Shown: positions 1 to 33,626 of the stretch, piece after piece
How the letters are laid out: each line of letters begins with the position of its first letter
Numbering within the stretch: the first letter of the stretch is position 1
Origin: Coleofasciculaceae cyanobacterium RL_1_1
GTDB lineage: Bacteria; Cyanobacteriota; Cyanobacteriia; Cyanobacteriales; Geitlerinemataceae
NCBI GenBank assembly: GCA_012033105.1
Contig: JAAUPN010000016.1
Coordinates: 1 to 33,626 of the forward strand
Length of the DNA stretch: 33,626 bases
Reading direction: 5' to 3'
Made by a program: the position numbers and the translations under genes
The notes under the pieces: generated by a model
Database searches by the model: none
Told to the model about the DNA's origin: nothing
Seen by the model: only the letters and a program-made list of their open reading frames with translations

Positions 1-291
1 CCTGGAACGGCGCATCGTTCATGTAGCGGACGAAGATCTCTTCGTTCTGATCCATCCGATCGATGAAGAGGCGTTCGAGCAGGTTGCGGAACACGAGCTC
101 GAACTTGTTTCGGGGTTCACGGCTGCGGCCTGCTGGAGGTTGTGGTCCCGCATCGCCTCTTCGACGATCTGATCGAAGAAGAGCTGATCTGCTTCAGTGA
201 AGTCCGTGCCGAAGCGTTGGTTGAGCGTCTCAATGATTTCGGACAGTTTGGCCTGCGCATCTTTCTCGCGCGATCGCCCGCCTCCATCCTG
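1..291 (-). pseudogene. hsdR: 3' fragment of a type I restriction subunit R gene (hsdR), truncated and frameshifted
   Basis: Read on the minus strand, the translation contains [16 protein letters not shown] followed by [11 protein letters not shown], the hallmark of the C-terminal helical region of HsdR, the ATP-dependent translocase/nuclease subunit of type I restriction systems. Near position 118 the frame breaks: the track continues as serine-rich nonsense, while the neighbouring frame reads NKFELVFRNLLERLF and then IDRMDQNEEIFVRYM, which is again HsdR. Restoring one A in the GAAACAAG stretch joins the two. Upstream of about 290 the HsdR similarity stops and a stop codon follows at 331-333. 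The roughly 900 residues carrying the nuclease and helicase domains are therefore absent here. The gene runs off the left edge with only its last few dozen codons missing. It cannot encode a working restriction subunit. No hsdM or hsdS is visible. Confidence 0.8.
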
Positions 292-510
292 CTCGGCCAA
301 GTCCTCGAAGCCGTCGGCGAAACGCTCGAATTACCCGCCGTGCCTCACGATCAGCCCGAACGCGCCGAAGATTGGGCGATCGCCTGTTTACACCGTCGAT
401 TACGTCGTAAACTCGACGAAGCGCTCTACACCGTATCGCTGGAAGAGCTGTACTACGATCTACGTAGTTGGCAAGCCGCCCAAGGCGATCTGGGTAATTT
501 TCTGGTTTAG
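142..510 (+). CDS. Truncated hypothetical protein, 3' part only likely real
   Basis: An open frame of 122 codons ends 35 nt before pyrR. Its first half (to about 285) is antisense to the hsdR remnant and is probably not genuine coding. The second half, from [15 protein letters not shown] through [12 protein letters not shown], has a normal composition for this genome and may be the surviving 3' end of a gene whose front was lost at the hsdR junction. I do not recognise the family. The closeness to pyrR would allow cotranscription, but I see no specific link. Alternatively the whole ORF is a chance reading frame. Confidence 0.35.
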
Positions 511-545
511 CGATCCCCTCTCGTGTCACGACCCTCGGTTCGATC

Positions 546-1082
546 ATGAAAGTTGTCGAAATTTTGTCCGCTGAAGAGATCAATCGCACCCTGGTTCGAT
601 TAGCCTCGCAAATCCTCGAAGCCGCAGGCGAACCCGATCGCCTCGCCCTGCTAGGAATCCACACGCGCGGCGTACCCATGGCGCAGATGATCGCCGATCG
701 CATCCAGACCCTCGAAAATATCGACGTTCCCGTCGGCTCGATCGACATCACGTTCTACCGTGACGACCTCGATCGCATCGGAATGCGTACCCCCGAAAAA
801 ACCGATATTTCCTTCGACCTCAACGATCGGCGCGTCATCCTCATCGACGACGTGATCTACACCGGGCGCACCATTCGCGCCGCCCTCAACGCCGTCCACG
901 AATACGGACGCCCCGAACTCGTTTGGCTCGCCGTCCTCGTCGATCGCGGCCACCGTCAACTCCCAATTCACCCCAACTTCACCGGCAAACACCTCCCCAC
1001 CGCCAAAGACGAAAAAGTCAAAGTCTATGTGAAAGATCTAGATGGACACGACGGCGTCGAGCTGATTTCACCTCAGAGTTAA
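546..1082 (+). CDS. pyrR: Bifunctional pyr regulator / uracil phosphoribosyltransferase PyrR
   Basis: The 178-residue protein has the length and layout of PyrR, a type I phosphoribosyltransferase-fold protein. In many bacteria it binds pyr mRNA as an attenuation regulator and also converts uracil plus PRPP to UMP. The PRPP-binding loop is at residues 97-109 ([13 protein letters not shown]), the flexible-loop region lies around residues 70-88, and [11 protein letters not shown] at 36-46 is typical of the family. The start at 546 gives the usual [12 protein letters not shown] beginning. In cyanobacteria it is uncertain whether PyrR still regulates RNA; salvage activity is the safer inference. 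No pyr biosynthetic gene lies beside it here. lspA follows 142 nt downstream on the same strand. Confidence 0.93.
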
Positions 1083-1226
1083 AACCACTTCAAAACCGTC
1101 GCGTTGTTGCGCTTGAGCGCTCCGAAGGAGTCCAATGACGATCAAACCGAAGCAGATCAACCGCAAGAGCTGATATATTCCGAAAGCTGACCTCGCTCCG
1201 TGTACGTATTCGCTAATCGCCTTCAT
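1068..1226 (-). CDS. Possible 52-aa single-pass membrane protein
   Basis: A minus-strand frame starting at 1226 reads [19 protein letters not shown], then a hydrophobic segment [15 protein letters not shown] (about residues 20-34), then a polar tail. It covers the otherwise unexplained 142-nt gap between pyrR and lspA. Its start codon overlaps the lspA start codon on the opposite strand, and its end overlaps the last codons of pyrR. The composition looks like a real small membrane protein, with a purine-rich GGGACAG 4 nt upstream. Divergent overlapping starts are unusual, however, and I cannot place it in a family. It may be a chance antisense frame. Confidence 0.3.
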
Positions 1227-1728
1227 GATTCTGTCCCGCCTGCGTAACCGTTGGTTTTGGTCGATCGCCCTCATCGGCATCCTTCTCGACCACCTCGCCA
1301 AATTTTGGGTTTCCACCACCTTCGAGCTATACGACAGCCGGCCCCTGATCGATGGTGTCTTTCACTTCACCTACGTCACCAACGACGGAGCCGCCTTCAG
1401 CCTCTTCGCCGGGAGCGACTGGCTCAAATGGCTATCCCTATTGGTCAGCGCCGGTTTGGTCTACTTTGGCCTCAAGGCCAAACGATTACGTCGCCTAGAG
1501 CAAATCGCCTATGGTGCAATTCTGGGCGGCGCGATCGGTAACGGTATCGATCGCTTTAGAACTGGCGAAGTCGTCGATTTCCTAGATTTTCGCCTCATCA
1601 ATTTTCCGATTTTCAATATTGCCGATGTTGCGATTAATATCGGTATCTTTTGCCTATTATTGATCGCGATCGATCCCCCCCAACTCAAGCGATTTCACAC
1701 CTCACAAAACTCCGATCGAAGCTCATAA
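1225..1728 (+). CDS. lspA: Lipoprotein signal peptidase II
   Basis: This 167-residue integral membrane aspartyl protease removes the signal peptide from prolipoproteins after diacylglycerol is attached to the lipobox cysteine. Four hydrophobic segments are visible, at about residues 10-24, 66-82, 94-108 and 130-150. Conserved blocks include LDHLAKFWV (21-29), VTNDGAAFSLF (51-61), GNGIDRFRTGEVVDF (105-119) and FNIADVAINIG (130-140). The catalytic aspartates are D118 and D134. The start at 1225 gives the usual short basic N-terminus before the first membrane helix. A natural substrate is the lipoprotein encoded at 12.2 kb in this window. The gene is convergent with the response regulator downstream. 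Confidence 0.95.
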   Translation: MILSRLRNRWFWSIALIGILLDHLAKFWVSTTFELYDSRPLIDGVFHFTYVTNDGAAFSLFAGSDWLKWLSLLVSAGLVYFGLKAKRLRRLEQIAYGAILGGAIGNGIDRFRTGEVVDFLDFRLINFPIFNIADVAINIGIFCLLLIAIDPPQLKRFHTSQNSDRSS

Positions 1729-1761
1729 GTCGGGCAAACCAATCACTATAGTCAGTTCAAT

Positions 1762-1802
1762 AAAAAAACTGTCACCCATACAAGATGAGCAACAGCTTTT
1801 TT
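1762..1802. terminator. Bidirectional terminator between lspA and the response regulator gene
   Basis: A run of seven A and CTGT at 1762-1772 pairs with ACAG, one mismatch, and six T at 1792-1802, enclosing a 19-nt loop. It lies between two convergent genes and has a T-tract in both directions. The stem is short, so this is a moderate call. Confidence 0.5.
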
Positions 1803-1849
1803 GGGGATTTGATTAAAGCGTCAATCAAACACAGCGGACTTCAACAACC

Positions 1850-2599
1850 TTAAGCACCCATCGCTTCCTGAAGTTTGGTATAGCGTTGAGCCACGTAACC
1901 AAAACCGCGAATCGTAATGATTAACTCCGGATTTTTCGGATCATCTTCAATCTTCGATCGCAGACGTGCCACATACACATCAATCACCCGTAAATCAGAC
2001 TGACGACTCGGCGCATACCCCCACAATTGCTCCAGAATATCCGCCCGCGACACCGCCTCACCCGCCTGTTCAAACAACAGTTCAAGCAGCTTAAATTCGG
2101 TATACGTCAACCAAATTCGGGTGTCATTTTTGTAAACCTGCTGACGATTCGTATCGATTTGCAGTTGACCGACACGCATCGTTCCTGGCGGAGTACTCGA
2201 CAACGATGACGCATCTTTGGTACGACGCAAAATGGTTGCGATTCTAGCCTCTAGCTCACGCGGCGAGAAAGGCTTGGTGATGTAATCATCCGCCCCCGCT
2301 TCTAGCCCCATAATTCGCTCTTTGATTTCAGATAACGCTGATAACATGATGATCGGGATACGGTGGCGATCGCGCAGTTGGCGACACACCTCATAACCGC
2401 TCATATCCGGCAACATCACATCAAGGACAACGAGATCCGGGGTTTTATGTTCAGCCATTTCGAGGGCTGTCATACCGTCATGGGCTGTCAATGCACTATA
2501 GCCCGCCATCGGCAAGCGGATTTCGAGCATTTGACAGACAGCACGATCATCATCAACAACGAGGATCGTTTCCTTTCCTTTTTTTAAGGTTTTGCTCAT
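1850..2599 (-). CDS. OmpR-family response regulator, RpaB/Ycf27-like
   Basis: This 249-residue protein has a receiver domain followed by a winged-helix DNA-binding domain. The receiver carries the acidic pocket D16-D18, phosphoacceptor D60 in VVLDVMLP, and the conserved lysine K109 in ITKPFSPRELEARI. The effector half reads IDTNRQQVYKND, TYTEFKLLELL and VIDVYVARLRSKIEDDP, closely following the RpaB (Ycf27) pattern rather than the RpaA pattern. RpaB-type regulators control high-light genes and photosystem stoichiometry, and also touch circadian output. The N-terminus is basic (MSKTLKKGKE) and the C-terminal tail differs from canonical RpaB, so this may be a paralogue. A cognate histidine kinase is not adjacent. 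The candidate HLR1 site upstream suggests autoregulation or control by RpaB. Confidence 0.88.
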   Translation of the reverse strand: MSKTLKKGKETILVVDDDRAVCQMLEIRLPMAGYSALTAHDGMTALEMAEHKTPDLVVLDVMLPDMSGYEVCRQLRDRHRIPIIMLSALSEIKERIMGLEAGADDYITKPFSPRELEARIATILRRTKDASSLSSTPPGTMRVGQLQIDTNRQQVYKNDTRIWLTYTEFKLLELLFEQAGEAVSRADILEQLWGYAPSRQSDLRVIDVYVARLRSKIEDDPKNPELIITIRGFGYVAQRYTKLQEAMGA

Positions 2600-2724
2600 T
2601 TCCGCAGAGGATTTAGGGCTTTTCTAAAATGGTTTGAGAACCGATCGAAACTAAATATTACGTGGGTGTAGCCGTCGAAAATGTCTGTGCTTTCACCCTA
2701 TAGGTAAGCAGTAATGTTTTTAGG

Positions 2725-2742
2725 AATGTTACCATTTGTAAC
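2725..2742 (-). promoter_or_regulatory. HLR1-like site (RpaB binding motif)
   Basis: On the minus strand this reads GTTACAAA TG GTAACATT. The published HLR1 element is two direct octamers of (G/T)TTACA(T/A)(T/A) separated by two bases. The first octamer matches perfectly and the second has one mismatch. It sits 126 nt upstream of the start codon of an RpaB-like regulator, and a TATAGG -10-like box lies about 23 nt downstream of it. Binding by RpaB or by the gene's own product is inferred. Confidence 0.5.
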
Positions 2743-2973
2743 GCAATGCGTCAAGTCAAACCTAACCTTAACGTCTTATTCAATCGATATCCCTAAGAAT
2801 TCGCTGTAATTACTTAATATTTTAATTTTCTTATTTCATTCCTAGTCTATAGGTTGAGCCAATACGGCTTAAAATACCAAGCTTTTAAAGTTTCCTGATA
2901 CTGACATAATGTTCACCCTATTTTGATTACATTTGCTAGTCTTTTTGGGGTTGAGGATGAGGAATTGAGCAGA

Positions 2974-3018
2974 AAAGAAGGGGGACATTGCCATTGATTT
3001 GCAATGTCCCCCTTCTTT
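2974..3018 (-). terminator. Strong Rho-independent terminator of petH
   Basis: An 18-bp perfect inverted repeat (2974-2991 and 3001-3018) with a 9-nt loop contains a GGGGG/CCCCC core. In the minus direction the stem ends in TTCTTTTCT, a good U-tract. It lies about 120 nt beyond the petH stop codon. T-rich sequence on the other side could allow some bidirectional activity. Confidence 0.85.
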
Positions 3019-3136
3019 AATTTGTATTAGGTCAATACCCTAATGACGGTGCTATTTAACTAGACTTAGGCCGTACTCAAGCCGTGGTTAAGCGATGATC
3101 AATCCAAAACTCAAAGCGGCGTGAGCTGTACGTACG

Positions 3137-4345
<1,209 letters not shown>

Positions 4346-4604
4346 TTATCAGAACCCTAGTTAACTGTTCGCTGCGACGATTCCGAGTGGGCGGTAATCT
4401 TGGAGTTTGGTTATGTGTAGCCTTACGCCAGCGCAGCTTACAGTCACTTATTCTAAGGGCGTGTGTATGAATAACCAAGCTGAGTTGATCATCAGGCGAT
4501 CACATTTCGTGGGTGTGATGCGATCGATGGGCTGTCTTCGATGATGACGACTCATGATCGCAACATTCAGACGTTCAGGAGTGGATCGGATCAACGCTCG
4601 ATGG

Positions 4605-4856
4605 TTAAGCCTCGTCGCCAGCCGCAAAAGAAGCTGCCGGATGAATGGCAACAATTTTGCCACCGAGACGCAGGATACGCTGCATCTCTTGGTTCATGCG
4701 GCTATAGGAAACGGAAATGAAGGAACGACCGACTTTGCGAGTGGCGTCAGCGTTGACACCGGCGACGGATTTATTGCCCAGTCCTTCGACTTCGTAGACA
4801 AACATGCGGTTATTGTAGGTGGTAGCGCTCGTGCTAGCCGTGTTGAGGTTAGGCAT
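4605..4856 (-). CDS. Stand-alone CpcD-like phycobilisome linker domain, duplicate of the petH N-terminus
   Basis: This 83-residue protein is essentially one CpcD-like linker domain. Over 61 aligned residues I count about 44 identities to the petH-encoded domain, including the unbroken block [15 protein letters not shown]; canonical CpcD rod-capping linkers are more distant. It lacks any hinge or FNR part and ends in an acidic tail (AAGDEA). Its leader also matches the petH leader: CAG(A)TTTTTATCAGAA occurs on the plus strand at 4862-4877 here and at 4340-4354 for petH. This points to a local duplication that included the 5' region. It lies 268 nt upstream of petH on the same strand. A role as a rod-terminating linker or a competitor for the FNR docking site is inferred. 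No cpc operon genes are present. Confidence 0.88.
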   Translation of the reverse strand: MPNLNTASTSATTYNNRMFVYEVEGLGNKSVAGVNADATRKVGRSFISVSYSRMNQEMQRILRLGGKIVAIHPAASFAAGDEA

Positions 4857-5080
4857 AATTACAGATTTTTATCAGAATTGTTGTGATCGGTTGCTGCTGT
4901 GGCGATGTCGATCGTGCCGTAACTCTTCAAGGATTGTCTCAATGATCGTTGAGACGATCGCCCAGGAGGTGGCGGGATCGAGTCCCAGTGCAGCACTTCG
5001 CCCCTTATTTTAAAGCGGCACGTCTCGATCTCCGGTATTGTGAAGAACTGAGAAGATTGGGACAAGCTGAGTTATTTATC

Positions 5081-5791
5081 ATGAGTACCTGGTTGACCCC
5101 GAGCCATTTTGTGATGGCCGGTTTACTCCTTGGTTTTGCGATCGCCCATAGTGGTCTAGCGGCACTGCGTCCTTGGGGCGAGGTAAAAATTGGCGCTCGG
5201 CTGTATCGCATCTTATTTGCCCTCGTCAGTGTCCCGTTTGCGACGATTCTGATCATTTACTTTTTTAATCATCGCTACGATGGGGCGCAGCTCTGGATGG
5301 TGCAGGGTGTCCCCGGTGTTCAGCCTTTTGTCTGGATTGCTTCGTTTATTTCGTTTTTGTTTCTCTATCCAGCGACGTTTAATCTGCTGGAAGTGGCCGC
5401 TGTTGCCAAGCCCCAGGTACATCTCTACGAAACCGGGATCATTCGGATTACGCGCCATCCGCAAATGGTCGGTCAGGTAATCTGGTGCGTTGCCCATACG
5501 CTGTGGCTGGGTACGTCGTTTACGCTGCTGACTTCGATCGGCTTGATCCTGCACCACGGGTTTGCCGTGTGGCATGGCGATCGACGCCTGACAAAGCGTT
5601 TTGGTGAAGCCTTTACCGAAGTGAAAGCCCGAACGTCAATTTTGCCGTTTGCCGCCATCTTTCGCGGCCAGCAAACCCTTATCTGGTCAGAATTTTTGCG
5701 TCCGGCCTACGTTGGCGTAACGGCCTTTGTTTTGGGCTTTTGGTGGGCGCATCCATTTCTGATGCAAGCGACGAGCCGCGTCCCTTGGTAG
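5081..5791 (+). CDS. NnrU-family membrane protein, probable 15-cis-zeta-carotene isomerase (Z-ISO-like)
   Basis: The 236-residue protein belongs to the NnrU/Z-ISO family of heme-binding polytopic membrane proteins. It has about six hydrophobic segments and the conserved blocks FAIAHSGLAALRPWGE, LYRILFALVSVPFA, ITRHPQMVGQVIWCVAH and ILHHGFAVWHGDRRL. The histidines in AHSG, RHPQ and LHHGFAVWHGD are the likely heme-iron and structural ligands. Plant Z-ISO isomerises the 15-15' double bond of zeta-carotene in the carotenoid pathway, and cyanobacterial homologues do so in the absence of light. The open frame extends upstream to 4949, but the ATG at 5081 (MSTWLTPSHFVM) matches the family start. The thioredoxin gene follows 44 nt later on the same strand, so the two may be cotranscribed. 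Confidence 0.82.
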   Translation: MSTWLTPSHFVMAGLLLGFAIAHSGLAALRPWGEVKIGARLYRILFALVSVPFATILIIYFFNHRYDGAQLWMVQGVPGVQPFVWIASFISFLFLYPATFNLLEVAAVAKPQVHLYETGIIRITRHPQMVGQVIWCVAHTLWLGTSFTLLTSIGLILHHGFAVWHGDRRLTKRFGEAFTEVKARTSILPFAAIFRGQQTLIWSEFLRPAYVGVTAFVLGFWWAHPFLMQATSRVPW

Positions 5792-5835
5792 CGTGATCCC
5801 ATAGAATAAAGGAAGATTTATAACCCTTTAATTTC

Positions 5836-6186
5836 ATGATGTCATCGGTCAATGAGCATGATTTCAGACAACTTCTATTAACGTCACACAGTCCAATTCT
5901 CGTTAACTTTTGGGCGCCCTGGTGTGGGATCTGTCGCCAGATTCATCCACTGCTTGAGCGGTTTGAAGCTCAATCGGCAGGGCGGATTTGCCTGGTCGAT
6001 ATCAATGCAGATGCCAGTCTGCAACTGGCGAGCGAATACCGCCTTTCTGCACTCCCGACCTTGCTACTCATCGATAACAGTATCGTTGTCCGTCGCTGGG
6101 AAGGGTTTCAAGGGCGTGAAGCGCTGACCCGCGCCTTGACAGAAGTTGCTGTGCAGTATGGCCAGATTGCGGCGATGGTTCCTTAG
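5836..6186 (+). CDS. Thioredoxin-fold protein with atypical WCGIC active site (TrxC-like)
   Basis: A single thioredoxin domain of 116 residues with the active site FWAPWCGIC (Cys30, Cys33), in which isoleucine replaces the proline of the canonical WCGPC. The cis-proline loop is intact (LSALPTLLLI), as is the strand ILVNFWAP. Replacing the active-site proline generally changes redox potential and partner choice. Cyanobacterial C-type thioredoxins, a poorly characterised group, also vary at this site, so this is probably a TrxC. It has no signal peptide, so it acts in the cytosol. Two in-frame ATGs (5836, 5839) make the exact start ambiguous. It lies 44 nt behind the Z-ISO-like gene and is followed by a hairpin terminator. 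Confidence 0.85.
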   Translation: MMSSVNEHDFRQLLLTSHSPILVNFWAPWCGICRQIHPLLERFEAQSAGRICLVDINADASLQLASEYRLSALPTLLLIDNSIVVRRWEGFQGREALTRALTEVAVQYGQIAAMVP

Positions 6187-6232
6187 CGGTTGCTCACAAG
6201 GCTGACCGTTGTTAGATTTCGCCCTAGTTTAC

Positions 6233-6270
6233 AAACCTTCAGTTCGATCGCGAATTGAAGGTTTTTCTTT
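6233..6270 (+). terminator. Terminator after the thioredoxin gene
   Basis: Arms 6233-6246 and 6251-6264 pair over 14 bp with one G-T wobble around the loop ATCG, and run into a T-rich tail (TTTTTCTTT). It lies about 45 nt past the thioredoxin stop and before tsaC. Confidence 0.75.
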
Positions 6271-6322
6271 GGCCCATAGTTCTGATTATTAGTCTTCGTT
6301 TTGCGTTTGATTTGTTAAGGTT

Positions 6323-6916
6323 ATGCCCCTAGTTTCACGCCTGGATTTGATCGCTGCGGTGGCACGCGGTGCAGTGGTTAGTTTTCCAACGGATACGGTA
6401 TCGGCCTTTGCGGCTCGACCCGATGCCGCCGATCGCATCTTTGAGCTGAAGCAACGCCAGCCGGATAAGCCGCTAATTTTGATGGGTGGCGATCTGGATC
6501 AGCTTTGGCCGTATGTGGTGGGAACGGAGGCGGAGTTGGTGGTGTGGCGGGCGATCGCGCTGCGGTACTGGCCGGGGGCGCTGACGCTGGTGTTGCCGTC
6601 AAGCGAGCGGGTTCCAGCGGGGATGAATCCACTCGCGAGTGGGACGATCGGAATTCGTATCCCCAATTGCGATCTCACGCGCGATCTGCTGCGAGCGACC
6701 GGGGTTTTAGCGACGACCAGTGCCAATCGCTCAGGCGAGGAGCCGTTAGCTGATCCCCAGGCGATCGCCGCAGCCTTTCCCGAGGCGTACGTTTTGGATG
6801 AGGTCAGTCAGGCGACGCCAACTCGTTCGCAATCCGGGACACCTTCGACGGTGGTGCGCTGGCAGGCGGGGAGTTGGGAGGTGTTACGTCAGGGGGAAAT
6901 TACGATCAACAATTAA
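6323..6916 (+). CDS. tsaC: L-threonylcarbamoyladenylate synthase (TsaC/YrdC/Sua5 family)
   Basis: This 197-residue YrdC-domain protein makes threonylcarbamoyl-AMP from threonine, bicarbonate and ATP. That is the first step of the essential t6A37 modification of tRNAs reading ANN codons. Family blocks are visible: VVSFPTDTVSAFAARPD near the N-terminus, ELKQRQPDKPLILM, YWPGALTLVLP, GTIGIRIPNCDLTRDLL, and LATTSANRSGEEP near residue 130. It lacks the extra C-terminal Sua5 domain, so it is the short TsaC type. The start ATG at 6323 gives the expected N-terminus. It stands alone: a terminator precedes it and the next gene is on the other strand. Confidence 0.92.
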   Translation: MPLVSRLDLIAAVARGAVVSFPTDTVSAFAARPDAADRIFELKQRQPDKPLILMGGDLDQLWPYVVGTEAELVVWRAIALRYWPGALTLVLPSSERVPAGMNPLASGTIGIRIPNCDLTRDLLRATGVLATTSANRSGEEPLADPQAIAAAFPEAYVLDEVSQATPTRSQSGTPSTVVRWQAGSWEVLRQGEITINN

Positions 6917-6946
6917 TCGAGCGTCAACCAATGTGAGTCCGGGCGA

Positions 6947-7574
6947 TTAGTCGCGCACCGTACCGAGCCAGCGATCGCGATCAATCGATTCATCCGCGAT
7001 CACCACAAAAAAATCGTCGCACTGCTCGATCGCGATCACCCGATCGCCCCGTTGCGGCACAACCCAACGCATCGTTAGGAATGACCGCATTCACCGTCAC
7101 CAAATTCTTCGCCGCGTCGATTAAATCAACCTGCCCCACCTTGCCCGACTCCAGACGCGGTATCTGCGATGTGCTCACCGTTCCGAGACAGCCGATCAAT
7201 CGATCGCTGCTCGCATCTTCGCTAAACGACGCAAAAAAAATCTTGCCGATCGGACGAGCGATCGCCCCTCCGATCAGGACACTCGCAGCCCCACTCGAGA
7301 GAAAGACAACTCCTGACATCGCGCCATCCGGTACACCCAGCACCACATTCGCCGCCCAACCCAGCAACCCCCACAGGCTCAAATCTGCCGCGATCAGCAA
7401 CACAAACGGCACACTACCGACCCCCAACCAGCCGAACAGCAACTCCGTAAAAAGCCCCACCTCCGGCTCCCCTTCGAGTGCCTCCTCACCACCAGCAGAG
7501 ATAGACACAACAAACAGCACTAACCCCGTACCCAAAAAAATCCAGTAGGGCAAATTGCCGGGATCGAAAACCAT
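6947..7574 (-). pseudogene. Membrane protein with C-terminal OB-fold (YqiJ/NfeD-like), interrupted by one frameshift
   Basis: The main frame starts at the ATG at 7574 (MVFDPGNLPYWIFLGTG) and shows three hydrophobic segments: at the N-terminus, around LLFGWLGVGSVPFVLLI, and around LSSGAASVLIGGAIA. A soluble beta-rich domain follows (GCLGTVSTSQIPRLESGKVGQV). Near 7070 the frame is lost, but the adjacent frame continues the same domain as MRWVVPQRGDRVIAIEQ and DDFFVVIADESID, ending at 6947. Deleting one base restores about 208 codons. The layout resembles inner-membrane YqiJ/NfeD-like proteins, whose OB-like domain sits at the membrane surface; their function is poorly defined. I treat the shift as probable sequencing error, so the gene may well be intact. 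No operon partner is visible. Confidence 0.65.
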
Positions 7575-7869
7575 AGAACGTCCCAAATGAATCTCAGTCT
7601 AAGTATGGTCGGATATGCGTCGCTTTGATGGCACTCTCCAGGAGCTTTGCCAGGGTGAGAGAGTCGCTTTTTTCTCTAGAGTAACCACCATAAATAAGTG
7701 AGGTACGAGAAAATGGAAGTAGCGACGTAGAGCAACTTCAAACATTGATGTACGTTGTCGCGGCGGTGTGATTCACGATCGCCGAATTGTTCGCCGAATT
7801 GTTCACCGAACCGATCGCCGAACCAATCACCCACAACCGCTACGCTCATCCCTACCCTATTCCTCAATT
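7575..7869. other. Intergenic region with an orphan terminator-like hairpin and short tandem repeats
   Basis: This 295-nt stretch lies between divergent genes. It contains a weak hairpin (7633-7638 pairing with 7659-7664) followed by six T at 7668-7673 on the plus strand, though no plus-strand gene ends here. Further on, a 12-bp repeat array lies at 7777-7824. No convincing coding frame is seen; the open frame that extends upstream of the VOC gene is an arginine-rich reading of the repeats. Confidence 0.5.
7777..7824. repeat. Four 12-bp degenerate tandem repeats
   Basis: Units GATCGCCGAATT, GTTCGCCGAATT, GTTCACCGAACC and GATCGCCGAACC follow one another without gaps. They overlap the HIP1-like GATCGCC core, so they may have grown by slippage from a HIP1 site. 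They lie about 45 nt before the VOC start codon. Confidence 0.75.
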
Positions 7870-8286
7870 ATGAACATCAAACGCCTCGGCCACGTCGCCA
7901 TTTGTGTCGAAGATATCCCCAAAGCCGTCGCCTTCTATCAACATCTTGGCCTTGAGCTGGCGTGGCAAGATACCGATTGGGCGTACCTGAAAGCGGGCAA
8001 TGATGGCTTGGCATTGTTGCACCCAAGTTACGATCAAGCGGGGCCACACTTTGGTTTTGTGTTTGACGATCGCGCTGAAATGGAAACGGCGTTTGATCAG
8101 CTCAAAGCCGATGGCATTCACGTTACCGAAATTCACGAACATCGCGACGGGACGGCCTCATTCTACGGTCGCGATCTCGATAACAACTGGTTTGAGTATC
8201 TCTACGAACCGGCGACACCGGCAGGTAAATCAGTGGGTGCATCCGCTAGTGCATCGGAACCCGCAGCAGTTACGGCCAATGTCTGA
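7870..8286 (+). CDS. VOC-superfamily (glyoxalase/bleomycin-resistance fold) protein
   Basis: A 138-residue protein with the beta-alpha-beta-beta-beta vicinal oxygen chelate repeat. The N-terminal half begins IKRLGHVAICVEDIPKAVAFYQ and GLELAWQDTDWAYLK; the second half has GPHFGFVFDDRAEMETAFDQL and FYGRDLDNNWFEYLYEP. His in GHVAI, His in GPHFGF and Glu in WFEYLYEP are positioned as metal ligands. The substrate is unknown; glyoxalase I and ring-cleavage dioxygenase relatives cannot be separated from sequence alone. I chose the ATG at 7870 because the domain starts directly after it, and the upstream in-frame extension is arginine-rich repeat sequence. An Ala/Ser-rich tail follows the domain. Its stop codon overlaps the start of the next small gene. 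Confidence 0.85.
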   Translation: MNIKRLGHVAICVEDIPKAVAFYQHLGLELAWQDTDWAYLKAGNDGLALLHPSYDQAGPHFGFVFDDRAEMETAFDQLKADGIHVTEIHEHRDGTASFYGRDLDNNWFEYLYEPATPAGKSVGASASASEPAAVTANV

Positions 8287-8395
8287 CGATCGCGTGGCTT
8301 TCGCGATCGGAGTTTTGATCCTGGTGCTGTATTTGGTGTGGTCGGCGGCGACGGAGATGGGGACGCGCTGGCCGGGTCGCGATCGATCCGAGTGA
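8279..8395 (+). CDS. 38-aa single-pass membrane peptide overlapping the VOC gene
   Basis: The start codon ATG at 8279 lies inside the last codons of the VOC gene; the overlap ATGTCTGA gives an 8-nt overlap typical of translational coupling. The peptide is MSDDRVAFAIGVLILVLYL, then VWSAATEMGTRWPGRDRSE. It has one hydrophobic helix at about residues 6-24, an acidic N-terminus and a basic C-terminus. I do not recognise it. The overlap and helix favour a real small membrane protein made with the VOC protein. A chance frame cannot be excluded at this length. Confidence 0.5.
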   Translation: MSDDRVAFAIGVLILVLYLVWSAATEMGTRWPGRDRSE

Positions 8396-8401
8396 TGAAG
8401 T

Positions 8402-8423
8402 CTCGATTCCAGGATTAATCGAG
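8402..8423 (+). terminator. Possible hairpin ending the VOC/small ORF transcript
   Basis: CTCGATT at 8402-8408 pairs with AATCGAG at 8417-8423 around an 8-nt loop, just past the small ORF stop. There is no strong T-tract, so it may only be an RNA 3'-end stabiliser. Confidence 0.35.
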
Positions 8424-8626
8424 GTTTAGTCGAGGTCTTGATCCAAACCAGCGATACATCAGAGTTCGACGGAGACCGACAGAGATCGACAGAGATCGAT
8501 CGATATCAACCGCCGATGGGACGCGAAGGTCGCGAACACTTGGCGATACAATAATCAGATTAAAAAACGGGATTATTTCGATAAAAAATTCCGGCCTTTT
8601 ATATCTGTCTCCCTTTTGTATCCATT

Positions 8627-9367
8627 ATGTCTGTAGCCGCATCGTCGTCCTTGCGCGATCGCCAATATCCCCTCATCCGCAAACTCGCAGACGCGATCGA
8701 AGCGGTGTGGGATGAATATCTCGATCTCTCGCCCTACCATTTGCCGGACGACCTCGGCTATGTCGAGGGCAAGCTGGAGGGCGAGCGACTGACGATCGAA
8801 AACCGCTGCCATCAAACCCCACAGTTTCGCAAATTGCACCTGGAACTCGCGCAGGTGGGCAAAAGTTTAGACATTTTGCACTGCGTGATGTTTCCCCGAT
8901 CAGCCTATCCGCTGCCGATGTTTGGGACGGATCTCGTTGGCGGACGCGGCCAAATCGGCGCAGCGATCGTCGATCTTTCGCCCACCAAGCCCGATCGTAG
9001 CCTCCCCGACTCCTATTGCACCGCCCTCGGTCAACTCCCCGCCCCTGACTACAGCCAACCGCGCGAGCTGCCCGACTGGGGTGACATTTTTTCCGAATTT
9101 TGTCTATTTGTTCGTCCGGCAGATCAGGCCGAAGAGGATCGGTTCTTGCAGCGGGTGGTGTCGTATCTGACGATTCACTGTCAGCAGGCGATCGCGATGC
9201 AGCCGGTGAGCGGTGAGCTAGAGCGACAGGCGATCGAGGGACAGCGTCGCTATTGCTCGCAGCAGCAGCAAAATGATAAAACGCGCCGCGTGCTAGAAAA
9301 GGCGTTTGGTGAAGAGTGGGCGGAACGCTACATGACGACGGTGTTATTTGATCTGCCGTCGGATTAA
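8627..9367 (+). CDS. pcyA: Phycocyanobilin:ferredoxin oxidoreductase
   Basis: The 246-residue ferredoxin-dependent bilin reductase carries out the four-electron reduction of biliverdin IX-alpha to 3Z-phycocyanobilin, the chromophore of phycobilisomes and cyanobacterial phytochromes. The catalytic residues of the family are in place: Glu73 (KLHLE), His85 (DILHC) and Asp102 (FGTD), matching Glu76/His88/Asp105 of the Synechocystis enzyme with a constant offset. Other hallmarks are [36 protein letters not shown] and the C-terminal [15 protein letters not shown]. Length is normal for the family. Functionally it fits with petH and the CpcD-like gene nearby, although they are not an operon. A 231-nt AT-rich leader with a TACAAT box at 8547-8552 precedes it, and an inverted repeat follows. 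Confidence 0.97.
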
Positions 9368-9392
9368 TCGACGAAGGCTGATGGGCGATCGC

Positions 9393-9435
9393 TCAGTCCT
9401 AACGAGCGCAAAATCGATGCGCTTGTTAGGACTGA
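9393..9435. terminator. 18-bp inverted repeat between pcyA and the convergent DUF3352 gene
   Basis: Arms 9393-9410 and 9418-9435 pair over 18 bp with one G-T wobble around a 7-nt loop. It sits just past the pcyA stop, between convergent genes. There is no clear T-tract, so it may act as an mRNA end structure for both. Confidence 0.6.
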
Positions 9436-9441
9436 CAATCA

Positions 9442-9480
9442 CTCTGGCCGATCGCTCTGGCCGATCGCTTTGGCCGATCA
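9442..9480. repeat. Three 13-bp tandem repeats
   Basis: CTCTGGCCGATCG occurs twice and is followed by CTTTGGCCGATCA; a further decayed relative lies near 9495. The repeats are in the non-coding spacer between pcyA and the DUF3352 gene. Confidence 0.7.
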
Positions 9481-9503
9481 CTTTGGGTACTCAATCTAGC
9501 CGA

Positions 9504-11733
9504 TCATTCTGAACGGCGCGGCGCAAGCTGAATGTGAACATCATCTTGGGCATAGTTTTCAGTGGCCGTGGTCGATTCGCTAATGCTGCGAAACGATTGT
9601 ACAAAGCGCGGTAGATCGAACGTGTCGCTGGGTGATCCCCAGTTTGAGACGGGGAAATAGTCATTCAGCAGCGCCAGAATCGAGCCGACATTCAGGTGAA
9701 ACAGGCTGATATTGGGCTGCGGGAAAGGTTCGATCGCCGACTGATAGGTGTAGCTATCCAGCAGGGATTGATACGGCGTGGGTAACAGTTCCGCCATCAA
9801 GTCCGCACCCGTGGAAATCAACAGCGTATCGTCTGAGACCCAGGTATAGCCCAGGAGACTGAGTGTCTCGTAAAACACTGACGGGAGATTCCAGCTCGTC
9901 ACATCCAACCCTTCGACCTCAAGTGAGGTTACCCCGATCGTTTTCATATCACTGGTCTGGGCGCGGATTTGATCGAGCCATTGAGTTTCGACTTGAGCAA
10001 TGAGTGCTTCCAGTTTGGGGCGATCGCTCGTCTCGATCGTGATACCAGCTCCGAGGGGAAGAAAACCGTTCGCGAGAAAAAAGAAGCTGCGATCGGACGG
10101 AAAGACAAAGAAGGAAAGATCGCCATCAAAGAGCGGCACAATATCAGCATCTAGATCAAAGCCAGTGACGCTCCGAATCTCGTCACGCGCTTGATTCAGT
10201 GGTGCTTGTAACTCCGGGATCTGGTCATAGGCGGCCAAAATCTCCGGCAAGATCACGTCAAAACCACGCGTGGTGAGTGCGATCGCACTGGCGGCGGGGA
10301 TGTGTTGCAGGGTCTCATCATCTGTCCGTGCCAGGGCTGCTAATTTGGGTTGTGGATCGGTGTAATTGGCTCGGAACTGCATCCACGCACCGGACGGCTC
10401 GAACCATAAGAAACCGTCCACCGTCGAAATGCCAATATCGAGCGTGTCCCAAATCTCTGCCGCCGTCAGGGTTGTGCCGTCAGTCTGGGGGATGGAGAAC
10501 AGGGGAAATGTACCGAGGGCATCGAGGAGGCGAGGCATGTCGGCGTAAACGATCGCAGCGGCGGTTTCCGGCTCGCGGGCGATCGCAGCTTGAAAGGCCG
10601 GTACATCGCTCAAGGTCAGCGCTTCCGTGATCCGATCTACGAGAGGGTCTACGGTTTCTGGATCGAGGCTGTCACTTATGTCAACCCGGTCAACCGTCTC
10701 AGCGGCGATCACTTCGGAAGGCGGATCAAGCTCCATTGCGGGGGCGAGATCAAGGGGCGGTAATGTCGCGAGGGGATCGCCGAGGTTGAGCGCATCAACG
10801 TAATCGGTGATGTCCGCGAGGCTAGAGGCAAACAAGAGCCGATCGTCAAGCTGGGCGATCGCGTGTTTGACTTGGGGTTCCGGCGCAAGGCTGGGCGTGT
10901 TCGGGTCGCTCGGCTCGATCAGCTCTGGCTCAGGAGCCGCGCTGGGGTCGGGTCGATCAACTGCTGTCGATTCTTTGGTTTGTGGGATGGGTGCAAGATC
11001 GCTGGGAGGGTTGTCGATATCGAAGACGGGCAGATTGAACGGTGTTAGCTCAAGGCGCGGCGGCTCAAACAAGAGCAAAATATCGATACCGCGATAGGTT
11101 TGGGTTTCTGTCACGGCGTCCCAACGGCTCCAATTCGCTGCGATCGCGTCCCGATAGCGCTGGGCATTGGCAGCAGCGGGGATCAGCGCCTCGTTTGAGA
11201 GCGGGGCAATCGTAATGCCATAGCTGCCGTTTTCTACCCGTTCCGAGGGGAGCCACGCCAGCGCAATCTGTTCGCCCGACCATTCGTCGAGTGTCGTAGG
11301 CAGGGTTTGATCGGGCAAGGTCAAAATGTGGGGAAACTCGATCAACCCGTTGATGGGTTCCGCAAATAAATCAAACTGGTTGATCCCCTGCCAGTCACCT
11401 ACCGTATCGACGATGACGGCGGCGATCGTCTCCCCAGGCAACATGGAACCGAGGGTATTGGTCTGGCTCAGATTTAGGGAATCGATCGGTACTTGTTCCA
11501 GGGATTCTGGTTCGTTATGTTCTGGATCATTATGATTTGGCTCGATCACCTCTCCAAGGCGATCGCGCGGTCGCTCCCCCCACAGCACTGCCGATCGCCA
11601 AAAGCGAGCCACCGATTGTCAGGCCAAGGCGTATCATCAACGGAAGGTCTGTTCTAGCCCCACGGCACGCCTTCGCTGGAGTGGGCATGGTGGGCGTTGG
11701 ATTACGTTGCTCATCGAACCGATCGAACGTCAT
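9504..11733 (-). pseudogene. DUF3352-type cyanobacterial protein, interrupted near its N-terminus by one frameshift
   Basis: The large frame (from 11612) encodes a soluble region with typical DUF3352 features: PAASAIALTTRGFDVILPEIL, a threonine-poor central repeat, GFDLDADIVPLFDGDLSFFVFP, and a C-terminal half with TWVSDDTLLISTGADLM. The start of that frame is spurious. The upstream frame starting at 11733 gives a basic N-terminus and one membrane anchor, MIRLGLTIGGSLLAIGSAVG. Removing one G from the run of six at about 11571-11576 joins them into a 742-residue membrane-anchored protein. Long acidic Pro-rich stretches (about residues 240-300) are probably an insertion relative to other members. 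Function is unknown; most of the protein probably lies outside the cytoplasmic membrane. The homopolymer position suggests sequencing error rather than gene death. Confidence 0.7.
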
Positions 11734-12206
11734 AATTTTGATCGTTTTTCAACGCTGAATTGAACAAAAATTGATGGAACAAGCGGGGTTCGATGACCGA
11801 AACCAGACCAAAATCATAACAACGGCTCGAAACGATACCCTTGAAGATTGATTTTCCCGCCCAAGATCGACTCAACACTCAGCTTAATCTCTAAAATTTT
11901 AATCTTTAGGATTTTTGCCAGTGTCATGAGCCTGCGATCGAAATCGCCCAGCTCAGACTCTTGATCGCCTTGGTTTTACTGTAACAAGTCGCACCTGATG
12001 ACCATGAGTGGCGGGATGCGAAACCCTTACGGTTTTTGAAAACCCCAAAAGCCCGAAGTGACTGCAATCTGGGGTCTGACGCGACGGGAGACAGACAGCA
12101 CGACGATCGAGCGTTAGGATTTGGAAACGCGATCGCGATCCCGTCCATACGTTGGCTCCAGCATCGTGACCTTACTGACTTTTAGCCCACCCTTCCGAAT
12201 CGAGCG
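11734..12206. other. 473-bp intergenic region between divergent genes
   Basis: This region should hold the promoters of the DUF3352 gene and of the lipoprotein gene. I see a small hairpin GGTTTT-TG-AAAACC at 12031-12044, followed by CCCAAAAG, and scattered HIP1 sites. There is no credible coding frame. Confidence 0.45.
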
Positions 12207-13028
12207 ATGTCGAACTTGCGTTTACTGCCCATTCTCCTGACGATCGGCCTATCTCTCACGACGATCGGCTGTCAATCCGACGAACCCGATCCCGCCGATT
12301 CGATCGTTCCCGAAACCACCACCGGCCAGCCCGCATCCACCTCACGCACCGACTCGACCACCGAGACCCGCACCAGATCCGCAGGCGAAACAGACCAACC
12401 CCAGGACGAAAACAGCAAAGAGGATGAATTCGCCGACGGCAACTATGGCGAAGTAGACCCAGACAATATCTATCGACCGCGCAACAATGAATTTGAAGTC
12501 ACCCTACCCGAAAAATACGACATTCAGCCGCAGCGTGATGGGGTCGCGTTTATTTCCAGTGACGGCGGCTTCGGTGGTGAGGTGGTGTTCTTCAAAGAAG
12601 AGAAGCCGCTGGATGCCGATGACCTCGAAAATGCCCTGAAAAAGATTTATGACGAGTTGCTCGATGGTGCATCCTGGCAGCTTTCGGAGATTCAGCCCGA
12701 TGGCAGCGTCCGGCTCGATTGGCGGGGTACGACTCCCGAGGGCAAAGAGCTAGACGCCGTTAGCTACATCGAGCAACGGAACGATACGGTTTTCATCCTG
12801 AATGTCTACGGTATTGATCGCCCCTACGATGCGTTTCTCGATGACAGCCAAACGATTATTGGTAGCTACCTCACCTGGCCGGATGATGCGGGCGATGGGG
12901 ATGAGTTTGAGGATGGAACCGGTGAAGCCTCGGATGAGACCAATGATGAGACGAACGATCCGACCAACGATGAGCCTCTCGATGAAACCGACCGAGAGGC
13001 GGATGAGAGCCGGATTGGTGCGCCCTAA
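12207..13028 (+). CDS. Lipoprotein of unknown function with acidic repeat tail
   Basis: This 273-residue protein has a lipoprotein signal peptide: basic N-terminus, hydrophobic core LLPILLTIGLSLTTIGC, and lipobox ending at Cys22. A Ser/Thr/Glu/Asp-rich linker follows (about 25-90). A compact domain at about 95-225 (FEVTLPEKYDIQPQRDGVAF, GEVVFFKEEK, TVFILNVYGIDRPYDAF) has the strand/helix rhythm of PsbP/DcrB/Mog1-like domains, but I cannot assign a member. The C-terminus carries Asp/Glu/Asn/Thr repeats (SDETNDETNDPTNDE), reflected in a near-12-nt DNA repeat at about 12930-12985. The protein is expected to be anchored on the periplasmic or thylakoid-lumen side and matured by LspA. lepB follows 137 nt downstream on the same strand. 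Confidence 0.8.
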   Translation: MSNLRLLPILLTIGLSLTTIGCQSDEPDPADSIVPETTTGQPASTSRTDSTTETRTRSAGETDQPQDENSKEDEFADGNYGEVDPDNIYRPRNNEFEVTLPEKYDIQPQRDGVAFISSDGGFGGEVVFFKEEKPLDADDLENALKKIYDELLDGASWQLSEIQPDGSVRLDWRGTTPEGKELDAVSYIEQRNDTVFILNVYGIDRPYDAFLDDSQTIIGSYLTWPDDAGDGDEFEDGTGEASDETNDETNDPTNDEPLDETDREADESRIGAP

Positions 13029-13165
13029 GCAGAGGTCTGCAACTGTATGACGACTGCGATCGCTCACGTCTCTGGGTCGATCGTCCGCCAGAAGCTTGAT
13101 ACAACGCACGCATTAGACGTGTAACGATCGGCGCAGAACAATCCCGTACATCCTCACACGCTCCT

Positions 13166-13816
13166 ATGACTCTTCCCGACAACACCCCTAACCCCACGCC
13201 CTCCACCCCAACCCCACTCCCCCAACCTTCATCCGGTTGGCGACTGTTTGTCCGGAATAACCTTCAGCCCCTCGCCGTTGCCTTTGCGATCGCCTTGCTG
13301 CTGCGTATCTTTGTCGCCGAGCCCCGCTTTATCCCCTCCGCTTCGATGTTTCCGACGCTCGACCTTGGCGATCGGCTGATTGTTGAAAAAGTCTCGTATC
13401 ACCTGCATACACCCGAGCGCGGCGACATTGTTGTGTTTAGCCCGCCGGACTCGCTCCAGCGTCAGGGCTTTACGGCGAATCAAGCCTTTATCAAGCGGGT
13501 GGTGGGCGTTGCGGGCGACACGATCGCCGTCTTTGGCGGTCAGCTCGTCGTCAATCGTACGCCGATCGCCGAGACCTACATTGCTGAACCGCCGAACTAT
13601 ACCTGGGGGCCGTTTATCGTGCCGGAGGGGTCGGTAGCCGTGATGGGGGACAACCGCAATAACAGTAATGACTCGCACGTGTGGGGCTTTTTGCCTGCCG
13701 ATCGGGTGATTGGTCGTGCCTGCTTTCGGTTTTGGCCGCTCGATCGCTGGGGTGGGTTTGGATCGAATACAACCCTTGCCGGACTGGGTCGGATGGCTGA
13801 GATCAGCACATCCTGA
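13166..13816 (+). CDS. lepB: Signal peptidase I
   Basis: This 216-residue membrane serine protease cleaves signal peptides of Sec and Tat substrates. A proline-rich cytoplasmic tail (1-22) precedes one transmembrane segment at about 34-50 (LAVAFAIALLLRIFVAE). The catalytic serine is Ser60 in IPSASMFPT and the general-base lysine is Lys110 in AFIKRVVG. Box D and E motifs (RGDIVVF, MGDNRNNSNDSHVWG, VIGRACFRFWP) are complete. The single membrane span and size match cyanobacterial LepB proteins, which often come in two copies with thylakoid- or plasma-membrane preference; which of these this is cannot be told here. The start at 13166 is supported by family length. Confidence 0.95.
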   Translation: MTLPDNTPNPTPSTPTPLPQPSSGWRLFVRNNLQPLAVAFAIALLLRIFVAEPRFIPSASMFPTLDLGDRLIVEKVSYHLHTPERGDIVVFSPPDSLQRQGFTANQAFIKRVVGVAGDTIAVFGGQLVVNRTPIAETYIAEPPNYTWGPFIVPEGSVAVMGDNRNNSNDSHVWGFLPADRVIGRACFRFWPLDRWGGFGSNTTLAGLGRMAEISTS

Positions 13817-13865
13817 GATGGAAAGCAGAGTCTCATGACCGAGCGGAGAGCGAGACCTTTGAGGT

Positions 13866-13958
13866 CAGAACTTACGCAAACGATCGAAACTCGTAGGGGC
13901 GTCATGACAATGCGCCCACAGTATTGCGTGGTTCTAGCCGGTCAGTGCGTAAGTCCTG
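13866..13958. mobile_element. 93-bp MITE-like element with 13-bp inverted ends
   Basis: The ends CAGAACTTACGCA (13866-13878) and TGCGTAAGTCCTG (13946-13958) are inverted repeats with one mismatch. Inside lies a smaller palindrome, GGGCGTCAT to ATGCGCCC. ACTTACGCA-type ends recur at many small elements in filamentous cyanobacteria. No coding capacity. It lies between lepB and the convergent apt gene. Confidence 0.6.
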
Positions 13959-13987
13959 GAGGTTTTAAAAACCTCAAAGGCTTGAGG
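13959..13987. terminator. Nested hairpins between lepB and apt
   Basis: GAGGTTTT (13959-13966) pairs with AAAACCTC (13968-13975), and CCTCAA pairs with TTGAGG at 13972-13987. The position between two convergent genes, directly abutting the MITE-like element, fits a terminator. Confidence 0.5.
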
Positions 13988-14034
13988 TTACGGTCGAGTG
14001 TCTTGGCGGATCTGTCGATCCGGTTTTGGCTGGC

Positions 14035-14566
14035 TTAGTCGTAACTGAGCAACGAGACGATCGGTACATCCGGTAGCGTGGCACGCCCCCCCAGTCCGGC
14101 CAGTTCGATCACGAAACCAAACCCCGCTAGCGTACCGCCCGACTGAGCCACAAGCTGCGCCACTGCTGCCGCTGTCGCCACCGGTCGCGATCAGATCATC
14201 GATCACCAATACTCGCTGACCGGGGGCGATCGCGTCTTGGTGCAGCTCTAGGCAATCGGTGCCATATTCCAGGGCATATTCAGCACTGTAGGTCGCCGCC
14301 GGTAATTTTCCCGGTTTGCGTGCTGGAATAAAGCCGATCCCCAAACGAGCGGCCAATGGTGTACCGAAAATAAAGCCACGGGATTCGATGCCCAGGATCA
14401 GATCCGGAGCGATCGCATCACAGGCTGTAACAAACCGATCGATCACTGTATTCAGCCCCTTGGGATGCGCGAGGAGCGGAGTGATATCGCGAAATAAGAT
14501 CCCCGGCTGCGGAAAATCCGGGATCGCGCGAATCAGTGTGGCTAGGTCAAAGGTCGATGCCGTCAT
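14035..14566 (-). pseudogene. apt: Adenine phosphoribosyltransferase gene interrupted by one frameshift
   Basis: Apt salvages adenine with PRPP to AMP. The first frame gives the normal beginning LIRAIPDFPQPGILFRDITPLL, then LILGIESRGFIFGTPLA, and the PRPP loop [12 protein letters not shown]. Immediately after the loop the frame is wrong. The adjacent frame reads [20 protein letters not shown], then [20 protein letters not shown], then SLLSYD and a stop at 14035, the classic end of Apt. The full span is 532 nt, so removing one base near 14178 restores 177 codons. Apt is a conserved single-copy enzyme and the break is exactly one base, so a sequencing error is the likely explanation. It is convergent with lepB. 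Confidence 0.9.
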
Positions 14567-14908
14567 AAATCTAGGTCAAAATGGGGAGAATCCCTGTAAA
14601 TTGTGCCAGGGGACGGCCTCGATCGGCGCGACGCGAAAGACTCGCGATCGTCACTGCTACACTAGTTATGCTTTTTTAGGTGGTGTGTGGAAACTGCAAC
14701 TGTTTTTTCCTGTGATTGGTCTAGACGGCAATTCAGACCGTTTCTGATCATCAATCGGATCATCGTGCCTGACACCGAACCGGTCAACGCCCCAGCGTGA
14801 CCCTCCAGGTCTGGTCATCACGTTCTACACATCCCAAAGCTGTGGCCTCCGCTGCCCAAAAAACCTTCGTTCTTTTCCACCACGTTTACTGCCGAGCCCC
14901 AGCGCGTA
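14567..14908. other. 342-bp intergenic region between divergent apt and DUF3038 genes
   Basis: It probably contains both promoters. A TACACT box at 14658-14663 is a candidate -10 for the plus strand. No coding frame, repeat or RNA gene was recognised. Confidence 0.4.
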
Positions 14909-15514
14909 ATGCCCCCGACTCCTACCGCCGAAACCGCTATCGCTTCGCCGCTCGACCGGTTGCCAGATTTTGATCTGGCGGATCGAGGTTGCCCGCGCCG
15001 CACTCGGACGCAGATTGACCTGACATTGTTGGCGATCGAAGCCCTCAACTTAAAAGGCACACACGACATCCTCACCCTAGTCCAGCAGCTTGAACTGACG
15101 CGCATCATCCCTAACCGGGTCGTGCTGTGGCGGGTGCGAAATACCAATCCCCTACGTCGCATGAGTCGCCGTCGTGCCATGACGATCGACGAAGCCAAAG
15201 CCTTAACCATTGTGGCCTGTCATATTGCCCGTCGCCTCAATCTGGTCATTCGCCAACTGCTCGCCGAGGCGGTGAAACTCCGCGATCGCGGCAAACCCTA
15301 TAGCGACAATCCCCACCTCGCTCGCTATCTCGAACGGTTTCGCATTCACTTTCGCAGTCGTATGAACCCGCGCCGCGCCGCCATCATGCTGTATGAAACC
15401 GATGATAAACTCAACGACCTAGCGATCGATCTGTTGAGTAAACTGCTCTTTTGCACCGGTACATCCGGCCTACAACGCTTTTGGGTCAGCCTGTTTAACG
15501 GAGAAATTTCATGA
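14909..15514 (+). CDS. DUF3038 family protein
   Basis: A 201-residue, mostly helical, basic protein of a family confined to cyanobacteria (DUF3038), with no known function. Visible family-like stretches are TQIDLTLLAIEALNLKGTHD, RIIPNRVVLWRVRNTNPLRR and FRIHFRSRMNPRRAAIMLY. No signal peptide or membrane segment is seen, so it is likely cytosolic. Its last codons overlap the next gene by 4 nt (ATGA), showing translational coupling. The DUF3038-DUF4335 pairing is the usual arrangement in cyanobacteria, so the two products probably act together. Confidence 0.82.
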   Translation: MPPTPTAETAIASPLDRLPDFDLADRGCPRRTRTQIDLTLLAIEALNLKGTHDILTLVQQLELTRIIPNRVVLWRVRNTNPLRRMSRRRAMTIDEAKALTIVACHIARRLNLVIRQLLAEAVKLRDRGKPYSDNPHLARYLERFRIHFRSRMNPRRAAIMLYETDDKLNDLAIDLLSKLLFCTGTSGLQRFWVSLFNGEIS

Positions 15515-16983
15515 GTGTGCGACGCAAGTACAGTTTGCCGGGATGCACCCTAATTCTCGAAGGGGTCACCACGGAGGCCAATGGTAGACGACCCACGATT
15601 TCCGCTGTGGTCAATGCCGAGTGTCATATTTTGGGACAGGCTCAAATTTTGGCGGGAGGCCAGGGCTTTTTACAGCAGCTCACCGAAACCCTGAGTGCTT
15701 ACACCCAAAGCCTTCTAAGCGGCATCGTACCGATCGTCCCGGAGGGTCATATTGTGATCGAGCCGTTGCCACCCTTGCAGCACCGTTTGACGATCACCGA
15801 TCCCGGTCTCGAAGCACCCGTCTCGCTCGATCTCAGTACCCTGCAACTGTTCGACCTGCTCGAAAGCCTCGATCAAATGCTGGCCGATGCCCGCACCCTA
15901 CCGGGCTGGTCGCTCGACCTCAAACCGCTCACCCGTCATCAGGCTCGTCTTGACCCGCCGATCACCGAACGGGCAACCCCTGCCGCGATCGGGCTGTCTA
16001 GCTTGGCCGTTGCCGCGATCGTACTGTTCTTCCTGCCCATCCCCGAAGTCCGTCGCCCGACAGAACCCATCCCCGTCAGCGCCGAGGAAGCGGCACAGAC
16101 AACCACAACCAATGAAGCCGCTGGGTCTGCGCCACCGACTGATCCGACGCAGACCGCCGAGGCGGATGCGGCGAAGTCGAGCGGCAGTGCAGCGGAAAAG
16201 AACGACAGCACTGACACAGATTCCAAGCCTAAAGACGCAGCCGAGACCAAGGCAACGACTGATTCTCAAACACCGCGATCGCTCAACTCCGACACCCAAT
16301 CCGACACCAACTCCGAACCTGAAATCATTGCCGATAGCGATCAGCTCTACGCCCTAAACCTCAAACTCGACCAAGACCTCAGCGCCAACTGGGATTCCGA
16401 TACCGCACCACCGACGGATCGCGAATACCGCGTCAGTGTTGGTCGCGATGGCGCCATTATTGGCTACATTGGCCGCAGCGAAGGAGCCGAATCGTACGTC
16501 GATTCAACACCGCTGCCCGACTTGATCTACGTTCCAGCCGAAGCGGGCAGTGCCAAGGTGGAAGCTCAAGCAGACTTTCGGGTGGTCTTTTCGGACTCTG
16601 GCACGATCGAAGTCAGCCCCTGGGATGGGTATGCGAAAACACCGAGCGCTCCCCCTAGCCTGACCGATGCCGCCACCGTTGAGCAAAGCTTGGATCGCCT
16701 CAGCGATACGCTCTACGACCAATTCAAAGATGATCCCAATTTTGATCGCACCCTCGCCTATCGCCTAGGTGTGACCACCGACGGCACGCTTGCCCAGGTC
16801 GAACCCCTGACCGGAGATGCGCGGAGCTTCTACGGTGAAACACCACTGTCCGATCTATACGATCCCGCCGCCGCGATCGCCGTTAAGGATGATCGCGTGA
16901 CCCTCTCACCCCTCGTCGAATTCCGCGTCGTGTTTAAACCCAGTGGTGTGATTGAGATTGCTCCTTGGTATGGAATGCAATAG
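15511..16983 (+). CDS. DUF4335 family membrane protein
   Basis: This 490-residue protein begins with a DUF4335 domain (MSVRRKYSLPGCTLILEGV; QAQILAGGQGFLQQLTETLS; LDLSTLQLFDLLESLDQML) covering about residues 1-150. A single transmembrane helix follows at about 161-180 (AIGLSSLAVAAIVLFFLPIP), then a long Thr/Ala/Asp/Ser-rich linker (190-285). The tail contains two similar beta-rich modules, each ending in a like motif: FRVVFSDSGTIEVSPWDGY and FRVVFKPSGVIEIAPWYGM. The second half is probably outside the membrane. The start overlaps DUF3038 by 4 nt. The TAG stop is formed by the first three bases of a mobile-element-like repeat, so the original C-terminus may have been longer. Function is unknown. 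Confidence 0.82.
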   Translation: MSVRRKYSLPGCTLILEGVTTEANGRRPTISAVVNAECHILGQAQILAGGQGFLQQLTETLSAYTQSLLSGIVPIVPEGHIVIEPLPPLQHRLTITDPGLEAPVSLDLSTLQLFDLLESLDQMLADARTLPGWSLDLKPLTRHQARLDPPITERATPAAIGLSSLAVAAIVLFFLPIPEVRRPTEPIPVSAEEAAQTTTTNEAAGSAPPTDPTQTAEADAAKSSGSAAEKNDSTDTDSKPKDAAETKATTDSQTPRSLNSDTQSDTNSEPEIIADSDQLYALNLKLDQDLSANWDSDTAPPTDREYRVSVGRDGAIIGYIGRSEGAESYVDSTPLPDLIYVPAEAGSAKVEAQADFRVVFSDSGTIEVSPWDGYAKTPSAPPSLTDAATVEQSLDRLSDTLYDQFKDDPNFDRTLAYRLGVTTDGTLAQVEPLTGDARSFYGETPLSDLYDPAAAIAVKDDRVTLSPLVEFRVVFKPSGVIEIAPWYGMQ

Positions 16984-17155
16984 ACCTCTTGCACGAAGAT
17001 TTTAGGTTTGAAAAAGACGAAATCTCCAAGGCTGAGCGAAGTCGTTCGCGTAGCGTCGGCTTGCCGATAGCCTGGGTGTGATCGCGAAAAGTGATCGCAC
17101 TTCGACTACGCTCAGTGCTCGAATGCTGGCCTTTTCGATTCATGCAAGAGGTCTA
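16981..17155. mobile_element. 175-bp TA-flanked MITE-like element, copy 1
   Basis: Perfect 13-bp inverted ends (TAGACCTCTTGCA at 16981-16993 and TGCAAGAGGTCTA at 17143-17155) include TA at both tips, as expected for elements moved by IS630/Tc1-mariner type transposases, which duplicate TA. Inner arms carry GAGCGAAGTCG and CGACTACGCTC, so most of the element can fold back. It has no coding capacity. A diverged second copy is at 24882-25139. The left end provides the stop codon of the DUF4335 gene. Confidence 0.8.
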
Positions 17156-17186
17156 ATAGTTGCGATCGTGGTTGAGCGTTTGCGGG

Positions 17187-19194
17187 TCATGGTGTGGTGT
17201 GTGCAGAACGATGGTGATGCTGAAGCCACTGCAACGCCTGAATAACATCGGGTTGATCCATTGCATCTGACGGGCTGGAGGCTGGCCAGTAGACGATCGA
17301 TCGATCCAGCCGACAGGCTTGTCCGGCCCAGTCGCCACAATTGAAAATCAAACAGGGAATTCTGACCCGTTCTGCGAGATGTTCGATTCGTTGCGGCCAG
17401 TCAGCAACCGCTGATTCTGGAACAAATTGCAGCACAATGGCCTGGGGTTGCCAAATTTCAGCAAAGAGCTGCGCCCGCTCTAGATCGTTAACCTCGATCG
17501 TTCGGCAATGGTGGCGTCGGAGCTGATGGGCGATCGAGCTACCCTGAATCGTCGGTTGCGTGGTGTGAGGCGGGAGCAATAACGGATCGCACAAATCAAT
17601 CAAAACGATGGTCGATCGCATGACCTGCGCCCATTCAAAACACGCGGAGACTTCCGATGATTGCAGCGGATAGTGCAATGTGAAGGTCTCTGAATTTCGC
17701 TGGGAACTGGGATCAGATGGCGGGTTTGTTGGGTTTGTTGGGTCTGTTAGATTTGCTAGCTCAGGACGATCGCGGTGGAGTGTGGCGATCGCGATCGCCT
17801 GCCGATCGAGGTCGCGAATGAGATGGTACGTAATGCTGTGATCTTCGTGGTAGGCGGCACAATCGAGGATCACGAATCGAGGTGCGAGGCGATCGACTTT
17901 TGCCAGTAGCTCGTTAATGGATAGGGCGATCGCCACATACCAGCCGGACTGCTCAAAGTACGCCAGATCGTGACCCGTGAGGTGCTGGGTTAGGATGATC
18001 GCGCGATCGGCAGGAATATCGTTATCCTGATCCGGTGCGATCGCTGCTGTGGATGCGGTCTGAGAGCTGGATTGATCTCCCTTGGCTGTATCTACACCAG
18101 AAGTTTCGACCAGATCTAAATCCTCTAAATCCGCTCCAGAGACCACAACACCCGGTAGCAGCAGCATGAGTCGAAAGCCCGCGTCTGGATTGGGCTTTAA
18201 ACTAACGTCACCCTTCAAAACGTGAACGAGTGTACGCAAAAAACGAGAGCTTCGCTGCGATCGGCTGGAATCATCTCCAGGAGCGATCGAGGCGTCAGCT
18301 TCACCCCTCCCTCTAGATTGACACTCTCCAGGGACACCACCAAATCACCTGCGATCGCCTGAGCCGCAAAATGCAGATTTTTCGATGATCCATAATGACC
18401 AATCACACATTCGATCGCCGCTGCAAACACATGTAAGCCATAACGACGATCGATCGCGACGCTAATCGCTGCCGTCTGCCAGTCAAGGCCATGCTCCTCC
18501 GCTTCTGAATGCGATCGCTGACACCGATCTCGCGCTTGGGCGATCGCCCGTAAAACGAGCATGTTAACGTCGTTAACTCCGAATACAAAATGGTTTTATC
18601 CATCTGAATCCGCGAGACTAAATCGAGCCGTTCCAGCTCATAGGCAATCCGAGCCGCACTGTGACCAATCGCCTGAACCTGTTTTGTCTGCGGCTCCGAT
18701 AGCGAGGCGAGCCGATCATCACCCAGCAGCGTCGCCAAACTCAACACCCCCATCAGCGGAGACGCGATCTCATGGGAAAAACGCTCAACCACCACCGCCA
18801 GATCGCGATCCACGGGCTCCAGAACCGGCAAAACCGCTAGATCAATCACACCGATCGCCCGATCTCCATCCCCGACCGCGATCGCATAGCGTGCCTGGGA
18901 CTGACGCAAAGCCTGCGCACAATCCTGCAACATCTCCACAGTAACCGTGGAACGAATCAGAGGGACCACCTCTAGCAGCGTCATCAACCGTGATCCAAGC
19001 TGACAACCCGGCAGCAAGCTCGGATCGAGAAGACGATGGGGAAACAACAAACCGAGCGGACGCATGGCCTGATCGAGGACGATCGCCGGTTTTCCACCCG
19101 CGCGAGATAGCTGGCTGGCGGCGGCGGCCACCGTCAAGCAATCATCCAACACTGGAACAGACTCAACAGGAACCGGAAAGGAAGAGGAGACCAC
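17187..19194 (-). pseudogene. CBS / histidine-kinase-like / pseudo-receiver protein, divergent from kaiA, with two frameshifts
   Basis: Three consecutive frames make one protein of about 669 residues once two single bases are restored (near 18565, and in the run of six T at 18238-18243). Residues 1-125 look like a CBS pair. A HisKA dimerisation domain follows with candidate phospho-acceptor His141 (RFSHEIASPLMG). The ATPase region (LHVFAAAIECVIGHYG ... LVHVLKGDVSLKPNPDAGF) keeps the end of the fold, but I see no normal N-box asparagine or DxGxG motif, so ATP binding may be lost. The C-terminal half holds two receiver-like segments (RFVILDCAAY; STIVLIDLC) without a clear phosphorylation pocket. 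The gene is 313 nt from kaiA and divergent, so a role in clock input or output is plausible but inferred. The start at 19194 is GTG. Confidence 0.7.
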
Positions 19195-19507
19195 GCGTAA
19201 TGATGTATCGATATAGGTATCGCGAAAACAATGAATGAAGTAACTCGATCGAGCTTTTTCTTCAGATTACGATGACCTGTACAAAACTCTTGAAGCTTTA
19301 GGTTTCGCACTTAATCGGGTGTATTGCAGAAATATATCTCCATTCGCAATACTCACTCTGTAAACTTTTAAATGGAGCATAAAGACTTGTTTCGTATTCC
19401 CGAAAGACAAACAAGAACATCGCATTTATCCGTAAACAATTGATACAAAGTGTTACTATCCAAGGGCTGTATTTGACAAAGCCTATTCGCTGTGAGCCCA
19501 TTCTGTG
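19195..19507. other. 313-bp divergent promoter region upstream of kaiA
   Basis: AT-rich non-coding DNA that should carry promoters for kaiA and for the divergent kinase-like gene. TTGATA near 19440 and TTGACA near 19474 on the plus strand are possible -35 elements, but I find no convincing matching -10. No gene or structured RNA is recognised. Confidence 0.4.
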
Positions 19508-20424
19508 ATGGTCCCGCCTACCCTAACAATTTGCCTATTTGCACTCGATACTGACCTCATCAATCATGTTCGCGCTGCACTCGACACCGATCGCTTTGCC
19601 TTGACAGTCTGTCATTCATCTACAGAGTGCATCGAGACCCTATCGAGTGAGTGGTCTCATTTTGATAGCCTCATTTTGGAAGTGCATGACGATCTCAGCG
19701 AGTTGGTTTGCAATCTGCATCAAGCCAAATTGTTACTGCCCGCCATCATTGTGACGCCATCGTACGACACCCAAAGCATGAGCACGCCCGAGACGGCGTC
19801 CAGGAATCGCATCCAATCAGCGGTGAAAGACGCTGCGATGATGCGTTTGGGTCAGTCTCACTTTTACCATCAAGCAGAGGTCATACTCACACTGGCTCCT
19901 GAAATCAGTCTAGAAGACTCGATTACCCAAGCCCTCGAACAATTTTACAGCTCTCCCCCTCCGATAAGGCCAGCCCTCCGTCCTTTAGTAGCAGCCAAAA
20001 GATCACCTTGCTGGAAGAAAAACAGCGGCTGCTCACCGAAAAGCTCAAAGAACGACTGGGATACCTCGGTGTGTATTACAAACGCAACTCGCAACGCTTT
20101 TTACGCAATCTGTCCGCAGCCGAGGCGATCGACCTCATCGAACAGCTTCAAGTCCTCTATCAGGATATCGTCCTTCAATATTTCGATAAGGGAGGAGAGG
20201 TTAATCAAGCGATCGATGAATTTGTTTACCTAGCATTCTTCGCCGATATCTCCGTCACCCGCGTTGTCGAACTGCACATGAATTTGATGGACCAATTCTC
20301 GAAACAGCTACAATTGGAAGGACGTAGCGAAGAAATATTATTGGATTATCGCCTGACTCTAATCGATGTCATCGCCCACCTATGTGAGATGTATCGACGA
20401 TCCATTCCACGCAAGCCTGAATAA
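19508..20424 (+). pseudogene. kaiA: Circadian clock protein KaiA, interrupted by one frameshift in a C-run
   Basis: KaiA stimulates KaiC autophosphorylation. The first frame (ATG at 19508) gives the pseudo-receiver domain (LTICLFALDTDLINHVRAAL) up to about codon 150. At the five C of 19955-19959 the frame is lost. The adjacent frame reads SDKASPPSFSSSQKITLLEE, then the C-terminal KaiC-binding domain: ERLGYLGVYYKRN, EFVYLAFFADISVTRVVELH, LLDYRLTLIDVIAHLCEMYR, SIPRKPE. Adding one C restores 305 residues, close to the 284 of the S. elongatus protein. A programmed shift is conceivable, but an undercounted C-run is simpler. The linker between the domains is where length varies in the family. kaiB follows on the same strand after 171 nt. 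Confidence 0.93.
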
Positions 20425-20595
20425 CGTTGCTGACGTTTTGACCGCTCCCCTTCTCGTCATAACCGAGATACCCGCCGATACTCGCCGTCCTTCCAATCGG
20501 TTCTCCACGATCGATGCTCCCGCTTCCGTCACGTGTCGGAGCGGCCACCTGTAAACATCATTCTCCGCAAAACCGCAGACTGGTCTCCGCCTTCT

Positions 20596-20913
20596 ATGAC
20601 ACCTCCAAAAAAAACGTACGTTCTGAAGCTATACGTCGCAGGTAACACCACGAATTCAGTCCGTGCGCTCAAAACGCTCAATCATATTCTCGAACGAGAG
20701 TTTCAGGGGGTTTACGCACTTAAAGTGATTGACGTACTGAAAAATCCCCAACTGGCTGAGGAAGACAAAATTTTGGCAACACCAACACTGGCCAAGATTC
20801 TCCCACCGCCAGTGCGTAAAATTATTGGCGACCTCTCCAACCGCGAGAAAGTCCTCATCGGCCTAGACTTGCTTTACGAAGAGCTGACCGAACACGGTAC
20901 AGACTTGTATTAG
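20596..20913 (+). CDS. kaiB: Circadian clock protein KaiB
   Basis: This 105-residue thioredoxin-like protein switches fold to bind the KaiC CI ring during the dephosphorylation phase, sequestering KaiA and displacing SasA. It is nearly colinear with known Kai[80 protein letters not shown]. The open frame extends upstream to a GTG at 20533, but the ATG at 20596 gives the family N-terminus ([11 protein letters not shown]). A promoter for kaiB may lie in the 171-nt gap after kaiA, as in other cyanobacteria. A long spacer separates it from kaiC. Confidence 0.97.
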
Positions 20914-21358
20914 CGAAAATATCGTGATTTCTGAGTACAGGATCTAATCTCCCGCTCACCCAGCCTCGATCGCAACGATTTTTTTGGCAATTCTTAAGCT
21001 GGAGATATTCTGGCGATCGCACCATCCTCCCTCTGCAAGCCCGAAACCGTGACAACAACCGCCGCTGGTTTAACCTTAAATTCTCAGTATGCCTTAAGAT
21101 TGATGGCTGGGACGATACAACATTCCCGGAGGTTACATCCCTCTAGACGGGACAGTTTTCTCTCTAACCACACAGGTTGCAGGATTTCAGCTCAAGACAA
21201 AGGTGAGTGTTCTGGTCTTGTATTTAGTCTAAATTAATTCAAATTGACCCACAATTGATTTTTAACTCTTAAAAATCAGTTGCTTCTGTGTCCCATCACA
21301 TACTTCTCATAAAAAACGATATCCGCCGCAGTTAGCACGCACGGTTTTATAACAATTG
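20914..21358. other. 445-bp kaiB-kaiC spacer with an AT-rich hairpin
   Basis: kaiB and kaiC are usually close together in one transcript; here 445 nt separate them. The spacer holds a perfect 10-bp inverted repeat with a 3-nt loop (21257-21266 and 21270-21279, TGATTTTTAA/TTAAAAATCA) about 80 nt before kaiC. A short open frame at 21049-21237 has no supporting features. A separate kaiC promoter, or a processed or regulated leader, is possible. No clear -35/-10 pair was found. Confidence 0.5.
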
Positions 21359-22939
21359 ATGGAAACTACTACCGATCGCAGCAATCCACAAGCACCCTGG
21401 GGCGTACAGAAAATCCGAACGATGATCGAAGGATTTGATGACATCAGCCACGGAGGATTACCAGCAGGGCGAACAACACTGGTCAGTGGAACCTCGGGAA
21501 CCGGAAAAACGCTGTTTGCGATTCAATTTCTTTATAACGGTATTACCTATTTTAATGAAGCCGGGGTCTTCGTCACCTTTGAGGAATCGCCTGCTGACTT
21601 GATCAAAAACGCTCAGAGCTTTGGCTGGGATCTTCAAGGGCTGATTGACGAGGGCAAGCTGTTTATCCTCGATGCTTCGCCTGATCCGGAAGGTCAGGAC
21701 GTGGTAGGCAATTTCGACCTGTCAGCGCTGATTGAGCGAATTCAGTACGGAATTCGGAAATATAAGGCGAAACGGGTGTCGATCGATTCGGTCACGGCGG
21801 TATTTCAACAATACGAAGCCGCGCCAGTGATTCGACGCGAAATCTATCGCCTGGTGGCTCGGCTCAAGCAGCTCCATACCACGACGGTCATGACGACGGA
21901 GCGGATTGAAGAGTATGGCCCGGTGGCGCGATTTGGGGTGGAAGAGTTCGTCTCGGATAACGTGGCGATCGCGCGGAACGTGCTCGAAGGCGAGCGGCGA
22001 CGGCGGACGATCGAGATCCTCAAGTTGCGCGGTACGACCCACATGAAGGGAGAATATCCTTTCACGATGACCAGTAACGGGATTAATATCTTCCCGCTTG
22101 GGGCGATGCGCTTGACGCAGCGATCGTCCAATGTGCGCGTTTCGTCTGGTGTCGAAACCCTCGATACGATGTGCGGCGGCGGTTTCTTTAAGGATTCAAT
22201 TATCCTCGCGACGGGCGCGACCGGAACCGGTAAAACGCTACTGGTCAGTAAGTTTACTCAAGAAGCCTGTCTCAACGGCGAACGGGCGATCCTGTTTGCT
22301 TACGAAGAATCACGGGCGCAGTTGTTGCGAAATGCCTATTCCTGGGGTATTGACTTCGAGGAAATGGAGCAAAAAGGGCTGCTCAAGATTTTGTGTGCTT
22401 ATCCGGAGTCGGCGGGACTTGAGGATCACCTGCAAATTATTAAGACTGAGATCGTTAACTTCAAGCCGTCGCGGATTGCGATCGACTCCCTATCCGCTCT
22501 CGCTCGCGGCGTCAGCAATAACGCCTTCCGTCAGTTTGTCATCGGTGTGACGGGTTACGCCAAGCAGGAAGAAATTACCGGCTTCTTTACCAATACGACC
22601 GATCAATTTATGGGATCGAATTCGATTACCGATTCCCATATTTCGACGATTACGGACACGATCATTATGTTGCAGTACGTCGAGATTCGCGGTGAAATGT
22701 CGCGGGCGATTAACGTCTTTAAAATGCGCGGCTCCTGGCATGATACCGGCATCCGCGAGTACACCATCAGCGCCAATGGCCCCGAGATTAAAGACTCGTT
22801 CCGCAACTATGAAGGCATCATTAGCGGGTCGCCGTCACGGGTGTCGGTGGATGAGAAAAGCGAGCTATCGCGGATTGTGCGTGGGGTTCAACTGGGAATT
22901 CCCAAGCCGCCGACGAGTTCATTAGACGAGACCGAGTAA
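21359..22939 (+). CDS. kaiC: Circadian clock ATPase/kinase KaiC
   Basis: This 526-residue double RecA-domain protein is the core oscillator; it autophosphorylates and dephosphorylates over about a day in a hexamer with KaiA and KaiB. The CI domain has Walker A SGTSGTGKT near residue 45 and catalytic glutamates E75/E76 (FVTFEES). CII has ATGATGTGKT, AYEESRAQLLRNAYSWG, and the phosphorylation block ITDSHISTITDT, holding the Thr-Ser-Thr equivalents of T426, S431 and T432. The KaiA-binding C-terminal region (ISGSPSRVSVDEKSELSRIV) is present, with a slightly longer tail. All features match a canonical KaiC1, consistent with kaiA and kaiB alongside. I chose ATG 21359 over the TTG just before it. 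A small ORF begins 9 nt after the stop. Confidence 0.98.
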   Translation: METTTDRSNPQAPWGVQKIRTMIEGFDDISHGGLPAGRTTLVSGTSGTGKTLFAIQFLYNGITYFNEAGVFVTFEESPADLIKNAQSFGWDLQGLIDEGKLFILDASPDPEGQDVVGNFDLSALIERIQYGIRKYKAKRVSIDSVTAVFQQYEAAPVIRREIYRLVARLKQLHTTTVMTTERIEEYGPVARFGVEEFVSDNVAIARNVLEGERRRRTIEILKLRGTTHMKGEYPFTMTSNGINIFPLGAMRLTQRSSNVRVSSGVETLDTMCGGGFFKDSIILATGATGTGKTLLVSKFTQEACLNGERAILFAYEESRAQLLRNAYSWGIDFEEMEQKGLLKILCAYPESAGLEDHLQIIKTEIVNFKPSRIAIDSLSALARGVSNNAFRQFVIGVTGYAKQEEITGFFTNTTDQFMGSNSITDSHISTITDTIIMLQYVEIRGEMSRAINVFKMRGSWHDTGIREYTISANGPEIKDSFRNYEGIISGSPSRVSVDEKSELSRIVRGVQLGIPKPPTSSLDETE

Positions 22940-22948
22940 ACGAGACCT

Positions 22949-23149
22949 ATGGCTGTTCGATCAGGTTGGTACATCGTTAAGCTGACGGCAGTTGCGCCCT
23001 GCGAGATTGTGGAACTTGGCGAGGGTGCGACACCCGATCGCCTCTCAACCTCACCTGACGGTCAGCATTGGGGGGCCGTTCGCGTCGCCCCAGGAGCGAT
23101 CGCCAAGCGAGTCGGGCTAATCCGCGCCGGAAAATGCCAGCCACAATAA
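22949..23149 (+). CDS. 66-aa protein directly downstream of kaiC
   Basis: It starts with ATG 9 nt after the kaiC stop, with GAGA as a weak ribosome-binding site, so it is very likely cotranscribed with kaiC. The protein is short, beta-rich in character and basic toward its end (RSGWYIVKLTAVAPCEIVEL; LSTSPDGQHWGAVRVAPGAI; AKRVGLIRAGKC), with two cysteines and no membrane segment or signal peptide. I do not recognise the family. The tight spacing makes a link with clock timing possible through coexpression alone. The next gene is convergent, so this ends the kai unit. Confidence 0.6.
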   Translation: MAVRSGWYIVKLTAVAPCEIVELGEGATPDRLSTSPDGQHWGAVRVAPGAIAKRVGLIRAGKCQPQ

Positions 23150-23196
23150 CGAGACAACGCACGACCCCAATCCCTTAAACCCCCCATTCATTCACA

Positions 23197-24768
23197 TTAA
23201 TCCACCAAAACACGCACCAAAATGATCGTTGTGTTGTCGTGACCGTTTTCACGGTTGGCAAAGTCAATCAAGGCGGCTGTGGCCTCATCGAGATCGGTCT
23301 GCGGGTTGAGTAGGGGGGCGAATGAAGGTGCGTCACGCCGATCGAGGATGTCGTTATCGGTCAGTCCATCGGAGGCGAGCAAAAAGAGCGTATCTTCTTC
23401 GATCGTGACGGTTTGTATCTCTGGCTCAATTTCAGTTTCGTCGTGGGGGCCGATCGCTTGGGTTAAGCGGGACGCATTGGGTAGGCGGTAGGCACGGCTC
23501 GGCGGTAGGCCGCTGCGAATCGCCTCTTGAGCCACATCATGATCGATCGTCAGTTGTTCGAGTCCGTGGCTGCGGGTATAGCGATAGAGGCGACTATCCC
23601 CAACGTGGGCGATCCTTGCGTGGGTGTTGTGTAGCCAGAGCGCGACGAGGGTTGTTCCCATACGTCCAAATCCTTGGGCATGATCGCGATCATTGCTGGC
23701 ATAAATGGCACGATTCGCAGCCAGGATGCCGTCACGAATCAGGTCTGTGTCAGGTATCGCGCCGAGCCACTGGGATTGGAAAAAATCGATCAGGGTCTGG
23801 GTTGCGAGCTGGCTGGCAATGTCGCCGCTGGCATGGCCGCCCATGCCGTCGCAGAGTACGTACAGCCCGCGTACGGATTCGTGATCGCGATCGGGATCGA
23901 TCTGTTGGTCGCGCCGTTCCCAGATGGCGAAGGTGTCTTCGTTGTGCGATCGCTGTAAACCCACATCGGTGATCGCGGCATAGGAGATTTGGGGTCGTGT
24001 GGCGGAGGGTGATAAATCAGCGGTGATCTCTGAATCGTCTTCGGTGACGGCTACAAGCTGGGTGTGTGAATCTGGTCGCTGGGAATCGAAGCGGGTGTGG
24101 TAATCGTATTTGTCGAGAATATGGCGTAGGCGATCGACACTCAGGTTTGGTGTTCGATCAATTTCGGCAAAGATTGTCGTCAGCGGTACGGGGCGATGAC
24201 TTTCAGGGGAAGGCGGGCTTAAGGTCTGATCTGGAGGGTGTGATGGATGATCATGCCCGTCCGACGAGGAGCGATCGAGCGTTTGCCAGAACTGAACCAG
24301 TTCTCGAACATTAGCTTTGGGTGTCACTAAGACGGGTAGAGGCGTATTAGGCGAAGTTGAATCGAGGTTCGGGGTGGCTGTGTTCGGGGTGGCTGTGGTG
24401 GGGATCGATGGTTTTGATCGCGCCAAAGGTCGATCGCGAATGAGCCGTTCGAGACAAACTGTGGATTGATCCTCGATGGTGATGTTATCGACCACCAACA
24501 CACTGGTACGACAGGCCAATGCTCCGAGTCCGACCCATAAATCCAGCATTTGATGCATCCAATTGAGTTGACGCCGAGGCGAATCTGGCGATTCGATCGC
24601 GCTTATCCAGGATTGTACAAGCGACACGTGGCGATCGATCCGGAGGCCGCACTGGGGACACGCACCAGATTCTGAGACCGTAACCCTAGCCTGACAGGAG
24701 GAGCAGATCTGGGGTGAGGTTCCGGCAGGGCGTGGTGTGGAGCGAGTCGAGTCAGAGGAGGCAGGCAT
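23197..24768 (-). CDS. PP2C-type serine/threonine phosphatase with N-terminal zinc ribbon
   Basis: This protein of about 523 residues begins with a four-cysteine zinc-ribbon (CSSCQARV ... GACPQCGLR). A middle region with few motifs follows (TSVLVVDNITIEDQSTVCLE), then a Pro/Ser/Thr-rich linker, then a PP2C catalytic domain. The metal-binding motifs are all there: ITDVGLQRSHNEDTFAIWE, VLCDGMGGHASGD, FGRMGTTLVALWL, ARIAHVGDSRLYRY, LLASDGLTDN and GHDNTTIILVRV. It should be an Mn/Mg-dependent protein phosphatase reversing Ser/Thr phosphorylation. The longer frame to 24906 runs into a repeat element, so the ATG at 24768 (MPASSDSTRS) is the better start. It is convergent with the kai unit. A clock role is not implied by sequence, but its position next to a phosphorylation-based oscillator is worth noting. 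Confidence 0.88.
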   Translation of the reverse strand: MPASSDSTRSTPRPAGTSPQICSSCQARVTVSESGACPQCGLRIDRHVSLVQSWISAIESPDSPRRQLNWMHQMLDLWVGLGALACRTSVLVVDNITIEDQSTVCLERLIRDRPLARSKPSIPTTATPNTATPNLDSTSPNTPLPVLVTPKANVRELVQFWQTLDRSSSDGHDHPSHPPDQTLSPPSPESHRPVPLTTIFAEIDRTPNLSVDRLRHILDKYDYHTRFDSQRPDSHTQLVAVTEDDSEITADLSPSATRPQISYAAITDVGLQRSHNEDTFAIWERRDQQIDPDRDHESVRGLYVLCDGMGGHASGDIASQLATQTLIDFFQSQWLGAIPDTDLIRDGILAANRAIYASNDRDHAQGFGRMGTTLVALWLHNTHARIAHVGDSRLYRYTRSHGLEQLTIDHDVAQEAIRSGLPPSRAYRLPNASRLTQAIGPHDETEIEPEIQTVTIEEDTLFLLASDGLTDNDILDRRDAPSFAPLLNPQTDLDEATAALIDFANRENGHDNTTIILVRVLVD

Positions 24769-24881
24769 AGGCCAACGCGCCCGAGGTTCGGGACAGCATG
24801 GGAATTGGAGGAAGCAGCAAGCACTCTGACGGGAAATCGGTTTAACGTTTGGGGGTGAATGTCCAAAACAGTTGGAATTAT

Positions 24882-25139
24882 TAGACTTCTTGTATGAACA
24901 TTTCAAGCCAGTTAATTGAAGCCTGAGCGAAGTCGAAGCCTGAGCGAAGTCGAAGCTTGAGCGAAGTCGAAGCTTGAGCGAAGTCGAAGGCTGAGCGGAG
25001 TCGAAGCCTGGGTGGAATCGCGAAAAGTGGCCGCACTTCGACTACGCTCAGTGCTCAAACTTTGACTACGCTCAGTGCTCAAACTTTGACTACGCTCAGT
25101 GCTCGAATTCTGACTTTTTCGATTGATGCAAGAGGTGTA
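24882..25139. mobile_element. 258-bp MITE-like element, copy 2, with two internal tandem arrays
   Basis: Its ends (TAGACTTCTTGTATGAA, 24882-24898; TTGATGCAAGAGGTGTA, 25123-25139) are diverged versions of the copy 1 ends, again with TA tips. Internal sequence matches copy 1 (GCCTGGGTG, ATCGCGAAAAGTG, GCACTTCGACTACGCTCAG, TTTTTCGATT). The left arm contains five 17-bp units (GCCTGAGCGAAGTCGAA type, 24921-25005); the right arm contains three 24-bp units (GACTACGCTCAGTGCTC core, 25040-25111). The two arrays are complementary, so the element can form a long imperfect hairpin. It lies between two minus-strand genes and has no coding capacity. Confidence 0.82.
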
Positions 25140-25206
25140 TTGAAATAGTCGAGACCATCACCATCATAAAAAACTCGTTTCAGAATGTACCGGACGAAGA
25201 TTAATT

Positions 25207-25857
25207 TTAGCGAGAGGATGACTGAACGCGGTCTCCCCGACGGGAGGCGGTCTTCGAGCCAGATCCCAAGCCGCATAGATGATGTAAAGTGTGCTGTTCC
25301 TCGGGGGTGAGGTCGCGCCACTGACCTGGAGCCAGTCCCGCGATCGTCAGATCCGCAATGCCGACCCGCACCAGCCGCAAAGTTGGGAAACCCACGGCTG
25401 CCGTCATCCGGCGTACTTGGCGGTTTCGTCCTTCTGTTAATACCAGTTCAATCCACGTTGTCGGGATAGTTTTACGGAAACGGATCGGCGGCTCGCGGGG
25501 AGGAAGATCCGGTTCGCGATCGAGACAAGTAACGCCCGCCGGTCGAGTGCGATAGTCCTGGATGGTAACCCCATCGCGCAACTGAGCGATCGCAGCAGCA
25601 TCCGGAATGCCCTCAACCTGTACCCAGTAGGTTTTGGGTTTGCGAAAGCGGGGTTCGAGCAAGCGATGTTTGAGCGATCCGTTATCGGTGAGCAACAGTA
25701 AACCTTCACTATCGCGATCGAGCCGACCGACGGAATAGACCAACGGCACATCAATGTAATCTTTCAGCGTCGGGCGGGGCGATTCGGAGCGATTGCTAAA
25801 CTGACACAGCACACCGTAGGGCTTGTAAAACAAAAGATAGCGACAAGAGGCAGACAT
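25207..25857 (-). CDS. RluE-like 23S rRNA pseudouridine synthase (RsuA family)
   Basis: The 216-residue protein is a pseudouridine synthase of the RsuA/RluB/RluE/RluF family without an N-terminal S4 domain, as in RluE, which modifies U2457 of E. coli 23S rRNA. It opens with RYLLFYKPYGVLCQFS. The catalytic motif is VGRLDRDSEGLLLLTDNG (Asp47), followed by KPKTYWVQVEG and the C-terminal block LTEGRNRQVRRMTAAVGFPT with LRLVRVGIADL. A basic Ser/Arg tail ends the protein. Target specificity is inferred from architecture only. The start ATG at 25857 fits the family. It lies downstream of the PP2C gene's repeat element with no clear operon. Confidence 0.88.
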   Translation of the reverse strand: MSASCRYLLFYKPYGVLCQFSNRSESPRPTLKDYIDVPLVYSVGRLDRDSEGLLLLTDNGSLKHRLLEPRFRKPKTYWVQVEGIPDAAAIAQLRDGVTIQDYRTRPAGVTCLDREPDLPPREPPIRFRKTIPTTWIELVLTEGRNRQVRRMTAAVGFPTLRLVRVGIADLTIAGLAPGQWRDLTPEEQHTLHHLCGLGSGSKTASRRGDRVQSSSR

Positions 25858-26560
25858 TGGTACAGCACCGCATGGTGTGGAGGAGATGGCAAGGTGGTTA
25901 CGAGCGGATTGCCAACCTGAGCAAGGACGATCATACGTCCGTCATTTGAGAGGTGAAGTGCTTGCAAGATACTGGCAAAGTGCTGGCAACGTCCTGATGA
26001 GTGGGGTCACACCCTACCCGCAAATTATGCAAAATAATTGCAAATGACAGGTGAGACTATGACGCAGCAGACACGTGACATTCTGTTGAGCCATGTGACT
26101 AAATCGTGACTCCTTCGATCCTAACAACCTTTAGCATTCGCCTCATGAATCACTTTCGCCTTAATTTCCCGTCACGTTGCCCTCAAGCAGAGGTATGACA
26201 ATCATCATAATTTTTGCGAATCTTTAGCAAGAATTTTATGGGTGCTAAACACCTGAATCATAGTCTCTGACCGCTAGCTGTATCGCAGACAGCGTAGAAG
26301 ATGACAATTGTGTGCCAATCTGAAGCTAGATAGCGAATCATAAAAATAACTTTTTTACTCAAAATTACACATTCTTTTTACGTTTTTAGCGCATTGCGAC
26401 CATCGACCGATCGATCCTAGGCTGCCGATTTAGCCTTTGAACGCATGAAGCCTTGCGAATACCATCAAATCTCGATGGAACGGTTCGCAACCTCCTATGA
26501 TCGATGGGCGACCCTACGACCCTACGACCTTACTCACCACGACGCACTCCGATCGTCAGC
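25858..26560. other. 703-bp intergenic region before gpgS
   Basis: This is the longest non-coding gap in the window, AT-rich in its second half. It should carry the divergent promoters of the pseudouridine synthase and gpgS. I see an imperfect palindrome GCAAATTATGCAAAATAATT near 26020 and AT-rich tracts near 26340-26390. Short open frames at both ends show no protein-like features. No tRNA or known RNA was recognised. Confidence 0.4.
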
Positions 26561-27812
26561 ATGGACTACAAGCAAGAACAAATCGCGACCATTCATGACT
26601 TTGGCTGTAACCTCGAATTTCTCGAAGCACGGACGATCCAACTCAGTGAGGAGTCACCCACCGCAGTCCTAATCCCAGCACTATACGAAGAGCTAGAACG
26701 TCCGGCACTGGCCAAGATTTGCGAGCATCTCGGACAGTGTGAGTTTGTTCGTAGCGTTGTGGTTAGCCTCTATGCCCAGAACTTTCAGCAGTACGTCCAT
26801 GCCGTACATTTTTTCGATGTGCTGCCTCAGAAAACAACCATCATTGGGAAAACGGTAGCCGTGTTACTGGCTTGCTCGAAAAGCTGCGTGATAGTGGGCT
26901 GGATTTAACCGGTTTTAAAGGCAAAGGGAAAGCTGTGTGGCTTGGGCTCGGGGTGGCCTCACTTCAGGCGGAGGCGATCGCCCTGCATGACGCGGACATC
27001 ATCACCTACGATCGCTCCTATCCCCTCAAATTGCTCTTCCCCCATCCTCGAAAAAAGAATTCGGTCTATCGTTTACGAAAGCCTACTATGCCCGGATTGG
27101 CGAAAGTTCGCGTCGTTTAAATGGTCGCGTCGCCCGTCTCTTTGTCACGCCGCTGCTCCAAACCCTGATTGAGCTGTTTGGCTATCGGGATTACCTTCGC
27201 TATCTCAGTTCGTTTCGCTATCCCCTCTCGGGTGAATTTGCCCTGACCAGTGATCTGGCGCTCAATACACACATTCCCGGTAATTGGGGGCTTGAAATTG
27301 GGATGCTCGCCGAGGTGTATCGCAGTGTGGCGGAGAAGCGGGTCGCACAGGTGGATCTGGGTATTTTTGATCATAAACATCAACTGGTTGGCGAAACCCA
27401 CGATCAGGGTTTGCAAAAAATGTGTCGCGATATTCTTAGCTCGGTGCTGCGGACGCTGACGGAAACCGAGAAGGTGGTGGTGACGATGGATCATGTTCGC
27501 GCTCTGCGGGTCAAGTTTCGACGCAAGGCGCAGGACTACACGCGGCAATATTTTGTCGATGCGGTGTTTAATAATTTGCCCTACGATCGCCATAAAGAAG
27601 AGGCGATCGTCGATACCTTTGAGAAACTCATCCTAGAATCGGGACGAGCCTACCTCCAAGATCCCACCGGCGCTCAAATTCCCGACTGGACTCGCGCCCT
27701 AGCCGTAACACCAGACTTACGAGAACAGCTAGAAGCGGCCACGATCACCGATGCGAGCGATGCCCGTCAATACCTACGACAAGCCCAGGATTTTCCAACC
27801 TCAATTAGCTAA
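26561..27812 (+). pseudogene. gpgS: Glucosyl-3-phosphoglycerate synthase (GT81), interrupted by three single-base indels
   Basis: GpgS transfers glucose from an NDP-glucose to 3-phosphoglycerate, the first step to the compatible solute glucosylglycerate. Family blocks are clear but fall in three frames: DYKQEQIATIHDFG and AVLIPALYEELERPALAKI; then GKGKAVWLGLG and ALHDADIITYDRSYPLKLLF; then ARIGESSRRLNGRVARLFVT, FRYPLSGEFALTSDLALN, NWGLEIGMLAEVY and FDHKHQLVG. Restoring one T near 26841 (IIWENGSRVTGLLEK), and removing one C (27047-27051) and one A (27055-27060), yields a continuous 416-residue protein (PILEKEFGLSFTKAYYAR across the repair). The metal-binding HDADI motif is intact. Three independent breaks in or beside homopolymers point to sequencing error, though real decay is possible. 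No gpgP phosphatase is adjacent. ATG 26561 gives the family start. Confidence 0.85.
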
Positions 27813-27861
27813 CAAACCTCTATAGCCAGTTCCAGAATGAGCAATACCTAGACGTATCCGT

Positions 27862-27889
27862 GAGCACTGAGCGGAGTCGAAGTGCGATC
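27862..27889. repeat. Solo fragment of the MITE-family inner arm
   Basis: GAGCACTGAGCGGAGTCGAA followed by GTGCGATC matches the reverse complement of the inner right arm of the elements at 16981 and 24882. No inverted ends are present, so this is a remnant or an independent dispersed unit. It lies between gpgS and ruvA. Confidence 0.7.
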
Positions 27890-27990
27890 TTTGGGAAACA
27901 CGAGCTAGGCTAGCCTGTTTTGTTCTTGCTTGAACTGGCGATAAAACCTAGCTAAACGCTAAACGCAAAGTCTTCAGACTCTAGATCTAA

Positions 27991-28622
27991 ATGATTGGCT
28001 ACATTCGAGGCGAAGCGATCGCCACGACCAAAAACACCGCCAACCGCACACTGCTGATCATCGAAGCGGGCGGCCTCGGCTATGAATTCAAATCCTCCCC
28101 CGCGCGATCGGCCAGCTTCCCGCCCTAGGCGAAACCATCAAAATTTTCACCCACGTTCAAATGCGCGACGATGTGCCGTATCTCTTCGGTTTTGTCGCGT
28201 CTGCCGAGCGTGATCTGTTTCGTCAACTCACCGCTGTCAGTGGCATCGGCAACCAGCTCGCAATGTCGCTACTCGATACGCTTGATCTCGCCGAACTCGT
28301 CCAGGCGATCGTCACCGGCAATAGTCGCTTGCTCTCCCAAGCACCGGGCGTCGGCGAGAAAACCGCCGAACGGATTTCCCTTGAGCTACGCACCAAGCTC
28401 GCCGAATGGCGATCGCAAATACACCTCGACGACACACCAACCACGGGGGTCACGCCCGCGCTACGCGAAGACGTGGAAATGACGTTGCTCGCCTTGGGCT
28501 ATAGCGTTGATGAAACGATCCAGGCGATCGCGGCGATTGCGATCGATCCCGAAGTGTGCGAAAGCAGCGATTCAGAGGTTTGGATTAAGTTTGCGGTCGC
28601 CTGGTTAAGTCGGAATACGTGA
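27991..28622 (+). pseudogene. ruvA: Holliday junction branch-migration subunit RuvA, interrupted by one frameshift
   Basis: RuvA is the tetrameric four-way-junction binding subunit that loads RuvB. The first frame gives MIGYIRGEAIATTKNTANR and IIEAGGLGYEF, the OB-fold start. At about 28088 the frame is lost, and the adjacent frame continues ILPRAIGQLPALGETIKIFT and HVQMRDDVPYLFGF. The HhH region follows (LFRQLTAVSGIGNQLAMSLL; LSQAPGVGEKTAERISLEL) and then the RuvB-binding C-terminal domain (EDVEMTLLALGYSVDETIQA). Restoring one base (probably C in GAATTCAAATC) gives 210 residues, normal for the family. Because RuvA is a core repair protein, an assembly error is likely. The gene is convergent with the HdrB-like gene. 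Confidence 0.9.
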
Positions 28623-28670
28623 TGTTGACTGCGTCGGCCAACTATGACGATCGGAGCGATCGGCAGGGGA

Positions 28671-29563
28671 TCACAACCCGAGTTTTTGCAAGACCGACTT
28701 GGTGGAAACCACGTGATTGCTCAGACCTAGCTCGTCTGGGGAAACGCCCAGCGCCAGCGCCACGAGTTGCGGCAGATGCAGCACCGGCAACCCTAGCGTT
28801 TGACCCCAGACTTTTCCACTTCCGGCTGACGAGAATCCAGATTGAGATGGCACAGCGGGCAGGGTGTCACCAGGCAATCTGCACCGGCATCGATCGCCGC
28901 TTGTAGATGCATCCCCGCCATCGAAAACGCCTTATCCGTGGCATAGCTCGACAGCGGCCAACCGCAGCATTTTGTTCGCCCTGCGTAAATTACGGGCGTG
29001 GCTCCAACGGCCTCAAACAGGTTTTCCATCGATCGCGGATTGTAGGGATCATCGTAAGCCAGATGGGTTTCACCGCGTAGCAAATAGCAACCGTAAAAAG
29101 CGGCACACTTCAGCCCTGCCAGCTTTTTCGTCACCCGTTCCCGCACCGTCTCTAGGCCATAATCCGCGACGATCGCCCAGAGCAAATGCTTAACGTCGGT
29201 GGAACCGCGATAGGGCGAACAATGTTCTTGAGCGAGTAGGCCGTTTACACGATCGAAATAGGCAGGGTCGTTATCTTTTGCAGCTTTCAACCGTTCATCC
29301 ACATGACCGATCACACCTTGGCAGGTGCTGCAATGGGTCAACAGCGGCAGATTGAGGTCTTCGGCGAGAGCAATATTTCGCGCATTCACCGTATCTTCGA
29401 GCAGTTGTGAATCTTCTTTGAACGTGCCAGAACCGCAGCACGATGCCTGTTTAAGTTCGATTAATTCAATGTCTAGCTTGCGGGCGAGCGCCTTAGTGGA
29501 GCGATCGAGTTCGCGACATGCACCTTGGGCAACACAACCGGGAAAGTAAGCATATTTCAGCAT
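28671..29563 (-). pseudogene. HdrB-like Fe-S protein (CoB-CoM heterodisulfide reductase subunit B family), one frameshift near the end
   Basis: This family has two cysteine-rich CCG domains. Here the first is GCVAQGACRELDRST ... KQASCCGSG ... LTHCSTCQGVIGH, and the second is FYGCYLLRG ... TKCCGWPLSSY ... [12 protein letters not shown], so the residues for the non-cubane Fe-S clusters are complete. After QPEVEK (near 28810) the frame breaks. The adjacent frame gives [20 protein letters not shown] and [16 protein letters not shown], ending at 28671. Restoring one A in the GGAAAAG run gives 297 residues. In methanogens HdrB reduces heterodisulfide; in cyanobacteria, which lack those coenzymes, the partner is unclear, and a related protein acts as a succinate dehydrogenase-like membrane or thiol-linked subunit. 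Probably an intact gene with a sequencing error. Confidence 0.85.
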
Positions 29564-29754
29564 GGCGGCTCTCGTTCAAATCCTAGGTCTAACGCGGTCT
29601 AACGTTCAGTATCCAGGTTATCGCAGACGCCGATCAACGGGTGAATTGTGAATTTTCCTGAGCTGAAATTATGACAAGGCTCGAAGCAATCTAAACAGCA
29701 GAATAGCAAGCCAGATACTCAATCGGATGACTGACAACGAGGAGTTGGACAAGC

Positions 29755-30486
29755 CTAAACCACATCGTCCGGTCGGTTGATGCGCTCCCACTGGTTGATC
29801 GCACTGAGAAGACCCGCCGCTCCGAGACCGGTCACACGTTTTTCCAAGTCTTTATAATCAGTGAACCCGCCCGTATCCCGCCGTGCGGCCACCAGACTTT
29901 GAATGACCGCAGACTTGAAGTCATAACAACGCAGTTTTTTCTCCAGTGGTTTACCGTTGAGTGCGTTAATTTCTGCCAGAAGTGACGTGTGTTGGTTCGC
30001 CAACGCTTCACGGTTGGCGCGTTGCAGGTCGGCGACGTAGGCGTTGAGGTCGGTGCGCTGATCGCGGAGCTGGGCGGCAATGGCTTCCAGACGACGATCG
30101 AGATTATCCAGTTGTGACGATTCAGGCGGTAGCGCTTGGGACGGTGAGTTCCCGGACTGTACCGGTGCGCCATAACTGAGCGATCGAGCCAGAGTATCGA
30201 GCTGCACTAACGCACGATCTTTCTCGCGGGGTGCAATCACGATCGCGTTGACCATTTCACCCACCTGTCGATCTTTTTCGTAAGCACGAACCGCAGCATA
30301 GAATTCAAAGTGGCCGTCAATTACGGTGTATTGTTCCAGTCCCGTTTCTTCTAAAATCAACGGCTTGAGCAAACCATCCGCCACTAAAATCTGGTCAGCG
30401 ACGGTATCGAGATCTGCTTCTGGAAAGTGCGATCGGGGAATATTTGACGTAATTAAGACCACATCAACAGTATAAAATCTCGGCAT
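29755..30486 (-). CDS. ParB-like protein lacking a recognisable helix-turn-helix, partner of the nuclease-ParA fusion
   Basis: This 243-residue protein starts with a ParB/sulfiredoxin-like domain (about 8-85: SNIPRSHFPEADLDTVADQI, GLLKPLILEETGLEQYTVID). Where ParB proteins have the arginine-rich CTP-binding motif (GERRxRA), this one has GHFEFYAAVRA, keeping the Gly and the terminal Ala-Val-Arg-Ala but losing the first arginines. Residues about 124-177 are a likely coiled coil (LDNLDRRLEAIAAQLRDQRT ...). The C-terminal part (DFKSAVIQSLVAARRDTGGF; KRVTGLGAAGLLSAINQWER) is helical with a helix-hairpin-like VTGLGAAGL. The central HTH of classical ParB is not evident. It lies 48 nt after the ParA fusion on the same strand, across a cluster of 10-bp repeats. 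Partition, regulation or defence roles are all open. Confidence 0.7.
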   Translation of the reverse strand: MPRFYTVDVVLITSNIPRSHFPEADLDTVADQILVADGLLKPLILEETGLEQYTVIDGHFEFYAAVRAYEKDRQVGEMVNAIVIAPREKDRALVQLDTLARSLSYGAPVQSGNSPSQALPPESSQLDNLDRRLEAIAAQLRDQRTDLNAYVADLQRANREALANQHTSLLAEINALNGKPLEKKLRCYDFKSAVIQSLVAARRDTGGFTDYKDLEKRVTGLGAAGLLSAINQWERINRPDDVV

Positions 30487-30488
30487 TT

Positions 30489-30539
30489 TTGACCTATTAT
30501 TAACCTATGTTTGATTGTTTAATCTATGGTTGACCTATT
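30489..30539. repeat. Four 10-bp direct repeats at the parA-parB junction (operator or parS-like)
   Basis: On the plus strand, TTGACCTATT (30489), TTAACCTATG (30500), TTAATCTATG (30519) and TTGACCTATT (30530) share the consensus TT(G/A)A(C/T)CTAT(T/G). They form two pairs, each spaced 11 bp apart, i.e. one helical turn. The last unit overlaps the ParA stop codon and the first begins 3 nt upstream of the ParB-like start codon. A site for cooperative binding by ParB, ParA or a repressor is inferred. Confidence 0.65.
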
Positions 30540-31920
30540 GAGTTTTCTTAACAACTTCATGAATGAGCGCTTCAAATTCTGATGCCGAACTATTCGCTGA
30601 TACATCCGATTTCGCAAATTCAAAAATAGACTGCGGTGCGGGAATATCACAATCACCGTCCTCTTCCGTGTTGTTCAAACTTTTAGACAGTGCAATCCGT
30701 TCATAGATAATTGAATCCAGTAGGGGCAAATGATGAATATTTGCGATCGCGGCCTTTTGTTTGGGGAAGGTACTTTTTAGAAAACGGGCATTGGTCGCAA
30801 TCTTCGAGGGTAAAACTCCCAATAATTTACAGGGTGCTAAATTCTTATCTTCTCGGTACTCATTGGCCTCTTGCAAAAAGCTGCTGACATTCGACAAGCC
30901 TTGATTAGCAAAGGGTTTGAGGTCGGAGGGAATAATCAAATACTGTGACGAAATCACGCCGACCTGAGCATAAAAATTGCGAGATGGCGGTGTATCGATG
31001 ATGACATAGTCATAGCGATCGGTCACACGACGTAGTTTGCCGAGCAGACGCGATCGGCTCGCAGCAATACTATCGAGTTTATACTGTTTTTCGATGAGGT
31101 TGATATGTGAAGGAATCACATCAATTTCAGGACTGTTAAACCCTTGGGATTGACGCACAACCTGCTCGATCGGGTATTCATCACGGGACGCAAGCATATG
31201 AGAGACATTGCAATCTTTTAGATCATCATCCTCTTCAAATTGAAACTTGACCAGTCCAGCGGCAAAGGTTGAATTCGCCTGCGAATCTAAATCAATTAGC
31301 AATACCCGGTGACCCAGGTTGCGTAGACCAGCGGCAAGGTTGATCGTGACAGTCGTTTTACCGACGCCACCCTTGTTGTGGTAAATCGCGATGATTTTCA
31401 TAGTTTTATCCCTAAGTTGGTTTGACGGTTGGGGATTGATTGCGATCGCGGGGGCAACCGCTGTCGGCTCCTCGGAAAGATGTGGTCGATTGCGTAACGC
31501 CTCGCGCCCAATCGTCGATCGTATCGTAGCGAGCTTGCCTGCAATTTCCCGACCGGTACAGCGAAATATCAGAATGAGATCGCGATCTTGCAAACAATAA
31601 ATCCTAAAATCGCGCCCATTTGTCAGCACGCCATAACGCGCATGGAGCAATGAAAGATACTGCTGCAAGCGCCGCTCAAATCCATCTAAGGATTTGCGTG
31701 GACTCTTGGCTTCAATGGTTAAACTTAACGGCGATTCACCATCAATCACGAACGGCTGATGCTGGATAGCAAATGCCAAAAAATCAAGGCGGATATTGCC
31801 CAGTGCTACTTCCTGATGCCAGTCATTCGGGCCATAGCCCAGTGCGGGTAATAGAAACTGAGCGATCAGTTTGCTTTCGACCTCGCTCTCATTTCGTAGT
31901 TGCTCCGGATCGAAATCCAT
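30535..31920 (-). CDS. HsdR-N/PD-(D/E)XK-type domain fused to a ParA ATPase
   Basis: Residues 1-150 of this 461-residue protein match the N-terminal nuclease fold of type I restriction R proteins (HSDR_N). Acidic Glu37 is in WHQEV, Asp46 in NIRLDFLAF, and the Glu-X-Lys pair Glu70/Lys72 in LTIEAKSP. RRLQQYLSLLHARYGVLTNG and RDFRIYCLQDRDLILIF follow in typical order, so the catalytic residues look intact. After a linker (150-173) a complete ParA domain begins: deviant Walker A KGGVGKT at 183-189, LIDLDSQANSTFA (A'), and YDYVIIDTPPSRN (Walker B). A methionine at residue 174 (position 31401) starts the ParA part exactly and has AGGG 9 nt upstream, so a separate 288-residue ParA may also be made. 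The ParB-like gene follows. Plasmid-type segregation, chromosome positioning or DNA-end surveillance are all possible. Confidence 0.82.
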   Translation of the reverse strand: MDFDPEQLRNESEVESKLIAQFLLPALGYGPNDWHQEVALGNIRLDFLAFAIQHQPFVIDGESPLSLTIEAKSPRKSLDGFERRLQQYLSLLHARYGVLTNGRDFRIYCLQDRDLILIFRCTGREIAGKLATIRSTIGREALRNRPHLSEEPTAVAPAIAINPQPSNQLRDKTMKIIAIYHNKGGVGKTTVTINLAAGLRNLGHRVLLIDLDSQANSTFAAGLVKFQFEEDDDLKDCNVSHMLASRDEYPIEQVVRQSQGFNSPEIDVIPSHINLIEKQYKLDSIAASRSRLLGKLRRVTDRYDYVIIDTPPSRNFYAQVGVISSQYLIIPSDLKPFANQGLSNVSSFLQEANEYREDKNLAPCKLLGVLPSKIATNARFLKSTFPKQKAAIANIHHLPLLDSIIYERIALSKSLNNTEEDGDCDIPAPQSIFEFAKSDVSANSSASEFEALIHEVVKKTQ

Positions 31921-32276
31921 AGGGGTTTGGTGCAGATTACTGCTGATAACAACGGATCAAATCGGGTCGAGAGAATTTTACACAATAATCCGCCGACAGA
32001 AGTGACCACATTATTCCCAAAAAATTAACACATACTAACGACTTGAATTGGCGGATACGCGAAGGGTTAGCCGTCGGATTTCTTGTCGAATTTTAATCGC
32101 CCAAAGGACGCTACTTTGTTACAAGAGCAGATTGCGGCCTCCGTCTTTGCTTGTACCTCGAAACTTTCCCTTCAATTAATGATACTGCGATGAAACCGGC
32201 GGCGAAATTTGTAGGGATTCGTTACACTCACGATCGATTCTGAGCATCTCGATCGCATCCTCTCTTTTCTATCTCT
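31921..32276. other. 356-bp intergenic region between the ParA fusion and the DUF362 gene
   Basis: Divergent promoters are expected. On the minus strand, TGTGTAAAAT near 31981 is a candidate extended -10 for the ParA fusion. It contains one or two HIP1 cores only and is more AT-rich than its surroundings. I see no copy of the 10-bp repeat here and no coding frame. Confidence 0.4.
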
Positions 32277-33242
32277 ATGAGTACCGTTAGCCTCGTTCGT
32301 GCTACGTCCTACGACATCGACACCCTACGCCAGTCGATCGAAACCGTCCTCGAACCCCTCGGCGGGATGACTGCGATTGTCAAACCCGGCGATCGTGTCC
32401 TGCTCAAGCCGAATCTACTCACCGGATCGCGCCCGACCAAAGAATGCGTCACCCGCAAAGAAATCGTCTACTGCGTCGCCAAACTTGTGCAAGAGGCGGG
32501 TGGTAAGCCCTTTTTGGGTGATAGTCCTGCGTTTGGTAGCGCCCACGGTGTCGCCAAAGCGAATGGCTATCTGCCCCTCGCGGAAGAATTAGGCTTGCCG
32601 ATCATTGAGTTTAGCGGCAAGCGATTCGAGTCAGCGGGCGATGATTTTGATAACTTTCGTCTGTCCAAAGAAGCGATGGACGCGGACGTGGTGATTAATC
32701 TGCCGAAGGTGAAATCGCACCTTCAGCTCACGATGACCCTGGGGATCAAAAACCTATTTGGCTGTGTTCCCGGCAAAATGAAAGCCTGGTGGCATCTCGA
32801 AGCAGGCAAGGATGCCAAACGTTTTGGCACGATGCTCGTCGAAACGGCGCTGACGATCGCTCCAGAATTGACGATCATCGATGGCATCATCGGCCACAGC
32901 GGCAACGGCCCGAGCGGTGGTGAACCCCAAGCCTTGGGCGTGCTGGGTGCTTCGACCGATGTGATTGCGCTCGATGCGGCACTGCTAGCAATCGTCAATG
33001 TTGATCCCGACCTCGTGCCAACTGCCATCGCCGCCAAAGCACTGGGCGTCTGGCCTGAACTTGACGCGATCACCTTCCCACTCGAAACGCCGGGAACCCT
33101 AGCCGTTAGTGATTGGGTTCTACCATCGGTACAGATGCCGATCGACTTTGGGGCGCCACGCATCCTGCGATCGACCTTTAAACATTTCTACATTCGCTAC
33201 ATCAAAGAGCCGATGGAAGCCTACACCAGCAAGTCCCGTTAA
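32277..33242 (+). CDS. DUF362 domain protein
   Basis: A 321-residue protein consisting of one DUF362 domain. Typical blocks are VKPGDRVLLKPNLLTGSRPT near residue 36, GGKPFLGDSPAFGSAHGVAK, DADVVINLPKVKSHLQLTMT, LGIKNLFGCVPGKMK and LGVLGASTDVIALDAALLAI. DUF362 proteins occur widely in bacteria and archaea, sometimes fused to ferredoxin domains; no ferredoxin cysteines are visible here. Function is not established. No signal peptide or membrane segment is seen. The start is ATG at 32277 and the 3' end is marked by a hairpin terminator. It is divergent from the ParA fusion and appears to be ordinary chromosomal background beside that cassette. Confidence 0.88.
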   Translation: MSTVSLVRATSYDIDTLRQSIETVLEPLGGMTAIVKPGDRVLLKPNLLTGSRPTKECVTRKEIVYCVAKLVQEAGGKPFLGDSPAFGSAHGVAKANGYLPLAEELGLPIIEFSGKRFESAGDDFDNFRLSKEAMDADVVINLPKVKSHLQLTMTLGIKNLFGCVPGKMKAWWHLEAGKDAKRFGTMLVETALTIAPELTIIDGIIGHSGNGPSGGEPQALGVLGASTDVIALDAALLAIVNVDPDLVPTAIAAKALGVWPELDAITFPLETPGTLAVSDWVLPSVQMPIDFGAPRILRSTFKHFYIRYIKEPMEAYTSKSR

Positions 33243-33272
33243 GATTCGCGCATCCCCCCAAAACTGCACATC

Positions 33273-33322
33273 AAACCCCTCTGTCATCACCAGTCTACGG
33301 TGTGGTTATGGCAGAGGGGTTT
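33273..33322 (+). terminator. Hairpin after the DUF362 gene
   Basis: AAACCCCTCTG (33273-33283) pairs perfectly over 11 bp with CAGAGGGGTTT (33312-33322), with further partial pairing inside the loop (CACC with GGTG). It sits 31 nt after the stop codon. It could serve the convergent gene at the right edge as well. Confidence 0.7.
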
Positions 33323-33369
33323 AGGGATCGGGAGCCGTGATAGCAAGGAATCTTTAACCCGGACTCACG

Positions 33370-33626
33370 TTAGCTGGTAATCGGGCTATCGTTCCAAGTT
33401 TTGCGCTCGTCACGATCGCCACGCGGACTGCGTTCTTCGCGCTCAAACTTTTCCGATTCGAGACGTGGGCGATCGCGATGATCCCGCTCTAGATCGTCAT
33501 CTCCGCTCTTCACAACAAAAGCTTCCGGCTCCGATGCTTCGCTCGCAATGCCCGCTCGATCACCCGATCGAGATCCCCCAAACAGTCTTCCCACAACGCT
33601 CCTGAAGTTTGCAGCGCCAAAATTTC
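33370..33626 (-). CDS. Partial gene at the right edge: C-terminus rich in charged residues
   Basis: An open frame on the minus strand runs from the window edge to 33370. It reads NFGAANFRSVVGRLFGGSRS, then an acidic stretch (EASEPEAFVVKSGDDDLERD), then alternating Arg/Asp/Glu sequence ending NDSPITS. The Arg/Asp/Glu part partly reflects HIP1-derived CGATCG codons. The start lies outside the window, so neither length nor family can be judged. A second frame in the same segment stops sooner. Low-complexity charged tails are common at the ends of cyanobacterial proteins, so this is probably real but unidentifiable. Confidence 0.35.
   Translation of the reverse strand, partial: NFGAANFRSVVGRLFGGSRSGDRAGIASEASEPEAFVVKSGDDDLERDHRDRPRLESEKFEREERSPRGDRDERKTWNDSPITS

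Follow-up and report, generated by a model that had tools for sequence, protein, structure and literature searches.

A chromosomal gene pair of a nuclease-ParA fusion and a ParB-like protein in cyanobacteria, with a candidate role in anti-phage defence

Introduction

Two rules run through what is described of bacterial partition systems. No partition ATPase is, to our knowledge, known to be joined to a restriction nuclease, and the defining property of ParB is that it reads a centromere. We know of no nuclease on McdA and no ParB/Srx fold in McdB among the cargo-positioning pairs, and of no ParA/ParB pair in the defence system Mokosh. A 2025 survey of ParB-fold fusions found that DUF3850 fusions alone were consistently located beside parA (PMC12704722). 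The pair described here is not in that survey, since only the DUF3850 fusions were reported as paired with parA (PMC12704722).

Here we describe a conserved chromosomal pair in which both rules are broken. The pair lies in a 33,626-nucleotide stretch of the genome of Coleofasciculaceae cyanobacterium RL_1_1 (contig JAAUPN010000016.1, hereafter the window). A preliminary description of the window had proposed that a restriction-type nuclease domain is fused to a complete ParA and followed by a ParB-like protein, and that the two might form a defence or addiction module. Our analysis supports the view that the pair is an undescribed two-gene chromosomal system.

Results

Layout of the locus and the nuclease-ParA fusion

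The module consisted of two minus-strand genes separated by a gap of 48 bp, the fusion gene (461 aa, 30535..31920) coming first and the ParB-like gene (243 aa, 29755..30486) second. Its neighbours in the window were ruvA (identified by reading the sequence, ~1-2 kb from the module), a CCG/hdrB-like gene and DUF362, the same surroundings as in the preliminary description.

The fusion proved genuine, being one open frame of 461 aa with zero internal stops. Two genes with an intervening stop were ruled out, since the window gene and most of its relatives consist of a single frame; the fusion was split or broken in two genomes (G319 and G332). The same architecture was common to 52 aligned fusions. 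The ParA ATPase (residues 174-461, 30538..31401, minus strand) was complete, as had been proposed, with a Pfam AAA_31 match over residues 174-355 (E = 1.8e-50) and the Walker motif KGGVGKT at residues 183-189. Foldseek assigned it the Soj fold (6.6e-16), with McdA also among the matches. The ParA signature lysine and the Walker lysine and Asp were conserved in all 52 aligned fusions.

The N-terminal domain (residues 1-145, 31486..31920, minus strand) was a PD-(D/E)XK nuclease domain of the HSDR_N-like type. HSDR_N_2 matched the window domain weakly, under the cut-off (0.012), and matched a fusion of the more distant subfamily II described below (L104) at 28.4 bits against a curated cut-off of 25 (1.8e-6). 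The order of secondary structure in the AlphaFold model, H-E-E-E-H-E-E-E, was compatible with a PD-(D/E)XK core. Six residues did not vary across the 52 fusions aligned: E11, E15, D46 (31783-31785), E70 (31711-31713), K72 (31705-31707) and Y88, all on the minus strand, and these include the Asp, Glu and Lys named earlier as the nuclease residues. The exception was one further fusion, L033, which had a decayed nuclease active site and a ParA part still 64% identical. A dead nuclease was thus ruled out for the family and holds for L033 alone. The linker between the two parts (residues 146-173, 31402..31485, minus strand) was variable, with low model confidence at residues 147-171 and a length that differed between relatives. 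Compared with the closest relative, L007, dN/dS was lowest in ParA (0.034), followed by the nuclease (0.07) and the ParB-like protein (0.15), and reached 0.50 in the linker. The nuclease domain is under purifying selection.

Distribution of the pair

The pair recurs in cyanobacteria, once per genome. The nuclease domain was present in 64 of the 386 cyanobacterial genomes sampled, always as one copy; 48 of these belonged to the window subfamily (I) and 16 to a distant subfamily (II), with an N-domain identity of ~28-43% to the window subfamily. The subfamily I ParB-like protein was encoded in 53 of the 386 genomes, directly 3' of the matching ParA. At essentially every examined genome locus not ended by a contig edge the ParB-like gene lay 3' of the fusion, with an intergenic gap in relatives of usually 0-15 bp. 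This consistency, together with the low dN/dS, argues that the pairing is not due to chance.

The module was missing from about 83% of the sampled cyanobacterial genomes, among them G002, which belongs to the window's own genus and is 100% complete. Outside the cyanobacteria it occurred in the giant sulfur bacteria Thiomargarita, Beggiatoa and Marithrix; in the class of Thiomargarita it was carried by 2 of 274 genomes, one of which was the query genome itself. In closed genomes the module was located on a chromosome-sized contig. None of the 72,556 plasmids in PLSDB encoded the nuclease domain or the ParB-like protein, which agrees with the earlier view that this chromosomal locus need not serve plasmid maintenance. 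No nuclease-ParA fusion was found in deposited phages, where only weak matches to the ParA part were obtained.

The preliminary description had named the sole housekeeping chromosomal parAB as one outcome that would speak against a new system. This possibility was rejected because the module is rare and patchy, being absent even from G002. The genome that contains the window encodes two further ParAB pairs, each with a canonical ParB (contigs C146 and C341). Of 18 near-closed module-bearing genomes, 9 had no HTH_ParB and the other 9 had it mostly on small replicons, which makes the module in many cases the sole chromosomal ParA-ParB pair.

A predicted internal start in subfamily I

The ParA part opens with residue 174, whose codon was ATG in 45 of 46 subfamily I fusions and GTG, which is a start codon too, in the other. 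A Shine-Dalgarno match of at least 4 bases preceded this position in 27 of 45 cases versus 32 of 231 other internal Met codons, a comparison that is descriptive only because the sequences are related. The predicted internal translation start in the window (31399..31413, minus strand) consisted of the ATG of residue 174 at 31399-31401 and an AGGGA-like sequence at ~31408-31413, where the Shine-Dalgarno match was 3 bases only. Subfamily II fusions had G, A or S at position 174 and did not conserve the start. These features suggest that subfamily I genes probably yield free ParA in addition to the fusion, from the in-frame start at residue 174.

The ParB-like protein

The ParB/Srx domain (residues 1-104, 30175..30486, minus strand) matched ParB_N/Srx in Pfam at 1.7e-4 in the window protein and was detected in 27 of 27 aligned members. 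Foldseek matches of the protein were ParB, Noc, SbnI, PadC and sulfiredoxin. The altered motif pointed out in the preliminary description, GHFEFYAAVRA, was present at residues 58-68, and within it GHFE (30304-30315, minus strand) replaces GxxR. Glu stood in place of the GxxR arginine (E61 in the window protein) in all but one of the 27 subfamily I members, while subfamily II had Trp or other residues there. Loss of the GxxR arginine abolished nucleotide binding in those ParB-fold NTP binders that have been tested (PMC12704722). The N-terminal ParA-binding peptide LG-R/K-GL was absent from the aligned proteins, which open directly with the first Srx strand.

Beyond this domain, the AlphaFold model had one long helix for the coiled coil (residues 123-165, 29992..30120, minus strand) and five short helices at the C-terminus (residues 167-237, 29776..29988, minus strand), assigned to a helix-hairpin-helix-like (HhH) domain. 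Among the 27 members this region matched HHH_6 in 11, DUF655 in 8 and HHH_3 in 5 (Pfam), with HHH_3 exceeding its cut-off in L030. HTH_ParB matched neither the window protein nor the other 26 members. C-termini in subfamily II carried HhH (L099), Rho_N/SAP-like (L100, L103 and L105) or HeH/SAP (L106) modules, and sequence-independent DNA-binding modules therefore seem to stand in for the HTH. The earlier account of a ParB/Srx domain with a coiled coil and no HTH (0 of 27) thus stands, while it had overlooked the DNA-binding domain (HhH or SAP/Rho_N/HeH). The ParB-like protein has lost both the HTH and the CTP-binding arginine and has in their stead a coiled coil and a predicted sequence-independent DNA-binding module.

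Partition sites of the parS or iteron type were considered and rejected: even with up to 3 mismatches allowed, the window contained no canonical parS, and a search for a conserved upstream inverted repeat was negative. ATAGRTYAA-like repeats were present between the two window genes. They are not a conserved centromere, since they were missing from L007.

Variants of the module

The same ParA occurred without the nuclease in G046, G037, G162 and G066, and G047 had such a ParA as an additional copy. The gene next to it in G046 and G037 encoded the same ParB-like protein. In G051, ParA was joined to an SF1 helicase part (AAA_12), the C-terminal half, which matched Mokosh MkoA (1e-33), and a gene for REase plus helicase preceded this fusion. 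G053 had the ParA without an adjoining ParB-like gene and appears to be a degraded or different locus. The nuclease-less variants, together with L033 and G051, indicate that the nuclease is the usual but not the sole output of the ParA/ParB-like pair. Since these variants lack the nuclease and L033 has lost the active site, the nuclease is non-essential to the role of the pair.

Genomic neighbourhood

An orphan chromosomal ParA of ~294 aa lay within 2 kb of the module in about 20 of the 51 genomes having both, across several families and both subfamilies, and three genomes (G026, G053 and G040) had an extra paralogue of it at the module site. Nostocaceae without the module had, at the same divergent site beside the orphan ParA, mostly a three-gene set. 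Its first gene combined 3'-5' exonuclease, PD-(D/E)XK and FtsK domains (PADLOC SspH 1.9e-65, mad8 4.8e-28), and the others encoded an AAA_16/NACHT-like ATPase and a protein without a Pfam match. By gene content, the Nostocaceae site looks like a variable, defence-type site. Elsewhere, L110 adjoined AAA_21 and DUF4276 genes and L115 a NADAR gene. The context evidence is mixed, because many loci, the window included, sit amid ordinary housekeeping genes. The ruvA gene was not among the recurrent neighbours of the module. As for a universal third gene, the candidate, a wHTH/Z-alpha-like gene, was rejected, being found 3' of the pair in six Nostoc-type loci only.

Viral copies of the Srx domain

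Scans of IMG/VR with three subgroup alignments returned seven contigs, which represent five distinct lineages of viruses (L125; L126/L132; L133; L134/L135; L136/L137). The viral copies consisted of the ParB/Srx domain alone (99-102 aa) with a stop just ahead of the coiled-coil position, and a hairpin of -12.7 to -22.9 kcal/mol lay directly 3' of each viral gene. On the viral stretches examined there was no matching ParA or C-terminal part. Phage genes beside these copies were terminase and portal (L133), terminase (L136), a minor head protein (L134), ThyX (L132) and a DNA polymerase clamp (L125). The residue equivalent to Glu61 was lost in 2 of the 5 lineages, being Thr in L133 and His in L136. 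A search for a viral counterpart of subfamily II gave none.

In the tree, which had several long branches that make individual placements rough, the viral copies were scattered over different host clades. Two placements only were strongly supported, L126 with L097 (100/95) and L136 with L115 (97/94), and a single viral clade was rejected (p-AU 1e-4). No stand-alone copy of ~100 aa was found in the 386 cyanobacterial genomes, where ParB-like frames ranged from 190 to 366 aa with two broken or short exceptions. Searches of 50,697 deposited phage records with three of the viral proteins gave no close relative, so the host assignment of the viral contigs is putative. The truncated copies were acquired several times, and the recurrence of an identical truncation argues that the Srx domain alone has a function. 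The simplest reading would be that the viral proteins are phage decoys or dominant-negatives against the host system, with recruitment of host ParA as the main alternative role.

Discussion

We consider it somewhat more probable than the reverse that the module is a ParA-based anti-phage restriction machine of an undescribed kind, which might be called a ParA-coupled nuclease. Counted for defence were the viral copies, the invariant active site, the genomic context and a patchy, single-copy, non-plasmid distribution. Counted against it were the housekeeping surroundings at many loci, the nuclease-less variants and the lost active site of L033, the lack of a PADLOC model, the other possible roles of the viral proteins, the putative host assignment of the viral contigs and the negative search for a viral counterpart of subfamily II. 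Comparison across genomes supports the architecture of the pair, its conservation and purifying selection, its patchy chromosomal distribution and the repeated truncated viral copies as established features. From these we infer DNA cleavage, a sensed cue, contact between ParA and the ParB-like protein, immunity and decoy action.

In the proposed mechanism, the ParA half would bind DNA in an ATP-dependent manner without sequence preference and would keep the PD-(D/E)XK domain inactive on DNA. The ParB-like partner would sense the shape or state of incoming DNA, such as ends, junctions, or unpackaged or actively replicating phage DNA. Through its ParB/Srx domain it would then trigger ParA, and the nuclease domain would cut. 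Free ParA from the internal start may tune the ratio of nuclease to motor, and the truncated ParB/Srx protein of a phage could block the signal by binding, in the absence of DNA, to ParA or to the partner. We put at an even chance the full account, in which a positioning ATPase of the ParA type became the switch of an immune nuclease, a ParB without a centromere senses DNA through exchangeable HhH/SAP modules, and phages repeatedly stole the Srx domain as a dominant-negative.

Defence was weighed against other roles of the host system. A function in chromosome or nucleoid segregation or ploidy control in polyploid bacteria, in which the pair would space or compact the chromosome copies and the nuclease would trim or resolve DNA, is unlikely in our estimate. 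It stays alive because the module is often the sole chromosomal ParA-ParB pair in the 18 near-closed genomes, and it would also fit the frequent adjacency to the orphan chromosomal ParA. All hosts to date belong to the cyanobacteria or the giant sulfur bacteria, both known for polyploidy, although the link to polyploidy through the giant sulfur bacteria is suggestive only. Segregation is hard to match, however, with a module that ~83% of cyanobacterial genomes lack, close relatives included, and for which neither a canonical parS in the window nor a conserved inverted repeat upstream was found; it also leaves the viral Srx-only copies unexplained. A factor for DNA repair, recombination or DNA uptake, which would recognise and cut branched or damaged DNA while ParA positions the complex on the nucleoid, ranks slightly lower than segregation. 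Enzymes that act on particular DNA structures typically contain HhH or SAP modules, and ruvA is ~1-2 kb away in the window, but ruvA is not a recurrent neighbour, the distribution is patchy, and such a factor by itself predicts no repeated phage capture of the Srx domain alone.

The viral proteins could also be read the other way, as recruiting or redirecting host ParA for phage genome positioning, with the host system itself being a positioning system. The Srx domain would keep a ParA/ParB-type contact and phages carry ParA genes of their own; yet the viral proteins are without a recognisable DNA-binding or dimerising part and so could not tether phage DNA alone, and the Glu61 equivalent is lost in two of the five lineages (L133 and L136). 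We regard this as improbable, below repair or uptake. Least probable by a wide distance from even odds is a module by which a plasmid, ICE or prophage secures its maintenance or the addiction of its host. ParA/ParB homology, the patchy spread and the occurrence in giant sulfur bacteria, far from cyanobacteria, would be in keeping with it, whereas no plasmid among 72,556 had the nuclease domain or the ParB-like protein, phages gave weak matches to the ParA part only, and the module was on chromosome-sized contigs in closed genomes. Of the roles first proposed for the locus, defence is now the best-supported branch. Addiction is without support, as genomes have a single copy, plasmids have none, and the pair shows no toxin-antitoxin logic.

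Were the defence reading true, the module would bring to bacterial immunity an NTPase class new to it and provide five candidate phage inhibitors, and the self/non-self cue of a ParAB machine without a centromere would become directly testable. If the segregation reading is true, the module would be a candidate answer to how copies are handled in cyanobacterial chromosomes without a canonical ParB.

The module was compared with described systems in databases and literature. PADLOC-DB 2.0 had no model for it; the fusion gave only a match of 43 residues in the Walker region to PDC-M28B, and the ParB-like protein gave no match. No described ParA-nuclease system was found in the openly searchable literature, and the BREX and Dnd surveys, in their passages on ParB-type proteins, describe no system of this kind. 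All the domains belong to known families, and the system matches no described kind in PADLOC-DB 2.0 or in the 2025 ParB-fold survey.

The fusion resembles HsdR of type I restriction in that a probably homologous PD-(D/E)XK domain precedes an ATPase, but the ATPase is ParA and not an SF2 helicase, and no HsdM/HsdS adjoins the module in the window. With Mokosh (MkoA/MkoC) the likeness lies in G051, where ParA is fused to the helicase half matching MkoA, whereas the window module is without a helicase. GmrSD, DndB, DpdB and other defence ParB/Srx proteins show that the ParB/Srx fold serves defence, although none is described as partnered with a nuclease-ParA fusion. McdAB and other ParA/MinD cargo-positioning pairs likewise combine a ParA-type ATPase with a dedicated adaptor gene. 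Compared with ParABS (Soj/Spo0J, ParA/ParB), the module differs in its ParA-fused nuclease, the missing HTH, GxxE for GxxR, an HhH or SAP-type C-terminus and a canonical parS not found in the window, but shares the deviant-Walker ParA ATPase and a partner gene of the ParB/Srx fold directly 3' of it.

Variation of the cassette and its neighbours

In the window, the gap that separates the nuclease-ParA fusion gene from the ParB-like gene has four direct ATAGRTYAA-like repeats (30487-30534) inside it and at its edge. These repeats are not conserved, since the intergenic gap of the closest relative (L007) is 8 bp long and lacks them. The window's genome has two other ParA/ParB pairs, on contigs C146 and C341 (L046 931-2175, minus strand; L047 581-2331, plus strand). 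Both have canonical ParB proteins, with the motifs GGRRYRA and GERRWRA, and a conjugation-type ATPase-like gene was found close to the pair on C146.

The nuclease-ParA fusion of a Synergistaceae MAG (L033 7842-9431) has lost its nuclease active site, with RLDF changed to RLAF and E.K to A.T, while its ParA part is still 64% identical. At L105, a ParA of the cassette's family is joined to part of a Mokosh-like SF1 helicase, namely its C-terminal half (3977-7174, minus strand). A REase-helicase gene precedes this fusion, and its neighbours are a DUF2779 gene and a frameshifted cassette of the distant sister group, subfamily II.

Associated genes and possible defence functions

In six Nostoc-type loci, the ParB-like gene is followed by a gene of ~255 aa whose product begins with a Z-alpha-like winged helix (L017 10328-11107, L018 6673-7428, L021 10133-10900, L029 2039-2704, L031 10173-10928, and L034 10121-10888). 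This gene is possibly an accessory component.

Five viral lineages carry a ~100-aa gene encoding only the ParB/Srx domain of the cassette's ParB-like family (L125 5001-5303, L126 4926-5231, L133 6001-6306, L134 6001-6300, and L136 4625-4933), each with a hairpin 3' of the stop codon. The products are candidate anti-defence proteins.

In Nostocaceae, a three-gene set adjoins an orphan ParA (L174 4209-9886; also L169-L172, L176, and L177). One gene encodes an exonuclease, PD-(D/E)XK and FtsK fusion, another an AAA_16/NACHT-like ATPase, and the remaining protein had no Pfam match. The set looks like a defence system and is similar to SspH/mad8.
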